Below, piece after piece: positions 1-64,000 of a stretch of DNA of 64,000 nt. The notes under the pieces are model-generated. The model was not told the DNA's origin. It was given only the letters and a program-made list of their open reading frames with translations, and ran no database searches. Made by a program: the position numbers and the translations under genes. This DNA comes from Shewanella woodyi ATCC 51908. GTDB lineage: Bacteria; Pseudomonadota; Gammaproteobacteria; Enterobacterales; Shewanellaceae. The stretch covers positions 5,766,001 through 5,830,000 of the forward strand of contig NC_010506.1 of NCBI RefSeq assembly GCF_000019525.1. The letters are read 5' to 3'. How positions within the stretch are numbered: position 1 is the first letter of the stretch; each line of letters starts with the position of its first letter.

Positions 1-1200
1 TTTCAAAATAATGGCATTGACGATATCGATAAAGAAAGCCCCCACAATAGGCACCACCATAAAGGCTTGAGGCGAAGGGCCAGTTCTGGAGACGAGCGCG
101 CCCATGTTCATCACCGCTGTAGGCGTTGCTCCCATACCGAAGCCACAGTGGCCTCCGACCATCACAGCAGCATCATAGTTACTTCCCATAAATCTAAAGG
201 TAATGAAGTAAGCAAACAGCGCTAGCGTCAGTGTTTGCACCAACAAGATAGCGAGCAGAGGCAGGGCAAGATCGAATATCTCCCACAGCTTAAGATTCAT
301 CAAGGCCATGGACAAAAACAGTGACAAAGAGACTGTACCCAATACATCAACACTCTCACTCTTGATCTTATAGCCATGGGAAAGCTCTGTAATATTCGCA
401 ATCACCACACCGAGAAAAAGTGCATAGACAAATTCAGGCATCTTCAGCCAACTGATATCCAGATAGGAGATAAGCGTTCCTATCCATTTGGCTCCTGCGA
501 CACATAACAGAAGAATAAACAGCACCTCAAGAATACTCTTAGCCGTAACCCTATCCTCCTCCAGTTGATCATAGGTTACCAATTCAGGATGATCTTTATG
601 GTGGTTGCCCCCCACCCCATATGAGGAGACTAAGTTATTCTTATTGATTAACCTCTGGGCTACTGGCCCACCGATGATTCCCCCCATAACCAAACCAAAT
701 GTTGCAGCGGCCATGGCAAACTCAAGCGTATTGACGCCATAGTCTTCATAGAAGGTTTGCGCCCAAGCCGCCCCTGTTCCATGACCTCCGGAGAGTGTGA
801 TGGAGCCGGCAATCAGCCCCATAAAAGGCTCTAGACCTAACGCCGTTGCCATGCTGACCCCCACGGCATTTTGAACAAGAATAAACAGAGAGGTGACCCC
901 CAAAAACATAAACACCTTAGTGCCGCCTTTGAGAAGCAACTTATAGCTGGCAGCAAGACCCACAGTGCTGAAAAACATCAACATCAAGGTGTTCTGCATC
1001 GAGAGGGTAAAGCGAATAGAGATCTGATTGAAGTGCAGTATAGTGATCACTGCGGCGACGATAAGACCGCCGACAATAGGCTCTGGGATATTATATTTTT
1101 TAAATAACGGCACGTGACGATTAATCGTATGCCCGATAAACAGAACCAAAATCGCCACTAAAAACGACTCAAGTTCACCAATTGAATAAACAGTACTCAT
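1..1200 (-). CDS. gltS: Sodium/glutamate symporter GltS, copy 1 (3' end beyond window)
   Basis: Integral inner-membrane carrier that imports glutamate with Na+. The frame is open from the ATG at 1198-1200 to the window edge (400 codons) and aligns without net insertion or deletion to the complete copy at 1534-2757 (constant offset of 1557), so only about 7 codons and the stop lie outside. It begins MSTVYSIGELESFLVAILVL and carries the same Gly-rich re-entrant motifs (GGHGTG, GGHCGFGMGATPTA) as copy 2. It lies directly downstream of copy 2 on the same strand, separated by 333 bp that contain a terminator, so it probably has its own promoter. Seen: tandem duplication with many silent differences. 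Family assignment is firm; which substrate each copy prefers is unknown. Confidence 0.93.
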   Translation of the reverse strand, partial: MSTVYSIGELESFLVAILVLFIGHTINRHVPLFKKYNIPEPIVGGLIVAAVITILHFNQISIRFTLSMQNTLMLMFFSTVGLAASYKLLLKGGTKVFMFLGVTSLFILVQNAVGVSMATALGLEPFMGLIAGSITLSGGHGTGAAWAQTFYEDYGVNTLEFAMAAATFGLVMGGIIGGPVAQRLINKNNLVSSYGVGGNHHKDHPELVTYDQLEEDRVTAKSILEVLFILLLCVAGAKWIGTLISYLDISWLKMPEFVYALFLGVVIANITELSHGYKIKSESVDVLGTVSLSLFLSMALMNLKLWEIFDLALPLLAILLVQTLTLALFAYFITFRFMGSNYDAAVMVGGHCGFGMGATPTAVMNMGALVSRTGPSPQAFMVVPIVGAFFIDIVNAIILK

Positions 1201-1408
1201 AAAACTCCTAATACCAACAAAATCGACGATCGATACTAAAGCCTTTCACCTGGTCATTCAGAGGTAGGGTCATTGTGATGCCCTTTTCACCTGTGACGAA
1301 ACAGTCGAACATTCTGCCACAAGAGTTGAGATTTACGACTAATCTAATTTCGTATAAACGACTGATTTACGATGATTAAGATAGAGGTCACACTCTTGAG
1401 GGCTCACA

Positions 1409-1420
1409 GTTTGATCAAAC
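1409..1420. promoter_or_regulatory. Perfect 12-bp palindrome upstream of gltS copy 1
   Basis: GTTTGATCAAAC lies about 210 bp upstream of the copy 1 start and downstream of the copy 2 terminator. It resembles the half-sites of FNR boxes (TTGAT/ATCAA) but lacks the 4-bp spacer, so it is not a canonical FNR site. I saw no equivalent upstream of copy 2. Operator function is a guess. Confidence 0.25.
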
Positions 1421-1484
1421 AGAGGTTTTATCACTACAAATACACTCAATTGGCTAAATTTCACGCTCAACAAGCATAACAAAA

Positions 1485-1505
1485 CCAGCTCTAAAGTAGA
1501 GCTGG
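1485..1505 (-). terminator. Rho-independent terminator of gltS copy 2
   Basis: Perfect 9-bp stem, CCAGCTCTA pairing with TAGAGCTGG around AAG. Read leftward it is followed by TTTTGTT. It sits about 30 bp after the copy 2 stop. Confidence 0.85.
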
Positions 1506-1533
1506 CTTAATTAAATAAGCAAAATAGGCAGGT

Positions 1534-2757
1534 TTAGCCAATAAAACTGAGGTAACCCTGCAAGATAATGGCGTTAACGATATCGATAAAGAAGGCGCCC
1601 ACAATTGGCACAACCATAAAGGCCTGAGGCGATGGGCCCGTCCTCGAAACAAGTGCTCCCATGTTCATCACAGCCGTAGGTGTAGCCCCCATACCAAAAC
1701 CACAGTGGCCACCCGCCATCACAGCGGCATCATAGTTTCTACCCATTAACCTAAAGGTGATGAAGTAAGCGAACAACGCTAAGGTTACTGTTTGCACCAA
1801 CAAAATAGCCAATAGAGGCAGTGCAAGGTCAAATATCTCCCACAGCTTTAAATTCATCAAAGCCATGGCTAAAAACAGCGACAAAGAGACAGTACCGAGT
1901 ACATCGACACTCTCACTCTTTATTTTATAACCATGGGACAGCTCAGTAATATTGGTGATCACCACCCCGATAAACAGGGCATAGACAAATTCAGGCATCT
2001 TTAGCCAGCTAATGCCCGAGCTAGAGATAAGCGTCGCAACCCATTTAGCACCAGATACACACAGAAGCAGAATAAACATCACCTCCAAAATGCTTTTGGC
2101 TGTCACCCTATCCTCTTCCAACTGATCATAGGTCACTAGATCTGGATGATCTTTATGGTGATTACCACCGACACCGTAAGAGGAGACCAAATTATTCTTA
2201 TTGATCAACCTTTGAGCGACTGGACCACCGATGATCCCGCCCATCACTAAGCCAAAGGTTGCCGCCGCCATTGCGAACTCTAAGGTATTGATCCCATAGT
2301 TCTCCTGGAAGGTATGCGCCCAAGCAACTCCAGTTCCATGGCCACCGGACAACGTAATAGAACCGGCAATCAGCCCCATTAAAGGCTCTAAACCCAACGC
2401 GGTCGCCATACTGACACCGACAGCATTCTGAATAAGAATAAACAGAGACGCGATCCCTAGAAATAGAAAAACCTTAGAGCCACCTTTAAGCAACAACTTA
2501 TAGTTTGCGGCCAAACCTACGGTACTGAAAAACATCAACATTAATGTTTTCTGCATCGAAAGAGTAAACGCGAGGGTAATATTGTTGAAATGCAAAATGG
2601 TGATAATAGCCGCGACAATCAAACCACCAACGATGGGCTCAGGAATATTATACTTTCTGAAAAAAGGCACATGACGATTAATAGAGTGCCCAATAAAGAG
2701 CACTAAAATTGCGACTAAAAACGACTCAAGCTCGCCAATTGAATAAACTGTGTTCAT
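1534..2757 (-). CDS. gltS: Sodium/glutamate symporter GltS, copy 2
   Basis: Complete 407-residue Na+/glutamate symporter, close to the usual GltS length of about 400. It is almost wholly hydrophobic. A cytoplasmic loop around residues 190-215 (GVGGNHHKDHPD...) separates two homologous halves, each with a Gly-rich motif: SGGHGTGVAWA near residue 138 and GGHCGFGMGATPTAVMN near residue 350. The ATG at 2757 is preceded by AGGAGTTTC, a good ribosome binding site. The same-strand neighbour downstream (copy 1) is a paralogue; a terminator separates them. The retained duplication suggests different expression or substrate range, which sequence alone cannot settle. Confidence 0.95.
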   Translation of the reverse strand: MNTVYSIGELESFLVAILVLFIGHSINRHVPFFRKYNIPEPIVGGLIVAAIITILHFNNITLAFTLSMQKTLMLMFFSTVGLAANYKLLLKGGSKVFLFLGIASLFILIQNAVGVSMATALGLEPLMGLIAGSITLSGGHGTGVAWAHTFQENYGINTLEFAMAAATFGLVMGGIIGGPVAQRLINKNNLVSSYGVGGNHHKDHPDLVTYDQLEEDRVTAKSILEVMFILLLCVSGAKWVATLISSSGISWLKMPEFVYALFIGVVITNITELSHGYKIKSESVDVLGTVSLSLFLAMALMNLKLWEIFDLALPLLAILLVQTVTLALFAYFITFRLMGRNYDAAVMAGGHCGFGMGATPTAVMNMGALVSRTGPSPQAFMVVPIVGAFFIDIVNAIILQGYLSFIG

Positions 2758-2964
2758 GAAACTCCTATTTGAAGCTCTGCAGTTTTACTCCCTTCTATCA
2801 ATCCCAACGCGGGCTCGATAAATAGATAAGTAAAATGCCGTTCTCCATTCGGTCATACTGAATACAAAAAATATACTCAGCACATAAGATGAGACAGCAG
2901 CACAAGGTGCTATAACTACTCGTTTTACGACATTGAATTTATTTGAGGAGAGGGGCGCTATATC

Positions 2965-3114
2965 TCAAATTGTGAGACCATCTTTCTCGGCCTCCGCGAT
3001 ACGTGCACGTTCAGCTTTAGAGATATATTTAGGTTTATTACTCGAATGAAGTTTGGCATTAGCTTTTTTAGCCTTACCCTTCAATGTTTCATTGATCTTC
3101 TTCTTTCTATTCAT
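2965..3114 (-). CDS. DUF2986 small basic protein
   Basis: A 49-residue frame starting ATG at 3112-3114 and ending TGA at 2965-2967. It begins MNRKKKINETLKGKAKKANA and continues through SNKPKYISKAERARIAEAE, the pattern of the DUF2986 family of short lysine-rich proteins found in Shewanella and Vibrio. About a third of the residues are Lys or Arg, so nucleic acid or ribosome association is conceivable, but no function is established. The ribosome binding site (AGAG just before the ATG) is weak. It stands alone between gltS copy 2 and the Pmp3-like gene, both on the same strand. Confidence 0.8.
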   Translation of the reverse strand: MNRKKKINETLKGKAKKANAKLHSSNKPKYISKAERARIAEAEKDGLTI

Positions 3115-3494
3115 CTCTAACCCACTCTATTTGATTTTTACTCAATCCATCAGGATAGAGGTAAAGGCCGCGCATTATAGCGCATTTCACTGCCAGAATC
3201 GAAATTCAACCGAGTTCAAAGCCAATATAGACTCAATTTAACATGGAAAAACATGAGGCTAATTCTAGAGAAAGTTAATTAACTATTTAAAAAAATTGAA
3301 AAATATCCCTTAGATAATTAAGGGCAAAGTGATGCTTATCCCTGCAAAAAAAACCGCCACAGCAAGACTGAAACAAAGGCGCAAAAAAGACTTGTTTAAC
3401 CTTACAATTCAAACAGGTAGCCAACAAAACAAAAACGCAGCCAGTTGGCTGCGTTTTTGTGTCTAAATAACTTAATTACCTATTGGTCTATAAG
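3115..3494. other. Intergenic region
   Basis: AT-rich spacer without a supported gene. It contains the strong terminator at 3431-3458 that closes the Pmp3-like gene, and presumably the promoter of the DUF2986 gene. Confidence 0.5.
3431..3458 (-). terminator. Bidirectional-looking terminator after the Pmp3-like gene
   Basis: A 13-bp perfect inverted repeat, AAAAACGCAGCCA/TGGCTGCGTTTTT, with T-runs on both strands. It lies 37 bp past the stop of the leftward Pmp3-like gene. Confidence 0.85.
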
Positions 3495-3659
3495 TTACTT
3501 AGTCACAACCCAAAGCGCATGTAGCAAACCTGGGATGAAGAATAATAGACATAGGATGATATTGATCAAAAGATCTTTACCCACACCTGATTTTAAAAAT
3601 ACAGCCACAGGTGGTAACAAGATGGCGATCACAACAAGTAACAGCTTATTGGTGTCCAT
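3495..3659 (-). CDS. Pmp3/YqaE family small membrane protein
   Basis: A 54-residue protein from ATG at 3657-3659 to TAA at 3495-3497, starting MDTNKLLLVVIAILLPPVAV. It has two hydrophobic helices (about residues 5-22 and 31-50) joined by a short polar loop with KSGVGKD, and the ILLPPVAVFL core typical of the Pmp3/YqaE (UPF0057) proteolipids. Members sit in the plasma membrane and are linked to membrane potential or stress, though bacterial roles are poorly known. A ribosome binding site AAAGGAGTTA lies directly upstream. The gene is followed by a strong terminator. Confidence 0.9.
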   Translation of the reverse strand: MDTNKLLLVVIAILLPPVAVFLKSGVGKDLLINIILCLLFFIPGLLHALWVVTK

Positions 3660-3678
3660 TAACTAACTCCTTTAATAA

Positions 3679-4353
3679 TTATTTCTGTTTAGGCCAATCT
3701 AACTTCTCAGGCTCTGACCACATTTGCAACTGCTTTATTGTATTAAGGGCAGTAAAACTCACTCCCTCACTAGGGTAATTGATGTATTGATACTCTTTAC
3801 CGCTAAAAATAAAGTGCAAACTAAAGGCGTGCAAGTAGCCTCTGTCCGACTCCTCACCACCATAAAGTGTATCACCTAAAATAGGCACACCTATACTCGC
3901 AAGTGCAACTCTTAACTGGTGAGTCTTGCCACTTAACGGCTTTAGCAGATACAGACGTAGCCCCTCTGCCACCGACTGAGAGAAGAACTGCGTTTTAGCC
4001 GGATTATCCATAGTTCTCATCAATTTATACATGCTACGGCGAGACTTAGCCATATCACCAATAATCGAGCCTTGCTTCTTCTTTGGCTTTCCTTTCGCTA
4101 AAGCTAGATAATACTTCTGTACTCTATGCTCAGTAAACAAACGGGTAAACTCAGCAGCTGCTTGACTCGACTTAGCAAACAACAAAAGCCCCGACGTCAA
4201 GGTATCTAGTCTATGCACAGAAAAGAGTTTAACCCCTAAATCTTGCTCAAGCTTCGCCATCACACCAGCACTACCATCTTGACTATGAAAATGAACATTA
4301 TGGGACTTAGCGATCACGATAAAATCGGTTTCATCGGCAACTATCTGGTACAT
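3679..4353 (-). CDS. RluA-family pseudouridine synthase
   Basis: A 224-residue enzyme that isomerises specific uridines in RNA to pseudouridine. The catalytic signature HRLDTLTSGLLLFAK (about residues 47-61) holds the active-site Asp. Later motifs include the C-terminal substrate-binding stretch GKTHQLRVAL and PILGDTLYGG. It has no N-terminal S4 domain, so it belongs to the short RluA-like class, probably the TIGR01621 group; the RNA target cannot be assigned. The gene starts 28 bp after the histidine kinase stop on the same strand and may be read through from that operon. Confidence 0.88.
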   Translation of the reverse strand: MYQIVADETDFIVIAKSHNVHFHSQDGSAGVMAKLEQDLGVKLFSVHRLDTLTSGLLLFAKSSQAAAEFTRLFTEHRVQKYYLALAKGKPKKKQGSIIGDMAKSRRSMYKLMRTMDNPAKTQFFSQSVAEGLRLYLLKPLSGKTHQLRVALASIGVPILGDTLYGGEESDRGYLHAFSLHFIFSGKEYQYINYPSEGVSFTALNTIKQLQMWSEPEKLDWPKQK

Positions 4354-4381
4354 CTATCTCTCATTAATTTCCAACTTTCAG

Positions 4382-5734
4382 TTAAAAAGTGATACTAACA
4401 ATCAAGCCAGGCTCGTTATCCATCAGCTTAACTTGCGCATTGTGGCGAGCAAAAATTGCCTTCACCAAAGATAAGCCTAAGCCTGTACCCTGGTTATGAC
4501 GACTGGGATCTAATCTCACCAAACGCTCGAACACTCGCTCCTTCTCACTATCTGGGATACCAGGGCCATTATCACGGATCTGGATCTCACTTCCCTGCTG
4601 AACAATCTCAATTTGAGCACCTTCGCCAGCATACTTAATCGCATTATCGACCAGATTAAATAGTGCCTGAAACAACAGAAACTTGTCCCCAGTCATCTCA
4701 ACATCATCAGAAGTGGTTAAGCTCAATGTCTGCTCATTACTCTCCGCCATCACCTCAGCCATCTCATAGAGATCTTCACACAAAACCTTAAGATTAAAGT
4801 CCTGCAACTCCAATGTTTGTTGCCCCTCTTCGATACGGGTCAATGAGAGCATGGCATCAAACGTGGCTAAACAGTGATCTAACTTCTCAGTCAAAATGGC
4901 GCACGCTTCTGGTAATTCTTGCGCAGTTTTATCTGGCAACTGCTCTAAGCCTATTCTTAGATGTGATAATGGGGTTCGTAAATCGTGGGCAATATTATCG
5001 GTCGCTCCTCGAACAGCCAGCAAGTTATTCTCTAAGGTATCGAGCACCCGATTAAACTTACCCGCCAACATATCAAACTCATCTTGACGCCAACTCACCG
5101 GCAGGCGCGTGGAGTATTCCCCCTTCTCAATCAAACGACTCAGACGGTTGTACTGCACTAAACGGCGTAATATCGCTTTAGAGAATAGATAACCTAGGGC
5201 TAGTGTAAGTACGATAGTCAGCATCAATGCAGTGATCGCGGCGTTCACGAAGCGATCAATCAAGGTCGCAAGCTGATCCGTTCGGGTAGCAATAAGCACT
5301 GGGCCATAACGGGTCATCACTAAACCACCCGTTAAAATATGCAGTTTATCGGGGCCCGCTGTTAAGATGGGGAACTCTCGGGTTTTGGGCAGCATGGGCA
5401 TATCATCGGGGATCAAACTTAACGCTCCCACGAGATCTAACGAGCTACGCCACACGACCAAAGCAGTTTTAGGATCGGCAGCCTTAACCTGCACAGCAAA
5501 GCTGCGCTTATCTAAGGTCAGCGCCATCTGTTGATAACGCGCCTTCTCTGCTGCCAAATGTTGATTGGTTTGTAGCTCTTGTTCATTCATCAGCTGACGA
5601 TACATGCCAAGCAGTAAGGTACCTATGATGAGCGTAACAAGAGCCGAAAAGATAATAGTAATGCGCCAAGCACTACTCTGGTAGGGCTTAATTCCCTTGA
5701 CGGAGACGATAGCCAGCACCCCTGACTGTTTCAA
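4382..5734 (-). CDS. Two-component sensor histidine kinase (QseC-like position)
   Basis: Inner-membrane sensor kinase, 450 residues. Transmembrane helices lie near residues 24-44 and 165-185 around a periplasmic domain of about 120 residues. These are followed by HAMP, a dimerisation domain with phospho-acceptor His250 in NIAHDLRTPL, an N box (NLVDNAIKYAG), and G boxes DNGPGIPDSE and GTGLGLSLVKAI. The longest frame starts at TTG (5732-5734) and overlaps the response regulator by 47 bp. A GTG five codons in (5717-5719) is the other option, and no in-frame ATG precedes the first helix, so the start is uncertain. Its partner is the regulator just upstream. The signal is unknown. Confidence 0.9.
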   Translation of the reverse strand: MKQSGVLAIVSVKGIKPYQSSAWRITIIFSALVTLIIGTLLLGMYRQLMNEQELQTNQHLAAEKARYQQMALTLDKRSFAVQVKAADPKTALVVWRSSLDLVGALSLIPDDMPMLPKTREFPILTAGPDKLHILTGGLVMTRYGPVLIATRTDQLATLIDRFVNAAITALMLTIVLTLALGYLFSKAILRRLVQYNRLSRLIEKGEYSTRLPVSWRQDEFDMLAGKFNRVLDTLENNLLAVRGATDNIAHDLRTPLSHLRIGLEQLPDKTAQELPEACAILTEKLDHCLATFDAMLSLTRIEEGQQTLELQDFNLKVLCEDLYEMAEVMAESNEQTLSLTTSDDVEMTGDKFLLFQALFNLVDNAIKYAGEGAQIEIVQQGSEIQIRDNGPGIPDSEKERVFERLVRLDPSRHNQGTGLGLSLVKAIFARHNAQVKLMDNEPGLIVSITF

Positions 5735-6365
5735 TCAACTCGCCAAAACCTAGCTCTTCGAATTTACGTCTAAGTTTTGCAATATGAACATCAATCACAT
5801 TAGTACGAGGATCGAAGTGGTAATCCCACACAGCTTCAAACAGCAAGGTACGGCTAATCACTTGATTCGGGTGTTCCATCAAATACTTTAATAACTGAAA
5901 CTCTTTTGGCTGCAGCATCAACTCGTTCCCATCTAAGGTCACTTTGCGAGTCAACAGCTCCATCACCAGATTACCTACGGTTAATCCAGTTTCGGCTGGT
6001 TGTGATAAACCACGCTGCATCAATTTTTCGGCTCTAACCAATAGCTCAGAAAAAGCAAAAGGCTTAGTCATATAATCATCGCCACCAGCGCGCAGGCCTT
6101 TTACCCGCTCATCCACATGGCTTAAAGCCGACAAGATCAATACCGGAGTCTGGCTCCCTGTGGCTCTCAATGCCGCCAACAGCTTAAGACCATCGAGCTG
6201 TGGCAGCATACGGTCAAGCAAGATCAGATCATACTTCATGCTTGTAGCAAGCAGTAACCCCTGGTGACCATCTGAAGCCGTCTCAATATTGTGACCCTGT
6301 TCGGTAAATCCTTTAACCACATATTCGATAGTGGTTGCGTCATCTTCTACGAGTAATATCTTCAT
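5688..6365 (-). CDS. OmpR-family response regulator (QseB-like)
   Basis: A 225-residue DNA-binding response regulator. The receiver domain shows the acidic pair in VEDDA, phospho-acceptor Asp51 (LILLDRMLPQLDG) and Lys101 (YMTKPF). The C-terminal winged helix spans about residues 125-222 (LQPKEFQLLKYL, ending RTNVIDVHIAKLRRK then GAGYRLR). Its stop lies inside the kinase gene and its start is 8 bp after the PepSY gene, so the four genes from 7430 to 4382 form a probable operon. The neighbourhood with ygiW recalls the ygiW-qseBC arrangement of enteric bacteria and Pasteurellaceae; orthology to QseB is inferred only from that. Confidence 0.93.
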   Translation of the reverse strand: MKILLVEDDATTIEYVVKGFTEQGHNIETASDGHQGLLLATSMKYDLILLDRMLPQLDGLKLLAALRATGSQTPVLILSALSHVDERVKGLRAGGDDYMTKPFAFSELLVRAEKLMQRGLSQPAETGLTVGNLVMELLTRKVTLDGNELMLQPKEFQLLKYLMEHPNQVISRTLLFEAVWDYHFDPRTNVIDVHIAKLRRKFEELGFGELIETVRGAGYRLRQGN

Positions 6366-6373
6366 ATGCTAAT

Positions 6374-6910
6374 TTAATCCCAGGTTAGCAGCGGCAATGG
6401 GCGTTGATTTTGAATATCGAAGGCCAGCCTGTGCTTGCCAGTTTCGTCGATAAGTTTAATCTCAAGGTAACTGATCCCAAGATCATGATCGATTTGGGCT
6501 TCTAAGATATGACCATGACGACCGTCCATCGCCTTGTGGACTAAGGAGTAGAAACTCTGTCCGATATCTTCCATCAGGTTAACAGCCTTAAGACCGTCTT
6601 TATCATCAGCCTCTAAGGTTTCCACCTTTTGGTTGATTAGGTGACCGTCTTTAGCTTTAAATTCAAACTCGGTGATCGTCTCTCTTTGGGTATCGATAAT
6701 CGACACCTCGTAGATCAACTCACCGTTCTCAACATCGATCTCAAATTCACAGATAACACCTGAGTATTGCTTCTCGATTTTGAGCATAAGGGACTGAGGA
6801 GAGAGGTTTTGTCGATCTGACAGCAGCTCTAGTACCGATTTTTCAGCCCAAGTTGGTGCTGAAAAACCTACACTTGAAAAAAGCACTAAACCCACTAACC
6901 AACGCGCCAT
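6374..6910 (-). CDS. PepSY-domain exported protein
   Basis: A 178-residue protein with signal peptide MARWLVGLVLFSSVGFSAP (cleavage near PTWA). Two PepSY-like repeats follow, each with the pattern of an amphipathic helix and strands (LMLKIEKQYSGVICEFEID; later YLEIKLIDETG). The start at 6908-6910 is preferred over an upstream ATG at 6943 because GGGAGGATCC sits immediately before it and the signal peptide then begins correctly. PepSY domains are often found near periplasmic sensors and may modulate them, so a role in the adjacent two-component system is likely but unproven. Confidence 0.82.
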   Translation of the reverse strand: MARWLVGLVLFSSVGFSAPTWAEKSVLELLSDRQNLSPQSLMLKIEKQYSGVICEFEIDVENGELIYEVSIIDTQRETITEFEFKAKDGHLINQKVETLEADDKDGLKAVNLMEDIGQSFYSLVHKAMDGRHGHILEAQIDHDLGISYLEIKLIDETGKHRLAFDIQNQRPLPLLTWD

Positions 6911-7079
6911 GGATCCTCCCTTAATCATCACTATAACCTTCATCTTATCTCAATCGAAAAAAGCCGTCACCACGAAGCGGCTCTACCAAGGATTTTACTC
7001 ACTTTACCCACATTATTGAAGATAAAGGATTTATATTTATCTGACCAGTACGCAATCTATACTAATGCATAGCTTCGTA

Positions 7080-7430
7080 TTATTGAGCCACTAGCTTTAA
7101 GCTATCGATCTCAATCTCAATACCTTGCCACTCATCATCAACTTCGCCTTTAAGAGTCACTTTAGTATCACTGTTGACCTCGATATTACGCCAAAGTGCA
7201 TTATCTATTTCCACTTCAACATCACCAGACTGATCGCGGAAAAGGTACTTCTCATCACCTAAGCTCTTAACTAGGTATCCAGTCAACTCAACAGGGGTAT
7301 CATCGGTCGCGTGACTTGCATCTTTCGCACTCTTAACTAAGGTTTCGACGCCAGGGCCATTGTATGCAGCGAATGCTGGCAGAGTTAATACGCATGATAA
7401 AATAATTGAACCAGCTAATGCTTTAGACAT
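7080..7430 (-). CDS. ygiW: YgiW/YdeI-family periplasmic OB-fold stress protein
   Basis: A 116-residue exported protein: signal peptide to about residue 21 (VLTLPAFAA), then a single bacterial OB-fold domain (BOF family). The BOF hallmarks are the strands LTGYLVKSLGDEKYLFRD, GDVEVEID and KVTLKGEVDDEW. Members are periplasmic and linked to peroxide, metal or antimicrobial-peptide tolerance. An ideal ribosome binding site (AAAGGAGAAATAAG) precedes the ATG at 7430. The gene leads the PepSY/regulator/kinase operon, with a 169-bp gap to the PepSY start, matching the ygiW-qseBC organisation known elsewhere. Confidence 0.9.
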   Translation of the reverse strand: MSKALAGSIILSCVLTLPAFAAYNGPGVETLVKSAKDASHATDDTPVELTGYLVKSLGDEKYLFRDQSGDVEVEIDNALWRNIEVNSDTKVTLKGEVDDEWQGIEIEIDSLKLVAQ

Positions 7431-7539
7431 CTTATTTCTCCTTTAGAAATTAACAGATATCTTAAAGGGTCGACCATATTGTAGAGATGGAATAAAGATT
7501 AACCTTTGATCATTAATTGTTACTTCTATCGCACTGCTC

Positions 7540-8646
7540 TTAAGGTTCTAAAATATGGATCAGCTCAGACTTAAACGCGACCTCTGTCACCACACCAACC
7601 ACTAAGCCAATTTTATTAGAGTAATGCAGAGGAACCTCAGCATGTAACTGATGTTTAACCCCTTTAACACTGGCAATCAAGCGAACTGTCTCTCCCATGG
7701 TTAACATGGAATCTATAGTGATCTCTAGCTTATTAAAGCTGCGACAAAGACGCCCCTGCTTAATAGAGTTAAAACGTATCCCCTGATTAGGGATAACCCA
7801 ACGCACTTTGGCGCCGACCTCTAAGCTATCAAAATAAGTACTAGCTATCAGATGCTCACCAAACTTCAACCAAGTGATCTGACGCTCCTCCTCTTGGGCG
7901 ATAACGTAAGCATCGAAGATATTTCTCAGACCCATCTGTTTCGCCACAGCTTCGGTGCGCGGCCTAGTCAGCACTTCATGGGGGATCCCCTGCTGAAGCA
8001 TCTTACCTTGGCTAATTAAGATCATATTATCGGCGAGCAGTAGTGCTTCATTGAGATCGTGAGTCACCATGATCACAGGAATAGAGAGCTGAGATTTAAG
8101 GCGAGCAAGCTCTAGATAGAGACGCTCACGGGTCTCCCTATCCACCGCAGAAAATGGCTCATCAAGTAGCAAGACTGAGGGTTCACGAGCTAGAGCTCTA
8201 GCCAGAGCCACCCTCTGTCTCTGGCCACCTGAAAGATTAGCGGGCAAGCGGTCGGGCAAACCATGAAGATTAACTCGCTCTAGCCACTCTTTCGCTCTGG
8301 GCTCACGCTCAGCTTTCGGAATATGATCAAGTGCAGCAACAACATTACCTAAGGCGGTCAGATTGGGAAATAGACCGAAATGTTGTGGCACATAGCCTAG
8401 GTGACGCTGCTGAGGCGTAAGATGAATTTTATCTCCATCGTTAAACCAATCCCTGTCACCATAGCGGATCACACCAGATTCTGGATGATTCAAACCGGCA
8501 ATCATACGCAGTAGCGTTGATTTACCGCCACCGGAAGGGCCAACCACAGCCAGTACTTCACCCGCCTTACAGACAAACTCGGCATCTAGACGGATCTGTT
8601 TATCTTGTTTGATCTGACAATAGAGATCACCGACGTCTTGAGGCAT
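7540..8646 (-). CDS. modC: Molybdate ABC transporter ATP-binding protein ModC
   Basis: A 368-residue ATPase of the molybdate importer. Walker A GPSGGGKST is at residues 36-44, the signature LSGGQRQRVALARALA and Walker B VLLLDEPFSAVD follow, and a C-terminal TOBE/mop-type domain lies from about residue 280. The open frame extends upstream to 8766, but that part reads the modB gene in another frame. The ATG at 8644-8646 with GGGAGCAGGAC ahead of it is the true start and gives a 20-bp overlap with modB, suggesting translational coupling. It is the last gene of the moaABCDE-modABC run. Confidence 0.94.
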   Translation of the reverse strand: MPQDVGDLYCQIKQDKQIRLDAEFVCKAGEVLAVVGPSGGGKSTLLRMIAGLNHPESGVIRYGDRDWFNDGDKIHLTPQQRHLGYVPQHFGLFPNLTALGNVVAALDHIPKAEREPRAKEWLERVNLHGLPDRLPANLSGGQRQRVALARALAREPSVLLLDEPFSAVDRETRERLYLELARLKSQLSIPVIMVTHDLNEALLLADNMILISQGKMLQQGIPHEVLTRPRTEAVAKQMGLRNIFDAYVIAQEEERQITWLKFGEHLIASTYFDSLEVGAKVRWVIPNQGIRFNSIKQGRLCRSFNKLEITIDSMLTMGETVRLIASVKGVKHQLHAEVPLHYSNKIGLVVGVVTEVAFKSELIHILEP

Positions 8647-9307
8647 GTCCTGCTCCCATACGTCTAGACAGACTGGTTGTAAATGCCAGTACCGTAACCG
8701 CAAAAATAAGTAATACCAATGACATCTGCCCTGCGCTGGCAAAATCGAAGGCCTGTACACTGTCATAGATGGAGATTGCTATGGTCTTGGTCTCTCCCGC
8801 AATATTACCGCCCATCATCAAAACCACACCAAACTCACCTAATACATGGGAGAAGCAGAGTACCAAAGCGGTTAACACGCCTGGCCACACCATAGGCAGC
8901 TCAATTTTAAAAAGCACCTTGAGCCGGCTCATGCCGCAACAGGCTGCTGCGTCACAAACATCTTCGGGTACAGCTTCAAATGAGCGCTGAATAGGCTGAA
9001 TGGCAAAGGGGATATTCACCAAAATAGAGGCGATAACTAGGCCAGAGAAGTTAAATACCAACTGGTGACCAAACAGACTCTCTAGCGTCTGACCAAGCCA
9101 AGATTGGCTTCCCAGCCCTACTAAAAGGTAATAACCAATCACAGTCGGTGGCAGCACTAAAGGCACCATGATCAGCGCTTCAACCCAAGATTTACCTCTG
9201 AATTGTCGATAGGCTAGAAAGCGGCTCACAAAAATAGCAAAAGGGATCAAGATAAGCACAGTAACGCTACTGAGCTTGACCGATAGAAGTAGGGCTTGCC
9301 AATCCAT
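8627..9307 (-). CDS. modB: Molybdate ABC transporter permease ModB
   Basis: A 226-residue inner-membrane permease with five to six hydrophobic helices and the cytoplasmic coupling motif DVCDAAACCGMSRLKVLFKIELP, which contacts ModC. The ATG at 9305-9307 (MDWQALLLSVKLSS) is chosen over a TTG just before it because of its spacing from the AAAGGTG inside the end of modA. It starts 3 bp after the modA stop and overlaps modC. Together with ModA and ModC it imports molybdate for the cofactor made by the upstream moa genes. Confidence 0.94.
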   Translation of the reverse strand: MDWQALLLSVKLSSVTVLILIPFAIFVSRFLAYRQFRGKSWVEALIMVPLVLPPTVIGYYLLVGLGSQSWLGQTLESLFGHQLVFNFSGLVIASILVNIPFAIQPIQRSFEAVPEDVCDAAACCGMSRLKVLFKIELPMVWPGVLTALVLCFSHVLGEFGVVLMMGGNIAGETKTIAISIYDSVQAFDFASAGQMSLVLLIFAVTVLAFTTSLSRRMGAGHASRRR

Positions 9308-9310
9308 CAA

Positions 9311-10123
9311 CTATTCACCTTTGGCAACACCTGGAGGTAAGCCAAAGCCAAAATCACTGAAAACTTGGCGCGCTTTGTCGGTTTGCAGGTATTGATAGAA
9401 GGCCTTCGCTGTTGATCCAGCACTGTTTAGCAGCACCATACGTTGATAGATAGGTTCATGCAGTGACTCTGGCAGAGCCTTATAGCGTCCCAACTTCTGA
9501 AATTGTGGCGCTATTGCGAGCGAAAGCGCGATAATACCGCCCTGAGTCGAGCCGCTCACGGCAAACTGTGCAGCTTGCGATACATTCTCGCCGTAGATAA
9601 GAGCAGGGGTAATAGACTCCCAAAGACCAAACCCTTTTAGCAAGAAGCGAGCCCGCTCTCCATAGGGAGCATGATCTGGATTTGCAATAGCAAAACGTTT
9701 TAGCTCACCGCTATCGATTAAGCGCTTTAATCCTTTTAACTCAGGATCTAACTGAAGTGGAGAGTTTTTTGGCGCAGCTATCGCGAGTCTGCCAACAGCA
9801 TAAAGTACGCCATCATCGAGCGTTCCGCCAGACTTAGCCAACTGCTCAATATATCTCTCATCCGCCGACAGAAACATCTGAAAAGGAGCGCCATGTTTTA
9901 TCTGAGCAACAAAGTTACCCGATGATCCGTAAGAGAGACGCACCTTAAGACCTGTGTCTTGGGTAAACGCAGAAGACAGCTCATCGAGGGCAAACTTAAT
10001 ATTTGATGCAGCAGCAATAGCAGGTACATCCGCCGCTTTTGCCTGCATCACACTAAGCCCAAAAACTAAGATTATGCTAGCTAATGCCAGCCCTAATCCC
10101 CTCTTCAATCGAATCATGCTCAT
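9311..10123 (-). CDS. modA: Molybdate-binding periplasmic protein ModA
   Basis: A 270-residue solute-binding protein. The signal peptide runs to about residue 30 (LSVMQAKA). The mature start IAAASNIKFALDELSSAF and the motifs YGSSGNFVAQIKHGAPF and NPDHAPYGERAR match the ModA oxyanion-binding family. A predicted ligand pocket uses the Ser of AAASN and the Ser of YGSSG. The gene starts 17 bp after moaE on the same strand, joining uptake and cofactor synthesis in one transcription unit. Confidence 0.95.
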   Translation of the reverse strand: MSMIRLKRGLGLALASIILVFGLSVMQAKAADVPAIAAASNIKFALDELSSAFTQDTGLKVRLSYGSSGNFVAQIKHGAPFQMFLSADERYIEQLAKSGGTLDDGVLYAVGRLAIAAPKNSPLQLDPELKGLKRLIDSGELKRFAIANPDHAPYGERARFLLKGFGLWESITPALIYGENVSQAAQFAVSGSTQGGIIALSLAIAPQFQKLGRYKALPESLHEPIYQRMVLLNSAGSTAKAFYQYLQTDKARQVFSDFGFGLPPGVAKGE

Positions 10124-10140
10124 CCCTTAATTAGATGCTG

Positions 10141-10608
10141 TTAGGATCTGTCCCACATCTTGGCAGCTTGCTCATCGGCATCTTTAGCTTCAACCCAGCT
10201 CTTTCCCGTTTCGCCAGCTTCAAGCTTCCAAAATGGTGCCTTGGTTTTGAGGAAATCTATCAAAAACTCACAAGCAGCAAAAGCAGCTTTACGATGAGCA
10301 CTAGTCACGCCGATAAATACAATCTGCTCCCCTAGGGACATAGTGCCAACACGGTGAATAATCGTCACCTTGTTAAGGGGCCAGCGCTCACGGGCTTCAG
10401 TAGCAATTTGGTTCAATACCGACTCAGTCATCCCTGGGTAATGCTCAAGGGTCAGATCTGTCACCGCACTGCCATCGTTAAAGTCTCTAACTTTGCCGAC
10501 AAAGGTAACCACAGCACCATCACTATTATCATCAGCTATCAGTGCATACTCCTCAGGAACACTAAAATCCTGAGTTTGGACTCGCACCTTACTTACATTA
10601 GCGGACAT
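10141..10608 (-). CDS. moaE: Molybdopterin synthase catalytic subunit MoaE
   Basis: A 155-residue large subunit of molybdopterin synthase, which inserts sulfur from thiocarboxylated MoaD into cyclic pyranopterin monophosphate. Family motifs are GAVVTFVGKVRDFNDG, LEHYPGMTE, IIHRVGTMSLGE, SAHRKAAFAACEFLIDFLK and the catalytic Lys region KTKAPFWKLE. It starts 2 bp after the moaD stop, with the ribosome binding site inside the end of moaD (GGAGGTTA), so the two partner subunits are probably made in step. Confidence 0.96.
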   Translation of the reverse strand: MSANVSKVRVQTQDFSVPEEYALIADDNSDGAVVTFVGKVRDFNDGSAVTDLTLEHYPGMTESVLNQIATEARERWPLNKVTIIHRVGTMSLGEQIVFIGVTSAHRKAAFAACEFLIDFLKTKAPFWKLEAGETGKSWVEAKDADEQAAKMWDRS

Positions 10609-10610
10609 GA

Positions 10611-10862
10611 TTAACCTCCGGTTACCGGTGGGAAAAAGGCGACTTCATCACCATCTTGCACCTGAGTATCCCAACCACTGATGGTTTGATTGACGGCCAC
10701 AAGCAGTTTATCTGAAGCTAATACCTTACCCCACTTCTCATCTTTTGATGCAAGCACAGCACGAAGCGTTTCAGCACTGTTTATCTCAGCGGTGGCTTCA
10801 ACTTGAATAGCACTCTCACCTAACAGCTCTCTTACTTGAGCAAAAAACAAAACATTAATCAT
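10611..10862 (-). CDS. moaD: Molybdopterin synthase sulfur carrier subunit MoaD
   Basis: An 83-residue ubiquitin-like sulfur carrier ending in the diagnostic Gly-Gly (FFPPVTGG), whose C-terminus becomes a thiocarboxylate. The open frame reaches back to 10898, but the ATG at 10860-10862 (MINVLFFAQVRELLG) gives the family length and has AAGGT from the end of moaC eight bases upstream. It lies 4 bp after moaC. Confidence 0.94.
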   Translation of the reverse strand: MINVLFFAQVRELLGESAIQVEATAEINSAETLRAVLASKDEKWGKVLASDKLLVAVNQTISGWDTQVQDGDEVAFFPPVTGG

Positions 10863-10866
10863 ATTT

Positions 10867-11343
10867 TTATACCTTGAAATGACCAGACTTACCGCCACGT
10901 TTCTCTAACAGACGCGTCTGTGAGATCACCATATCTTTCTGCACTGCCTTGCACATGTCATAGATGGTTAACGCTGCAACAGAGGCTGCCGTCAACGCTT
11001 CCATCTCGACGCCGGTTTTACCTGACAGTTTACATAAACTCGTGATACGCACTCGGCTATGCTCAGGCTGGGCTTCAAGCTCAACTTCAACCTTAGTCAG
11101 CATCAGAGGATGACAAAGAGGAATGAGATCTGAGGTTTTCTTTGCAGCCTGTATGCCGGCAATACGCGCCGTTGCGAACACATCACCCTTATGGTGACTG
11201 CCACTCATGATCATCTCTAATGTTGCTGGAGCCATCTCGATAAAAGCTTCTGCGCGTGCTTCTCTTTCAGTTACCGCTTTCTCAGTTACATCCACCATAT
11301 GGGCATTGCCATCGGCGTTAATATGGGTGAACTCATTACTCAT
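10867..11343 (-). CDS. moaC: Cyclic pyranopterin monophosphate synthase MoaC
   Basis: A 158-residue enzyme that completes conversion of the MoaA product to cyclic pyranopterin monophosphate. Recognisable motifs are [46 protein letters not shown] (with the conserved Cys-His) and [25 protein letters not shown]. It sits in the moa operon, 58 bp after moaB and 4 bp before moaD. Confidence 0.97.
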
Positions 11344-11401
11344 TACATAAAACCTTAATCTGTTTCAGCTGTGACTTTACGATTGATTTTTTTACTTAAT
11401 A

Positions 11402-11926
11402 TTACTCAGCAGGCTTTTTTACATGCATCACAAAATTACACGGTCTGTGTCTGGCATCCAACTGCTCTTTGAGGATCTTTGTCCAGCCGGTTCTGCAGGC
11501 ACCTGTAGATCCCGGCAGGCAGAAAATAGCCGTTTGATTAGCAAATCCACCCAGTGCTCTAGACTGTACCGTCGAGGTACCTAGCTCAGTAAATGTGATA
11601 TGCCTAAATAGCTCACCAAAACCCTCAATCTCTCTATCAAACAGAGGCTTAACGGCTTCTGGTGTATTGTCTCGCTCAGTAAATCCTGTACCACCAGTGG
11701 TGATAACCACCTGCACCTCGTTGGACGCTATCCATTGAGACAGCTGTGAGCGGATCGCATATTTATCATCTTTGATCAGTTTACGATCAACAAGCTTATG
11801 CCCAGCCTCTATTAAGTTATCTTCGAGAAACTGTCCAGAGGTGTCTTGGGTCAAGTCTCTGCTATCAGAAAGAGTGAGTACCGCAATATTCAAAGGGATA
11901 AACTGGCTAGTAGTGCAATGGCCCAT
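11402..11926 (-). CDS. moaB: Molybdopterin adenylyltransferase-like protein MoaB
   Basis: A 174-residue MoaB/Mog-family protein with the molybdopterin-binding signatures NIAVLTLSDSRD, VVITTGGTGFTERDNTPEAV and LPGSTGACRTGWTKIL. MoaB is related to MogA, which adenylylates molybdopterin before metal insertion; E. coli MoaB itself lacks clear activity, so the precise step is uncertain. It is the second gene of the moa operon, 107 bp after moaA. Confidence 0.93.
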   Translation of the reverse strand: MGHCTTSQFIPLNIAVLTLSDSRDLTQDTSGQFLEDNLIEAGHKLVDRKLIKDDKYAIRSQLSQWIASNEVQVVITTGGTGFTERDNTPEAVKPLFDREIEGFGELFRHITFTELGTSTVQSRALGGFANQTAIFCLPGSTGACRTGWTKILKEQLDARHRPCNFVMHVKKPAE

Positions 11927-12033
11927 AGTAACTCTCTGTTTAATTATGTTTCGAAGAAGGCTGAGAAATTATACCCATGACAGTTAGCAAAATAGTTGCA
12001 CTAGGTCATGGGATTAACTTTATAAACATGAAT

Positions 12034-13014
12034 TTAGCCACCGATAGAAGCTAAATGCTGTGTCACACCTGTAATACCGTCGTGGAGGAAGTGTGTCTCT
12101 TTTTTCTGAGCAAGCTGGCCATGAAGCCGCTTAATCAGTTCAGGTCTGTGAGACTCATCTTGCAACAGATCTCTAAGATCGACACCGTTTTCGGTAAACA
12201 GACACAGATGTAACTTACCATTCGCCGATACACGTAACCGATTACAGCTGGCACAGAAGTGTTTGTCATAGGGCATGATTAAACCGATACGCCCTTTATG
12301 ATCATCGCGACTAAAGTTTTGCGCAGGACCATCATCGACCGCAGATTGATCTAAACCCCAGCCATCGGCAAGCAACTGAGATTTAATATCCGCACCGGCA
12401 AGATGGTGTGCTTGGAAATAATCACGCCCAAGTCCCGTCTCCATCAACTCGATAAAGCGCAGATCTATGGGAGTATTTTTAATCCAGTGCAGAAAGCGGG
12501 GCAGATCTTTATCGTTCAAGCCTTTCAGCAGAACCGCATTGATCTTTACCCGTTCAAATCCGGCGTCTAGAGCAGCGTCTATACCACGCATCACCTCATC
12601 GAACTTATTCTCGCCTGTGATCTGATAAAACATCTTAGGATCTAGACTGTCGACCGACACATTGATGCGCCTTAAGCCTGCGTCGTACCACTCTTTAGCA
12701 TGCTTCTCTAAACGGTAACCGTTTGTCGTTGTCGCGATGGTTTTAATCTTATCGTTATCAGCAACCGCACGAATAATATCGGTAAAGTCTTTACGCAGCG
12801 TCGGTTCGCCGCCAGTGATACGAATTTTTTGAGTACCGACTTCAGCAAAAGCTGCGACTAAGTTTTCAATCTCGCTAAGCGCCAAAAACTTAGAACGACC
12901 ATTAGGTCGATAGCCATCGGGGAGGCAGTAAGTACATTTGAAATTACACACATCAGTGACTGACATGCGCAGATAGTGAAACCTTCGACCAAAATTGTCT
13001 TGTAGTTGAGACAT
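12034..13014 (-). CDS. moaA: GTP 3',8-cyclase MoaA (radical SAM)
   Basis: First enzyme of molybdenum cofactor synthesis, 326 residues. It cyclises GTP using S-adenosylmethionine and two 4Fe-4S clusters. The N-terminal radical SAM motif C-x3-C-x2-C is at residues 23, 27 and 30 (CNFKCTYC). The second cluster is in HFCASCNRLRVSANGKLHLC, and the protein ends in the conserved Gly-Gly (ASIGG). The frame is open to 13080, but the ATG at 13012-13014 has AAGGTGATC directly ahead and gives family length. It heads the eight-gene moa-mod run and is preceded by a structured leader. Confidence 0.96.
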   Translation of the reverse strand: MSQLQDNFGRRFHYLRMSVTDVCNFKCTYCLPDGYRPNGRSKFLALSEIENLVAAFAEVGTQKIRITGGEPTLRKDFTDIIRAVADNDKIKTIATTTNGYRLEKHAKEWYDAGLRRINVSVDSLDPKMFYQITGENKFDEVMRGIDAALDAGFERVKINAVLLKGLNDKDLPRFLHWIKNTPIDLRFIELMETGLGRDYFQAHHLAGADIKSQLLADGWGLDQSAVDDGPAQNFSRDDHKGRIGLIMPYDKHFCASCNRLRVSANGKLHLCLFTENGVDLRDLLQDESHRPELIKRLHGQLAQKKETHFLHDGITGVTQHLASIGG

Positions 13015-13349
13015 GATCACCTTTCCAAGTAAGGGGAGGTGAGAGAATTTCTTATCACACCCCGGTGGCGATATTGCCACGGCTTAGCGTCCATATCTGT
13101 TGACGTAGGACAAAAAGCTCGGAGAACCGTCAGTGAGCAATTATAGGCCTATTTGGCCTCTGAACCCTAGCTTTAAAGCGTTATTTCTTGCTCAGGATCA
13201 ATTGAGCGTTAACATTTTGTGACGACACTCACATTCAAAGCAGAGATGCGGTAGACTCATATCACTGTGCCATCGGCTTATTTTGTTGTAAGGTGGTGAG
13301 CATGATTAAAACACCCGTTTAACGGGGAAATGTACCTAGAGGTGAAGTG
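13015..13349. promoter_or_regulatory. Divergent intergenic region between moaA and ETF-QO
   Basis: Holds the moaA leader (left part) and, from about 13141 to 13330, the promoters for moaA and the rightward ETF-ubiquinone oxidoreductase gene. I could not fix -10 boxes with confidence. Confidence 0.5.
13030..13140 (-). ncRNA. Structured moaA leader, probable Moco riboswitch
   Basis: Read leftward, the 130 bp before moaA contain nested helices. GTGGC/GCCAC pairs across AATATC (13064-13080), immediately followed by GGGGTGTGA pairing with TCACCTCCCC (13033-13063). GGAAAGGTG then overlaps the moaA ribosome binding site. Conserved-looking blocks are TCTCCGAGC, CACCGGGG and CACCTCCCC. The placement and block order fit the Moco RNA motif known upstream of moaA in gammaproteobacteria. 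The assignment rests on memory of that motif, not on a covariance search. If right, it would sense cofactor and control the whole moa-mod unit. Confidence 0.6.
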
Positions 13350-14999
13350 ATGGAACGCGAATCGATGGAGTTCGATGTCGTTATTGTTGGAGCCGGTCCC
13401 GCGGGATTAGCCACAGCATGCCGACTAATGCAGGTGTCGAAAGACAGTGGACAGGAGATAACTGTCTGTGTGGTAGAGAAAGGTTCAGAGGTGGGGGCCC
13501 ACATTCTTTCTGGCGCGGTATTTGAACCCACAGTACTCGAGGAACTCTTTCCCGATTGGCGTGACACAGGCGCACCACTACATACGGCGGTGGAAAGCGA
13601 CGAGATCCATATGTTGAGTTCAGCCTCAGCTTCACGCGCCATGCCTAACGCGCTTCTGCCCAAAACCATGCATAACGAAGGCAACTATATTATTAGTGTC
13701 GGCAATTTGGCTCGCTGGTTAGCCGAACGTGCAGAGGAACTCGGTGTCGAGATATTCCCAGGTTTTCCCGCAAGCGGCCTGCTCTTCAATGAAGATCAAA
13801 GCGTTAAAGGCATACTAATAGGCGACATGGGCGTCGGTGCCGACGGTCAGGAGAAAGGAAGCTATGAGCCAGGTATGGAGCTGCATGCTAAGTACACAGT
13901 ATTTAGTGAAGGTTGCCGAGGTCATTTAGGTAAGCAGTTAATAGAAAAATATCATCTGGATAATGGTAAAACCCCACAACATTATGGTTTAGGGTTTAAA
14001 GAGATCTGGAAAGTCCCCAGCGAACAACATCAGCAAGGTAAAGTGGTCCATACTGGTGGCTGGCCTCTCACCGATGGCGCTTCCGGTGGTGGCTTCCTCT
14101 ACCATCTCGAAGATAATCAAGTGGCTGTGGGTCTTATTGTCGACCTTAACTACCAAAATCCACACCTTAGCCCGTTTGATGAGTTCCAGCGCTATAAAAC
14201 ACACCCAGTTATCGCTCAATACCTAAAAGATGGTGAGCGTCTAAGTTATGGGGCGCGAGCCATCACTAAGGGCGGCCTAAATTCACTGCCTAAGATGAGC
14301 TTCCCCGGTGGACTTATCATAGGCTGTAATGCTGGCACCCTGAATTTCGCCAAGATCAAGGGCACACATACCGCCATGAAGAGTGGTTTGCTCGCGGCAG
14401 AAACCATAGGTCAGGCAATTCTTGCTGGCGTTGAGGGTGGCAAAGATCTCGACTGCTTTGCTGAGAAGTTTGAGCAAAGCTGGCTACAGGAGGAGTTATA
14501 TAAATCCCGTAACTTCGGTCCAGCTATGCACAAGTTCGGTACTTACTTAGGTGGCGCCTTTAACTTTATCGATCAGAACTGGTTCGGTGGTAAGTTCCCT
14601 ATCACCTTAAGGGATGAGAAGCCCGACTATGCTCAGATGGCCGATGCCAGCGCTTACAGTAAAATTGATTACCCTAAACCCGATGGTAAGTTGAGTTTCG
14701 ACAAGCTCTCCTCTGTGTATCTGTCCAATACCTTCCATGAGGAAGATCAGCTCTGTCACCTCAAACTACAAGACGTGCGTATCCCTATCGATGTCAACTT
14801 AGTGAAGTTTGATGAGCCAGCTCAACGATACTGCCCAGCTGGTGTCTATGAGGTGATCGAGGAAGAGGGTGAACAAAAGTTTGTCATCAATAGTCAAAAC
14901 TGTATCCACTGCAAAACCTGTGATATTAAAGATCCAAGCCAGAATATCACTTGGGTAACACCAGAAGGTGGTGGTGGACCAAACTACCCCAACATGTAA
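13350..14999 (+). CDS. Electron transfer flavoprotein-ubiquinone oxidoreductase
   Basis: A 549-residue flavo-iron-sulfur enzyme that passes electrons from reduced ETF, gathered in fatty-acid and amino-acid oxidation, to ubiquinone at the membrane. The FAD-binding motif VIVGAGPAGLA is at residues 11-21. The C-terminal 4Fe-4S ferredoxin region has CPAGVYE and QNCIHCKTCDIKDPSQNITW, ending with the family's GGGGPNYPNM. The ATG at 13350 is preferred over an adjacent GTG because AGAGGTG lies at proper spacing. A terminator follows. etfAB are not in this window. Confidence 0.96.
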   Translation: MERESMEFDVVIVGAGPAGLATACRLMQVSKDSGQEITVCVVEKGSEVGAHILSGAVFEPTVLEELFPDWRDTGAPLHTAVESDEIHMLSSASASRAMPNALLPKTMHNEGNYIISVGNLARWLAERAEELGVEIFPGFPASGLLFNEDQSVKGILIGDMGVGADGQEKGSYEPGMELHAKYTVFSEGCRGHLGKQLIEKYHLDNGKTPQHYGLGFKEIWKVPSEQHQQGKVVHTGGWPLTDGASGGGFLYHLEDNQVAVGLIVDLNYQNPHLSPFDEFQRYKTHPVIAQYLKDGERLSYGARAITKGGLNSLPKMSFPGGLIIGCNAGTLNFAKIKGTHTAMKSGLLAAETIGQAILAGVEGGKDLDCFAEKFEQSWLQEELYKSRNFGPAMHKFGTYLGGAFNFIDQNWFGGKFPITLRDEKPDYAQMADASAYSKIDYPKPDGKLSFDKLSSVYLSNTFHEEDQLCHLKLQDVRIPIDVNLVKFDEPAQRYCPAGVYEVIEEEGEQKFVINSQNCIHCKTCDIKDPSQNITWVTPEGGGGPNYPNM

Positions 15000-15008
15000 A
15001 AAGCAGAT

Positions 15009-15032
15009 AAACGCACTCTTATGAGTGCGTTT
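15009..15032 (+). terminator. Terminator of the ETF-QO gene
   Basis: A 10-bp perfect stem AAACGCACTC/GAGTGCGTTT around TTAT, continuing into TTTTTAC, 10 bp after the stop. Confidence 0.88.
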
Positions 15033-15207
15033 TTACTTTGCAATTGTAAATAAAACATTGCACTCATGTCAGAAAATAATCATAATCCAACTCTCTAATA
15101 AAGCGTAAATTTCATACCAAACGCTAAGTTTCTACCGAAACAACACATCCTACATTGTCACTCTATTTACTTTCGCCAACTGAGATAACATCAGCAGGTC
15201 GCTAACT

Positions 15208-17124
15208 ATGAAATTTAATATGCTCACCATTAAACAGAAGATACTCCTCACGGTTACACTTGCCGTACTCCTATCAACCGCTTTAGTTGGCGTACTCAGC
15301 CAGCGCAGCGCAAAACACGTGGTGGAACAGCGAATGCTGACCTCTGAGCTGCCCAATATGCTGCAGCAGATCCGCAACAAGGTTGAGCTGGATATCAATA
15401 GTTTAATGAACGCTGCCGAACAGCTGGCTAATAACCATATGTTGATCCAATGGTTAGAGAATGATCGCCCGGTTGAAAGCGAGCATTTAGTCACCAAACA
15501 GCTACAGAGAATTAAGAGTCAATATGGGCTCGCTCAAGCTTCATTTGCCGATAGAGAGACAGCAGCTTACTACACGCAAGATGGCTTTTTACGCTTATTA
15601 AACCCCTCTCAGGACGGCTGGTTTTTCGATTATAAAAACAGTGGCCAAGAGCGCATGCTCAATGTGTTTACCGAAGCCAATGGTGAGGTAAAACTCTTTA
15701 TCAATTATCAGCAACCCAATGGCCGTGGACTGGTGGGATTAGCTAAGTCTCTCGATGATATGGTTGCCCTTTTAGAGTCATTTAAAATTGAGGAGACGGG
15801 CTTCGTCTATCTTGTAGATGCCCAGGGACAGGTAAAACTGCATCCCGACACCAAGCAGATTGGAAAAAACTCTCTAAGCAACTTCTACCGTGAAGGGAAC
15901 ACTAATAGTTTACTCAACCGCAGTGATTTTAGCCTGCTAAAAACTGAGGTTGATGGTGAGTCCATGCTAGTAGCCAGTAGTTATATTCCTTCGATGAACT
16001 GGTACCTTGTTGCTCAAGTCCCAGAGGCTGAAATTTTCGCTCTACTACAGGAGTCTGCTTATCAGATCTTAATCTGGACCCTATTGATTGCATGCGCATT
16101 TATTATTTTAGCCATATTTGTCGCAGGCTCAGTAAGCCGACCAATCTCAGTTGTCGCCTCCATGTTGCAAGATATCGGAGAGGGTGAAGGAGATCTTCGT
16201 CAGCGTCTTCCTGTAGAGGGAAATGATGAGCTGACCTTACTGGCTAAAGGTTTTAACAGCTTTATCAGTAAGATCCAAAGCTCAATTATCGAAGTAACCG
16301 AAACCAGCGAACAACTAAGCCTCTCGGCAAAAGATGTCGCCACTCAGGCGCAGAAAACCCTCAGTGATAGCCAGCTACAGAAAGATCAAACCCTGATGGT
16401 CGTCGCTGCAATTAATGAGATGGGCGCAACGGTAAATGAGATTGCAGGTAGTGCCGCTCAAGCAGCAGATACCGCAAGAGATGCCGATACAGAATCCAGT
16501 TCAGGTCAGGTGGTTGTACTGCGCGCTAAAGACACCATTAATCAGCTTTCTGGCGATGTTGAATCTGTTGGCGAGGTGATCGAGTCTTTAGCCGTTCACA
16601 CTAAATCCATCGGCGGTATTTTAGATGTCATTCGCGCTATATCTGAGCAGACCAACCTACTTGCCCTGAACGCAGCTATTGAAGCTGCCCGTGCTGGTGA
16701 AGCGGGTCGTGGTTTTGCAGTGGTGGCCGATGAAGTTAGAAATTTAGCATCACGCACAGCAACATCCACCAACGAAGTTCAGATTATGATCGATAAGCTA
16801 CAAGCTGAGGCAAGCAGAGCAGTTGATGCTATGTCCCTGAGCCGCTCTCGCTCTCAAGAGGGAGTTATCGCGGTTGATGAAGCCAGTATGTCTCTTTCAG
16901 GGATCAGTGAGCAGATTGGTCAGATCACAGACATGAACATTCAAGTTGCAGCAGCAACTGAGGAGCAATCAACGGTTGTTGAAGATATTAATCGCAATGT
17001 CACAGAGATCAATGAGATAACCCAAAGAACTGCCGACACGTCAGAAGCCGTAGCCCAAGCAAGTCAGTCGTTGAATCAACTGGCTCATCGTTTGGATAGT
17101 TTAGTGGCAGGTTTTAAGGTGTAA
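15208..17124 (+). CDS. Methyl-accepting chemotaxis protein with dCache sensor
   Basis: A 638-residue transmembrane chemoreceptor. TM1 lies at about residues 10-28, a long periplasmic double-Cache-type domain follows ([17 protein letters not shown] is the typical second-Cache strand pair), then TM2 at about 284-306. After that come HAMP ([25 protein letters not shown]) and the coiled-coil signalling domain. The highly conserved tip includes [20 protein letters not shown] then [15 protein letters not shown]. There is no C-terminal CheR-binding pentapeptide. It stands alone; the ligand is unknown, though Cache domains bind small organic molecules. Confidence 0.95.
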
Positions 17125-17145
17125 TAACATCGGAATGATATTGCC

Positions 17146-17173
17146 AGTTCCTAGACTCTTGAGCCTAGGAACT
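17146..17173. terminator. Hairpin between the convergent MCP and DUF4870 genes
   Basis: Perfect 9-bp stem AGTTCCTAG/CTAGGAACT with a 10-base loop, 21 bp after the MCP stop and 14 bp from the end of the converging gene. No T-run follows on either strand, so it is a weak or protein-assisted terminator candidate. Confidence 0.45.
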
Positions 17174-17187
17174 CGGCACTAAACCGA

Positions 17188-17580
17188 TTAGTTTCGAGGC
17201 TTTAAAAACTTAATCGACATGGGATATTGATAACTTATCCCTTCGCTGGCTTTCATGGCTGCAATAATCGTAAACACGATATCGGCCACCGCAAGTATAC
17301 CGATCAAGATAAACCCAATACCCACAAACATCAAAATGGCACTGATCATCATGTAGATCATTAAGCTTATCTTAAAATTTAAGCAGTTACGGCCACATTC
17401 ATCAACAAAAGCTATCTCATCACGCTTCATCAACCAGACAATTAGCGGGCCGAGTATGCTACCAAAGGGAATGATATAACCTGCAAAACTTGAGGCGTGC
17501 ACTGCAATCCCCATATTGCGTTCATCTTGGCTAAGCGCTTGTTGATCTTCTTGTACCTCTACCTGTGCTTCTTCTGTCAC
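17188..17580 (-). CDS. DUF4870 membrane protein
   Basis: A 130-residue protein starting at GTG (17578-17580). An acidic N-terminus (about residues 1-25) is followed by the DUF4870 pattern: GIAVHASSFAGYIIPFGSIL, PLIVWLMKRDE, then NFKISLMIYMMIS and further hydrophobic helices to about residue 110. Four helices or so are expected in the inner membrane. The family is uncharacterised. It lies 20 bp downstream of yiiM on the same strand, so the two may be cotranscribed. Confidence 0.85.
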   Translation of the reverse strand: MTEEAQVEVQEDQQALSQDERNMGIAVHASSFAGYIIPFGSILGPLIVWLMKRDEIAFVDECGRNCLNFKISLMIYMMISAILMFVGIGFILIGILAVADIVFTIIAAMKASEGISYQYPMSIKFLKPRN

Positions 17581-17600
17581 CTTTCCTCTCCTTGAATGAT

Positions 17601-18299
17601 TTAACTCGCTTGTGGACCAAACAGACGCATCTGCCAGTTCTCAATCTTTTGGCTATCCAACCTTCTCTGTAAGCTATTCACCCAGGAGGTGGCGAGCCCT
17701 TCACTACTAATCAGACGATCATAAGCTGATGCATCAAACTCAGGTGCAAAGTAGATAGCCATAGCATCACGCACACTCATCTGTGTACGTCGCTCTAACA
17801 GGGTTACACTATCATCTTGTTGGATCACACCTGGTTTGAGCACTCGGTAAAACCAGCCGCACAGGCCGCTAGTCTGCATCGCAAGTGCAAACTCCTTATG
17901 GCCAAACTGTTGGTTTAACTTAAAACATGGCGATCTAGGTTGAGTCACCTGTAGCTGAACTTCACCGATAGCAATAATATCACCGATATTTACCTGAGCC
18001 TCATCTAGCCCCACGGTACTAATGTTTTCACCCATGGCAGGTCCATCCTTGAAGCCATTCATCATATCCCAGCGGCGGTACTGACCATAATGCTCTCGAG
18101 GAAAATGATGCAGCACCCTGTCTAATCCACCATGATGCTTAGGGTCGGCTTGAGCATCACCACTAACACGATCAATATTGACTTCTAACTTGATGGAGGA
18201 CTTTTTATTGGCTATCCCACTAATAATCCCTGTCGACTCACTGAACTCTTCGCCCAGATATAGACCCGATAAACGTTTAACCAGTAATTGTTCCGACAT
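17601..18299 (-). CDS. yiiM: MOSC-domain protein YiiM
   Basis: A 232-residue MOSC protein. The MOSC core is visible in DPKHHGGLDRVLHHFPREHYGQYRRW, GENISTVGLDEAQVNIGDIIAIG, and the conserved Cys in TQPRSPCFKLNQQFG. E. coli YiiM binds molybdenum cofactor and reduces N-hydroxylated compounds such as 6-hydroxylaminopurine; the same is expected here. It depends on the cofactor made by the moa operon a few kilobases away, but no shared regulation is visible. Confidence 0.92.
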   Translation of the reverse strand: MSEQLLVKRLSGLYLGEEFSESTGIISGIANKKSSIKLEVNIDRVSGDAQADPKHHGGLDRVLHHFPREHYGQYRRWDMMNGFKDGPAMGENISTVGLDEAQVNIGDIIAIGEVQLQVTQPRSPCFKLNQQFGHKEFALAMQTSGLCGWFYRVLKPGVIQQDDSVTLLERRTQMSVRDAMAIYFAPEFDASAYDRLISSEGLATSWVNSLQRRLDSQKIENWQMRLFGPQAS

Positions 18300-18342
18300 C
18301 TAACCTACTCCTCAGTCACTTCTTCCCAAAAAGCTAACATGG

Positions 18343-19800
18343 CTAATGAGATAGCACCACCTGATCGCGTCCTCTATCTTTTGCCTGATAAAGTGCAACA
18401 TCTACTCGGTTGATCAGATCGGCTCTTGGCTCACCTAGCTTATATTGTGCAACACCTGAGCTGACAGTTATGCCGATCTCATGTTCATTAACACTGATTT
18501 TTCGCTCGGCTATCGACTCCCTAATTCTCTCCGCCATATCCGCGGCATGACTAAGGTCGATATTAGGTAGAAGCAGTAGAAACTCCTCTCCGCCCCAGCG
18601 ACAGACAATATCTTCGCTCCTTAATTGACGCCGGATTATATTTGCCACCGTCTTAATCACCAGATCACCAATACTGTGGCCAAAGTTATCATTCACACTC
18701 TTAAAGTAATCAATATCCAATAAAATAACCGACACAGGTGTGGCTGAGATTTCGGCGTTTTGTAGGGAGTGGGAGAAATACTCCTCAAACATCTGCCGGT
18801 TGGTAGCGCCAGTAAGCTTATCTGTCGACGCCATCACCTCTAACTTTCTCTGGTAACGACCTAAGGTCAAATTCGCAATCACTAAAATCACAACAATAAC
18901 CATCAAGCCAAGCACTATGTTGACCCAGAAGGTATTTAAAATCTTCTTCTCTCCCTCTGCCTCCTCCTGCTCAACCATCAAGTACCATTTAAAATCAGAC
19001 ACCATACGTGAGTTCAGATAGACAGTTTTATTATCTCTAACATAGGAGAAAGAGGCGCTAGGGCTGGTCAAAATACGGGTGGCATACTTCTCGAGTCCCG
19101 GTGAGTTTTGCAGTGTCTGACTGCCTGAATACTGCTCTCCATGCAGGGTTACGTGCCCCTCGGTATCGACAAAATAAACTCGGCGGTTATAACGTTGCTG
19201 ATAGAGTTTTATCAGCTTTTGCACCCGCTCTACCGCTAATCCAACACCAGTCACACCGATAAAATTCCCTTCAAAGTCATGTACTTTATAGTTAACGTAG
19301 ACAACGGTACGGGTTCTATTTGCTGTATCAAGATCGATATTCACCTCATAGGATTCAGATGTTGGCAGCGAGCGAACACGAAAATACCAAGCATCATTGG
19401 GAGCTGTATCTTCAATCTTTTTTAGCACACCTGTGGAGTGGTAATACTTTCGACTTTTCTCTGAGACAAAAAAACTAGTGACGGTATCGTATTTATTTTG
19501 AATCTCTCTCAGATAACGGATCAACTGCTGAGGGTCCTCCTCATCATTGATGGTCCAATCTCTAACAAAGGTGTCTTGCGCCATTAATGAGGAGATAAAG
19601 ATAGGTTGTAATAGATCTTGCTGGATCTCTGAATAGATATTGTCGCTGGTGAGAGGTAAAGTATTCTCTGAAATCTGCTCACTCAGAGAGTCGTGAGCAA
19701 CTTTATAACTGATACCACTAGTAAAAATAAATGCCGTTAGCAAAAGAACCGATAGGATCCAGATAAACCGCTTCTTATCACTCCATACTGCCTTTCCCAT
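18343..19800 (-). CDS. Membrane diguanylate cyclase with periplasmic Cache sensor
   Basis: A 485-residue enzyme predicted to make cyclic di-GMP. The N-terminal TM helix is near residues 13-32. A periplasmic Cache-type domain spans roughly 40-285 (RRVYFVDTEGHVTLHG is the typical strand pair), TM2 is near 290-310, and the GGDEF domain follows from about 330. The catalytic motif is intact as RWGGEEF, with DKLTGATNRQMFEEYF and LDIDYFKSVND as the other landmarks. I see no clear RxxD inhibitory site upstream of GGEEF, so product inhibition may be absent. Confidence 0.94.
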   Translation of the reverse strand: MGKAVWSDKKRFIWILSVLLLTAFIFTSGISYKVAHDSLSEQISENTLPLTSDNIYSEIQQDLLQPIFISSLMAQDTFVRDWTINDEEDPQQLIRYLREIQNKYDTVTSFFVSEKSRKYYHSTGVLKKIEDTAPNDAWYFRVRSLPTSESYEVNIDLDTANRTRTVVYVNYKVHDFEGNFIGVTGVGLAVERVQKLIKLYQQRYNRRVYFVDTEGHVTLHGEQYSGSQTLQNSPGLEKYATRILTSPSASFSYVRDNKTVYLNSRMVSDFKWYLMVEQEEAEGEKKILNTFWVNIVLGLMVIVVILVIANLTLGRYQRKLEVMASTDKLTGATNRQMFEEYFSHSLQNAEISATPVSVILLDIDYFKSVNDNFGHSIGDLVIKTVANIIRRQLRSEDIVCRWGGEEFLLLLPNIDLSHAADMAERIRESIAERKISVNEHEIGITVSSGVAQYKLGEPRADLINRVDVALYQAKDRGRDQVVLSH

Positions 19801-19931
19801 TTACACCTACCCAATACTTTTAATTCATAGCCCTTATATCTGAGCTTTTAATTAACAACGCTTTGAAGCTTAACTTAAAAACAGAATTAATTGCATCAAA
19901 ATTAAGCGAATAGTGAATTTAGAATAAAAAA

Positions 19932-19952
19932 TGCCCCGCTGTTAGCGAGGCA
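19932..19952 (-). terminator. Terminator downstream of the PfkB-family gene
   Basis: Inverted repeat TGCCCCGCT/AGCGAGGCA with one mismatch and a 3-base loop. Read leftward it continues into TTTTTTATTC. It lies about 110 bp after the kinase stop. Confidence 0.7.
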
Positions 19953-20064
19953 AAAATAGGAAGGAAACCTAGGATAATGATCTGCATTGAGTAGATGTCA
20001 TTAATATAAAAGCTAAACACTACAAATTGATGTCAGCGATATAACAGATTAATGACACTGATTC

Positions 20065-20904
20065 CTAATTGTTCAGATACTGCTTCAACCCCTCCCCAGG
20101 TATCGAGCTTTGTGTCGCAACCGCAAACCCAGCCCACACTCCGGCTTCTTTCATGGACTCAAGAATACCTAACCCTGTAGTAAGGCCATGTATCAAACCA
20201 GCCGCATAAGCATCTCCAGCGCCAGTCGTATCAATCACTTCAGACGGCGTAGCTTCCACCTGTTGGCAATCGTTCTCGGTATACAGATAGGCACCATCAG
20301 CACCATCGGTCACAATAAAATATTTAAGAGAGTCTCCAGCGATGGTTAAACCATATTCCCATGGAGAGAGTTGACTACGCCCCTGCATATCAGTTTTCGA
20401 CGCAATCAAGATATCACAGGGCCTAGGACGTTCATCCTTGGCTAATTGAGCTAGTACCAAGCAGTTTTTCAGTGCTGTTTTAGCCCAACTAACACTTCCC
20501 TCAGCCGAGGAGTTGAAATATACCGCATCCCATTGCTGCCACACTGGTGGTGATGCCAGTTCAAATACAGGCCTTTGAGGGCGAATAATCGTGCGCTCTC
20601 CATCGGGAGTCATCACAAGTAGCATCTCACAGGAGTTCTCTTTATGACGTTGAATAAGGTGACAATCTATCCCTTGAGTGCTCGCTTCAGCAAGCAACCA
20701 GTCCCCCACCTTATCTCTGCCAACTTGACTCACAAGGGCAACCCTATGTTTGGCCCAAACCAATCCAATCCCTGTGTTGGCTCCACCACCACCCAGTCTT
20801 TGTCCACCATCTTGATAATGAAAACGCCCGCCCATCTGCAAGGGTCTATCCAGATTCAGAATACGATCACAGTTGAGGTTAGCCACGAGAAGAATATTAG
20901 CCAT
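20065..20904 (-). CDS. PfkB-family carbohydrate kinase
   Basis: A 279-residue ribokinase-fold kinase. The N-terminal signature is GGRFHYQDGGQRLGGGGANTGIG and the C-terminal catalytic signature is DTTGAGDAYAAGLIHGL, with the catalytic Asp in GAGD. It is slightly shorter than ribokinase (about 310), and the substrate sugar cannot be read from sequence. No transporter or sugar-pathway gene is adjacent. It begins 84 bp after a divergent-looking gap from the GNAT gene on the same strand. Confidence 0.88.
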   Translation of the reverse strand: MANILLVANLNCDRILNLDRPLQMGGRFHYQDGGQRLGGGGANTGIGLVWAKHRVALVSQVGRDKVGDWLLAEASTQGIDCHLIQRHKENSCEMLLVMTPDGERTIIRPQRPVFELASPPVWQQWDAVYFNSSAEGSVSWAKTALKNCLVLAQLAKDERPRPCDILIASKTDMQGRSQLSPWEYGLTIAGDSLKYFIVTDGADGAYLYTENDCQQVEATPSEVIDTTGAGDAYAAGLIHGLTTGLGILESMKEAGVWAGFAVATQSSIPGEGLKQYLNN

Positions 20905-20988
20905 AATAGTTCCGAGAAGTTGGCGTCAGAAATCTATAATAGAGTAATACAGGCATAAACCGCATCCTCTTTTAGTCGAAAGGGTAGA

Positions 20989-21390
20989 CTAGCGCTTAAT
21001 GATAAACATACCTTCACTGGCTGGACGGCTAAGTTTAAAACCGAACTTTTCGTACAACTCAGGAACATCAGCCATTAAGGTAATATAGGCGCCCTTTGGT
21101 GCATCTCTTTCAAGGTATTCCATGATGGCTTGCATAAGCATTCTGCCATAACCTCTACCTTGATACGCAGGATCCACCGCGACATCGACAATCTCAAAAT
21201 TCAGTGCTCCGTCACCCACAACTCTTCCCATACCAACGACATGTTGATGAACCAGCACCTGTACCCCAAACAAACTGCGCGGTAGACCCACTCTAGCGGC
21301 TTCAATTGGCCTTGGTGATAATCCAGATATATCTCTTAAACGGGTAAAATCTTCTGCTGACACAAGGGTTTCAATTAACTTTGCATCCAT
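20989..21390 (-). CDS. GNAT-family N-acetyltransferase
   Basis: A 133-residue acetyltransferase with the acetyl-CoA binding motif A in VDVAVDPAYQGRGYGRMLMQAI and the motif B tail PELYEKFGFKLS. Start choice is open: the frame extends to a GTG at 21420 that overlaps the upstream gene. A TTG at 21399 sits 8 bases after GGAGG. The ATG at 21388-21390 (MDAKLIETL) gives the length typical of this group. The gene is third in a leftward run of ABM-like protein, GNAT, GNAT with overlapping or close-packed ends. The substrate is unknown. Confidence 0.85.
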   Translation of the reverse strand: MDAKLIETLVSAEDFTRLRDISGLSPRPIEAARVGLPRSLFGVQVLVHQHVVGMGRVVGDGALNFEIVDVAVDPAYQGRGYGRMLMQAIMEYLERDAPKGAYITLMADVPELYEKFGFKLSRPASEGMFIIKR

Positions 21391-21403
21391 TCTGATCAAC
21401 TCA

Positions 21404-21952
21404 CTAACCTCCGTTACCACTACGCCATTCCGACGCTAACATCGCATACTGAAACTCACTGCCCCAAGCACCTTTAAAGAAGACGTTTTCGATAAAATGT
21501 GCCTCTCGTCGAAAGCCCACTCTTTCCAATAACAACCAAGAGGGAAGATTTTCGCAGTCAGTAGTCGCTATCACCCTATGAGGTTTTAAGGTTGAAAAGA
21601 GGTAAGTTAGCAAGCCAATTACCGCTTCAGATGCGTATCCTTGTCCCTGAAAATCTGGGGCAAACGTAAAACCAATCTCAATCTGCTCTCCATCAATAAA
21701 ATGAACGGCCAGATCTCCCAACATCTGTTTAGAATCCTTAGTTAATATGGCCAGTTGGAACCAATGACCTAAACAACCAAACTCAACTCCCTTGATCTCA
21801 TCAAATAGCGTAAGTGCATCCTGATAACTGTACTCGCTCCAACTTTGGTATTTGGCCACCTCAGGGAGAGCACGATAATCGGCAAACGCCTGTAGATCAC
21901 CAGACTCAAATTGGCGACAGGTAATACGTTCTGTTTGAAATAACGGCTCCAT
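21404..21952 (-). CDS. RimJ/RimL-like GNAT N-acetyltransferase
   Basis: A 182-residue acetyltransferase of the RimJ/RimL type: it begins MEPLFQTERITCRQFESGD and has motif A GFTFAPDFQGQGYASEAVIGL and motif B NLPSWLLLERVGFRREA. Such enzymes acetylate protein N-termini or small amines. The ATG at 21950-21952 is chosen over an upstream one at 22000 because GAGGAG lies six bases before it. The start lies 10 bp downstream of the ABM-like gene stop. Confidence 0.88.
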   Translation of the reverse strand: MEPLFQTERITCRQFESGDLQAFADYRALPEVAKYQSWSEYSYQDALTLFDEIKGVEFGCLGHWFQLAILTKDSKQMLGDLAVHFIDGEQIEIGFTFAPDFQGQGYASEAVIGLLTYLFSTLKPHRVIATTDCENLPSWLLLERVGFRREAHFIENVFFKGAWGSEFQYAMLASEWRSGNGG

Positions 21953-21962
21953 GCACGGCTCC

Positions 21963-22241
21963 TCACTCACGGTAATATGTCCCTTTTGGCGCAGCACCAA
22001 AAAGTGGCATTGCAGCTTGCATCTGCTCAGGTGGAAAACCCTTTACCGACAGTTGATGATGCTCAACTGAATCCCACCTTTCTATCACTGCAAACTCATT
22101 AACCTCTCCCTCTTTACGTAACACTTGATAGGAGAGGCAGCCTTTTGAGCCTTGAATGTAAGGCGCAAGTGAAAGTAGAAACTGGTACAGAGCCTCAGCT
22201 TGTCCCGCTGCTGCTTGAAACTCTCCAACTCGAACAATCAT
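21963..22241 (-). CDS. Antibiotic biosynthesis monooxygenase-fold protein (putative quinol monooxygenase)
   Basis: A 92-residue protein of the dimeric ferredoxin-like ABM fold: MIVRVGEFQAAAGQAEALYQ, the central GSKGCLSYQVLR and NEFAVIERWDSVEHHQLS. Relatives include YgiN quinol monooxygenase, but the fold also serves unrelated roles, so activity is inferred. The ATG at 22239-22241 gives the family length; an in-frame start at 22274 would add a tail not seen in the family. It is the first gene of the run with the two GNATs. Confidence 0.82.
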   Translation of the reverse strand: MIVRVGEFQAAAGQAEALYQFLLSLAPYIQGSKGCLSYQVLRKEGEVNEFAVIERWDSVEHHQLSVKGFPPEQMQAAMPLFGAAPKGTYYRE

Positions 22242-22295
22242 ACTCTCTAGCCTCATCTTAAAACTGATATCCACAAAACTACCTTAAATAGTCTC

Positions 22296-22460
22296 TTAAG
22301 CAAATACCTTAGGAAGTAACTCAAGCTTTCGTACTGCTAATTTTTTACTCGGCCATTTGGCTTGACGTGAAAGCCAATCGTTATGTAAGAGATCTCTCAA
22401 GCTTGTGTCAGAAAAAAGGCTGTCTTAAATATCCACATCGACCAAAAAACGATAAAGCAT
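22296..22460 (-). pseudogene. Possible remnant of a small gene with one in-frame stop
   Basis: Read leftward from an ATG at 22458-22460 the frame gives MLYRFLVDVDI, a TAA at 22425-22427, and then 42 further codons including DLLHNDWLSRQAKWPSKKL and ending ELLPKVFA-stop. The second part has a protein-like composition with little low-complexity sequence. No ribosome binding site precedes the ATG and I recognise no family. It may be a decayed short gene or chance. Confidence 0.22.
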
Positions 22461-22584
22461 TGTTTTTAAATAAATATTACCACTGACTTATCTAAGTGAA
22501 AAAAATCACATCACATTCACTTTTTAACAGAGAATAACTCTTGATAAAATACAATCAAATATCAGGGAAGGTTAAGGTTATTGA

Positions 22585-22794
22585 ATGGAATCAATAATTA
22601 GCATAGATGAATTACTGGGTAATATAGGCACACCAGAGAGTAAGTTAAGACGATACCAGGCCTGCCTTAATGAGTTCGACCGACTCAATTACGATGATCC
22701 CTTTATCAGACAGATCCGTGAGGAAGCAACGAGGTTAGAGCAGAAGATTAAGGAGTCTAAGACGCAAAATACTTGGTTCAAATTTAGGGAGTAG
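22585..22794 (+). CDS. Small hypothetical acidic/coiled protein
   Basis: A 69-residue frame starting MESIISIDELLGNIGTPESK with a good ribosome binding site (AAGGTTATTGA) and its own AT-rich upstream region. It is mostly helical in composition. Residues 37-60 (DDPFIRQIREEATRLEQKIK) have a heptad-like pattern, so a short coiled coil is plausible. There is no signal peptide or membrane segment. It is flanked by converging genes, with the LysR gene ending 46 bp downstream. I do not recognise a family. Confidence 0.65.
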   Translation: MESIISIDELLGNIGTPESKLRRYQACLNEFDRLNYDDPFIRQIREEATRLEQKIKESKTQNTWFKFRE

Positions 22795-22839
22795 GGCGAA
22801 TTTGCAATTGGCCACCAAACCTCTACTGCTCACACAAAA

Positions 22840-23709
22840 TCACCAAGAGTGACGAAAATAATCGATAAAAGCACGGGTCTTCGCCGGCAGATAAGCCAAC
22901 TGCTGGTAATAACCCCACATGGAAAACCGCTGACTTTCTACATAAGTTAAAACAGACATAAGCTCTCCACAAGCAAGCTCCCTCTCAATAATCATCCTAG
23001 GGATATAGGCAATCCCCATCCCCTGCACCGCAGCTTGAATGATGACCTCTGTATTATCACTCACCAACCTCCCTTTCACTTCGACACTCTCCTCACCTAA
23101 ACACCAAAGGTAAGAGCGATTCTCCTTTCCATAACAGAGGCAACTATGTTGAACCAGCTCCTCAACCTTATGGGGGCTGCCATGCTTGTTAATATATTCA
23201 GGTGAAGCAAACAGGCCATTACGGTATTCACACAGCGGCACACCAACAAAAGTACCTGAATCGAACGCTTCTATATGCCTTGCAAGAGAGATATCGGCGC
23301 TGCGCAGTGGTAAGTCATCGTAATCAACCGACAATAACTCCAACTTAATCTCAGGGAAATTAGCATTAAAACCGGGCAACATAGGCATTAACACTCGACT
23401 TAAAACAGGGGCTGGTGCGGCTACAGTCAAGCGACCACTGGGGCTCTCTCCTAATGTAGCGGTTTCATCAACCAAAGACTGCCAACGTCCACTAAGTTCT
23501 CTCACTTCCTGATAAAAGTGCTCACCCGCTTCTGTGATTACAATGCTCCGTGTCGAACGCTTTAGCAGTTGTACCCCGAGCTGAGATTCCAACTCAGCCA
23601 AACGCTTACTTACCGCCGATGGACTGATGTTGAGAGCCTTAGCTGTCGCTACCATGGAACCCAGTTCAACGATTAACTTAAAGAGCTGTGCTCTCTCAAA
23701 TGCCCCCAC
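22840..23709 (-). CDS. LysR-family transcriptional regulator
   Basis: A 289-residue regulator beginning at GTG (23707-23709) behind AAGGGAAATAAT. The N-terminal winged helix-turn-helix includes GSMVATAKALNISPSAVSKRLAELESQLG (about residues 17-45). The remainder is the two-lobed effector-binding domain (GRLTVAAPAPVLSRVLMP onwards). It is divergent from the ABM-like gene at 23818 with 108 bp between, the usual LysR-target geometry, so that gene is the likely regulated target. The inducer is unknown. Confidence 0.93.
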   Translation of the reverse strand: MGAFERAQLFKLIVELGSMVATAKALNISPSAVSKRLAELESQLGVQLLKRSTRSIVITEAGEHFYQEVRELSGRWQSLVDETATLGESPSGRLTVAAPAPVLSRVLMPMLPGFNANFPEIKLELLSVDYDDLPLRSADISLARHIEAFDSGTFVGVPLCEYRNGLFASPEYINKHGSPHKVEELVQHSCLCYGKENRSYLWCLGEESVEVKGRLVSDNTEVIIQAAVQGMGIAYIPRMIIERELACGELMSVLTYVESQRFSMWGYYQQLAYLPAKTRAFIDYFRHSW

Positions 23710-23817
23710 ATTATTTCCCTTTAAGAAATTAATACTTTATGAAACCGTAGATTATCTACTTCAGAATAACAATTAAACTCTACAAAACATTGAAAAGATA
23801 AGTAAGGAAGATTACAG

Positions 23818-24162
23818 ATGCTTATAGTGGAAACCGTTAGCTGGACAGCTAAAACTGGTGTAGAGGCAGAGCAGATGATTGACGCTGTAGAGAAAATGGT
23901 ACCGGACCTACAAAAGGTGCCGGGGTTCAGGTACCAATCTCTCTGCTTAAAAGAACTGATGCCGGAGAGTGATGCAACAGACTCAAAAAGTCAGTGGCTA
24001 CAGCTCTACTACTGGGACACGGTAGAGGCTGCACATAAATCCAATGCCATCATGGCACCTACTGACTCACTAAACCATTTAATCAGCCTAATAGAGCCAG
24101 ATAGCATAGCCATTGATATCTTCACCCCTTTGCAGCAATCGTCCCCACTCACAATTGATTAG
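23818..24162 (+). CDS. Hypothetical ferredoxin-fold (ABM-like) protein divergent from LysR
   Basis: A 114-residue protein beginning MLIVETVSWTAKTGVEAEQM. The alternation of strand (LIVETVSWTAK), helix (EAEQMIDAVEKMVPDLQKV), strand (GFRYQSLCLKEL) and strand (SQWLQLYYWDTVEAAH) fits a dimeric alpha-beta barrel like the ABM family, though similarity is weak. A clear ribosome binding site AAGGAAGATTACAG precedes the ATG. It is divergent from a LysR gene that probably controls it, and is followed by a strong terminator. Function unknown. Confidence 0.72.
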   Translation: MLIVETVSWTAKTGVEAEQMIDAVEKMVPDLQKVPGFRYQSLCLKELMPESDATDSKSQWLQLYYWDTVEAAHKSNAIMAPTDSLNHLISLIEPDSIAIDIFTPLQQSSPLTID

Positions 24163-24175
24163 TAACAGACAACAA

Positions 24176-24204
24176 AAAAGGTTGAAGCTCAGCTTCAACC
24201 TTTT
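24176..24204. terminator. Shared terminator between convergent genes
   Basis: A 14-bp perfect inverted repeat, AAAAGGTTGAAGCT/AGCTTCAACCTTTT, with a 1-base centre. A- and T-runs at the two ends let it work for both the 23818 gene and the HemN-like gene. Confidence 0.88.
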
Positions 24205-24227
24205 AATCAAAAAAATCTTAAAGGAAA

Positions 24228-25565
24228 CTACATATCGCAAGGCTTCAGCGGTTTACGCAGCTGAGCGCGGACATTATCCATGCCCGAGTAAAACTCCTTC
24301 ATCATCAATAGCCCCATCATCTTGCCGTTATCGGTCACAATCAGCTTATCAGGGTCGGTTGGGTCATTCTTAATTGCACCGATCACCTTCATCGAGGTCA
24401 TCTCTTTAAAGAGTGCGGTATCTAAGTTTACACCAAAAGTTTCACGGAAATATTTACGGGACAAACGGCCTGAGAACATCCCCAGTAGGAAGCGATACTG
24501 CATCACATCCTTCTTGCTGTAATTCTTCTGCTGCTCAACACCCATGCGTCCTGCATTAATATTCTCATGGTACTTTCTAAGGGAGAAGTTATTCACATAA
24601 AGGGTGTCATCCAAGAAGCTAAATGACCCAGAGCCCACACCTAAATACTCATCATAATCGATAACGTACTCATCGAAACCTTCGTTGTTAGCCTTACCAA
24701 ACGCCCATGCAGACAGTTGATTGTATTGTCCATTTAAACTATTGAGGATCTGGCGATACTGACGAGCCATATCTCCTTGGGACGCTGCCAGTTTACCTTT
24801 CACACTCTTACGTGTCTGATGCGTGATCATCAAGGGATAAGTGGTGATCTGACGAGGATCTAACTTAGAGGCCATATCTAAGTCATGTTGAATGATCTCA
24901 TCGGTTTGGCCACGGAAACCAAAGATCAGATCGACGTTGATGATAGGAAACAGCTCTTTAGCCGCCATGATCTTATCAAATGTCTGTTGACCCGAGCCGA
25001 ACTTATCCAGCCTATCTGTCATCGCTAGAATATCATCATTAAAGCTCTGCACCCCGATAGACATGCGATCCACTAAACCCTCGAGCTGTTTAAACTCTGG
25101 ACTATCTAAATGTTGAGGATCCGACTCACATGAAACCTCTTTAATATTTGGAAACAGGGTTTTCGCATGCTCAATGGTACGGGCTAGCTCATCTTCCAAC
25201 ACCGTTGTTGTGCCGCCACCGATATACATGGACTCAAAGTCATAACCCAGCGCCTTCACCATATCCATCTCTTTACGCAGAGAGATAAAGTAAGCGCGAG
25301 CCTTATCTTCTTTAAACAGGAAACGGTGGAAGGTACAGAAAGAGCAGAGCGTGTGACAGAAAGGCACATGGGCATAAAGCATATACTTCTTACCCTCTAC
25401 TGGTGCAGGCATCATATCTGCCGACTGAGTATCGAGTCGCAAGTTTCTATCAACATAGAACTGCATCACTCGCTCCATAGAGCTAAGCATCCAGTTAGGG
25501 ACAGTAATATCAGCCTGATAAGGCTTAATAATTTCACTGCCAGCTGATTGAATAATTGACGACAT
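24228..25565 (-). CDS. HemN-like radical SAM protein (coproporphyrinogen III oxidase family)
   Basis: A 445-residue radical SAM enzyme. The cluster motif is PFCHTLCSFCTF (C-x3-C-x2-C, about residues 82-89), followed by the SAM-binding YIGGGTTTV and the HemN-type IGVQSFNDDILAMTDR. The ATG at 25563-25565 with AAGGATCTAT before it is chosen over an upstream start. It resembles oxygen-independent coproporphyrinogen oxidases and HutW/ChuW-type haem-handling proteins more than true HemN. Its own reaction is uncertain. It lies downstream of formate dehydrogenase operon 1, behind a terminator. Confidence 0.85.
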   Translation of the reverse strand: MSSIIQSAGSEIIKPYQADITVPNWMLSSMERVMQFYVDRNLRLDTQSADMMPAPVEGKKYMLYAHVPFCHTLCSFCTFHRFLFKEDKARAYFISLRKEMDMVKALGYDFESMYIGGGTTTVLEDELARTIEHAKTLFPNIKEVSCESDPQHLDSPEFKQLEGLVDRMSIGVQSFNDDILAMTDRLDKFGSGQQTFDKIMAAKELFPIINVDLIFGFRGQTDEIIQHDLDMASKLDPRQITTYPLMITHQTRKSVKGKLAASQGDMARQYRQILNSLNGQYNQLSAWAFGKANNEGFDEYVIDYDEYLGVGSGSFSFLDDTLYVNNFSLRKYHENINAGRMGVEQQKNYSKKDVMQYRFLLGMFSGRLSRKYFRETFGVNLDTALFKEMTSMKVIGAIKNDPTDPDKLIVTDNGKMMGLLMMKEFYSGMDNVRAQLRKPLKPCDM

Positions 25566-25790
25566 ATAGATCCTTAAATTAGCAGTTACAGAGTTTATCA
25601 ACCGTGAAAAAAGTAGAGCTTATGCGATGGCACGGCCAAAATGCAGAGCACAAAAATACCACTTTAGAGTTAATCAAAATGTGAACTGGTTATAAGTTAC
25701 TGCCACCTAACAGAGAAAACTGAGGAATTTTGTTAAGCGAGTCATGTTTTAGTTATTGCTCAATAAATAGCTAAAACCCAGATATAAAAA

Positions 25791-25816
25791 CACCCCGCAA
25801 GTTTCCCTGCGAGGTG
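25791..25816 (-). terminator. Terminator of formate dehydrogenase operon 1
   Basis: Stem CACCCCGCA/TGCGAGGTG with one mismatch. Read leftward it is followed by TTTTTATATC. It lies 35 bp after the fdhC1 stop. Confidence 0.8.
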
Positions 25817-25850
25817 TGTTAAAAAGCTCTTAAGTACTCAACACTAAAGA

Positions 25851-26825
25851 CTAGTCTTTGTATTTAAGCGTACCATTTTCTTTGATCTCATCGAACCAAA
25901 GGTTGTGGTGCTGACTTGCCCAAGTTTCGTCACAGTAGCCAGACACCATACACTCCATACCACCTTCAGACATAACCGTTGCCATAAAGATATGTACGAT
26001 TGAGAAAGCAGTAATGATGATAGCAGCAACAGAGTGAAGCACTAATGCAATTAAGCTTAATGTACGGCTAGGCTCGAACAAGTTCGGGAATAGCAACAAC
26101 ATACCAGAGGCAGAGATCACTAGACCAAATAGGGCAAATGCCCAGAACCATAACTTCTCACCGGCGTTAGCAAAACCAGCATCAGGGTGTTTACCTTTGA
26201 ATGGACCGAAGTTGATGTAACCACCAACCACCATCATCCACTTAAGGTCATACATCTTAGGTAGCTGATTCTTAGCCCATAAGGTGACCATCAATGCCCA
26301 ACCTAACATGAACGGAATCGCCATGAAGTCATGCACCTGTTTGGCACCGTAGACTAAGCCTGCCCATAGACCTTCACCTATGTATGGCTGGAAGAAGAAA
26401 CGCCCTGCCAACAGAGTCAGACCAGTCAAGATCAACAGCAGACATGGGATCGCACCTAACCAATGGATTGAGACATCAAACTTAGACCAGCGGTAGACCA
26501 ACTTACCTGAGTAGCCACCATGTAGCTTAGAGATACCGTTAATCTTTATGAAAACCACAAAGATGATGATCATGCCAAATAGCGCAGCCATTAACGCTGG
26601 CGCTAATAGGTCGCTACGTAGCTCTAGAACACGAAGATCATAGGTATTGATCGGCTGGTTGTGGAACTCACCGTGAGAGGTAGTCTCACCTGTGGCGCCC
26701 GCTTGTAACTGAGACCAGATCTGACCATCAGTAGCAACAGGCTGCTCTGCTCCAGCTTGAGCTAGGCCGATAGCACTGAACATTAGCACTAAGATCAAGC
26801 CAATCTGTTTGAACCAATTGTTCAT
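25851..26825 (-). CDS. fdhC: Formate dehydrogenase cytochrome b subunit (gamma), operon 1
   Basis: A 324-residue membrane subunit that takes electrons from the Fe-S subunit and reduces quinone via b hemes. An N-terminal signal-like segment (residues 1-25, ending AQAG) precedes a periplasmic stretch and a first TM helix near residues 78-98. Then come the FdnI-type four-helix core with haem-ligand His in FDVSIHWLGAIPCLLL, KQVHDFMAIPF and IVHIFMATVMSEGGMECM. At 324 residues it is much longer than E. coli FdnI (about 217) because of the N-terminal extension. It closes operon 1 and has a close paralogue at 31117. Confidence 0.93.
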   Translation of the reverse strand: MNNWFKQIGLILVLMFSAIGLAQAGAEQPVATDGQIWSQLQAGATGETTSHGEFHNQPINTYDLRVLELRSDLLAPALMAALFGMIIIFVVFIKINGISKLHGGYSGKLVYRWSKFDVSIHWLGAIPCLLLILTGLTLLAGRFFFQPYIGEGLWAGLVYGAKQVHDFMAIPFMLGWALMVTLWAKNQLPKMYDLKWMMVVGGYINFGPFKGKHPDAGFANAGEKLWFWAFALFGLVISASGMLLLFPNLFEPSRTLSLIALVLHSVAAIIITAFSIVHIFMATVMSEGGMECMVSGYCDETWASQHHNLWFDEIKENGTLKYKD

Positions 26826-26892
26826 ATTACATCCTTATCTTCCACACCATGTCGCCATGGTGTGGATAATTGGGCTGAATACAGGCTAGGGA

Positions 26893-27462
26893 TTAACCCC
26901 AGATTGCATTTTTAGAGCCACGGTATGCAACACGCTCACGGAAGATTGAAGAGATAATCTCTGCATCACCCGCAAGTAACGACTTAGTCGCACATAGCTC
27001 AGCACACATAGGCAGCTTACCTTCAGCGATACGGTTAGAACCGTACTTCTGACGCTCAGCATCTGAGAAGTTCTCTTCTGGGCCACCGGCACAGAAAGTA
27101 CACTTGTCCATCTTGCCACGGCTGCCAAATGCACCCTTCTTAGGGAACTGAGGCGCACCAAATGGGCAAGCGTAGAGACAGTAACCACAACCGATACAGG
27201 TATCTTTGTTGTGCAGTGTTAAGCCATCTTCAGTCTTGTAGAAGCAGTTTGCAGGACACACAGCCTGACAAGGAGCGTCGGTACAGTGCATACATGCCAC
27301 TGATATAGATGCTTCACCTGGCACACCATCATTGATGGTAACAACGCGGCGACGTTGAATGCCCCACTCTAGAGCTGAGTCGTTTTCGTTCTTACATGCT
27401 GTGACACAACCATTACATTCGATGCAACGCTTGGTATCACACAAAAATTTCATTGTAGCCAT
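26893..27462 (-). CDS. fdhB: Formate dehydrogenase iron-sulfur subunit (beta), operon 1
   Basis: A 189-residue ferredoxin subunit with four 4Fe-4S clusters: CIECNGCVTACKNEN, CMHCTDAPCQAVCPANC, CIGCGYCLYACPFGAPQFP, and CTFCAGG with a later PMCAELC. It links the catalytic subunit to the cytochrome b. It lacks the C-terminal membrane anchor of E. coli FdnH. Start at 27462 with AGGAGAAATGCCGTT upstream. It lies 29 bp after fdhA1. Its paralogue at 32182 is nearly identical through the cluster region. Confidence 0.95.
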   Translation of the reverse strand: MATMKFLCDTKRCIECNGCVTACKNENDSALEWGIQRRRVVTINDGVPGEASISVACMHCTDAPCQAVCPANCFYKTEDGLTLHNKDTCIGCGYCLYACPFGAPQFPKKGAFGSRGKMDKCTFCAGGPEENFSDAERQKYGSNRIAEGKLPMCAELCATKSLLAGDAEIISSIFRERVAYRGSKNAIWG

Positions 27463-27491
27463 AACGGCATTTCTCCTAGCTAATTCTGCAC

Positions 27492-30347
27492 TTAGGCTTT
27501 AGTGATCTGACAAAGCGATGCTTTCGTTTCTTGCATCTGAGTCACAGGGTCATAACCATAAGTCAATGCAGTGTTAGCTGACTCACCAATAACATAAGGA
27601 ACAGTACCTTCTGGGTAGTTAGGTGCTAAGCTTTCGCCGTGCATCTCACCCGCAAAGTGATAAGGCATCCATGTCACACCAGGTTTAACGCGAGGCGTCA
27701 CCATGGCCTGGATCTTAATACGGCCACCTTCAGCACCCTCTAACCACACAGTGTCGCCGTTACGGATACCGCGATCGGCAGCATCAGCAGGGTTGATCTC
27801 AACAAACATCTCTTGTTGAAGCTCTGCAAGCCATGGGTTAGAACGAGACTCTTCACCACCACCCTCATACTCAACCAAGCGACCAGAGGTCAGACCTAAT
27901 GGGTACTGAGCTGTGTTGTCATTGTCTTGCAATGTCTTGTACAGCGTCGGCAGACGGTGTACTTGCATATCAGCGTAAGTTGGATACTTAGCCACAAGAT
28001 CACGACGTGGCGTATAGATAGGCTCACGGTGAACAGGTACTTGATCAGGGAAGGTCCACACAATACAACGCGCTTTAGCGTTACCAAATGGGATACAGCC
28101 GTGCTTCATAGCCACACGCTGGATACCACCAGAAAGGTCAGTCTTCCAGTTCTTACCGTCAGCTTCAGCTTTCTCTGTCGCTGTTAGGTCATCCCACCAG
28201 CCAAGCTGCTTAAGCATCTCTGCGGTGAACTCTGGATAACCGTCTTGAATTTCGCTGCCCTTAGAGTAGCTACCATCGGCAAGAATGTTCTCACCCTTAT
28301 ATTCCACACCGTAACGAGCACGGAAGTTACCACCACCCTGAAGCACATGTTTGTTTGTGTTATACAGGATCTGTGTACCAGGGTGCTTCTGCTCAGGCGT
28401 ACCCCAACATGGCCAAGGTAGACCGTAAGTTTCACCCTTAGCAGGACCGCCCTCAGCTTCAAGTGTCTTGTTGCTGAACGTACCCCAGTTCATGGTGTGC
28501 TGCTTGATACGCTCAGGACTTTGACCTGACATACCAATTGTCCACATACCACGGTTAATCTCGCGAGTAATATCTTCAATAACAAGCAGATCGTTAGCAT
28601 TCTTAGCGATACGCTTAGTGTACTCATCGGCGAAACCAAGTTTCTGAGATAGACGGTACATGATCTCAAGATCGGTCTTAGACTCGAACAATGGCTCGAT
28701 AACCTTCTCACGCCACTGCTGACTACGGCCAGAGTTAGACACAGAACCTTCAGTTTCAAACTGAGTTGCTGCTGGTAGTAGATAAACACCATTTTGACGA
28801 CGGTGCATAACACCCGCCATCGTTGGGAATGGATCCACAACAACCACAGTGTCCATCTTATCTAGTGCATCACGTACATCACTCTGACGAGTCGCAGTGT
28901 TCACTGACTGACCCCAGAAGAATGCCATACGAACACGGTCTTTCTGAGCTAGTTTCTCAGGTGTCTCAAGTACACCATCATACCAGCGAGAACATGGGAT
29001 ACCAGGAGTGTTCATAGGAACGCGACCTAGGTATTCATTTTGGTCAAAACGATTCTTAACCCAGTCAAAGTCCAGATCCCAAACATGGGTCCAGTGCTTC
29101 CAAGAACCAGTCTTAAGACCGTAGTAGCCAGGTAGCGTATCGAATAGCAGACCTAAATCGGTTGCACCCTGCACGTTATCGTGACCACGGAAGATGTTAG
29201 TACCACCACCAGACACACCCATGTTGCCAAGAGCAAGCTGAAGGATACAGTAAGCACGAGTGTTAGCATTACCCACGTGATGCTGAGTACCACCCATACA
29301 CCAAACTACAGTACCTGGGCGGTTGTCGGCCATAAGCTTAGCGGCTTGATAAACTTCAGCTTCGCTAACGCCAGTAACATGCTCAACCTCTTTAGGTGGG
29401 AACTTCTTCGCTTCTGCGCGAATTGACTCCATCTCGAACACACGCTCTTTGATGAAAGTCTTATCTTCCCAACCATTTTCAAAGATGTGCCAAAGCATAC
29501 CGTAGATAAATGGAATATCAGTACCTGGACGCAATGCACAGTGAAGATCAGAGTGAGCGGCAGTACGAGAGAAACGAGGGTCAACAACGATAATCTTGGC
29601 GTTGTTCTTCTCTTTCGCGAGCAGAATATGCTGCATAGCAACAGGATGCGCTTCAGCAGGGTTCGCCCCGATGAAGAAGATTGCGTTTGCATTCTGAATA
29701 TCGTTGAAAGAGTTAGTTTGCGCACCGTAGCCCCAAGTGTTAGCAACACCGGCTACCGTGGTAGAGTGACAGATACGTGCAGAGTGATCGACGTTGTTCG
29801 TACCCCACATAGCTGCAAATTTACGATACATGTAGCAGCCTTCGTTCGAGAACTTAGCACTACCCATAAAGTAAACAGAGTCAGGACCTGATTCTTTACG
29901 AATGGTCTGCATCTGGTCGCCAACTTCGTTGAAAGCCTGCTCCCAAGATAGTTTCTTCCACTTGCCATCAACAAGCTTCATTGGGTACTTAAGACGCTTC
30001 TCACCGTGACCATGTTCACGAAGAGCTGCACCTTTTGCACAGTGACCGCCCGCGTTGAATGGGTGATCGAAAGCAGGCTCTTGACCTGTCCATACGCCAT
30101 TTTGAACTTCAGCATATAGACCACAACCTACCGCACAAGCACTACATACAGTACGCTTGATCTCGATTGGTGCATCATGTGGGATATCTTTAGCTTCAGC
30201 TTTACGCATCATGCCAGTACCCAAAAGTGAAGCTGCAGCAATACCACCAGATGTGATACCAGCATGCTTCATAAACTGACGACGGCTAATACCTAGAGTC
30301 TTTTTCTCAACTTTAGGTGCCTCGTTGGATTTGCGAGTTAATTGCAT
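27492..30347 (-). CDS. fdhA: Formate dehydrogenase catalytic subunit (alpha), operon 1
   Basis: A 951-residue molybdopterin enzyme oxidising formate to CO2, exported folded by Tat: SRRQFMKHAG at residues 21-30 followed by a hydrophobic stretch. The N-terminal 4Fe-4S cluster uses Cys68, 71, 75 and 103. The metal ligand is Cys193 in RICHSTTVAG, not selenocysteine, and the frame needs no UGA read-through. The two bis-MGD binding halves follow, with GGTNIFRGHDNVQGATD and the C-terminal LTSGRLVEYEGGG. It begins 18 bp after its small Tat-signal partner; GGAGTGTTCGAGCG precedes the ATG. Molybdenum and tungsten cannot be told apart from sequence. Confidence 0.96.
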   Translation of the reverse strand: MQLTRKSNEAPKVEKKTLGISRRQFMKHAGITSGGIAAASLLGTGMMRKAEAKDIPHDAPIEIKRTVCSACAVGCGLYAEVQNGVWTGQEPAFDHPFNAGGHCAKGAALREHGHGEKRLKYPMKLVDGKWKKLSWEQAFNEVGDQMQTIRKESGPDSVYFMGSAKFSNEGCYMYRKFAAMWGTNNVDHSARICHSTTVAGVANTWGYGAQTNSFNDIQNANAIFFIGANPAEAHPVAMQHILLAKEKNNAKIIVVDPRFSRTAAHSDLHCALRPGTDIPFIYGMLWHIFENGWEDKTFIKERVFEMESIRAEAKKFPPKEVEHVTGVSEAEVYQAAKLMADNRPGTVVWCMGGTQHHVGNANTRAYCILQLALGNMGVSGGGTNIFRGHDNVQGATDLGLLFDTLPGYYGLKTGSWKHWTHVWDLDFDWVKNRFDQNEYLGRVPMNTPGIPCSRWYDGVLETPEKLAQKDRVRMAFFWGQSVNTATRQSDVRDALDKMDTVVVVDPFPTMAGVMHRRQNGVYLLPAATQFETEGSVSNSGRSQQWREKVIEPLFESKTDLEIMYRLSQKLGFADEYTKRIAKNANDLLVIEDITREINRGMWTIGMSGQSPERIKQHTMNWGTFSNKTLEAEGGPAKGETYGLPWPCWGTPEQKHPGTQILYNTNKHVLQGGGNFRARYGVEYKGENILADGSYSKGSEIQDGYPEFTAEMLKQLGWWDDLTATEKAEADGKNWKTDLSGGIQRVAMKHGCIPFGNAKARCIVWTFPDQVPVHREPIYTPRRDLVAKYPTYADMQVHRLPTLYKTLQDNDNTAQYPLGLTSGRLVEYEGGGEESRSNPWLAELQQEMFVEINPADAADRGIRNGDTVWLEGAEGGRIKIQAMVTPRVKPGVTWMPYHFAGEMHGESLAPNYPEGTVPYVIGESANTALTYGYDPVTQMQETKASLCQITKA

Positions 30348-30365
30348 CGCTCGAACACTCCTAAT

Positions 30366-30563
30366 TTAGCTACGTAGGCTGTTGTAATAACTGCGAATAT
30401 GATTTGTTTCGTGATAGCCGTCTGTGCTTTTGGCGCTCACATTACTCTCTGTTGCTTGCGCAGCACTGATACCAGTAGCGGCTAGGGCGACAGTCGCCGT
30501 TCCGCCAATGGTGAGTGCTTTCAGCAAAGATCTGCGGTTCAGATCAGGCTGTTGCTTTTTCAT
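30366..30563 (-). CDS. Formate dehydrogenase-associated small Tat-signal protein, operon 1
   Basis: A 65-residue protein with twin-arginine signal LNRRSLLKALTIGGTATVAL and a short polar tail ending HIRSYYNSLRS. It matches the formate dehydrogenase region Tat-target family (TIGR02811), which precedes fdhA in many proteobacteria. It may form a small extra subunit or help export. It is the first gene of operon 1. The tail ETNHIRSYYNSL is nearly repeated in the operon 2 homologue (ETDHVRSYYASL), so that C-terminal motif is the conserved functional part. Confidence 0.9.
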   Translation of the reverse strand: MKKQQPDLNRRSLLKALTIGGTATVALAATGISAAQATESNVSAKSTDGYHETNHIRSYYNSLRS

Positions 30564-31116
30564 TCTTGCTCCTGGTGTGAATAGGGTTACTTTTTGTTAT
30601 TTGTAATAGCCAGAACATCTTTATCGATTAACCTCTAGCGCGGTCACTTGTTATCCAAGTGTTATCTTTTAACGAATTGCTATGTACAAAGTTTTGATTA
30701 TTAAAAGCATCCATAAATTTCATGGGCAATATAAGAGAATTGATAAGCGGAAAAATTGATCTAACCCCGATTCAGATCTCGAAAAAGAGGTTATTACCTC
30801 TAAAGTGTTAACCGAATCATGTTTTATAAAATACGAGTGGGGAGGAGGGTCAAAAGTAGCAACAAGAAAGCAAATAAAATGTTAACAACGGTAATAAGTT
30901 AAGTTGTTTTTAATTAAGGTAAATGGCAATTGAGAGTGATTACTACTTAACCGATTTACAGCAAAAATAGAGCCTAAAAACTTAGATAAAAGAGGGATAA
31001 TAGATAAAAATATACCTGCTCTCTTGTGTACTCATTGATTAATAATACAGCTCCCATAAAAAAGCCCCAGCTAATGCTAGGGCTTTTGATCTTCAATTAA
31101 GACTGATAGCGTATAG
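30564..31116. promoter_or_regulatory. Intergenic region upstream of formate dehydrogenase operon 1
   Basis: About 550 bp, AT-rich, with no supported gene. It contains the operon 2 terminator (31058-31088) at its right end and should hold the operon 1 promoter at its left. A 17-bp interrupted palindrome CACTTG-TTATC-CAAGTG occurs at 30645-30661, about 80 bp upstream of the first start; it may be an operator but matches no site I know. No canonical FNR or CRP box was found by eye. Confidence 0.5.
31058..31088 (-). terminator. Terminator of formate dehydrogenase operon 2
   Basis: Stem AAAAGCCCTAGC/GCTGGGGCTTTT around ATTA on the leftward strand, with one mismatch and a run of T. It lies about 30 bp after the fdhC2 stop. 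Confidence 0.85.
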
Positions 31117-32130
31117 CTAGTCTTTATACTCCAATGTGCCGTTCTCTTTGATCTCGTCATACCAAAGATTATGGTGCTGTACAGCCCAGTTTTCATCACA
31201 ATAACCGGACTTCATACACTCCATACCACCCTCACTCAATACCGTCGCCATCCAGATATGCACGATAGTAAACGCGATGATAATAATGGCACTTAAGCCA
31301 TGGATAAGCAGAGCAGCCATCGAGGCTTCGCGAGGAAGCTCTAGGCCAGGCAATACCAGCATAATACCGGAAACACTGATAAACAGACCGAAGATAGCTA
31401 AGGTCCAGAACCACATCTTCTCACCCGCATTGGCAAAACCACTGTCAGGGTGCTTCCCTTTAAATGGTCCAAAGTTGATGTAACCACCAACCACAAGGAA
31501 CCATTTCAGGTCATACATCTTAAGCGTCTGCAGCGGCATCCACTTAACCACACATAAGATCCATGACACGATAAACAGCGGACCCACATAATCATGGATA
31601 GTCTTACTGCCGTATATCAGTGCGGCCCACACTCCTTCACCCACATAAGGTTGAAGAATATGTTTGCCCAGCATGATATTGATACCCGTGAATATTAACC
31701 CCAAACATGAGATGGCTAATACCCAGTGGATAATCAGATCGGCCTTCGACCAACGCAACACCATTTTACCGGAGAAGCCTTTGGTTAGCTTTGAAGGGCC
31801 GTTAACAAAATAGAAGATTAAGAAGGCAGCAAATACCCCAAGTACCGCCACTCCCATGGCAGGTGTCAGGTATTCATTCTTAATGTTTTTGCCTTCATTA
31901 CCGACAACATTAATTAGTACGCCGGCCTCACTCCCTTGGGCAACGGTATAACCGGAATCACCGGCCTTAACAGCACGCCAAAGATCCGCATCACTGGTTT
32001 TTGCATTCGCAATTTGTTGGCTGTTTTGTCCATCTGCGGCTAAGGCTGATGTACTCAAACCTAAACCCATTAAGATAACGAGCGGTAAAACAAGCGAAGC
32101 AAACAGGCTGCGTAGTGATGTTAATTTCAT
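31117..32130 (-). CDS. fdhC: Formate dehydrogenase cytochrome b subunit (gamma), operon 2
   Basis: A 337-residue paralogue of the operon 1 cytochrome b subunit. The start at 32128-32130 is preferred to the frame limit at 32169 because AAAGGAGTGACT precedes it and a signal peptide (SLFASLVLPLVILMGLGL... ALAA) then follows. The four-helix core repeats the same haem-ligand segments: ADLIIHWVLAISCLGL, KTIHDYVGPLF, IVHIWMATVLSEGGMECM. The C-terminus (NLWYDEIKENGTLEYKD) is almost the same as in copy 1. The N-terminal third diverges most between the two. Confidence 0.93.
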   Translation of the reverse strand: MKLTSLRSLFASLVLPLVILMGLGLSTSALAADGQNSQQIANAKTSDADLWRAVKAGDSGYTVAQGSEAGVLINVVGNEGKNIKNEYLTPAMGVAVLGVFAAFLIFYFVNGPSKLTKGFSGKMVLRWSKADLIIHWVLAISCLGLIFTGINIMLGKHILQPYVGEGVWAALIYGSKTIHDYVGPLFIVSWILCVVKWMPLQTLKMYDLKWFLVVGGYINFGPFKGKHPDSGFANAGEKMWFWTLAIFGLFISVSGIMLVLPGLELPREASMAALLIHGLSAIIIIAFTIVHIWMATVLSEGGMECMKSGYCDENWAVQHHNLWYDEIKENGTLEYKD

Positions 32131-32181
32131 AGTCACTCCTTTAAGAGTTGAGTTGTGAGCTAAGCTCACAACTCACTTCAC

Positions 32182-32772
32182 TTACGCGCCAACCTTGGGA
32201 GTGTAACCCCAAATAGCACCTGGGTTACCACGTGCAGCAACACGCTCACGGTAGATGTTAGATACGATCTCAGCATCACCAGCGAGAAGAGACTTAGTGG
32301 AACACATCTCTGCACACATAGGTAACTTACCCTCTGCAATACGGTTTGCACCGTACTTTTCACGCTCAGCTTCTGAGAAGTTCTTCTCAGGGCCACCAGC
32401 ACAGAAGGTACACTTGTCCATCTTGCCACGGCTACCAAAGGCACCCTTTTTAGGGAACTGAGGCGCGCCAAACGGACATGCATAGAGACAGTAACCACAA
32501 CCGATACAGGTATCCTTGTTGTGAAGTACTATGCCGTCGTCGGTACGGTAGAAACAATCTGCAGGACAGACTGCCTGACAAGGTGCATCAGTACAGTGCA
32601 TACAAGCCACTGATATTGACGCCTCACCTGGCTCACCATCATTGATTGTCACTACGCGGCGACGTTGAATTCCCCACTCAAGAGCGGAATCGTTTTCATT
32701 CTTACAAGCTGTGACGCAACCGTTACACTCGATGCAGCGTTTGGTGTCACACAAAAATTTCATGACTGCCAT
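32182..32772 (-). CDS. fdhB: Formate dehydrogenase iron-sulfur subunit (beta), operon 2
   Basis: A 196-residue four-cluster ferredoxin subunit, near-identical to the operon 1 protein over the first 150 residues (CIECNGCVTACKNEN, CMHCTDAPCQAVCPADC, CIGCGYCLYACPFGAPQFP). The Cys-to-Cys spacing is unchanged. The last ~10 residues (GYTPKVGA) are extra. It lies 26 bp after fdhA2 and 51 bp before the cytochrome gene. Confidence 0.95.
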   Translation of the reverse strand: MAVMKFLCDTKRCIECNGCVTACKNENDSALEWGIQRRRVVTINDGEPGEASISVACMHCTDAPCQAVCPADCFYRTDDGIVLHNKDTCIGCGYCLYACPFGAPQFPKKGAFGSRGKMDKCTFCAGGPEKNFSEAEREKYGANRIAEGKLPMCAEMCSTKSLLAGDAEIVSNIYRERVAARGNPGAIWGYTPKVGA

Positions 32773-32798
32773 ATTGGCTATCTCCTCATCAAGTTCAG

Positions 32799-35648
32799 TT
32801 AGGCTTTAGTGATCTGACACAAAGATGCTTTTGTTTCCTGCATCTGAGTCACCACGTCATAGCCATAGGTCAGTACCGTGTTAGCTGACTCGCCAATCAC
32901 ATAAGGTACGGTTCCTTCAGGGTAGTTTTTCTCTAAGCTCTTACCTTCGAATACACCTGCGAAGTGGTAAGGCATAAAGCACTCTCCCGCGATAACGCGT
33001 GGCGTCACCATGGCCTGAACTTTAATTTTGGCGCCTTCTGGACTGTGAACCCAAACTTCATCACCGTCACGAAGTGCACGATCCGCTGCATCAGCAGGGT
33101 TGATCTCGATGAACATCTCCTGTTGCAACTCGGCAAGCCAAGGGTTAGAACGAGTCTCTTCACCACCACCCTCATACTCAACTAAACGACCAGAGGTCAG
33201 TGCAATTGGGAAGTCTTTGGCAAAATCCTGCTCCTGAATAGACTTATACAGGGTAGGAAGACGCGCAACCATACGGTCATCATAAGTCGGGTACTTAGCC
33301 ACCAAGTCACGACGAGGCGTATAGAGTGGCTCACGGTGCAACGGAATATCGTCAGGGAAGTTCCAAACAATACAACGCGCTTTAGCGTTACCGTAAGGGA
33401 TACAACCGTGCTTAATCGCCACGCGTTGAATACCACCAGAGATATCTGTCTTCCAGTTTTTACCTTCGGCAGCCACCTTTTCTTCAGCTGTCAGATCGTC
33501 CCACCAGCCAAGCTGCTTAAGCATATCGGCGGTAAACTCAGGATAACCGTCTTGGATCTCACTGCCTTTAGAGTAAGAACCTTCCGCAAGAATGTTATTG
33601 CCGTTATGTTCAACACCATAACGAGCACGGAAGTTACCACCACCGTTTTTCACTTCACGACCTGTGCGGTACAAGATCTGCGAACCAGGGTGCTTCATCT
33701 CTGGCGTGCCCCAACATGGCCAAGGCAGACCGTAGGTTTCGCCCTTAGCTGGGCCACCTGGTGCTTCAAGGGACTTAATGTCGAAGGTACCCCAGTTTTC
33801 CTGATGCATCTTCAAACGCTCAGGGCTCTGGCCTGTGTAACCAATGGTCCACATACCCTTGTTGAACTCACGAGTGATATCTTCAATCAGTGGCTCGTCA
33901 CCATTGACCTTAATATGCTTAAATAACTCTTTATCTATGCCCCATTTCTTGGCGAGCTTGCACATAATCACGTGATCAGGCTTAGACTCGAATAGAGGTT
34001 CGATAACTTGTGAGCGCCACTGCAGTGAGCGGTTAGAAGCGGAAACAGAACCGTAGGTTTCAAACTGAGTAGAAGCAGGAAGCAGATACACACCATCGGT
34101 ACGTTCATGCATCACACCCGCCATAGTCGGGAACGGATCAACGACCACAACTGTGTCCATCTTATTCAGTGCTTCACGCACTTCACGACCACGGGTTTCG
34201 GTGTTAACTGATTGTCCCCAGAAGAAAGACATACGGATATTATCTTTCTGGGCAATCTTAGACTTGTCTTCAAGCACACCATCATGCCAGCGAGAACAAG
34301 GGATACCGGTTGAGTTCATTGGAACCTGACCTAAGTGCTCCTCTTGATCGAAGCGGTTTTTAACCCACTCATAATCAAGATCCCACACATTACACCAGTG
34401 CTTCCAAGAGCCTGTTTTCAGGCCGTAGTAGCCAGGAAGTGTATCAAACAGCAAACCAAAGTCGGTGGCGCCCTGAACGTTATCGTGACCACGGAAGATG
34501 TTAGTTCCACCACCAGAGACACCCATGTTACCCAGTGCAAGCTGGAGAATACAGTAAGCACGAGTATTGGCATTACCGACATGGTGTTGAGTACCACCCA
34601 TACACCAAACAACGGTACCAGGCTTAGTCTCTGCAAGCATCTTAGCCACGCGGCGCATCTGCTTCTCTGGTACGCTAGTCACTAGCTCAACTTCGGCAGG
34701 GTTCCACTTAGCAGCCTCTTCGCGAATACGCTCCATACCGTACACACGTTGGTCGATAAAGGTTTGATCTTCCCATTTATTTTCAAAAATATGCCAAAGC
34801 AGACCATAGATGTATGGGATATCGGTACCTGGACGAATATGCACATATTCATCCGACTTAGCCGCGGTACGGCTAAAGCGAGGGTCAACGACGATAATCT
34901 TAGCGCCGCGCTCTTTACCCGCCAGAATATGCTGCATGGCAACTGGATGCGCTTCACATGGGTTAGACCCGATGAACATCATCGCCTTAGCATTACGGAT
35001 ATCGTTAAAAGAGTTAGTTTGCGCACCATAGCCCCAAGTGTTTGCAACACCGGCTACAGTGGTAGAGTGACAAATACGCGCTGAGTGATCGACATTGTTA
35101 GTGCCCCACATCGCTGCGAACTTGCGGTACAGATAAGCTTGCTCGTTTGAAAATTTCGCGCTACCCATGAAGAACACAGAATCTGGGCCTGATTCCTTAC
35201 GGATATCTAATGCTTTTTGACCTACCTCTTCAATGGCTTGATCCCAAGAGATCTTCTTCCATTTGCCACCCTCGAGTTTCATTGGGTATTTAAGACGCTT
35301 CTCACCGTGACCATGTTCACGAAGGGCCGCACCTTTTGCACAGTGACCACCAGCGTTAAATGGATGATCAAATGCAGGCTCCTGACCAGTCCAAACACCA
35401 TTTTGCACTTCAGCATAAACACCACAACCCACTGAACAGTGAGAACAGATAGTACGCTTAGTTTCGGTCGGTGCATCATGTGGCACCTCTTTCGCCTGCG
35501 CTTTACGCATCATTCCAGCGCCAAGCATAGATGCCGCGGCAATACCACCAGTTGCAAGACCTGCAGACTGAAGGAACTGACGACGATTAAGACCTAAGGC
35601 TGGTTTTTTTACCACTTCCGCCTGGTCTGCTTTGCGAGTTAGTCGCAT
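32799..35648 (-). CDS. fdhA: Formate dehydrogenase catalytic subunit (alpha), operon 2
   Basis: A 949-residue paralogue of the operon 1 catalytic subunit. The ATG at 35646-35648 is used, not the adjacent GTG, given GAGGAGTGTGTG upstream. The Tat signal NRRQFLQSAG is at residues 21-30, cluster Cys at 68, 71, 75 and 103, and metal ligand Cys193 in RICHSTTVAG. The numbering is collinear with copy 1 to beyond residue 200. Differences are spread along the length, with the most around residues 265-330 and 560-610, so this is an old duplication and not a recent one. The same reaction is expected, with possibly different expression or metal. Confidence 0.96.
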   Translation of the reverse strand: MRLTRKADQAEVVKKPALGLNRRQFLQSAGLATGGIAAASMLGAGMMRKAQAKEVPHDAPTETKRTICSHCSVGCGVYAEVQNGVWTGQEPAFDHPFNAGGHCAKGAALREHGHGEKRLKYPMKLEGGKWKKISWDQAIEEVGQKALDIRKESGPDSVFFMGSAKFSNEQAYLYRKFAAMWGTNNVDHSARICHSTTVAGVANTWGYGAQTNSFNDIRNAKAMMFIGSNPCEAHPVAMQHILAGKERGAKIIVVDPRFSRTAAKSDEYVHIRPGTDIPYIYGLLWHIFENKWEDQTFIDQRVYGMERIREEAAKWNPAEVELVTSVPEKQMRRVAKMLAETKPGTVVWCMGGTQHHVGNANTRAYCILQLALGNMGVSGGGTNIFRGHDNVQGATDFGLLFDTLPGYYGLKTGSWKHWCNVWDLDYEWVKNRFDQEEHLGQVPMNSTGIPCSRWHDGVLEDKSKIAQKDNIRMSFFWGQSVNTETRGREVREALNKMDTVVVVDPFPTMAGVMHERTDGVYLLPASTQFETYGSVSASNRSLQWRSQVIEPLFESKPDHVIMCKLAKKWGIDKELFKHIKVNGDEPLIEDITREFNKGMWTIGYTGQSPERLKMHQENWGTFDIKSLEAPGGPAKGETYGLPWPCWGTPEMKHPGSQILYRTGREVKNGGGNFRARYGVEHNGNNILAEGSYSKGSEIQDGYPEFTADMLKQLGWWDDLTAEEKVAAEGKNWKTDISGGIQRVAIKHGCIPYGNAKARCIVWNFPDDIPLHREPLYTPRRDLVAKYPTYDDRMVARLPTLYKSIQEQDFAKDFPIALTSGRLVEYEGGGEETRSNPWLAELQQEMFIEINPADAADRALRDGDEVWVHSPEGAKIKVQAMVTPRVIAGECFMPYHFAGVFEGKSLEKNYPEGTVPYVIGESANTVLTYGYDVVTQMQETKASLCQITKA

Positions 35649-35686
35649 CACACACTCCTCATATTATTATCTTTAGTTAGTGCTAC

Positions 35687-35884
35687 TTAGTCTTTTAACG
35701 ACGCGTAATAGCTACGAACATGATCCGTTTCCTGATAGCCGTCACCTTTAGCCATAACTGGCTCTTCGCTTGGTGATGCCGCCATAGCCTGTCCACTGAC
35801 AGTCGCGACTGCACCAGCCGCACTACCTACAGCTAAGGCTTTTAGCAGTTGACGACGACCCATATCGGAAGCTTGCTTCTTCAT
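35687..35884 (-). CDS. Formate dehydrogenase-associated small Tat-signal protein, operon 2
   Basis: A 65-residue protein with twin-arginine signal MGRRQLLKALAVGSAAGAV and tail ETDHVRSYYASLKD. It has the same length and layout as the operon 1 protein, and matches the TIGR02811 type. It heads operon 2, 38 bp before fdhA2. It is preceded by a 138-bp gap from the chaperone gene, which carries a CACCTGTT/AACAGGTG hairpin at 35968-35996. Confidence 0.9.
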   Translation of the reverse strand: MKKQASDMGRRQLLKALAVGSAAGAVATVSGQAMAASPSEEPVMAKGDGYQETDHVRSYYASLKD

Positions 35885-36022
35885 AGTGTCTCCTAGATAT
35901 TTGCTTAAATGAGGCCAACCTGAGATTGGCCCTATGATGGTTGAAGGTTACCCTTCGGTTTTTGCAACACCTGTTCTAATCAAGATAAAACAGGTGCTAA
36001 TACTCAACCCAGCGCGATGAAC

Positions 36023-36715
36023 TTAAGATGCAAGTTCGCTGGTACTAGGTTCAATCTTTTCCACGGCGCTTTCCGCCGCTTTCTTCTCCGCCTCAGAGCC
36101 TGGGCAGTTAACAGGAATATCCAGTTGTAGCTGCTCAAATTCGCTCTGTTCAACCTCAAAGAATGATTTAGCCAGTTGCGCCACAGTGGCATAAAACGCG
36201 GCGCTCGGAGCCTTGGCTAATGAGTCACAGAAACGCGCTATCCAGCTGCCGATATGACGCTGATAGAAAGCCAGTTGACGGTAACCTGGTGCTTCCAAAA
36301 TCAACACGCCCATCACTTCACAAAGAGCGGCAACGTGATCCTCTGGCTCTTTAACGTTCTCTTCACGCTCAAAACCCAGTTGCATCAAATCTTGACGCAA
36401 AAGAGCTAGGGGCTTATCCATTAAAGAGCCAGTCATAAACCAGCTACCATAAGGCATGATCTCACCACTACCCACACCGTAGAAGATGTTGAAATACTCA
36501 TCCTCTAGCTGCTCGCCACTAAACTGATTAGCCGCTAACTTAAGGGCTAACCACGCCTTGGTCATCTCACTGTCATCTTCGGTATCGATCTCAAGATCCG
36601 ATAAAAACTGCAACAGTTCAGGGCTAGGCTGGCTACGTAACAAGGCAGCCAGAAGCTGATAAATATCGGCTCTTAACTGATCGTTTTCTGATACTTCTCT
36701 TACTAATTCGGTCAT
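36023..36715 (-). CDS. TorD-like molybdoenzyme maturation chaperone
   Basis: A 230-residue all-helical protein of the TorD/DmsD/NarJ chaperone group, which binds the Tat signal or apo-enzyme and helps cofactor loading. Features are RADIYQLLAALLRSQPSPELLQFL at the N-terminus and the conserved EDEYFNIFYGVGSGEIMPYGSW, the TorD-family E-x2-Y-x2-L/IF-G pattern. The ATG at 36713-36715 is chosen over 36766, which would overlap the upstream ferredoxin gene. It has a charged C-terminal tail (residues 200-230). It lies 10 bp after the polyferredoxin gene and upstream of fdh operon 2, so it very likely serves these enzymes. Confidence 0.9.
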   Translation of the reverse strand: MTELVREVSENDQLRADIYQLLAALLRSQPSPELLQFLSDLEIDTEDDSEMTKAWLALKLAANQFSGEQLEDEYFNIFYGVGSGEIMPYGSWFMTGSLMDKPLALLRQDLMQLGFEREENVKEPEDHVAALCEVMGVLILEAPGYRQLAFYQRHIGSWIARFCDSLAKAPSAAFYATVAQLAKSFFEVEQSEFEQLQLDIPVNCPGSEAEKKAAESAVEKIEPSTSELAS

Positions 36716-36725
36716 AGCTAAACTC

Positions 36726-38408
36726 TTATCGAAGTTGCTTTTCAGGATCTTGAAGGATGTCTTCAAACATATCTTTTACCCGGCAGTCGCTGCACATCTT
36801 TAATCTTTCGATGTTTGCACTAAAGGCACTATGACCTCCGACTACTTCCAGCATCCGATGCACCATGGATTGGGTGGCGAAAGGGGTTCCACAACGAACA
36901 CAGTCAAATGGCACCTCCTCTTTCAAGGTTTGACGTTTTTGGCGCTCCGCCTTATCAAAATTCATTTGTGAGGTGAGGCTAATCGCTTTTTCAGGACAAG
37001 CTGACTCACACAGGCCACACTGAACACAGTCCTGTTCAACAAAATGCAGCGCTGGCTTATCACCACCATCAGTTAATGCTTGAGTTGGACAGGTAGAAAC
37101 GCAGGATAGACAGAGCGTACAAGCTTGTGTATTGACACTCACTTGACCATAAGGAAGATTGCTCTGGCTCAAGCAAGTATCGACAGAGCCCGCTTGTTCA
37201 TTGAGGTGATCGATAGCTGCATACAGGGTATTTCGCTTCGTCGTCGCGGCGAATTCACCTGGCACAATCACAGGCCAATTAGCACTGATCTCCAGAATAC
37301 GACTGAGATCGCCTATGCTGGTTTCATCGAGAACTGAAACGCGCTGAGGTTGACCCATCTCGTCGAGAATGTCATTTGCCAGCTTATGCTCGCCCTGCAA
37401 CATCTGGGTCAAGGTCGGCGCTGTAGCCTCAGTATTTAACACTAAGATTTGACGAGCCCCCCAAGCTAGCGCAGACATCCAGTGATCCATGCTGGCCACA
37501 GTGATCTCTTCTAGTTCAACAGGGATAACACTGCCGGGCAGATCTTCACCCACCAACTTGGCCCCGTTAGCGGCATCGTGAAATAGAATAACAGGCGCTA
37601 TTTGTGCCTGCTCGCGAAAACGTGTCACTAACTTATGAAGGTAGGAGTGCAATGCTTGTGGTGTAGGTAGATCGTAGCTAATCGCCCCTGTAGGACACGC
37701 GTTAGTGCAACTACCAGCACCGTGACAAAGATAAGGGTCTATCTCAATCATCTTGTCGATGCTTTGAATCGCATCGGCTGGACAGAAGTTTAAGCAGCGG
37801 TTACAACCATCGATACCGTTACGATTATGAGCACATACCTCACTGTTAACCTTAACGTAGCGAGGCTTGTCGAACTCACCAATAAGATCTGGCAGTTGTG
37901 CTATCGCCTCTTCGAGCTTAGCTTCATCCTGACCTACGTAGAAGTAGCCAGGTGGTAACATCTCAAGGTTAATACAGGGAGATTGGCTTAAGTCTAAAAT
38001 GAGATCGAAGTGGGCCTTTCGGATAGCGGCAAGACTCAAGTCTGTTGTCTTAGCGTCTCCCTCATCACCAGAGTCGACCTTAACCTGAAACTGACCTAAG
38101 AAACCTTTGATCTCTATAAGCTTGTTATAAAAGCTCTCAACATCCTCAGCCGCAGCCATTACTTTTTCAAGGTGGTCTTCATCTTGACTGGTGATCGACT
38201 CGTTGGCCAGAATCGCCAGCTTGCCCATATTAGAGAGTTTACCCGCCGCTAAACGAGCCAGATCTTCTGGCCCGATAACTAACACGTTTCCCTCAGTGGT
38301 ATAGCTCACGGTTGGCGGGATCAGATTTTGGAGGATCTGAGTCTTTGCCAACACCTGTTGTCGAACTTCTTTAAGTTCAACGGTATCATTATTCAAATGT
38401 TTGCTCAC
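36726..38408 (-). CDS. Large 4Fe-4S polyferredoxin of the formate dehydrogenase locus
   Basis: A 560-residue soluble protein beginning at GTG (38406-38408). Ferredoxin motifs occur in two pairs: CNRCLNFCPADA and CHGAGSCTNACPTGA around residues 200-250, then CTLCLSCVSTCPTQA and CVQCGLCESACPEKA around 430-480. A C-terminal zinc- or cluster-like CVRCGTPF...CSDC follows. The first 180 residues show no Cys motif (VLVIGPEDLARLAAG, a Rossmann-like stretch). No signal or membrane segment. It is between DUF3306 and the chaperone on the same strand, so it probably works in formate dehydrogenase assembly or electron transfer; its exact job is not known. Confidence 0.85.
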   Translation of the reverse strand: MSKHLNNDTVELKEVRQQVLAKTQILQNLIPPTVSYTTEGNVLVIGPEDLARLAAGKLSNMGKLAILANESITSQDEDHLEKVMAAAEDVESFYNKLIEIKGFLGQFQVKVDSGDEGDAKTTDLSLAAIRKAHFDLILDLSQSPCINLEMLPPGYFYVGQDEAKLEEAIAQLPDLIGEFDKPRYVKVNSEVCAHNRNGIDGCNRCLNFCPADAIQSIDKMIEIDPYLCHGAGSCTNACPTGAISYDLPTPQALHSYLHKLVTRFREQAQIAPVILFHDAANGAKLVGEDLPGSVIPVELEEITVASMDHWMSALAWGARQILVLNTEATAPTLTQMLQGEHKLANDILDEMGQPQRVSVLDETSIGDLSRILEISANWPVIVPGEFAATTKRNTLYAAIDHLNEQAGSVDTCLSQSNLPYGQVSVNTQACTLCLSCVSTCPTQALTDGGDKPALHFVEQDCVQCGLCESACPEKAISLTSQMNFDKAERQKRQTLKEEVPFDCVRCGTPFATQSMVHRMLEVVGGHSAFSANIERLKMCSDCRVKDMFEDILQDPEKQLR

Positions 38409-38645
38409 GTTGCATTCCCGAACAGTTTTTGGCTGTTTCAGTCAGCTAGGCAGCTAGTTCTAATCATTAGTGCGCAATACTTATCTACGCTAGCTTACCT
38501 ACTTCCCAAATATTGGCTCATCACTTCCAATACTCTAATGCCGACCTTGCTGCTTCTCTTTTCTTATACAGTTCGTACTTTTATTGATAGAAAGATAGCA
38601 ATTCACATACCAAAGTTATGGATATTAAACTTCTCTAAAGTGACG

Positions 38646-39239
38646 TTAAGAAACACTCGGCTTCACTTCGTCACATGGCTCTGGTTCATTTTGGGACACC
38701 TGAACATGATCGCCGTCCAAAATGTCCTCAGTGGTTTCACTTAGTAAATTTGTCTCTTCAGCAGTTTCCTGCGCCAACTCTGTTTCCGTCGCTTCAACCT
38801 CTTCATCATCACTCTTGGTAACGTGACGGAAGATCTTCTTGGCTATCTCGGCTGAATGTTCAGGAGTCAGTTTAGGCTGGTTGCTGTAATCGAGGGCATA
38901 TTCAAGCAGACCATCGATCTCATTGTATTGAGGCTGTTTCCACAGCGCCCTAAGCGCAGCCGCCTTGGCAGTTGGATCAACATTGGCCCCCATAAAACTG
39001 GCAAAACTTCCGCCGATCTCAATCTTCTCAGGATCCGGTAACTCTTCGGCAGTAATAGGTTGAGATTGGGCTTCAAGCTCAGTCTCAAGCTGCTGCTCAT
39101 CAACCGACTCAGTATCAAGAGATTTCTCAATAGGCTCTGCCTGCTGAGAGACTGCCTCACTCTCCTCAGCTAACTTCTCATCCTCAACCTTCTGACGGCG
39201 AAGGTTCCAGCGTGATAAAAATCCACCCGATCCGCTCAT
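38646..39239 (-). CDS. DUF3306 protein of the formate dehydrogenase locus
   Basis: A 197-residue acidic protein starting MSGSGGFLSRWNLRRQKVED, the characteristic FLxRWxxRK opening of DUF3306. A conserved core follows around residues 85-145 (ASFMGANVDPTAKAAALRAL, then RKLF-like KQPQYNEIDGLLEYALDYS). The N-terminal linker (20-70) and the C-terminal tail are rich in Glu and Gln. No transmembrane segment. Its ATG overlaps the stop of the DUF3305 gene by one base (TAATG), a sign of coupled translation. The family co-occurs with fdh genes and is uncharacterised. Confidence 0.87.
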   Translation of the reverse strand: MSGSGGFLSRWNLRRQKVEDEKLAEESEAVSQQAEPIEKSLDTESVDEQQLETELEAQSQPITAEELPDPEKIEIGGSFASFMGANVDPTAKAAALRALWKQPQYNEIDGLLEYALDYSNQPKLTPEHSAEIAKKIFRHVTKSDDEEVEATETELAQETAEETNLLSETTEDILDGDHVQVSQNEPEPCDEVKPSVS

Positions 39240-39709
39240 TAGGAGTTCTGCCCAAATTGATTGTTATTACTCGGCCCTTCATTTTTACGGCGATTCACAT
39301 GCTTACGACGATGAGCACATATCTCTACCTCTCCATGACGGGTAATGAACGCCTCAATCCAGCAAGCTACCGCTTCTGGCATCGACAAATTCAAAACAGG
39401 GGTATCACCCTCTAGACAACCTGCTGCGACATTTTGATCGGCTGATATCATGGCGGGTATCCAAGTGCCATCTTCAAGCTCATCGCAAACGACATACAGC
39501 ATGGCGTTATCCATATCCAGATTGATACGGTAGCTTCCACGCTCATCTTTATGCAGCTCAAGCATAATGAGCTTAGATCCCTCAGGAGCTTCGCAAGTTG
39601 CTGGAAGTACTTGATCAAGTTCCCAGCTGATAGAGGTCCAGCGTCCGACTTGTTTCTCAATTCGTTTAAGAGAAACGTGCATAGGCCATTGGCTTTCGGT
39701 ATGTTGCAT
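39239..39709 (-). CDS. DUF3305 protein of the formate dehydrogenase locus
   Basis: A 156-residue soluble protein beginning MQHTESQWPMHVSLKRIEKQ. The DUF3305 pattern is the WPMxVxLxR-x-GRWxSxxWE opening, then LDMDNAMLYVVCDE and EAVACWIEAFITRHGEVEIC. The C-terminal 25 residues are basic and polar (RRKHVNRRKNEG). AAGGTGAGATTGA precedes the ATG. It leads the accessory run DUF3305, DUF3306, polyferredoxin, chaperone, and is divergent from fdhD across a 289-bp gap. No biochemical function is known. Confidence 0.87.
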   Translation of the reverse strand: MQHTESQWPMHVSLKRIEKQVGRWTSISWELDQVLPATCEAPEGSKLIMLELHKDERGSYRINLDMDNAMLYVVCDELEDGTWIPAMISADQNVAAGCLEGDTPVLNLSMPEAVACWIEAFITRHGEVEICAHRRKHVNRRKNEGPSNNNQFGQNS

Positions 39710-39872
39710 TCAATCTCACCTTAGATATAGCGGGCGATTCATCAGAGATAGAGCCTGCTAATAACGAGTATTTACGCGCTTTTCACCACAATTTAACTAT
39801 ATCAAGCAATTTATATGCCACCGTAAAAGCTAAACTTTTTTGAGCTAGATCATCAAATCCCTTATAGAAGTA

Positions 39873-39885
39873 GGACAATTTGTCC
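39873..39885. promoter_or_regulatory. Palindrome between DUF3305 and fdhD, candidate operator
   Basis: GGACAA-T-TTGTCC is a perfect 13-bp odd palindrome, extended by TA on the left (TAGGACAATTTGTCCA). A half-site TAGGACA recurs 30 bp to the right (39901-39909) and an unrelated palindrome ACACTAGTGT lies at 39886-39895. All three lie in the divergent promoter region. They could bind the HTH/PBP-type regulator encoded at 40939; this is inference. Confidence 0.45.
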
Positions 39886-39998
39886 ACACTAGTGTTTTAT
39901 CTAGGACAGAAAAGGGCTTTTTTAGCCTAATAAAGAATAGAAAATGAGGGAGATCACGCATTCAATCTAGGGATCTAAACCTAGGAACAAAAATTGCT

Positions 39999-40895
39999 AT
40001 GCTGCTAGAGTCCATAACTAATTGTGAGTTACCAGCCTTGAGCCAGCATAAACCTAGCTTAATAAAAACCGATGCAGAGGTGCCATTAACTATCTCAGTG
40101 AACGCCATCGATGAAAATGGTGAACAAGTAGAGAAACATATCGCCTGCGAGCGCCCTCTCACCGTTTACCTAAACTGGCGCCCCATTGTGACCCTGATGA
40201 CCTTAGGCGCAAGAGCCGAAGCATTAGCATTAGGCTATTTAAAAAACCAAGGATTTATCTCAGATCTTGAGCAACTTGAATCGGTTATTATCGACTGGGA
40301 TGTCAGCTCTGCCGCGGTATTAACTAAGGAGTCGACTCAAGACCTTGAGGAGAAACTCTCAGAGAAAACCGTGACTACAGGTTGTGGCCAAGGAACTGTT
40401 TATGGTGGATTTATGGATGGGCTCGATGAGATAACCCTTCCCCAACCTCAATTAAAACAGAGCATGATCTACAGCTTGCTCAAAAACATCAGTGCCTACA
40501 ATGAAACCTACAAAAATGCTGGCGCAGTTCATGGTTGCGGCCTATGCCAGGACGATAAAATTGTTGGTTTTGTCGAAGATGTCGGTCGTCATAATGCGGT
40601 AGATACCCTCGCTGGCGAGATGTGGCTGAGACAAGATGTCGGCCATAATAAGATGTTCTATACAACGGGCCGCTTAACCTCAGAGATGGTCATTAAAATT
40701 GCCAAGATGGGGATCCCGGTAGTGCTATCAAGAAGCGGCGCAACCCAGATGGGGCTTGAGCTTGCTCAAAAACTTGGGATCACTATGATAGCCCGTGCTA
40801 AAGGTAAACATTTCCTTATCTATAACGGCGCAGAAAACATCGAATTTGATGCTATTCCACCTAAGCGTCCTAAAAAACCATTAGAAAATATTTAA
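39999..40895 (+). CDS. fdhD: Formate dehydrogenase sulfurtransferase FdhD
   Basis: A 298-residue sulfur carrier that sulfurates the molybdenum cofactor before insertion into formate dehydrogenase. Typical motifs are ERPLTVYLNW, LMTLGARAEALALGYL and the C-terminal DVGRHNAVDTLAG, TTGRLTSEMVIKIAKMGIPV and SRSGATQMGLELA. The catalytic loop is unusual: Cys129 stands alone in VTTGCGQGTVYG where E. coli has a CxxC pair, while a CxxC appears further on at Cys180 and Cys183 (AVHGCGLCQ), where E. coli FdhD has an Ala-rich GGVHAAAW stretch. The ribosome binding site is weak. It is divergent from the accessory run and followed by the regulator gene. Confidence 0.93.
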   Translation: MLLESITNCELPALSQHKPSLIKTDAEVPLTISVNAIDENGEQVEKHIACERPLTVYLNWRPIVTLMTLGARAEALALGYLKNQGFISDLEQLESVIIDWDVSSAAVLTKESTQDLEEKLSEKTVTTGCGQGTVYGGFMDGLDEITLPQPQLKQSMIYSLLKNISAYNETYKNAGAVHGCGLCQDDKIVGFVEDVGRHNAVDTLAGEMWLRQDVGHNKMFYTTGRLTSEMVIKIAKMGIPVVLSRSGATQMGLELAQKLGITMIARAKGKHFLIYNGAENIEFDAIPPKRPKKPLENI

Positions 40896-40938
40896 TGCAC
40901 AATCAACTCAATACAAGTGATTTTTGCGGGAAAAACAG

Positions 40939-41844
40939 ATGACAGAGCCAAGTGAGCTCATCTACATGAGTGCTAAACAGGTCGCCGAATACTTAGATCT
41001 TAATGAAAAAAAGGTCTACTCAATGGCGAACGATAGAGTATTACCTGCAACCAAAATAACAGGAAAATGGTTATTTCCTAAGATCTTGATCGACCGCTGG
41101 ATCATGGACTCCTGCCACAGTGGTATGCTCTCAGACCGCATGCACATCACAGGCAGCGATGACCCTCTGCTTTCCATGTTAGTGTCTCGCCTAATGACAC
41201 AGATAGGCAAGAGCGATCTGGTCAGTTATAGCTCCACAGGCTCACGCATGGGATTAGATCTGCTCTCCCGAGGCTATGCCGATGTCTGTACTCTACACTG
41301 GGGCAGTGTCGATGAGCGTAATGTCCGCCATCCGGCGTTACTGAAAAGCTACCCTAACCATCAACAGTGGGTCATGGTACACGGCTACACCCGTAAACAG
41401 GGATTGATGGTGCGTAACAACATGCTACAGCAGTGTCAGGAGGAGGATAAAATCGTCTCCCTACCATGGCGCTGGGTCGCTAGACAAACCGGTGCAGGTA
41501 GCCAACAACACTTAGAACATTGGTTGATGAAACAGGGAGCAGCCCTGTCGCACCTCAATGCCAACGTTACCGCTTACAGTGAACGTGAACTCGCCGCATA
41601 CGTAGCACGGGGCGATGCGGATATCGGTTTTGGTTGTCAGTCGGTTGCTATGGAGAGTGGCTTAGGCTTTATCCCACTCGTCACCGAGTCATTTGACTTC
41701 GTGATGCCACAGGGGATCTATTTCCGCCGCCAGTTACAGCACCTATTTGATATGCTCGGAAGTACTCAAACTCGTCAATTAGCAGCCACTTTAGGTGGGT
41801 ACGATCTAACAGATTGTGGGCAGTTGTTGTGGAACCCTTCATAA
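40939..41844 (+). CDS. Excisionase-type HTH plus PBP-like domain regulator
   Basis: A 301-residue protein. Residues about 10-57 form a MerR/excisionase-like helix-turn-helix (MSAKQVAEYLDLNEKKVYSM, then a beta-wing WLFPKILIDRWI). Residues about 80-290 match the periplasmic-binding-protein-like domain PF12727, seen in molybdate-linked regulators (SYSSTGSRMGLDLLSRGYAD, then QTGAGSQQHLEHWL, ADIGFGCQS). The ATG at 40939 has GGGAAAAACAG ahead; a TTG upstream at 40924 is less likely. It follows fdhD by 43 bp. By family and context it probably senses an oxyanion such as molybdate or tungstate and controls the fdh or moa genes. This is inferred. Confidence 0.85.
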   Translation: MTEPSELIYMSAKQVAEYLDLNEKKVYSMANDRVLPATKITGKWLFPKILIDRWIMDSCHSGMLSDRMHITGSDDPLLSMLVSRLMTQIGKSDLVSYSSTGSRMGLDLLSRGYADVCTLHWGSVDERNVRHPALLKSYPNHQQWVMVHGYTRKQGLMVRNNMLQQCQEEDKIVSLPWRWVARQTGAGSQQHLEHWLMKQGAALSHLNANVTAYSERELAAYVARGDADIGFGCQSVAMESGLGFIPLVTESFDFVMPQGIYFRRQLQHLFDMLGSTQTRQLAATLGGYDLTDCGQLLWNPS

Positions 41845-41925
41845 ACGGGATTGTCGGTTAACAATCTGCCTCAAATAACCTTTATTGTTGAGCCTAGGGT
41901 TATTGGTTTTGGGCAAGTTTGAATT

Positions 41926-41951
41926 GGGTCGATTGAACATCGGCCCTTTTT
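41926..41951 (+). terminator. Terminator of the fdhD/regulator unit
   Basis: Eight-bp stem GGGTCGAT/ATCGGCCC with one G-T pair and a 5-base loop, followed by TTTTTGTTGTTTTC, about 80 bp after the regulator stop. A second hairpin, GATTGT/ACAATC, lies closer at 41849-41866. Confidence 0.8.
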
Positions 41952-42084
41952 GTTGTTTTCTTTTTAGCGTGAATCGGCATGGTTACTTAGCGAGATTTGA
42001 AACCTTATGAAGTAAGGCCACAACTTCTATCTTTCTTGGTATTTGATAGATTACTGCTACTCAAACCTTCACTTATATCTATAG

Positions 42085-42203
42085 CCTGCGGCCCGCTGAA
42101 TGTGCAGCTACTTCTACGAGACGCTGTGAATATGTCCCTATACGCTCTACGGTTTCATCCCTGAAACCGAAGCTCGCAGCAGTATCTACACCTAGTTATC
42201 ACT
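42085..42203. repeat. Palindromic dispersed repeat, family 1, copy A
   Basis: A roughly 119-bp element with an outer imperfect inverted repeat (42102-42118 with 42175-42191, 13 of 17 matching) and an inner perfect 8-bp hairpin CGGTTTCA-TCCC-TGAAACCG at 42150-42169. It aligns over its whole length to copy B at 63874-63992. It lies in the 514-bp gene-free stretch 41845-42358, of which the rest holds only the terminator and AT-rich spacer. Confidence 0.8.
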
Positions 42204-42358
42204 CTCTTCGACTTAGTTTTATTAGTAGATCATCCAACCAATACTATCGGTATCCATTAGAGGGCAAATAATTTGCTGCAGCAACTGTGCTTATAGCGAG
42301 AGAGATATCTAACTAGCCTTGAAAATTGGCTTACATGCTCCCCCCCACGGGCGAGCGA

Positions 42359-42703
42359 TTAGGCAAACAAGATTATGCCAGCTTTAATACTGGTGATTAG
42401 TATCAAATAGATAAACAGGTTGATGGATTTTCGACGGCGTAGGTAGAGGAGCTCCTTGATGACAACTCCTTGGCTGTTTTCTAGCTTAGATTGCCACAAG
42501 ATAAGCCAGCGTATTTTCAGGGTGAATAACTGATTATTTATGGATAACTCTTTATTGCGTATAGGTATAAACATAAGCAGAGAGGAGTGTAGGACCTCCT
42601 CTGCAGCTTTAATGGTGAAACGAGTGGTAAAGCGATCGTAAGAGACGGTGAGCTCTGAATCTGCAACCTTGTGACTCTGTTTCTGTACTCGTTCAAACAC
42701 CAT
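42359..42703 (-). CDS. Hypothetical protein with C-terminal membrane helix
   Basis: A 114-residue frame starting MVFERVQKQSHKVADSELTV. The N-terminal ~65 residues are polar with strand-like patterning (LTVSYDRFTTRFTIKAAEEV). A basic patch LYLRRRKS at about 86-93 precedes a hydrophobic helix (INLFIYLILITSIKAGIILF, 94-113) that would anchor it with the N-terminus outside the membrane. The ribosome binding site is poor and I recognise no family. Its base composition resembles the neighbours. An inverted repeat lies just upstream (42738-42772) and repeat copy A downstream. Confidence 0.55.
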   Translation of the reverse strand: MVFERVQKQSHKVADSELTVSYDRFTTRFTIKAAEEVLHSSLLMFIPIRNKELSINNQLFTLKIRWLILWQSKLENSQGVVIKELLYLRRRKSINLFIYLILITSIKAGIILFA

Positions 42704-42737
42704 AATAATAATCTAACTCTATCACTTTCCTATTCTC

Positions 42738-42772
42738 GGAAACGAAAATAGCATACACCTAAATTCGTTTCC
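42738..42772. promoter_or_regulatory. Nine-bp inverted repeat between pirin and the 42359 gene
   Basis: GGAAACGAA at 42738-42746 and TTCGTTTCC at 42764-42772 form a perfect 9-bp inverted repeat with a 17-base spacer. It lies 26 bp downstream of the pirin stop and 35 bp upstream of the 42359 gene start, so it could be a pirin terminator lacking a T-run or an operator for the small gene. Confidence 0.4.
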
Positions 42773-42797
42773 AAGCAGATGAAAATAGATAATAAAA

Positions 42798-43481
42798 CTA
42801 ACTATCTAATAGACTTACCACTATTACCTGTGATTCCTCAACAGCCGTTAACTTAGTATCAAGTTGAGCCTGAGTGCTTCGCACTAATGTCCCTGCTGAG
42901 ACAGTCTCATTGGCTAGAGTGACACTGCCATCACTGACATAGATAAGTGCAGGTGTTGGCAATGCAATCTCGTCTCCTGAGTTTAAGTTAGCAACACTCA
43001 CTTGAGTTCGGCTATTGAAGGTTTGTGCTGCACCGCCGTAAATTGGGGTGAGCTCGCCATCAACAGGGGAGTACAGGCGATAATCCGCTCTTTCACCTAA
43101 TGTTTCCGGCATAACCCAAAGTTGGATCATCTGATTCTCAACGTCATCAGGGTTAATCTCGTTATGGGAGAAACCTTCACCACCAGCCCTTTGTACTTGT
43201 ACCTGCTTAGCCACTATAGATTGACCATGCTCAAGGGAGCCTTCATGGGCTATCTGTCCCTTAACCATCACAGAGATCACATCAACCTCTCTATGACCAT
43301 GCATCATGGTCTCGCCTTTGGGCATAAACCTTGCGTCCGCCAGATAAACAAAGTGACCGACACCATCCCAAGTCTTTGGCTCCTTACCTCGTCCAAATAC
43401 TCGGCTGTCCATCACGAATCTATGCTCTTTTAGGCCTGCAAATCCGCCCTCTCTAAGATCAACCTTTGATAGTTTTTCCAT
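42798..43481 (-). CDS. Pirin-family cupin protein
   Basis: A 227-residue bicupin. The N-terminal cupin metal site is in FMPKGETMMHGHREVDVISVMVKGQ, with the His-x-His and Glu ligands typical of pirin. The protein continues with YRLYSPVDGELTPIYGG and a more degenerate second cupin. Some pirins are quercetin dioxygenases or redox sensors; no specific role can be given. The ATG at 43479-43481 with GAGGACAGAATC upstream is used, not the earlier in-frame start. Confidence 0.9.
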   Translation of the reverse strand: MEKLSKVDLREGGFAGLKEHRFVMDSRVFGRGKEPKTWDGVGHFVYLADARFMPKGETMMHGHREVDVISVMVKGQIAHEGSLEHGQSIVAKQVQVQRAGGEGFSHNEINPDDVENQMIQLWVMPETLGERADYRLYSPVDGELTPIYGGAAQTFNSRTQVSVANLNSGDEIALPTPALIYVSDGSVTLANETVSAGTLVRSTQAQLDTKLTAVEESQVIVVSLLDS

Positions 43482-43576
43482 GATTCTGTCCTCACTTTTC
43501 AATACAAAAGCTATCCAATAAAGCTTTGCGATGAACCAAGATTAACTTGTCACCAAATAAGGATAAACAGGAGAAA

Positions 43577-43699
43577 ATGAAAGATACTGTTGACAAAAAC
43601 AGAACAATAAGAGGGAGACTTCAACAAGCTAGTCAATGTTATTGGTGGGATGAAATTAAATTTAAAAAAGAATTAAGGCGTTATTCACTAACACTATAA
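43577..43699 (+). CDS. Possible 40-residue protein
   Basis: ATG at 43577 preceded by a strong ribosome binding site (CAGGAGAAA). It encodes MKDTVDKNRTIRGRLQQASQ followed by CYWWDEIKFKKELRRYSLTL, rich in Arg and Lys. The last 19 bp overlap the 3' end of the converging GNAT gene. No family recognised. The good Shine-Dalgarno is the main argument; length and overlap argue against. Confidence 0.3.
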   Translation: MKDTVDKNRTIRGRLQQASQCYWWDEIKFKKELRRYSLTL

Positions 43700-44112
43700 A
43701 CCTCTGGCTGCCAAACTTGCATTAAGGTTTCGGGATTCGGTACAGTCTCGAAACCAAACTTAGCATATAAGCCATGGGCATCTCGTGTGGCCAATACCAT
43801 ACGCCGCAGTCCTTGAAGATCTGGATGAGACACTATGTTTGTCATCAATGCTTTGCTCAAACCTAATCCGCGATACTCATCGAGAATAAATACGTCCGCG
43901 AGATAAGCATAGGTGGCCCTGTCAGTGATCAAACGGCCAAAACCTATCTGTGCGTTATCGTCAGTAAACACACCAAAACAGAGTGAATTCATCAGTGCTT
44001 TTTTCAATACAGACTTAGGAATACCTTTAGCCCAATAACTTTCAGAGACAAAACCATGGATCACATCGATATCCATCTCACTTAACTCGGTACTTATCCT
44101 ATACCTCTGCAT
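43681..44112 (-). CDS. GNAT-family N-acetyltransferase
   Basis: A 143-residue acetyltransferase. Motif A is LADVFILDEYRGLGLSKALMTNI with the acetyl-CoA pyrophosphate-binding R-x-x-G-x-G/S pattern (YRGLGLSK), and motif B is DAHGLYAKFGFETVP. This subtype (starting with a substrate loop SESYWAKGIP) is common as a stand-alone enzyme in gammaproteobacteria. The substrate is unknown. Confidence 0.9.
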   Translation of the reverse strand: MQRYRISTELSEMDIDVIHGFVSESYWAKGIPKSVLKKALMNSLCFGVFTDDNAQIGFGRLITDRATYAYLADVFILDEYRGLGLSKALMTNIVSHPDLQGLRRMVLATRDAHGLYAKFGFETVPNPETLMQVWQPEVYSVSE

Positions 44113-44256
44113 CCAACACTACTCCAAAGCCATAAATGAATATATGAAACTAACAGCATAAGCTATTTTTTCAACCCCATATTTGAGGCATATTCAATAT
44201 GAAAATGATTAGAGGATAAAAGCAGTAACAGCACTAAGCGCATGTTTAAGTGTTAG

Positions 44257-45405
44257 TTAACTACGATACTTTGCCCATAACCCCCTTTGTGATGGTGTTA
44301 AAAAGCTCCAAGCCAGCACACGGGTCAGCTTATTTCCCTGAGCCATATCTATGGTCTTGACGGTGATAGCTCCCACCCTTTTAAGTTCGGTATAACAAGC
44401 CTCTAAATTCTCCTTCTTAGAGACTAAGCTTGTAAACCATAAACATTGAGTCGCAAACACTTTGCTTTCACAGATCATATTATGAAGAAACTGCTTCTCA
44501 CCGCCTTCGCACCAAAGCTCCGCCTTTTGGCCACCGAAATTAAGCTGAGACTTATCTTTTGGAGCTTTAGGTTCAAGCTTGTGTCCCTTGGACGCTCTAT
44601 TCTCAGCTAGGTTTTTCAGTTTACGTTGGCTACCCTCACTCGCCTCCTTAAGTGAAGCGTGAAAAGGTGGGTTGCACAGGGTGATATCGAACCTATCATC
44701 AGGCTTGATGATGCCGCTAAATACCTTCTGATGATCGTTCTGCAGACGGACTTCCAATTTACCCAGCAAGCAGTTGTTCCCCTCTACAATAGCTTTAACG
44801 TTAGCCAGTGAGATAGGGTCGACATCACTTGCAACAAAGCGCCAGCCATAGGTCTGGATCCCCAGAAGTGGATAGATAGCGTTAGCCCCAGTGCCTATAT
44901 CTAGCGCCTTAATCTTCATCTTTTTAGGCTTGATAGTGTGGGAGTTCACAGGTGGGACATTTTGTCCTTCCATCTCAGTTTCACTTTTATTTTCAAACTC
45001 CTCCACGCCTGCTAAGAGATCATAAATATAGTGAAGATAGTCGACTCTTCCTGGAATTGGCGGACAGAGAAAGCCCTCAGGGATATCCCAATTATCTATC
45101 TGATAATCTAGTTTCAGTATTGCTGCATTCAGCGCTTTTACGGCTTGGGGATCGGCAAAATCAATAGAGAGATTACCGTAAGGATTTGGCTGAACATAGG
45201 GGGTTAATACAGGGCTTACCTTAGTTAACTTATCAAAATCATAACCATCACGGTGCAAGTTACGCGGATGCAGGCCAGGCTTTTGATTATTGATGGCTCG
45301 AGCAACCTGTGCATCTCCTTTACTACTGCCAGAGCGAGATCTCTTTGAGTTTCTGCCCGATTTAGTCACTGGCTTTCGGCTTGCTTTAGAGCTTGGCTTC
45401 GTCAT
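44257..45405 (-). CDS. rlmF: 23S rRNA (adenine1618-N6)-methyltransferase RlmF
   Basis: A 382-residue SAM-dependent methyltransferase that methylates A1618 of 23S rRNA. A basic N-terminal tail rich in Lys, Ser and Arg (residues 1-35) precedes the conserved GLHPRNLHRDGYDF. The SAM motif is ALDIGTGANAIYPLLG and the catalytic N6-adenine motif is CNPPFHASLKEASEG. The central region has family motif GQKAELWCEGGEKQFLHNMI. It is longer than E. coli RlmF (308) through the tail and an insertion near residues 135-165. Single gene with a degenerate repeat just upstream. Confidence 0.95.
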   Translation of the reverse strand: MTKPSSKASRKPVTKSGRNSKRSRSGSSKGDAQVARAINNQKPGLHPRNLHRDGYDFDKLTKVSPVLTPYVQPNPYGNLSIDFADPQAVKALNAAILKLDYQIDNWDIPEGFLCPPIPGRVDYLHYIYDLLAGVEEFENKSETEMEGQNVPPVNSHTIKPKKMKIKALDIGTGANAIYPLLGIQTYGWRFVASDVDPISLANVKAIVEGNNCLLGKLEVRLQNDHQKVFSGIIKPDDRFDITLCNPPFHASLKEASEGSQRKLKNLAENRASKGHKLEPKAPKDKSQLNFGGQKAELWCEGGEKQFLHNMICESKVFATQCLWFTSLVSKKENLEACYTELKRVGAITVKTIDMAQGNKLTRVLAWSFLTPSQRGLWAKYRS

Positions 45406-45430
45406 AAAAAATTTACCAATTAAATGAATC

Positions 45431-45464
45431 AGCGAAAATTTAAAGCGCTGAAGACAAGGCGGAT
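45431..45464. repeat. Half copy of palindromic repeat family 2
   Basis: The 34 bp starting AGCGAAAATTTAAAGCGCTG and ending GACAAGGCGGAT match the left arm of the full element at 53174-53281 at about 29 of 34 positions. No right arm follows. It sits between rlmF and the FliL-like gene. Confidence 0.6.
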
Positions 45465-45534
45465 TATACCGTTAACTGGGGAGCTAACGGCAATCATAGA
45501 GGGGAAATTAACGATTATTTAAATTTTTGAGCGA

Positions 45535-45987
45535 CTAATCGTAGAGGTATTTAGTAAATAGCATATTCACAACAAGAGGCTTACCGGTTTCCTGCTCAAT
45601 AAGACGATTAACTGCCTCATAGCATTCACGACGGATCTCTTCACGTCCAGTAAGAGATTTAACCTTGTCAGCAGTCTGGCTTCCCAAGATCTCAATAATC
45701 GCCGCACGCAATAGAGGATCATGATGTTCAATCGCCACCAGATCTTCCGGCGCTCTCACCATAAGCTCAACGCTTATCCGGACAAAGCCTAACTTTCTTC
45801 CAGTTGAAAGGTAATTGGTCACAATCTCAGGCTCAAATCCATAATAAGCGTACTCAGCCTGTGTTTGTTCCTCCTGAGGTTCCTCCTCCTCGGCATTGAC
45901 ACCTAAGCTAAAGATGCTGACAGAAAGAATAAGCAGCAAAGAGGTCACTCTTTTTATCAACAGAGTAGAAATGTCACATTTTTTCAT
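45535..45987 (-). CDS. FliL-family protein paralogue
   Basis: A 150-residue protein of the FliL type. An N-terminal hydrophobic segment (about residues 11-30, [20 protein letters not shown], ending VNA) can be a signal peptide or anchor. An acidic linker ([11 protein letters not shown]) follows, then the FliL domain: [39 protein letters not shown], and the C-terminal INRLIE-like [13 protein letters not shown] and LFTKYLYD. It is not in a flagellar operon but divergent from ubiC, as an orphan paralogue. The ATG at 45985-45987 is chosen; others upstream at 46002 or 46026 remain possible. Confidence 0.85.
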
Positions 45988-46113
45988 AGCCAAATTTTCC
46001 ATTTCAAGCGATTGTATGCAGGGCATTGTATTCGATTTTTCAAAAAACTGTGCTCGCGGATTTTACATGCTAGACTGCAGCAGTTTTCAAGTCAGTATTG
46101 TACCGAGAATCAG

Positions 46114-46674
46114 ATGAGCGTAATTAGGTTAAGCTTTCCATATGGTGAATCAATTCAGTGGTTTTCACCAGAAAAAATCGACCAACTCCCAAAATCACCT
46201 CTAAAAGACTGGTTGCTCTCTAAAGGAAGTTTAACCCAAAAACTACGATCACACTGTGCTGAATTTGAAGTAAAAGTACTCGGAGAGGGCACATTAACCC
46301 CTTTTAGCGGTGAATTTCCCTCTCAGAGCCAAGCTTGGGTACGGGAAGTACTACTCTGTCTTGATGGGATCCCTTGGGTATTTGCCCGCACCTTAATTCC
46401 AGGAAGTTTACTGCAGCAAAAAGAGTCCGACTTCCTCACTTTAGGCACAAGACCTTTGGGAGAGCTGCTATTTTCCAGTGATGAGTTCTCACCCGGAAGA
46501 ATAGAGGTGGCCCACTTTACCCCTTGCCATAAGTTGGCCAACTTAATGCGCTCACTCAAACAAGATGCCAATCACGAGCTTTGGGGGCGAAGACGCTACT
46601 TCTCCTACCACGAAGAGGAGTTGATCGTCAGTGAGACCTTTCTTCCCGCGGCTCAGCAATTAATTAAAAGCTAG
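46114..46674 (+). CDS. ubiC: Chorismate lyase UbiC
   Basis: A 186-residue enzyme releasing pyruvate from chorismate to give 4-hydroxybenzoate, the first step of ubiquinone synthesis. Motifs: [33 protein letters not shown] and [22 protein letters not shown]. The conserved Arg of VREV and the Glu of the C-terminal SETFLP are the usual active-site residues. The start at 46114 gives family length; the frame is open to 46012 but lacks family similarity there. ubiA is not next to it in the visible window; the gene instead ends against the convergent protease gene with a shared CTAG. Confidence 0.93.
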
Positions 46675-49568
46675 CTACTCGCTCTTCTAATACCTAACCA
46701 TCCCAACAAACATAGTGTTAACCAACCAAGGCTACCGCCACCAGAACCAGCGTCATCAGAACTCGCCGCGTTTGTTGCTGGCACAACTGGAGCGGTCACA
46801 GTGACAGAGCTAGTACTGCTACTCTGCACATTCAGGCTATCGGTAACGGTCAAGGTAACACTGTAGGTGCCAGCAGAACCATAGGTATGTGTTGGTGACT
46901 GAGCACTGCTGGTTTGTCCGTCACCAAACTGCCAAGCATAGCTTAAGGCACCTTCTCCTCCCGTCGTCCCATCGGTAAAGGTCACTGCCAAATTGTTGTT
47001 TGAAGAGGTAAATCCAGCAACAGGGACAACGGGCAGTGTAACCGCAATAGTCTGATTGCTCTCTACAGTCGAGCCTAGGCCGTCAGTCACCTTAAGTGTC
47101 ACCAAATAACTGCCAGATGCACCATAGGTGTAGCTAGGTTCTACCTCTGCACTGATGGCTCCTGTAACACCGAAGCTCCATAGGTAGGAGTAATTACCAT
47201 CACCACCTGTCACTGTTGGGGTAAAGAGCACTGTTCCTTTAACTTCCTCAGTAGTACTGAATTCAGAGCTAAGATTAGATGTTGGAGGCGGCGTAGTTGA
47301 TCCCGCAAAATTAAACTCGAGCTTAGCAAGAGATGAGTCGACATTTTGCTCTACCACCTCCATGGTTAAACCAAGTTTCGGCAAAATAATGCCCGATTGA
47401 GGTTGAAGTGGCGCACTGTAGTCTAGGCTATCATCGAAGGTGGAGATGGCAGATAGGTTCTCATCACCAGAAAAGCTCGACTGATTAAACAGGCTAAAAG
47501 TAGCATCACGAATTTGCGTATCAGACCCTCCATTACCACCGAGAATCATCTGCTGATCCGCATCGACAACCCCAATCAAACCGACTCCAGGGTGTGAGTT
47601 AGAGTTATTATCTGCATAGCTAAAATTCTCTAACCATAGCAGCACACCAGGCTCATAGGAGTGACTATCAAGCCCTGCATCGACACCATTATGGCTACGC
47701 AACTGTACGATATAACGACGCGCAGCCCCTGGGCGTTGATTATCTATTCTAGAGAAACCAACAAGATCCATTCGGCCTGCAGTTTCAGCATCATCTGAAT
47801 AAACAGAGCTCGCTCCTTGAGTCAGCTCAAGGTTATCGATAACTATCCCATACTCGCTTAAGCCCACGTCAGTTTTATAGATTAAACTTATCCTAACTGA
47901 GCTCCCCGCATAACTACTGAGGTCATACACCAGATCAACCCAGTTATTGCTGCCTTCGGCTCCCGCAATATCTGCTGAGCTTGCGGTAATGATGTTTCTT
48001 GCATCGTTAATTAAGTTACTGGCTTTAGTATGGTTACCTTCAATTGGCACACCATTGACCATTAGCTGAGCATAATCGTAATCTTGCTCAATATTCCAAT
48101 GGGCCTTCATGGTTAAACTCAGTGGCGTTAAGCTCGGCAAGCTAACATCAAATGAGAGCGCATTATTAATCAGATTGCCCTGATTGGAGTAGTATTGGTA
48201 CTCTCCAGCATAAGGGGCTTTAAAAGGGATAGGTGTTGCAGGCAAAGGAATAGAGAGTTGATTAACAAAGCCGTGATTTACCGCTTCATTGAGTACGACC
48301 TCAACCCCTGAATCATCAATCGTATTAAGCTGAATCTCCTGCTCATTAACCCAACGCCCTTTATATCTCTCCTGAAGATAAGATCTTGCATAGGGACTAA
48401 AACCTGTCGGTTGAGTTCCAGCAATGCTACCAGTCCAACTACCACCAGACATCACAGACCATGAACCTACGGGAGAGCCGTCCCCTTCATAACTAGTGTC
48501 ATACTCGTCTGGCAAACCTAGATCGTGACCAAACTCATGAACAACCACACCCGCCGCTGCATCAATAGGCTGAACAGTATAGCCAAACACCTTCATTCCT
48601 GTGCCAGGTATGGTATATCCAGGGTTACTGCCTGTGTAAACAAAGAATCGATGGGACCAGATAGCGTCTTTACCACCATTAGACATCACGCCACCACCCG
48701 CCTCCTCACCGATACTGGAGTGAAACAACATCACATGGTCGATATTACCATCAGGTTCATCGAAGTTACCGTCACCATCGAGATCCATTGGATCTTCGAC
48801 ATCATAGCTAGCAAGTTCAGCACTGGACATGCCTGCAACAGCTTGGGTGACAGCCTCTTTAACTAGCTCTGGTACCGCTTTATCATCACCGTTATCATCA
48901 TTCCCACCGTAATAGGCTGCATTGTTTTCAGCAGTAAACCAACCCTTTGTCTCACCAGTAAAGAAGAAGCTCTCACCAGACACTGCCTGATAATATTGAT
49001 ACCCGGTTTGCAAATTCTGTCCCTGAGGGCCAGTAAAACCTGTAGTAGAAAACATCAAATCATCATAATGGGAGTTAGGATAACTAGGGTAATACATATC
49101 AGTATCGCTGGCAGAGAGGCGATTATTATCATAGGGGAGATCTGGAAAATCGATTAAAACTCCCAACACTTTGACGGTTTTAGTCACGTCACTATCAGCC
49201 TGAGCCTCTGCTTCTAACTGCTGAGCACTAAACCCTTTACGACTTTTCTGCACCTTATGCTTTTTAAGCGCTTTTAACCGTTTCTGCTCAAATTTGGCAT
49301 TCAGTAAATCGCCTTTATTCCTGCCCCCAAATTTGCGATATGAGTATGCGTCTACGGCGGCGGCTTTTTCATCAATAGATGCATCTTCGGAGATCTCTCC
49401 ACGCTTAATTAGCCAGTATAAGATCTGCTCCTTATTCACCACTCCAGCATCAGCCAAAGTCGCGTTAGCAAGATCCAGAGGTTTAGCCATCAAGGTCGAG
49501 CCCATTAAAGAGAGCGTAATAGAGAAACATATTTTGGAGAGTATGCCTCCGTTGCTTTTCGATATCAT
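46671..49568 (-). CDS. Secreted M6-family metalloprotease with PKD repeats and GlyGly-CTERM
   Basis: A 965-residue exported protease of the immune inhibitor A (M6) group. The signal peptide runs to about residue 28 ([13 protein letters not shown]), and a basic propeptide region follows to about 130. The catalytic zinc motif is [11 protein letters not shown] (His344, Glu345, His348). Two PKD-type beta domains lie near 775-945 ([10 protein letters not shown]...[28 protein letters not shown]...[18 protein letters not shown]). The C-terminus is the GlyGly-CTERM tag: [20 protein letters not shown] then RRASS, the substrate of rhombosortase after type II export. The start at 49568 is preferred to 49631 because the signal peptide then begins properly. 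Confidence 0.94.
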
Positions 49569-49911
49569 AACCTTGACTTCCTTTCTATTTATTAAGGGTT
49601 TTATCACTCTTGATAAGAGCTGAGCACCCACTTAACAGAGCCACCACTTTAATGCCACTTTCAATACAGCTGATGTCGATTAAGTTTAGTACGGTTAACA
49701 AGCTGCATAGGTTCATTTTTTTGGTAAAACAGATCTTAATTTATGACAATTCAAACAAAATAAGATTCAAAAAAATCAGCATAAACACAACAGGTGGGCA
49801 GCAAAACCATAACTAAACAATACGATTTATTTAGCTAAGCCTTATGAATTATCAATGCAGCGGAGGTAGAGTAATTGAAGTACTCACAACTAGGCCTTTG
49901 TTGTTCAGTCT
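49569..49911. promoter_or_regulatory. Intergenic region upstream of the M6 protease
   Basis: About 340 AT-rich bp with no gene I can support and no clear repeat. It should contain the leftward promoter of the protease gene. The converging end of nothing else reaches into it; yhgN ends leftward at 49912. Confidence 0.45.
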
Positions 49912-50514
49912 CTATTTAACCTGACCAATGTGCGCCATATAGTTTGCAATGCCATCGAGGAACATCTGCACAGAGATCATCACAAGCACCATTCCCATCA
50001 GACGCTCCACCGCAGTTAAGCCCTTCTCACCCAACACCTTAGTGAAAACCTTGTAGAAGAGAAGAATAACGGCACTCACGCCCCAGGCAGCAAGCAAAGC
50101 AATAGTCCAATCTAACATTCGTGTGCTATCGGTATGAGCCAGCAGAATAAGGGCAGCAAGCACCGATGGACCAGCCATCAATGGAATTGCCATTGGAACA
50201 ATAAAGGGCTCCTCACCTGCTGCAAGACCAACCACACCACCAGGCTGCGGGAAGATCATCCTAATCGCGATGAGAAAGAGAATAATACCGCCAGCGATGC
50301 TGACAGACTCTGATTTTAAGTTAAGAAAATTAAGGATCGCTTCTCCGGCGAACAGAAACAGCAACATAATGATCAGAGCGAAGAAGAGCTCTCTGATTAG
50401 TACCTTACGCCGCTTCTTTGGATCGATATGACGTAAAATGGAGGAAAAAATCGGCAGATTACCAAGCGGATCCATGATCAGAAACAGCATAACTGCGGCG
50501 GAAAAGGTATCCAT
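49912..50514 (-). CDS. yhgN: MarC/YhgN-family membrane protein
   Basis: A 200-residue six-helix integral membrane protein. MDTFSAAVMLFLIMDPLGNLPIFSS, with the conserved D-P-x-G-N-x-P in the first helix, and FPQPGGVVGLAAGEEPFIVPMAIPLMAGPS in the middle are hallmarks of the MarC/NAAT family, closest by memory to YhgN. The family is named for a supposed role in multidrug resistance that has not been supported; substrate unknown. Confidence 0.93.
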   Translation of the reverse strand: MDTFSAAVMLFLIMDPLGNLPIFSSILRHIDPKKRRKVLIRELFFALIIMLLFLFAGEAILNFLNLKSESVSIAGGIILFLIAIRMIFPQPGGVVGLAAGEEPFIVPMAIPLMAGPSVLAALILLAHTDSTRMLDWTIALLAAWGVSAVILLFYKVFTKVLGEKGLTAVERLMGMVLVMISVQMFLDGIANYMAHIGQVK

Positions 50515-50729
50515 AGGGGCGAAAGCCTCTCTTTTAGGGTAAGGAATAACTATATTCTATAACTATTTAGTAACAATCAGACAGAAAAATTACACAATAA
50601 TGCCCACTTAATCTCTTATCAATGGCTCAACCTAAAGTCAGTTAACTGTGTTTCAGCCCTATTGAGGTGAAATATGATCACACTTGATGTAAATAATGCG
50701 AGCTTAACTGCTTATTTTATAGAAACTGG

Positions 50730-50735
50730 TATACT
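50730..50735 (+). promoter_or_regulatory. Candidate -10 box of the ZIP-like/permease gene
   Basis: TATACT at 50730-50735, 37 bp before the ATG at 50772, preceded by TG one base earlier in an extended-10-like context (ACTGGTATACT). The -35 is not clear. The gap 50515-50771 holds no other feature. Confidence 0.4.
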
Positions 50736-50771
50736 AGCCCGTCTTTTTTAAAGGTCCCAGCTAAACAAATC

Positions 50772-52319
50772 ATGCTTTATCTATTAGCCAGCTGTATCGC
50801 TCTACTTTTAGGCCCACTCTTCTACCGATATCTTTCGACAGAAAACGGGCTACAAAAAGGCCTGGACGGATTTATATTCGTATCCCTGGGCGGCTTAGTG
50901 CTGGTGCATATTCTACCTGAGCTACTCGAGCATGGCGGGTTTCTGGCTATTATCTTCGTTATCATAGGTTTGTGGGGCCCCACTGCCAGTGAAAAACTCT
51001 TCCATCGCTACTCTGAGGTCACCCATAATCTAACACTGACTTTAGGCATAGGCGGACTACTCCTGCATACCATCACAGATGGCAGTGCCATGGTATTGGC
51101 TCAGCATGATGACAACTCCATACTGCTAGCATTGGGCGTGATACTACATAGATTACCGGTCGGCTTAGCTATCTGGTGGTTACTCAAGCCTCAATTAGGT
51201 GCTCGCTGGGCTATGGCGGTATTGGCCGCGATGATGCTACTAACAGGCTTTGGCTATTTTGCCGGAGAGCAGCTATTAACCCAATTAAGCTTAGATAACA
51301 CTGTCTACCTGCAAGCCTTTGTCACCGGCTCTATCTTGCACGTGGTGTTACACCAGCCCCATGGTGAAAGCCATGAAGATAAGCAGGGAAAGTATGAGTA
51401 TCACGCAGGGATAGGAAGCTTACTGGGTATCGCTCTGCTTGGACTACTATTAATGGTCGATTCTGGCGGACATGAACATCACAACCACAGTCACAGTACT
51501 GAGCAGCTAGCCGATTGGTTACTGACTCTCGCACCTGTGCTGCTACTTAGCTACGTCGCAGCTAGCCTTAGATTCCACTTTGGCTTATCACCCGATAATA
51601 CTTCGTTAGCCAAAAGATGGTTACAGCGCTTGGCGGGGCCAGAAGCATTGATCATCACGGCACTTTTGCTTGGTCCAGTGTTCGCCCTATTGCAACTTAT
51701 CGGACTTGTGATGATAGGCACTGCGCTCACCTTAACCAAAGTTGAGCCCACAGATCCCCATCTTCACCTGCCAAAATCTGCGCTGCGTTTCGGTTTTTCA
51801 CACTTGGTCGATCGCAGTGCACCTTGGATAATATTGAGCTTGATTTTAGCGAACCTGATTGGCCACCCATCAGTACCCTTAGCTAACCCTGTCACTCAAG
51901 TTGCGGTTCTGCTGTTAGTATTTTTACCGATGCGATTCTGTAATCTAGGTGGAGCAGTATTAGCTCTTTCTCTAGCCTATAGCGGCTGGAGTACCGAGGC
52001 TGTGATGCTGGCACTTTTAGTCGCCCCTATTTTCAATCTCGCTCAACTGAAACTGATGAACTGGTCTCAGCGCGGTCTGTTATTTGGATTAATACTGGCA
52101 AGCTTAGTGATCATCAATATGCTCCAACCACAATGGCACGCCTTGATGATCATCCCCGATAGCGTCAATACCCTATCGTTAACAGTACTGGCCTGCCTGT
52201 TTGCTGCGAGTCTGCTGCGTTTGGGACCGAGAAAGTTTATGGCTAGGATCATGCACCTTCAGCCCAAAGCCCACTCACATGATCATGGCCACGACCATGG
52301 ACACAGCCATAAGCATTAA
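50772..52319 (+). CDS. ZIP-like and permease-like fusion with His-rich tail
   Basis: A 515-residue polytopic membrane protein. Residues 1-200 look like a ZIP metal transporter: the metal-site helix motifs appear as LLLHTITDGSAM and ILHRLPVGLAIWWLL, where the second has lost the usual acidic residue. A His-rich loop follows (GGHEHHNHSHS, about 236-246). Residues about 250-500 resemble the PF03773 predicted permease family, with RFCNLGGAVLALSLAYSGWS and LLVAPIFNLAQLKL matching its Cys-Gly and P-x2-N signatures. The C-terminus is a His/Asp tail (HSHDHGHDHGHSHKH). It probably handles Zn or another divalent metal; direction and substrate are inferred. Confidence 0.75.
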   Translation: MLYLLASCIALLLGPLFYRYLSTENGLQKGLDGFIFVSLGGLVLVHILPELLEHGGFLAIIFVIIGLWGPTASEKLFHRYSEVTHNLTLTLGIGGLLLHTITDGSAMVLAQHDDNSILLALGVILHRLPVGLAIWWLLKPQLGARWAMAVLAAMMLLTGFGYFAGEQLLTQLSLDNTVYLQAFVTGSILHVVLHQPHGESHEDKQGKYEYHAGIGSLLGIALLGLLLMVDSGGHEHHNHSHSTEQLADWLLTLAPVLLLSYVAASLRFHFGLSPDNTSLAKRWLQRLAGPEALIITALLLGPVFALLQLIGLVMIGTALTLTKVEPTDPHLHLPKSALRFGFSHLVDRSAPWIILSLILANLIGHPSVPLANPVTQVAVLLLVFLPMRFCNLGGAVLALSLAYSGWSTEAVMLALLVAPIFNLAQLKLMNWSQRGLLFGLILASLVIINMLQPQWHALMIIPDSVNTLSLTVLACLFAASLLRLGPRKFMARIMHLQPKAHSHDHGHDHGHSHKH

Positions 52320-52383
52320 ATAGATAGCAATCAGCTTAAATAGGGTTTAGATTCAAAATATCACCCTTGGATCTAGACCGCCT

Positions 52384-53142
52384 ATGTGCATCTTGTTTAT
52401 CGCGCTAGAGCAACACCCTAAATACCCACTTATCGTCTGTGCTAATCGTGATGAGTTTCATCACCGGCCCACACAACAAGCCCACTTCTGGATGCCAGAA
52501 AACGAGTTACTCGCAGGGAAAGATCTTCAGTCAGGTGGAAGTTGGCTTGGAGTAAACCGGCTCGGTGACTTCGCCGCGCTAACAAACTTTAGAGATCCAC
52601 AAGCGCAGCAAGATGGAATGAGAAGCCGTGGTGAGTTGGTCATCAATGCCCTTAAACACCATGAACCTATGACCACTGCTTGGCTTAGGGAGCACAGCCA
52701 AAACTACAACCCCTTCAATCTGGTCTTCGGCAACAGAAAAGAGCTCTATTGCTATAACAGTAGCCAGAAAGCACTAACAAGGTTAACTTCAGGATTTCAC
52801 TCTATCAGTAACGGCGCACTAGATGATGTCTGGCCAAAAATGGCACGGGGCACCATTGCATTAGAGACGAGTATTACACAACCAGATGAGCCGGATATCC
52901 AAGCGCTGCTCGCCATCATGAAAGATGAAACTCGCGCAGAAGAGAGTGAGCTTCCCCAGACGGGAATCGCTATAGAGTGGGAGCGTCTACTCTCCTCTAT
53001 CTATATCCGTCACCCTGAGTATGGAACCCGCTCCACCAGCATCATATTGCAAGATACATCAGGGAACACCCGCTTTATTGAGGTCAGGTATGACGGTAAA
53101 GGACGCAACTTAGGCCAACAGGAGTTCTATTTAAGAAAGTGA
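52384..53142 (+). CDS. NRDE-family (TANGO2-like) protein
   Basis: A 252-residue protein starting MCILFIALEQHPKYPLIVCA with the NRDE signature ANRDEFHHRPT, LAGKDLQSGGSWLGVNRLG and AALTNFRDP. The Cys2 N-nucleophile-like position is conserved. Relatives include TANGO2, linked to haem trafficking in eukaryotes; a bacterial function is not settled. It stands alone on the plus strand, 64 bp after the metal transporter gene. Confidence 0.9.
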   Translation: MCILFIALEQHPKYPLIVCANRDEFHHRPTQQAHFWMPENELLAGKDLQSGGSWLGVNRLGDFAALTNFRDPQAQQDGMRSRGELVINALKHHEPMTTAWLREHSQNYNPFNLVFGNRKELYCYNSSQKALTRLTSGFHSISNGALDDVWPKMARGTIALETSITQPDEPDIQALLAIMKDETRAEESELPQTGIAIEWERLLSSIYIRHPEYGTRSTSIILQDTSGNTRFIEVRYDGKGRNLGQQEFYLRK

Positions 53143-53173
53143 ACAGATACCAATGACATTAAGTACCTTTTCA

Positions 53174-53281
53174 TTTGGCGAGAATTCAAAGTGTTGAAGA
53201 CAAGGCGGATGATTGAAGCTAATAGTTACTCTATATCTAAATCATTCAACACAGTATCCAGCACTTTGAAACCCGCCATAA
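53174..53281. repeat. Palindromic dispersed repeat, family 2, full copy
   Basis: A roughly 108-bp element with an imperfect inverted repeat: left arm TTTGGCGAGAATTCAAAGTG at 53174-53193 pairs with right arm CACTTTGAAACCCGCCATAA at 53262-53281. The centre contains GACAAGGCGGATGATTG. A half copy occurs at 45431-45464. The right arm abuts the stop codon of the gene at 53283. Confidence 0.72.
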
Positions 53282-53282
53282 T

Positions 53283-53705
53283 TTAATCTGAGGTGTGGTC
53301 GTGGGTAATAACCCAACGATCATCTATCTTCTCAACCAACAGGGTAAACACACCACTAGGTTTATCTTTCGCACGAGTCAGCTGCCAGCGGCCAACGACC
53401 ATGGCTCCATAGTTACTCAGCATCTTGATCTCCTTGATGGTGAACTTCAACGTGCCTAAGGTCGCTTTATCTGGGTAATTCCTCTTATAAGCAGCTAAGG
53501 TCTCCTCCCAGCCATAGCGAAACTTATCACCAGAGACAAAACGCATCTTCTCGTTATTCCAATAACCTTGCATATAAGCATCGAGATCACCACGATTCCA
53601 CGCAGCTTCCTGCGCTTTCAATACCTGAGCTATATCATCGGTAGGCACGGCCGAGGCACTAAACGCGACCAGCAATAAGATAAGAGAAAGTCCTTTTTTA
53701 AACAT
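53283..53705 (-). CDS. Exported NTF2-like (SnoaL/DUF4440-type) protein
   Basis: A 140-residue protein with a signal peptide (MFKKGLSLILLLVAFSASAV) and one NTF2-fold domain: DIAQVLKAQEAAWNRGDLDA, YMQGYWNNEKMRFVSGDK, then MVVGRWQLTRAKDKPSGVFT and DRWVITHDHTSD. The last stretch is the conserved strand end of the family. A substrate cannot be given. It is divergent from the acyltransferase gene and ends directly against a palindromic repeat. Confidence 0.85.
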   Translation of the reverse strand: MFKKGLSLILLLVAFSASAVPTDDIAQVLKAQEAAWNRGDLDAYMQGYWNNEKMRFVSGDKFRYGWEETLAAYKRNYPDKATLGTLKFTIKEIKMLSNYGAMVVGRWQLTRAKDKPSGVFTLLVEKIDDRWVITHDHTSD

Positions 53706-53815
53706 GATATATCCAGAAGTGAGCGATAATGTATACTAACCTAATTCATGGTCTCACGCCTCGAAATTCCTGTTTTGAGGTCGATCTCTACTTTCAAGGC
53801 TTAGAGTCTCTCTAT

Positions 53816-54373
53816 ATGTTTCAAAAGTTTTGCAAATTAGTTTTAAAATTAACAGGTTGGAAAATATCCGGTGCACTACCTACCGAGCACCAATATGTTG
53901 CGATTGTGGGCCCACACACTAGCAACTGGGACTTTATTATTGGCGTATTAGCCCGTGGAGCTTTAGGGGCAAAAGTTAACTTTCTCGGTAAACATCAGCT
54001 TTTTATCCCACCTTGGGGTTGGTTTTTCAAGGCAATAGGCGGCACCCCTGTCGACAGACGAAAGAGCAACAACTTAGTCGATGGCGTTGTGCACCTGTTT
54101 CAAGATAACCCTAAGTTTTCACTCGCCTTAGCGCCAGAAGGTACTCGTAGCCCAGTAAAACGTTGGAAAACAGGGTTTTATCATATCGCCAGCAAGGCCA
54201 ATGTTCCCATTGTTACCGTAGGCTTAGATTTCGGCAGCAAAACTGTATTGATCGCCAATGGCATAGATACCACAGACAATATGCTGCAAGATATGGATAA
54301 GATCATCGACTTTTACCGCTCAATAAAGGGTTGCCATCCTAAGGTTATCCCTGACTTTATTCCGGGAAAATAG
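53816..54373 (+). CDS. 1-acyl-sn-glycerol-3-phosphate acyltransferase-family protein
   Basis: A 185-residue PlsC-like acyltransferase. The catalytic H-x4-D is HTSNWD, motif II is GKHQLFIPPWGW and motif III is APEGTRSPVKRWKTGFYHIA. It is short, lacks an N-terminal membrane helix, and resembles the small lysophospholipid-type acyltransferases of gammaproteobacteria rather than PlsC itself. The ATG at 53816 (MFQKFCKLVLKLTGW) is used; the frame is open from 53729, with no good ribosome binding site for either. Confidence 0.88.
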   Translation: MFQKFCKLVLKLTGWKISGALPTEHQYVAIVGPHTSNWDFIIGVLARGALGAKVNFLGKHQLFIPPWGWFFKAIGGTPVDRRKSNNLVDGVVHLFQDNPKFSLALAPEGTRSPVKRWKTGFYHIASKANVPIVTVGLDFGSKTVLIANGIDTTDNMLQDMDKIIDFYRSIKGCHPKVIPDFIPGK

Positions 54374-54436
54374 ACTGGCAAATCCTATCGGCGCTCGCTA
54401 TAGTGCCGATTCCGTCTGACAAACAATATTATCCCT

Positions 54437-55063
54437 ATGCTCTTTGATACTTGGCTACTCTACTTTTTTGCTGTCCTGCTGATCGCCGTTTCTCCGGGAA
54501 CCATGGCGGTATTATCGATGAGCCATGGTATCCATTTCGGTAAGACTCGCAGTTTGGCAACCGCATTGGGTAGTGTCACTTCAGCACTTATTTTGATGGC
54601 GGCATCGGCAGCGGGGCTCGGCGCTCTACTGAGTGCAACAGAGTATGGATTTACGATTTTAAAATACTGCGGCGCAGCCTATTTGCTGTTTCTTGGTATC
54701 AAACTACTGCTAACAAAAGCCAGCTCTCAAGGGCTAGATCTACAACAGATCAAGAGTAAAGGCACACCAGCGCAGATGTTTAAACAGGCCTTTCTAGTGG
54801 GAATTAGTAACCCGAAAGACCTGCTTTTTTTTGGCGCACTCTTCCCACAGTTTATCGATATCTCAGCCCCTCAAGCACCACAACTGGCCATTCTTGCAAT
54901 CACCTGGGCTGTTATAGATTTCAGCTTTGTGATGATCTACGCCAGCATGGCTAATGTGTTAGCCCCAACCCTGAAAACCAGCAATAAACTGCACTGGTTC
55001 GATCGAACCAGTGGCGGTGTGTTTATCAGCTTAGCGGCAATCTTAGTCACTCGAGAAAACTAA
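54437..55063 (+). CDS. LysE/RhtB-family amino-acid exporter
   Basis: A 208-residue six-helix inner-membrane exporter. The RhtB/LysE signature is in AVLLIAVSPGTMAVLSMSHG (P-G-P-like SPG in helix 1), GAAYLLFLGIKLL, KQAFLVGISNPKDLLFFGALFPQFI and the final helix ISLAAIL. Such proteins export basic, neutral or homoserine-type amino acids; which one is unknown. It follows the acyltransferase gene by 63 bp. Confidence 0.92.
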   Translation: MLFDTWLLYFFAVLLIAVSPGTMAVLSMSHGIHFGKTRSLATALGSVTSALILMAASAAGLGALLSATEYGFTILKYCGAAYLLFLGIKLLLTKASSQGLDLQQIKSKGTPAQMFKQAFLVGISNPKDLLFFGALFPQFIDISAPQAPQLAILAITWAVIDFSFVMIYASMANVLAPTLKTSNKLHWFDRTSGGVFISLAAILVTREN

Positions 55064-55145
55064 TAGCGAGCTAGAAGCATAAAAGCTGGATTCTGAAATC
55101 AGTTCAGAATCACGGCTAACGCACTTAGCTTAAAAGTTTCCACTT

Positions 55146-56417
55146 CTAACTCTTAACTTCCCCCTTCAAGCTTCGAATATCTGAGCCTGTTGGCCCTTGG
55201 AAAACTTTCAAGCCAAACTCAGGTAAGATTGCAAAGATATGATCGAAGATATCACCTTGAATATCTTCGTAATTGTTCCAGCGAATATCGGTAGTAAACA
55301 CATAGACCTCAATAGGAACACCTTCGGATGTTGGTGCTAATTGACGCACTAGCAAGGTCATATCATTATGGATCAGCGGGTGTCTGGTCACATATTCAAT
55401 CAGATACGCCCTAAAGGTACCGATATTGGTCAAGTGACGACTATTTACCGGCATATCAGCATCTTCAACACCTTGATTAAAGAGCGAGATCTCCTCTCTT
55501 TTTGAGGAGAAATACTCTTTTAAACAGTTAATTTTACTTAACTTGACCTGCTCCTCTTCAGAGAGAAAGTGTATGCTGTGAATATCGATGGAAACCGCAC
55601 GTTTAATGCGCCGACCACCAGACTCAGACATACCGCGCCAGTTCTTAAATGCATCAGAAACCAAGGCATAGGCGGGGATCATCGTCAGTGTATTGTCCCA
55701 GTTTTGCACCTTGACTGTGGTTAACGACACCTCAACGACCGAGCCATTGGCACCATACTTATCCATCTGGATCCAATCGCCCGTGCTCACCATGCGGTTA
55801 GCGGCCAGCTGAATTCCAGCGACAAAACCTAATATGGTGTCTCTAAACACTAACATCACCAAACCGGTCGCAACACCTAAGCCGCTGAGGAAGTAGACCG
55901 GAGATTGATTCGCCAGAACCGAAATAGAGATGATGATGGCTACAAAGAAGAGGAAGAGCTTAAATAGCTGAACAAAACTCTTAATCGGTAGACGCCTACT
56001 CACTAAATTGACATCGGCAATCTCATTCACCGCATCCAGTGCACTATAGATAGCGCGCACCAGCATCACCACAATCCAGACACTCAGCAGACGATCCACC
56101 AGTGAGCTTATTAGTTGATGCTCTTTCAATGCCAATGGGATCAAGAGGTTCATTACAAGGGCTGGTACAACATAGGAGAACTTCTCCAGTACCTTATGCC
56201 TCATAAAGATATCATCCCAACTCACTTTAGAGCGGTGGATCACGATATTCATGGCGCGCACAACACCACGCCTGACAAACAGGTAAGCGATAATGGCCAA
56301 CACAAGGCTCACCACGACAAGCAATGAAGTTGACACATCGTCCGATGGTGTGCTGTTAACTCCCCAGTCGGATAACCACTTTGAGATCCGCAATCTTAGT
56401 TCTTGATCCACTATCAA
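55146..56417 (-). CDS. MscS-family mechanosensitive channel (YbdG-like)
   Basis: A 423-residue channel. Five hydrophobic helices lie in the first ~180 residues. The pore-lining helix follows (VYFLSGLGVATGLVMLVFRDTILGFVAGIQLA), then the beta domain NRMVSTGDWIQMDKYGANGSVVEVSLTTVKVQNWDN. The C-terminal soluble part includes ERVFERL-free alpha/beta sequence IPIEVYVFTTDIRWNNYE-like (seen as GVPIEVYVFTTDIRWNNYED). Length and the RWNNYE motif fit the YbdG/MscM subfamily (415 residues in E. coli). It probably protects against osmotic downshock. Confidence 0.93.
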   Translation of the reverse strand: MIVDQELRLRISKWLSDWGVNSTPSDDVSTSLLVVVSLVLAIIAYLFVRRGVVRAMNIVIHRSKVSWDDIFMRHKVLEKFSYVVPALVMNLLIPLALKEHQLISSLVDRLLSVWIVVMLVRAIYSALDAVNEIADVNLVSRRLPIKSFVQLFKLFLFFVAIIISISVLANQSPVYFLSGLGVATGLVMLVFRDTILGFVAGIQLAANRMVSTGDWIQMDKYGANGSVVEVSLTTVKVQNWDNTLTMIPAYALVSDAFKNWRGMSESGGRRIKRAVSIDIHSIHFLSEEEQVKLSKINCLKEYFSSKREEISLFNQGVEDADMPVNSRHLTNIGTFRAYLIEYVTRHPLIHNDMTLLVRQLAPTSEGVPIEVYVFTTDIRWNNYEDIQGDIFDHIFAILPEFGLKVFQGPTGSDIRSLKGEVKS

Positions 56418-56601
56418 TCTTCCTTAAAAAGTATTAGCACCATGTTAAACGGATAACACCCCGAGAAACAACTCGCCACAAAGGCAAAACAAATCAATCA
56501 CAACTCTTTATTTTTCAATAGGTTTAGTCATTCTTAATTGACTGAGGGACAAAGATTACCAACAATTTACCTTTAATACAGTCAAAAGTAGGAGTATGTT
56601 G

Positions 56602-57138
56602 ATGTTGAGATACCTAATTATGCTAAGTGCGTTAACAGTCAGTCTCAATGTCATGGCTAATCAGGCCGAAGATGATACATCAACGCTTTTTAAGCCCAAA
56701 ATGAGTATCAGCCTGGATTATATACCAGCTGAAAACAACATGTACGGCATCACGTTAGCCCCCTATCATTTCGACACAGACTACTCCAGTTGGGGCTACT
56801 ACATAGGTTATGCCGCTAGCCAAAAGGAAGATCTGGCACTGATCAAACCCGCCGAGGGTTACACTCAAGATAAGATGTGGCGATTTGGTCTCAGCTATAG
56901 CCTAACTCAGCAACTGAGTCTCTATGGTGGCGCAGTTCACTATAGCCTTGAAAAGCACTTCACCACAGGTAAGACTCCCAAGATTGTCGATGGTGAGCCT
57001 ATTTGGGAAAAAGAGTCTGACACCTCCTGGGGAGGCGAGCTAGGCGTACGTTATATGATGGATATGGGCTTGATGCTAGGTGTTGGATATAACACCTCAA
57101 CAGATTCCGCGGTCATTAGCGTAGGCTATGTGATGTAA
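56602..57138 (+). CDS. Exported beta-rich hypothetical protein
   Basis: A 178-residue protein with signal peptide (MLRYLIMLSALTVSLNVMA). The rest alternates short polar turns and strands with many Tyr, Gly and Trp (SWGYYIGYAASQKED, SLYGGAVHYSLEKHF, SWGGELGVRYMMDMG) ending SVGYVM. That pattern and terminal aromatic-type strand suggest an outer-membrane beta-barrel. The ATG at 56602 fits GGAGTATGTTG spacing better than the one at 56596. No family recognised. Confidence 0.72.
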   Translation: MLRYLIMLSALTVSLNVMANQAEDDTSTLFKPKMSISLDYIPAENNMYGITLAPYHFDTDYSSWGYYIGYAASQKEDLALIKPAEGYTQDKMWRFGLSYSLTQQLSLYGGAVHYSLEKHFTTGKTPKIVDGEPIWEKESDTSWGGELGVRYMMDMGLMLGVGYNTSTDSAVISVGYVM

Positions 57139-57244
57139 ACAGTAACGCAGGTTCAACTCTAGGGTATTTGTCTATGACAACTCCATGAAATATCTTTCCA
57201 TTCAGTTTATGCTAGAGCCAACTTATCTATTTGGGTTCAAACCT

Positions 57245-57853
57245 ATGCGTAAAACACTTAATACCCTGATTGGGTTCGCGCTCCTCACTCTAGCTATACC
57301 AGCCATGGCGGCAGAGGTAACAACAGTCACATTAGACAACGGCACTAAGGTCAGACTTAATGATGACTTTACTTGGGAATATGTAATTTTAGAGACAACA
57401 ACTCCAGCAGTCGACACAGTGACCACAACGAGTGCCCCGACTTCACAGGCCTCGACTCAAGCAGCAGTCATATCAGCTCCCACCTTAACAGCCAGAGCAA
57501 TGTCACAAGCTGAGTTACTTAAAAGTACCGCCAAGGGTGGAGTCAAAGTCAGTTTTCTTAACAGTCAATGGGATGAAGATGGCCGCTTAGGCCTGACATT
57601 CGATCTCGCCAGCAGCAGCTCAGAACACTACGTTTTGATCAACCTCGATGTCACCCTGTTTGACGACACAGGTAAGCTATTAGAGACCAAAACTATTAAA
57701 GTCTGGAAAGCGATTTTCAGAATGCCTGATACATACCTGCGCAAGGGGCAACAACGTGAAAGTAAGATCTTCTGGTTCGAAGGTATAGACCCTAACCTCT
57801 GGACCAAAGAGCTAGTGAGCCTGAAGATAGGTGAGATGGACTCAAGAATGTAG
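57245..57853 (+). CDS. DUF3157-family exported protein
   Basis: A 202-residue protein starting MRKTLNTLIGFALLTLAIPA (signal peptide ending AMAA). The opening VTTVTLDNGTKVRLNDDFTWEYV and the second domain GGVKVSFLNSQWDEDGRLGLTFDLAS are typical of DUF3157. A Thr/Ser/Ala-rich linker (about residues 55-90) separates them. The frame extends to 57185, but the signal peptide begins at 57245. Function unknown. A strong terminator follows. Confidence 0.85.
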   Translation: MRKTLNTLIGFALLTLAIPAMAAEVTTVTLDNGTKVRLNDDFTWEYVILETTTPAVDTVTTTSAPTSQASTQAAVISAPTLTARAMSQAELLKSTAKGGVKVSFLNSQWDEDGRLGLTFDLASSSSEHYVLINLDVTLFDDTGKLLETKTIKVWKAIFRMPDTYLRKGQQRESKIFWFEGIDPNLWTKELVSLKIGEMDSRM

Positions 57854-57876
57854 GTTCTACACATCATTGTTAAACG

Positions 57877-57910
57877 AAAAGCCTGAAGGGTTTGCTCCCT
57901 TCGGGCTTTT
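57877..57910 (+). terminator. Terminator of the DUF3157 gene
   Basis: A 14-bp stem AAAAGCCTGAAGGG/CCCTTCGGGCTTTT with one G-T or mismatch and a 6-base loop, then TCG. It lies 24 bp after the stop. Confidence 0.88.
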
Positions 57911-58073
57911 TCGTATTAAGTCCCATAAAAAACTAGCTTTAGCCACCAACCCTCATGCACTTACGGCCTTAGGCACATGGATGTTGCCGCAGGTAATAGA
58001 TAACAATGAAGGGTAAGCCAGAACAAGAACGACCCGATCACAATGAAATCCCCCCCTAAAACTGGCAGCAAAA

Positions 58074-58091
58074 AGGGCCCGAAGGCCCTTC
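58074..58091 (-). terminator. Terminator of hutH
   Basis: Stem AAGGGCC/GGCCCTT around CGAA; read leftward it runs into TTTTTGCTGCC. It lies 42 bp after the hutH stop. Confidence 0.85.
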
Positions 58092-58132
58092 ATATCATCA
58101 CAGCGTAATCGACAAAATTTCTACTAGTTTAA

Positions 58133-59665
58133 TTAGAAACTAGCAAGAATCCCTGCTGGCAGATAGCTATTGAAGCTAGAGGTCAGTAGCAAGTCTGTCG
58201 ACGCTTCGATATCTGGGCCGAAGAACCTGTCCTTATCATAGTAGGTTACTACTTCACGTAACTCAGCTTTCGCCTTAGCCACGGCAGCACTTGGTTGCAG
58301 TGGAGCACGGAAATCAAGCCCTTGCGCCGCAGCCAACAACTCAATCGCAAGTACGCCGCGAGTATTTTCAGACATATCACGCAGACGACGAGCAGCGAAG
58401 GTTGCCATAGAGACATGATCTTCTTGGTTTGCTGATGTCGGTAAGCTGTCTACTGAAGCTGGGTGTGCGTAAGTCTTATTCTCAGAGGCCAATGCGGCAG
58501 CAGTAACCTGAGCAATCATAAAGCCAGAGTTTACCCCGCCATTTTCAACTAAGAATGGTGGCAGTTTAGACAGGTTAGGGTCGATAAGTAGCGCAATACG
58601 ACGCTCAGCAATCGCACCGAGCTCAGCAAGAGCAATCGCTAGATTATCGGCCGCCATCGCGACGGGCTCGGCGTGGAAGTTACCACCTGAGATGATGTCA
58701 CCAGTATCTTGGAACACGAGTGGGTTATCAGTTACGCCGTTGGCTTCAGTACCTAACACTTCTGCAGCCTGACGAATTTGCGTTAGGCACGCTCCTAAGA
58801 CCTGCGGCTGACAACGTAGTGAATATGGATCTTGCACTTTCTCACAGTCTACATGGCTTAGGCTGATCTCAGACTCATCACCCAAGAGGTGACGGAACAG
58901 TCCAGCAGCATCCATCTGACCCTTCTGACCACGGGCTGCATGAATACGTGGATCAAATGGGCTGCGACTGCCCATGGCAGCTTCGACGCTCATCGCGCCA
59001 ATAACAGAGCTTGCCGCAAACAGATCTTCAGCATTAAACAGGCCTTCAAGCGCTAATGCAGTAGAGGCTTGCGTACCGTTAAGCAGGGCGAGTCCCTCTT
59101 TTGCAGCCAGCTCAATCGGCTCAAGACCAGCTATCTCAAGCCCCTCTTTAGCAGACATGATCTGGCCCTTATAGCTCACTTCACCTTCACCAAGTAGCGT
59201 TAGGCTCATGTGTGATAATGGGGCTAAATCACCCGATGCGCCAACAGAGCCCTTCTCTGGAACGCAAGGGTAAACCTCTGCATTAACCAACTGAATCAGG
59301 AAGTTTATCACCTCTAGACGAATACCAGAGAAACCACGGCTTAGTGAGTTGATCTTCAAGACCATCATCAGGCGCACTGTTGCATCTTGCATATATTGCC
59401 CAGTACCAGCAGCATGGGAAAGTACGATTGAGCGCTGCAGTAGCTGCAGATCTTTATCTTCAATCTTGGTATTCGCTAACAGACCAAAGCCTGTGTTGAT
59501 ACCATAAACGGTGCGGCCCTCATCGATAATCTTCTGCACTATGCCAGAGCTGATATTGATATCGGCAATCGCTTCATCGGCAAGCTCAAGTGTTAACTTA
59601 TTACGGCTAATATCGCGGATCTGCGACAGGGTCAGGGTACCTGGCTTTAATACTAAATGGCTCAT
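58133..59665 (-). CDS. hutH: Histidine ammonia-lyase HutH
   Basis: A 510-residue lyase converting histidine to trans-urocanate and ammonia. The self-forming MIO electrophile comes from Ala143-Ser144-Gly145 in [15 protein letters not shown]. Other family stretches are [12 protein letters not shown] and [21 protein letters not shown]. It lies 2 bp downstream of hutU and is the last gene before the terminator, so hutU and hutH form one operon. Confidence 0.97.
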
Positions 59666-59667
59666 CT

Positions 59668-61338
59668 CTACTTCTCCAACATTGGCAGGTCTAAGCCCTG
59701 CTCTTTAGCGCAGTTTTTAGCGATATCATATCCAGCGTCAGCATGACGCATCACACCCGTTGCAGGGTCATTCCAAAGCACGCGACCAAGACGAGCAGCG
59801 GCATCATCTGTGCCGTCGGCAACAATCACCACACCTGAGTGCTGACTAAAGCCCATACCTACACCACCACCATGATGCAGCGATACCCAAGTAGCACCAC
59901 TTGCTGTGTTAAGCAGAGCATTCATTAATGGCCAATCAGATACTGCATCCGAGCCATCTAACATAGATTCAGTTTCACGGTTCGGGCTGGCAACAGAGCC
60001 AGAATCTAAGTGATCACGACCAATCACAACTGGCGCAGAAAGCTCACCATTTTTCACCATCTCGTTAAAGGCCAATGCCAAACGGGCACGATCTTTTAAG
60101 CCAACCCAACAGATACGAGAAGGCAGCCCCTGGAAGGCGATACGCTCGCGGGCCATATCTAACCAGTTATGCAGATGGGGGTTATCAGGAATAAGCTCTT
60201 TAACTTTTGCATCTGTCTTATAGATATCTTCTGGATCCCCAGAAAGCGCTGCCCAACGGAATGGACCGATACCTTCACAGAACAGAGGACGAACATAAGC
60301 AGGAACGAAACCAGGGAAGTCGAATGCATTCTCTACTCCCTCTTCGAACGCCATCTGACGAATATTGTTACCGTAATCGGTTGTTGCTGCACCCGCAGCT
60401 TGCAGCGCTAACATAGCTTTAACCTGCACCGCCATAGACTGCTTAGCCGCTTTTACCACTGCCGCTTCATCTTTCTTACGCATGTCGGCTGCTTGCTCTA
60501 AGCTCCAGCCCTGTGGCAGGTAACCGTTGAGAGGGTCATGAGCAGAGGTTTGGTCAGTGACCACATCTGGCGTGATACCACGTTCAACTAACTCAGCAAA
60601 TACATCGGCAGCGTTTGCAAGTAAGCCAACAGAAACAGGCTTACCGCTCTTGTTCGCTTCATCGATCATCGCTAAGGCTTCATCAAGTGATGTCGCTTTC
60701 TTGTCGACATAGCGAGTACGCAATCGGAAATCGATACGAGTCTCGTCAACCTCACAGGTGAGAACAGAGTAACCAGCCATAGTTCCTGCAAGTGGCTGAG
60801 CGCCGCCCATACCACCTAGGCCACCAGTTAAGATCCACTTACCAGCAGATGAACCGCCAAAATGCTGCTTAGCCATAGCTACGAAGGTTTCATAAGTACC
60901 TTGTACTATCCCTTGGGAGCCAATATAGATCCAAGAACCCGCTGTCATCTGGCCATACATGGCCAAACCTTTCTTATCCAGCTCGTTGAAGTGCTCCCAG
61001 TTAGCCCAATGTGGTACTAGGTTTGAGTTAGCAATAATAACGCGGGGCGCATTATTATGGGTCTTGAAAACCCCAACAGGTTTACCCGACTGCACCAGTA
61101 AGGTCTCATCCTCTTCAAGGCGCTGCAGCACTTCGATAATCTTGTCGTAACACTCCCAATCACGGGCTGCACGGCCAATACCACCATAAACAACCAGATC
61201 CTCAGGGCGCTCGGCTACATCTGGGTGGAGGTTGTTCATCAACATGCGCATTGGCGCTTCGGTGGTCCAGCTTTTACAACTTAACTTGCTACCGTGTGGG
61301 GCAATAATGCGACGGCTAGGGTTGTGTCTCTTATCCAT
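59668..61338 (-). CDS. hutU: Urocanate hydratase HutU
   Basis: A 556-residue NAD-dependent enzyme converting urocanate to imidazolone propionate. It matches the family end to end: [40 protein letters not shown] (an NAD-binding Gly-rich loop), [17 protein letters not shown] and [20 protein letters not shown]. It is first of the hutU-hutH operon. Its upstream region carries a HutC-type palindrome at 61433-61444. Confidence 0.97.
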
Positions 61339-61432
61339 CTTAGTTAACCTCTTTCAATTTATCTGTTTCTTATCACTCTCTTTTAGAGAGCTTTGGTTTT
61401 ATTTGATCTATTGTTTTTTGCTTTAAATCTAC

Positions 61433-61444
61433 TTGTATATACAA
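61433..61444. promoter_or_regulatory. HutC operator in the hutU promoter
   Basis: The perfect palindrome TTGTATATACAA, 95 bp upstream of the hutU start. An identical core occurs in front of hutI. The repressor gene hutC lies just beyond at 61582. Confidence 0.85.
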
Positions 61445-61581
61445 CACTTAATCTGACTTCTTCGCGCTAGTTCTACTGCTTTCACCACAGATTTAACGCT
61501 TTACCCAATCACTCATTCTCTTCACCACGCAGTGGTATTCATCGAAATGCGCAGCAGAGCTATTCTTAAGATGTCAAATGG

Positions 61582-62283
61582 TTAGAACGTCAAGTGACCG
61601 CCCAATCTAAAGCGACTTCCAGGGTGTATTAACTTGGCAAAACTCACCACGCCTTGACGTGACCAGGTACGACGTAAAATCTGTAAACAGGGCTCTGTTG
61701 CCTCAATACTCAATGCTTGTTGATTATGTTGATTGGCGACAACGGCCTCTAAGGTATGCCTAGCTTCAGTCAGCGGAGCTACCTGGGATAAGTACTCATG
61801 GGGAGTTTGAGTGGTAAAGTCTTGGGCTAAATACTCAGGCACTAGTTTAGGATTAACAAAGCGCTCCTCTAGCTGCAGAGGCACGCCATCTTCACAGTGA
61901 ACCAGCACTGAGTAGTACACTTGGCTTCCCGCTTCTAACCCAAGCGCGATGGCGATAGGCGCTATCGCTTCTATGCTAGTGAGCTCCAGCTGTTTCACGC
62001 TGTAACCGTGTCCCCTGTCTTTAATTTCATCGGCAATATTGCGGATCGCCATCATGGAAGATTGAGACTTAAGCTCTGCAACAAAGGTTCCCAAGCCTTG
62101 AGTTCGCTCAAGCACGCCACTCTCCACCAGCTCAGTTAACCCTCGCCTAGCCGTCATTCGGCTACACTCAAACTGTTCAGCCAACTGGTTTTCAGAGGGG
62201 ACACGAGTGTGCTCCTCCCACTCACCAGACTCGATGCGGGCTAGAATATATTGTTTGATCTCAGCAAACTTTGGCGTGGCCAC
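61582..62283 (-). CDS. hutC: Histidine utilisation repressor HutC
   Basis: A 233-residue GntR-type repressor of the HutC subfamily: N-terminal winged helix (VPSENQLAEQFECSRMTARRGLTELVESGVLERTQG, residues about 28-62) and a UTRA ligand domain (from about 85, YYSVLVHCEDGVPLQLEERFV). The effector in this subfamily is urocanate. It lies between the outward hutU and hutI operators, upstream of hutUH on the same strand. Confidence 0.95.
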   Translation of the reverse strand: MATPKFAEIKQYILARIESGEWEEHTRVPSENQLAEQFECSRMTARRGLTELVESGVLERTQGLGTFVAELKSQSSMMAIRNIADEIKDRGHGYSVKQLELTSIEAIAPIAIALGLEAGSQVYYSVLVHCEDGVPLQLEERFVNPKLVPEYLAQDFTTQTPHEYLSQVAPLTEARHTLEAVVANQHNQQALSIEATEPCLQILRRTWSRQGVVSFAKLIHPGSRFRLGGHLTF

Positions 62284-62436
62284 TGGCGCTCCTTATATTT
62301 GAATATTGCGCTAAGCTAAAAGGAACGAGATAAGCTGTTACCTTTGCTCCCTACTTAAGCGGGCAGTTTTGGTAGTTTTCAGTGCTTATTTCCCTTTTAG
62401 GAACAACCGCGCTTTTCAAACGATTAAAATTACCGC

Positions 62437-62461
62437 TATAATCCTAGCTTGTATATACAAG
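62437..62461 (+). promoter_or_regulatory. hutI promoter and HutC operator
   Basis: A consensus -10 box TATAAT at 62437-62442, with a weak -35 (TTTCAA) 17 bp upstream. The perfect 14-bp palindrome CTTGTATATACAAG at 62448-62461 covers the expected start site, with a further half-site ATACAAG at 62465-62471. Repressor bound there would block transcription directly. Confidence 0.82.
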
Positions 62462-62539
62462 TAAATACAAGTTGGATCACACTTTTATTTTATTTAGTAT
62501 TGATTCAACAAAACGCAGTTATCAATAAGAGAGCACATC

Positions 62540-63766
62540 ATGTCTTGGGATCAGGTCTGGATTGACGTCAACGTAGCAAGTATGGACCCTTCTGTATCAG
62601 CACCTTACGGCGCAATAATAGATGCAGCGCTAGCTGTAAAAGATGGAAAAATTGCCTGGGTGGGACCCAGAGGAGAGCTGCCTGAGTTTGATGTGATGTC
62701 AACGCCACTTTACAGAGGTAAAGGTGGCTGGATCACACCCGGACTTATCGACGCCCACACACACCTAGTCTTTGCCGGTAACCGCGCGAACGAATTCGAA
62801 AAACGCTTACAAGGTGCTAGCTATGAAGAGATAGCTCGTAGCGGAGGCGGGATAATCTCCACCGTTAAAGCCTGCCGTGAAGCCAGTGAAGCAGAGCTAT
62901 TTGAGCTTGGAAGAAAACGCCTTAATGCGCTTGCAAAAGAGGGAGTGACTACAGTTGAGATAAAGTCTGGCTATGGTTTAGACACGGCAACAGAGCTGAA
63001 ACTTTTACGTGTCGCCCGTGAGCTAGGCAAGCACCACCATGTCGATGTGAAGACCACTTTCTTAGGTGCCCACGCTATTCCACCAGAGTATAAAGATGAC
63101 GTCGAAGGCTATGTTGATTTAGTCATCAACGAGATGTTGCCCGCTGTTATTGCTGAAGATTTAGCCGATGCCGTCGATGTATTCTGTGAAAACATCGCAT
63201 TCAATATTGAGCAAACAGAGCGGGTACTCACTGCAGCCAAAGATGCGGGATTGGATATCAAGCTTCATGCCGAGCAACTCTCAAACTTAGGCGGCTCAAC
63301 CATGGCCGCCAAACTTGGCGCTAAATCAGTGGATCACATTGAATATCTTGATGAAGATGGAGTGGTAGCACTAAGTAAAAGTGGTACCTGTGCCACCCTA
63401 TTACCTGGGGCGTTCTACTTCCTGCGTGAAACCCAGATGCCACCGATAGATCTACTACGTAAACATAAAGTGCCTATGGTACTGGCCAGTGACTATAACC
63501 CAGGCTCGTCACCACTATGCTCAAGCCTACTGATGCTAAATATGGGTTGCACTCTATTTCGCTTAACACCGGAGGAAGCTTTAGCAGGCATGACTCGCAA
63601 TGCCGCCAAGGCACTCGGTGTTGAAGACAAAGTTGGCGTGTTAGCTGCTGGTATGCAAGCGGATTTCTGTTTGTGGGATATCAGTACACCAGCAGAGCTT
63701 GCCTACTCCTATGGCGTTGGAGTGTGCCTTGAAGTGGTGAAAGACGGTCACTTAGTACATCAGTAA
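62540..63766 (+). CDS. hutI: Imidazolonepropionase HutI
   Basis: A 408-residue amidohydrolase that hydrolyses imidazolone propionate to N-formimino-L-glutamate. The metal site begins with [22 protein letters not shown], with further ligands in [23 protein letters not shown] and the Asp of [10 protein letters not shown]. The N-terminal beta sandwich and C-terminus ([17 protein letters not shown]) are complete. The ATG at 62540 follows AAGAGAGCACATC. The later pathway enzyme hutG is not in the window. Confidence 0.97.
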
Positions 63767-63873
63767 TTTATCACCTCTCTTACGATAGAGGTTAGCTCGT
63801 TTTAGATGGTTTCATCTGGCGTTATGGGTACTTGGTGGTTTTATGGTATCCATAACTTTGCTGGTATGAATAA

Positions 63874-63992
63874 CCTGCAGTTCGCTGATGTGCAGATACT
63901 TCTGTGACACGGCACGAGTATATCCCTATAGCCTCTACGACAGCATCCTTGCTGTCGAAAGGTCACAGCCACATCTGCACTGGTTGATTAAC
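63874..63992. repeat. Palindromic dispersed repeat, family 1, copy B
   Basis: A roughly 119-bp element aligned with copy A at 42085-42203. Its outer arms (63890-63908 with 63962-63980) match at 15 of 19 positions. Its inner hairpin is CGACAGCA-TCCT-TGCTGTCG at 63938-63957. Four of the eight inner base pairs differ from copy A and are all changed on both sides, so pairing is kept. It lies after the hutI hairpin (ACCTCT/AGAGGT, 63773-63792). Confidence 0.82.
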
Positions 63993-64000
63993 AAGAAAGT

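Follow-up and report, generated by a model that had tools for sequence, protein, structure and literature searches.

Two stretches of a 64,000-nucleotide piece of the Shewanella woodyi genome (hereafter the window, part of a single contig of 5,935,403 bases) resemble each other in sequence and in folding capacity, which raises the question of what kind of element they represent. The first-pass annotation had described them as copies A and B of a structured repeat with compensated changes in an inner stem, and had concluded that the fold is under selection. Reading the same strand directly, we found the inner stem of copy A to be CGGTTTCA-TCCC-TGAAACCG (42150-42169) and that of copy B to be CGACAGCA-TCCT-TGCTGTCG (63938-63957); stem positions 3-6 differ and 4/4 changes are compensated, as described. 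The core stretch reads GTCCCTATA in copy A and ATCCCTATA in copy B. After the two copies themselves, the best matches of a covariance model of the family (R1) in the window are the opposite strands of A and B (16.1 and 15.1 bits), followed by chance level. The repeat is real, but the extent first assigned to it (42085-42203 and 63874-63992) exceeds the conserved folded core, which lies in both copies inside a larger end of about 210-250 bp. The features are:

42102..42191, minus strand: folded core of copy A, a three-way junction of 90 nt (R1, 99.4 bits)
42150..42169, minus strand: hairpin H2 of copy A (the inner stem described earlier), loop AGGGAT on this strand; from reading and family alignment
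42131..42142, minus strand: hairpin H1 of copy A, loop AGGGA on this strand; from reading and family alignment
42002..42101, minus strand: outer part of copy A with closing hairpin 42002-42019; boundary set by analogy with other copies and the extent of family conservation
42204..42213, minus strand: inner box of copy A, related to AATCGAAGAG; direct reading
63890..63980, minus strand: folded core of copy B, 91 nt (R1, 97.4 bits)
63938..63957, minus strand: hairpin H2 of copy B, loop AAGGAT on this strand; from reading and family alignment
63919..63930, minus strand: hairpin H1 of copy B, loop AGGGAT on this strand; from reading and family alignment
63774..63889, minus strand: outer part of copy B with closing hairpin 63774-63791; boundary inferred

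The inner box of copy B is found just beyond the window end. The genes upstream of A and B encode a protein with HTH and PBP-like domains and an amidohydrolase. Elsewhere, the window contains a molybdenum cofactor riboswitch (13002-13136; RF01055, 93.5 bits) and a tandem duplication of approx. 5.3 kb (25851-35651) with stretches of 69-84% identity and paired ORFs of 951 and 950 aa.

Chance can be excluded as the source of the likeness between A and B, because DNA searches of the genome with queries of 161 bases surrounding A and 151 bases surrounding B returned 43 and 38 matches, respectively (E ≤ 1; the weakest are marginal), and R1 detects 82 copies in the S. woodyi genome (E ≤ 0.01), or 85 in a second search over the fetched regions. 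For the alignment, 43 copies (38 distinct) were used out of 60 loci fetched; eight duplicates of the same places and six copies with hairpin inserts were left out, as were L021 (5′ side replaced), L056 (partial) and L060 (chance match). RNAalifold predicted 28 pairs from this alignment, 21 of them with compensated changes. The fold is a three-way junction made up of an outer stem, a bulge of 5-6 nt and two hairpins whose loops read A-N-GGA. Applied to the 38 distinct copies, a 31-pair structure, which was written down after the alignment had been read, is paired in 97.0% of 1178 cells (80.7% when shuffled), with changes on both sides in 23/31 pairs. Covariation was 0.541 compared to 0.235 in shuffled alignments (0/500 shuffles reach the observed value) and at most 0.118 for slid partners, while the count of pair types alone was unremarkable in these copies (63/500 shuffles). 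Outside Shewanella, 98 loci yielded a further 121 copies (120 distinct) that had no part in building R1; they were paired in 96.2% of 3635 cells with both-sided changes in 29/31 pairs, in an alignment fitted to R1 and hence biased towards pairing. Covariation amounted to 0.863 in this set (0.190 shuffled, slid partners ≤ 0.113); again, the pair-type count alone was unremarkable (393/500 shuffles). Selection for the fold, claimed initially from two copies, is supported by the paired fraction of 97.0% and the strong covariation. Additional copies with unpaired inner stems had been named in advance as evidence against it; that paired fraction, obtained from the 38 distinct copies, is the outcome of this check. 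The covariation of the inner stem was correctly recognized, but hairpin H1 and the outer stems, which covary too, had gone unnoticed. Several of the 85 copies (L018, L041, L045, L057, L058 and others) contain nested inserts of approx. 50 nt or more, placed in the loop of H1 or H2 or just past the core, and several of these inserts can form hairpins on the opposite strand whose loops show the A-N-GGA motif.

Imperfect pairs indicate which of the two strands folds. On the TCC strand, which had been read originally, A.C pairs outnumber G.T pairs by 62 to 19, and 13 of the 19 occupy the loop-adjacent position of H1. The GGA strand of 80 distinct copies shows 214 G.U against 18 A.C pairs, a count in which one mostly constant G.U pair swells the G.U side. 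Divided by the end types defined below, the numbers are 85 vs 7 (type I), 93 vs 9 (type II) and 36 vs 2 (untyped), and outside Shewanella 85 vs 22. Since G.U is tolerated mainly on the GGA strand, selection therefore acts on this strand, either as RNA or as single-stranded DNA. For A and B, the A.C vs G.U imbalance identifies the minus strand as the folded one, opposite to the strand chosen by the first-pass annotation, which also missed the feature that is actually kept, a pair of A-N-GGA loops spaced 20 nt apart. The loops match this motif nearly throughout: uninterrupted loops carry it in 71/73 (H2) and 71/72 (H1) cases among the 85 copies, after exclusion of 12 and 13 copies whose loops hold long inserts, and outside Shewanella it is present in both loop regions of 111/121 copies.

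Hairpin loops with A-N-GGA represent the CsrA motif, and at least two of them, as expected of a CsrA/RsmA-binding RNA, are found here. The GGA strand could accordingly be read as an RNA element whose two loops form a putative CsrA/RsmA dimer site, serving either as CsrA sites within 3′ regions or as a sponge dispersed over the genome, in which case the position at the ends of mobile units (see below) would be a means of spread. The near-universal presence of the motif in H1 and H2 inside and outside Shewanella agrees with this, as does the presence of csrA in the genome (PF02599, 92.5 bits, plus a weaker second match); Rfam, on the other hand, yields no CsrB/Rsm match in the window or in eight loci. 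As explained in the following, we consider such an RNA function, although it is the chief competing reading, unlikely to account for the family.

Conservation starts approx. 30 bases before the core, reaches to approx. 210 past the core start and then falls sharply. The outer part occurs in two kinds, with a closing hairpin that is either GCCTTCATTCGAAGGC-like (type I) or ACTTGTTATCCGACAAGT-like (type II). A script using motifs that the analyst chose after having read the copies assigned 35 of the 82 copies to type I and 30 to type II and left 17 untyped, including A and B. An inner box with 9 or 10 of 10 letters is located at most 70 nt 5′ of the core in 72/82 copies. Neighbours on opposite strands less than 20 kb apart are always ordered '-' then '+', i.e., they face outward, in 39/39 cases from three genomes (18/18 in S. 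woodyi, 13/13 and 8/8 in the relatives G011 and G443); the S. woodyi pairs enclose 0.95-7.8 kb. Wherever both ends are typed, an S. woodyi pair combines type I with type II (14/14), and typed neighbours on the same strand share their type (16/16). In the two relatives, 7/8 double-typed pairs follow the rule, the exception being L372 (called I/I). Outside Shewanella, 17 of 28 adjacent pairs are '-+' and one is '+-' (inward order); 45-266 bp separate the ends in 14 of the 17. Reading of six such loci showed the outer stems of the two ends to be unlike each other, and for four of these pair ends the fold is much more stable than in shuffled sequences (z −5.9 to −9.9). Many copies stand alone or in tandem. 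Copies A and B are solo ends of this probable cassette family: their nearest neighbours in the family lie too far off or on the same strand, and no cargo is assigned to them. The early advice to search for a transposon sharing these ends proved sound; what had been recognized was the repeat, but not its role as one end of a two-ended unit. Outward pairing and the two-type rule are left unexplained by a CsrA function, and at type I ends it is the strand antisense to the cargo that folds, with an equal bias towards G.U. Because of this antisense position, the mobility of the units and the two-type rule, a role at the DNA level is favoured; both roles may exist together.

With respect to their setting, 36/82 copies lie between convergent and 7/82 between divergent ORFs. 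This would suit terminators or insulators at gene ends, with pairs arising where such sites are tolerated, but 39 outward against 0 inward pairs, the combination of type I with type II and the existence of empty sites (see below) make this explanation highly improbable. A reading as terminators was rejected, as the T-tract after the outer hairpin is inconsistent when inspected by eye and empty sites exist. Insertion at tRNA genes was not apparent, with a tRNA in only 2/45 S. woodyi regions, and a replication-strand bias is weak (52/82 copies run with replication, if the contig ends are assumed to be the origin). A stretch of 1.64 Mb in the S. woodyi genome (1,979,174-3,623,696) contains zero copies, though IS200 copies are frequent there; this is not general, as G011 has copies at 2.08-3.11 Mb of its 5.5 Mb.

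The flanks of 12 S. woodyi units were sought in G011 and G443. Four units gave both flanks close together, and the remaining eight were uninformative, with a flank absent or the two flanks in different places. Three units are empty in G011, where the flanks lie side by side without an R1 match, and two of these are also empty in G443. At the empty site of unit 5557209/5558712 the flanks are 425 bp (G011) and 415 bp (G443) apart, at that of unit 3788005/3790204 270 bp and 299 bp, and at that of unit 4719833/4722826 370 bp in G011; in G443, this last site holds a different small ORF between a type I end and the outer part of a type II end. At the site of the fourth unit, 3755162/3757171, G011 carries an outward pair with 511 bp between its members, and G443 has 891 bp with no R1 match but with a fragment of outer sequence of type I. 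For two conserved outer genes, the relatives were inspected at nine loci each, and in either case one locus had a copy next to the gene; one of the loci, L310, ends approx. 300 bp beyond the gene. No target-site duplication was seen by eye at the outer boundaries, the relatives being only approx. 75% identical at the empty sites and thus too distant for a base-exact junction. Presence and absence at otherwise matching sites, by which MITE-like non-autonomous elements are recognized, is documented by the three empty sites.

ORFs were defined by a longest-ORF rule (≥80 aa), with no gene finder. The 31 units of the three genomes comprise 61 ORFs, among which only two homologous ORF pairs connect different units and no recombinase common to all units was found. 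Pfam domains were matched by 8/30 S. woodyi cargo ORFs (1e-3). PADLOC models were matched by 11/20 cargo proteins (1e-5), a set picked mostly by size or Pfam match rather than at random and including no outer gene. The models are PD-Lambda-1, IetA-like, GajA, the adjacent NsnA, NsnB and NsnC, a type IV restriction enzyme, AriAB, Mads-like, endonuclease-effector-like and a reverse transcriptase, the last being a group II intron maturase according to Pfam. One further unit encodes DUF2357 with PDDEXK_7 and a C5 DNA methylase. Cargo that is not defence-like also occurs, e.g., a Questin oxidase or a LuxR-type regulator, and most small cargo ORFs have no known function. The direction of the cargo ORFs is from type I to type II in 51/60 cases. 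ORFs for group II intron reverse transcriptase/maturase in L362 (3812-5326) and L371 (1813-3327) constitute the sole large gene family common to two units (G011, G443). The outer genes of the 31 units are convergent in 21 cases and divergent in one, and 10/10 of those examined have ordinary Pfam domains, including SpoU methylase, malic enzyme, pseudouridine synthase, peptidase S46 and AMP-binding. IS110-type ORFs near two clusters were dismissed, as their identical scores suggest one repeated IS. In L308 (G439), the malic enzyme gene adjoins a relative of a 204-aa ORF (L138:7171-7785) that in S. woodyi is found beside another unit, 3.2 Mb away; from this arrangement, the ends might serve as rearrangement points.

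A RAYT-like (Y1) transposase had been named as something to look for. One lies near some S. woodyi copies and is a candidate for acting on them: P0001 (325 aa) matches Y1_Tnp and REP_Tyr_transpos with scores under the curated thresholds (20.5 vs 23 and 38.9 vs 80 bits), and a HUH motif and a tyrosine are conserved between P0001 and its 11 homologues (L373, listed as a twelfth, being P0001 again). Within S. woodyi, 7/13 P0001-family loci lie at most 2.5 kb from a copy, which applies to 5.7% of the genome (binomial P 2.5e-6), and two are inside units. For IS200, 1/13 is within 2.5 kb (by eye), a biased control with 8/13 in the copy-free stretch. By length and host group only, P0001 fits TnpA-Y1 subclass 2.3, which PMC6006769 reports to be without identifiable flanking REP-like structures. 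A REP-like system, in which P0001 cuts and moves the ends and these are the missing REP-like partner, would be a specific form of the mobile-cassette explanation. The clustering near copies and the conserved HUH motif and tyrosine speak for it, as does the published lack of a partner. Nevertheless, we regard it as rather improbable. Besides the sub-cut-off domain matches, P0001 is missing both from the unit regions fetched for G011 and G443 (15 in all) and from 158 further loci, no R1 copy stands beside any of the 11 homologues elsewhere, and a tetranucleotide GT[AG]G, CGTC or CGAC lies within 12 nt of the foot in only 2/82 copies. In the class-wide sample described below, R1 and P0001 co-occur in 20 genomes (hand count; 10.7 expected) and P0001 occurs alone in 35, but 52/72 R1-positive genomes are without P0001 (E 1e-20). 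P0001, which may be ordinary cargo, is a weak candidate for the mover of the units.

R1 matches were detected in 22/24 genomes of the genus (S. woodyi included), in 4/16 genomes from other families of the order and in 72/369 genomes sampled over the class (with at most 11 candidates scored per genome). A pattern scan gave at least 101 R1 matches in at least 80 loci; the matches listed include Arenimonas, Stenotrophomonas, Lysobacter, Methylotuvimicrobium, Halomonas/Vreelandella, Pectobacterium, Yersinia, Glaciecola, Neiella, Alishewanella and one Desulfobulbaceae MAG. In 6/8 Yersinia and Pectobacterium loci, the Rfam family RF02770 (Ysr224, Yersinia sRNA 224) reaches or exceeds its gathering score, each match overlapping R1. 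However, Ysr224 is on the opposite (TCC) strand, has another fold and is described as a single sRNA, and paired ends with cargo are no part of its description. In eight Shewanella loci, Ysr224 scores at most 21.6 of the 70 bits required. If our reading is true, an Rfam sRNA family overlaps the end of a mobile element. In Yersinia massiliensis (L234, 5119-5488), a GlmZ sRNA is directly followed by a Ysr224/R1 match, on opposite strands.

We conclude that A, B and their family are probably the termini of small mobile gene cassettes that are moved in trans and whose ends are recognized as folded strands. Observed parts of this are the fold, the folded strand, outward pairing, the combination of types I and II, the varied cargo, the lack of a shared recombinase and the empty sites. 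A complete unit would run from a type I end over a cargo of one to a few genes to a type II end, the ends being inverted so that the outward-running strand at each of them can fold into the three-way junction. Most units lie downstream of genes, frequently between convergent ones, and their cargo usually points from I to II. An enzyme supplied in trans would recognize the folded outward strand at both ends, as single-stranded DNA or as an extruded hairpin, and move the unit; solo and tandem ends would then be leftovers or nested insertions. That the recognized strand is DNA we infer, as RNA would give the same covariation. More tentatively, with the odds close to even but not quite in its favour, the units may form a class of mobile cassettes, undescribed in the papers and libraries consulted, distributed over much of the Gammaproteobacteria, recombinase-less, with two non-identical folded ends whose stem sequence serves as a type code, and carrying defence and other accessory cargo in trans-dependent fashion into sites downstream of core genes. 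Searches of open-access papers for repeats with CsrA/RsmA, for mobile cassettes or RAYT with defence cargo, for folded inverted repeats in Shewanella and for Yersinia repeats listed none that describes such units, although publication elsewhere is possible. If true, this names a carrier for defence genes and genes of unknown function standing singly in gammaproteobacterial genomes; the covariance model, outward pairs and the two-type rule would provide a handle for systematic cargo finding, and a Y1 transposase subclass reported to have no partner structure would gain a candidate.

Several known systems share single properties with these units. Hairpin loops with an A-N-GGA-like motif are typical of CsrB/RsmX-type sRNAs and of TwoAYGGAY. 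The likeness to both (Weinberg, 2010, for TwoAYGGAY) is restricted to these loops, since we deal with repeated ends here and not with a single RNA gene as in the CsrB/RsmX type; TwoAYGGAY was ruled out by the lack of a match in Rfam scans of the window and eight loci. REP/REPIN sequences with TnpA-REP (RAYT) are comparable in being intergenic, palindromic and present in many copies and inverted pairs, with a Y1-type transposase in the genome. According to PMC6006769, REPs are 21-65 nt long and their foot carries the tetranucleotide GT[AG]G. In contrast to such short hairpins, the core is a 90-nt three-way junction of 31 pairs in an end of about 210-250 bp, a foot tetranucleotide in the 12 nt 5′ of the core is confined to the two copies mentioned above, and two non-identical end types enclose kilobases of cargo. 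Integron cassettes carry varied accessory and defence cargo of one to few genes, have no cassette recombinase and use folded single-strand sites. The units described here are like them in all of these respects, with folded ends in place of the sites, but have two inverted ends of unlike type per unit and are scattered over the chromosome instead of forming one array.
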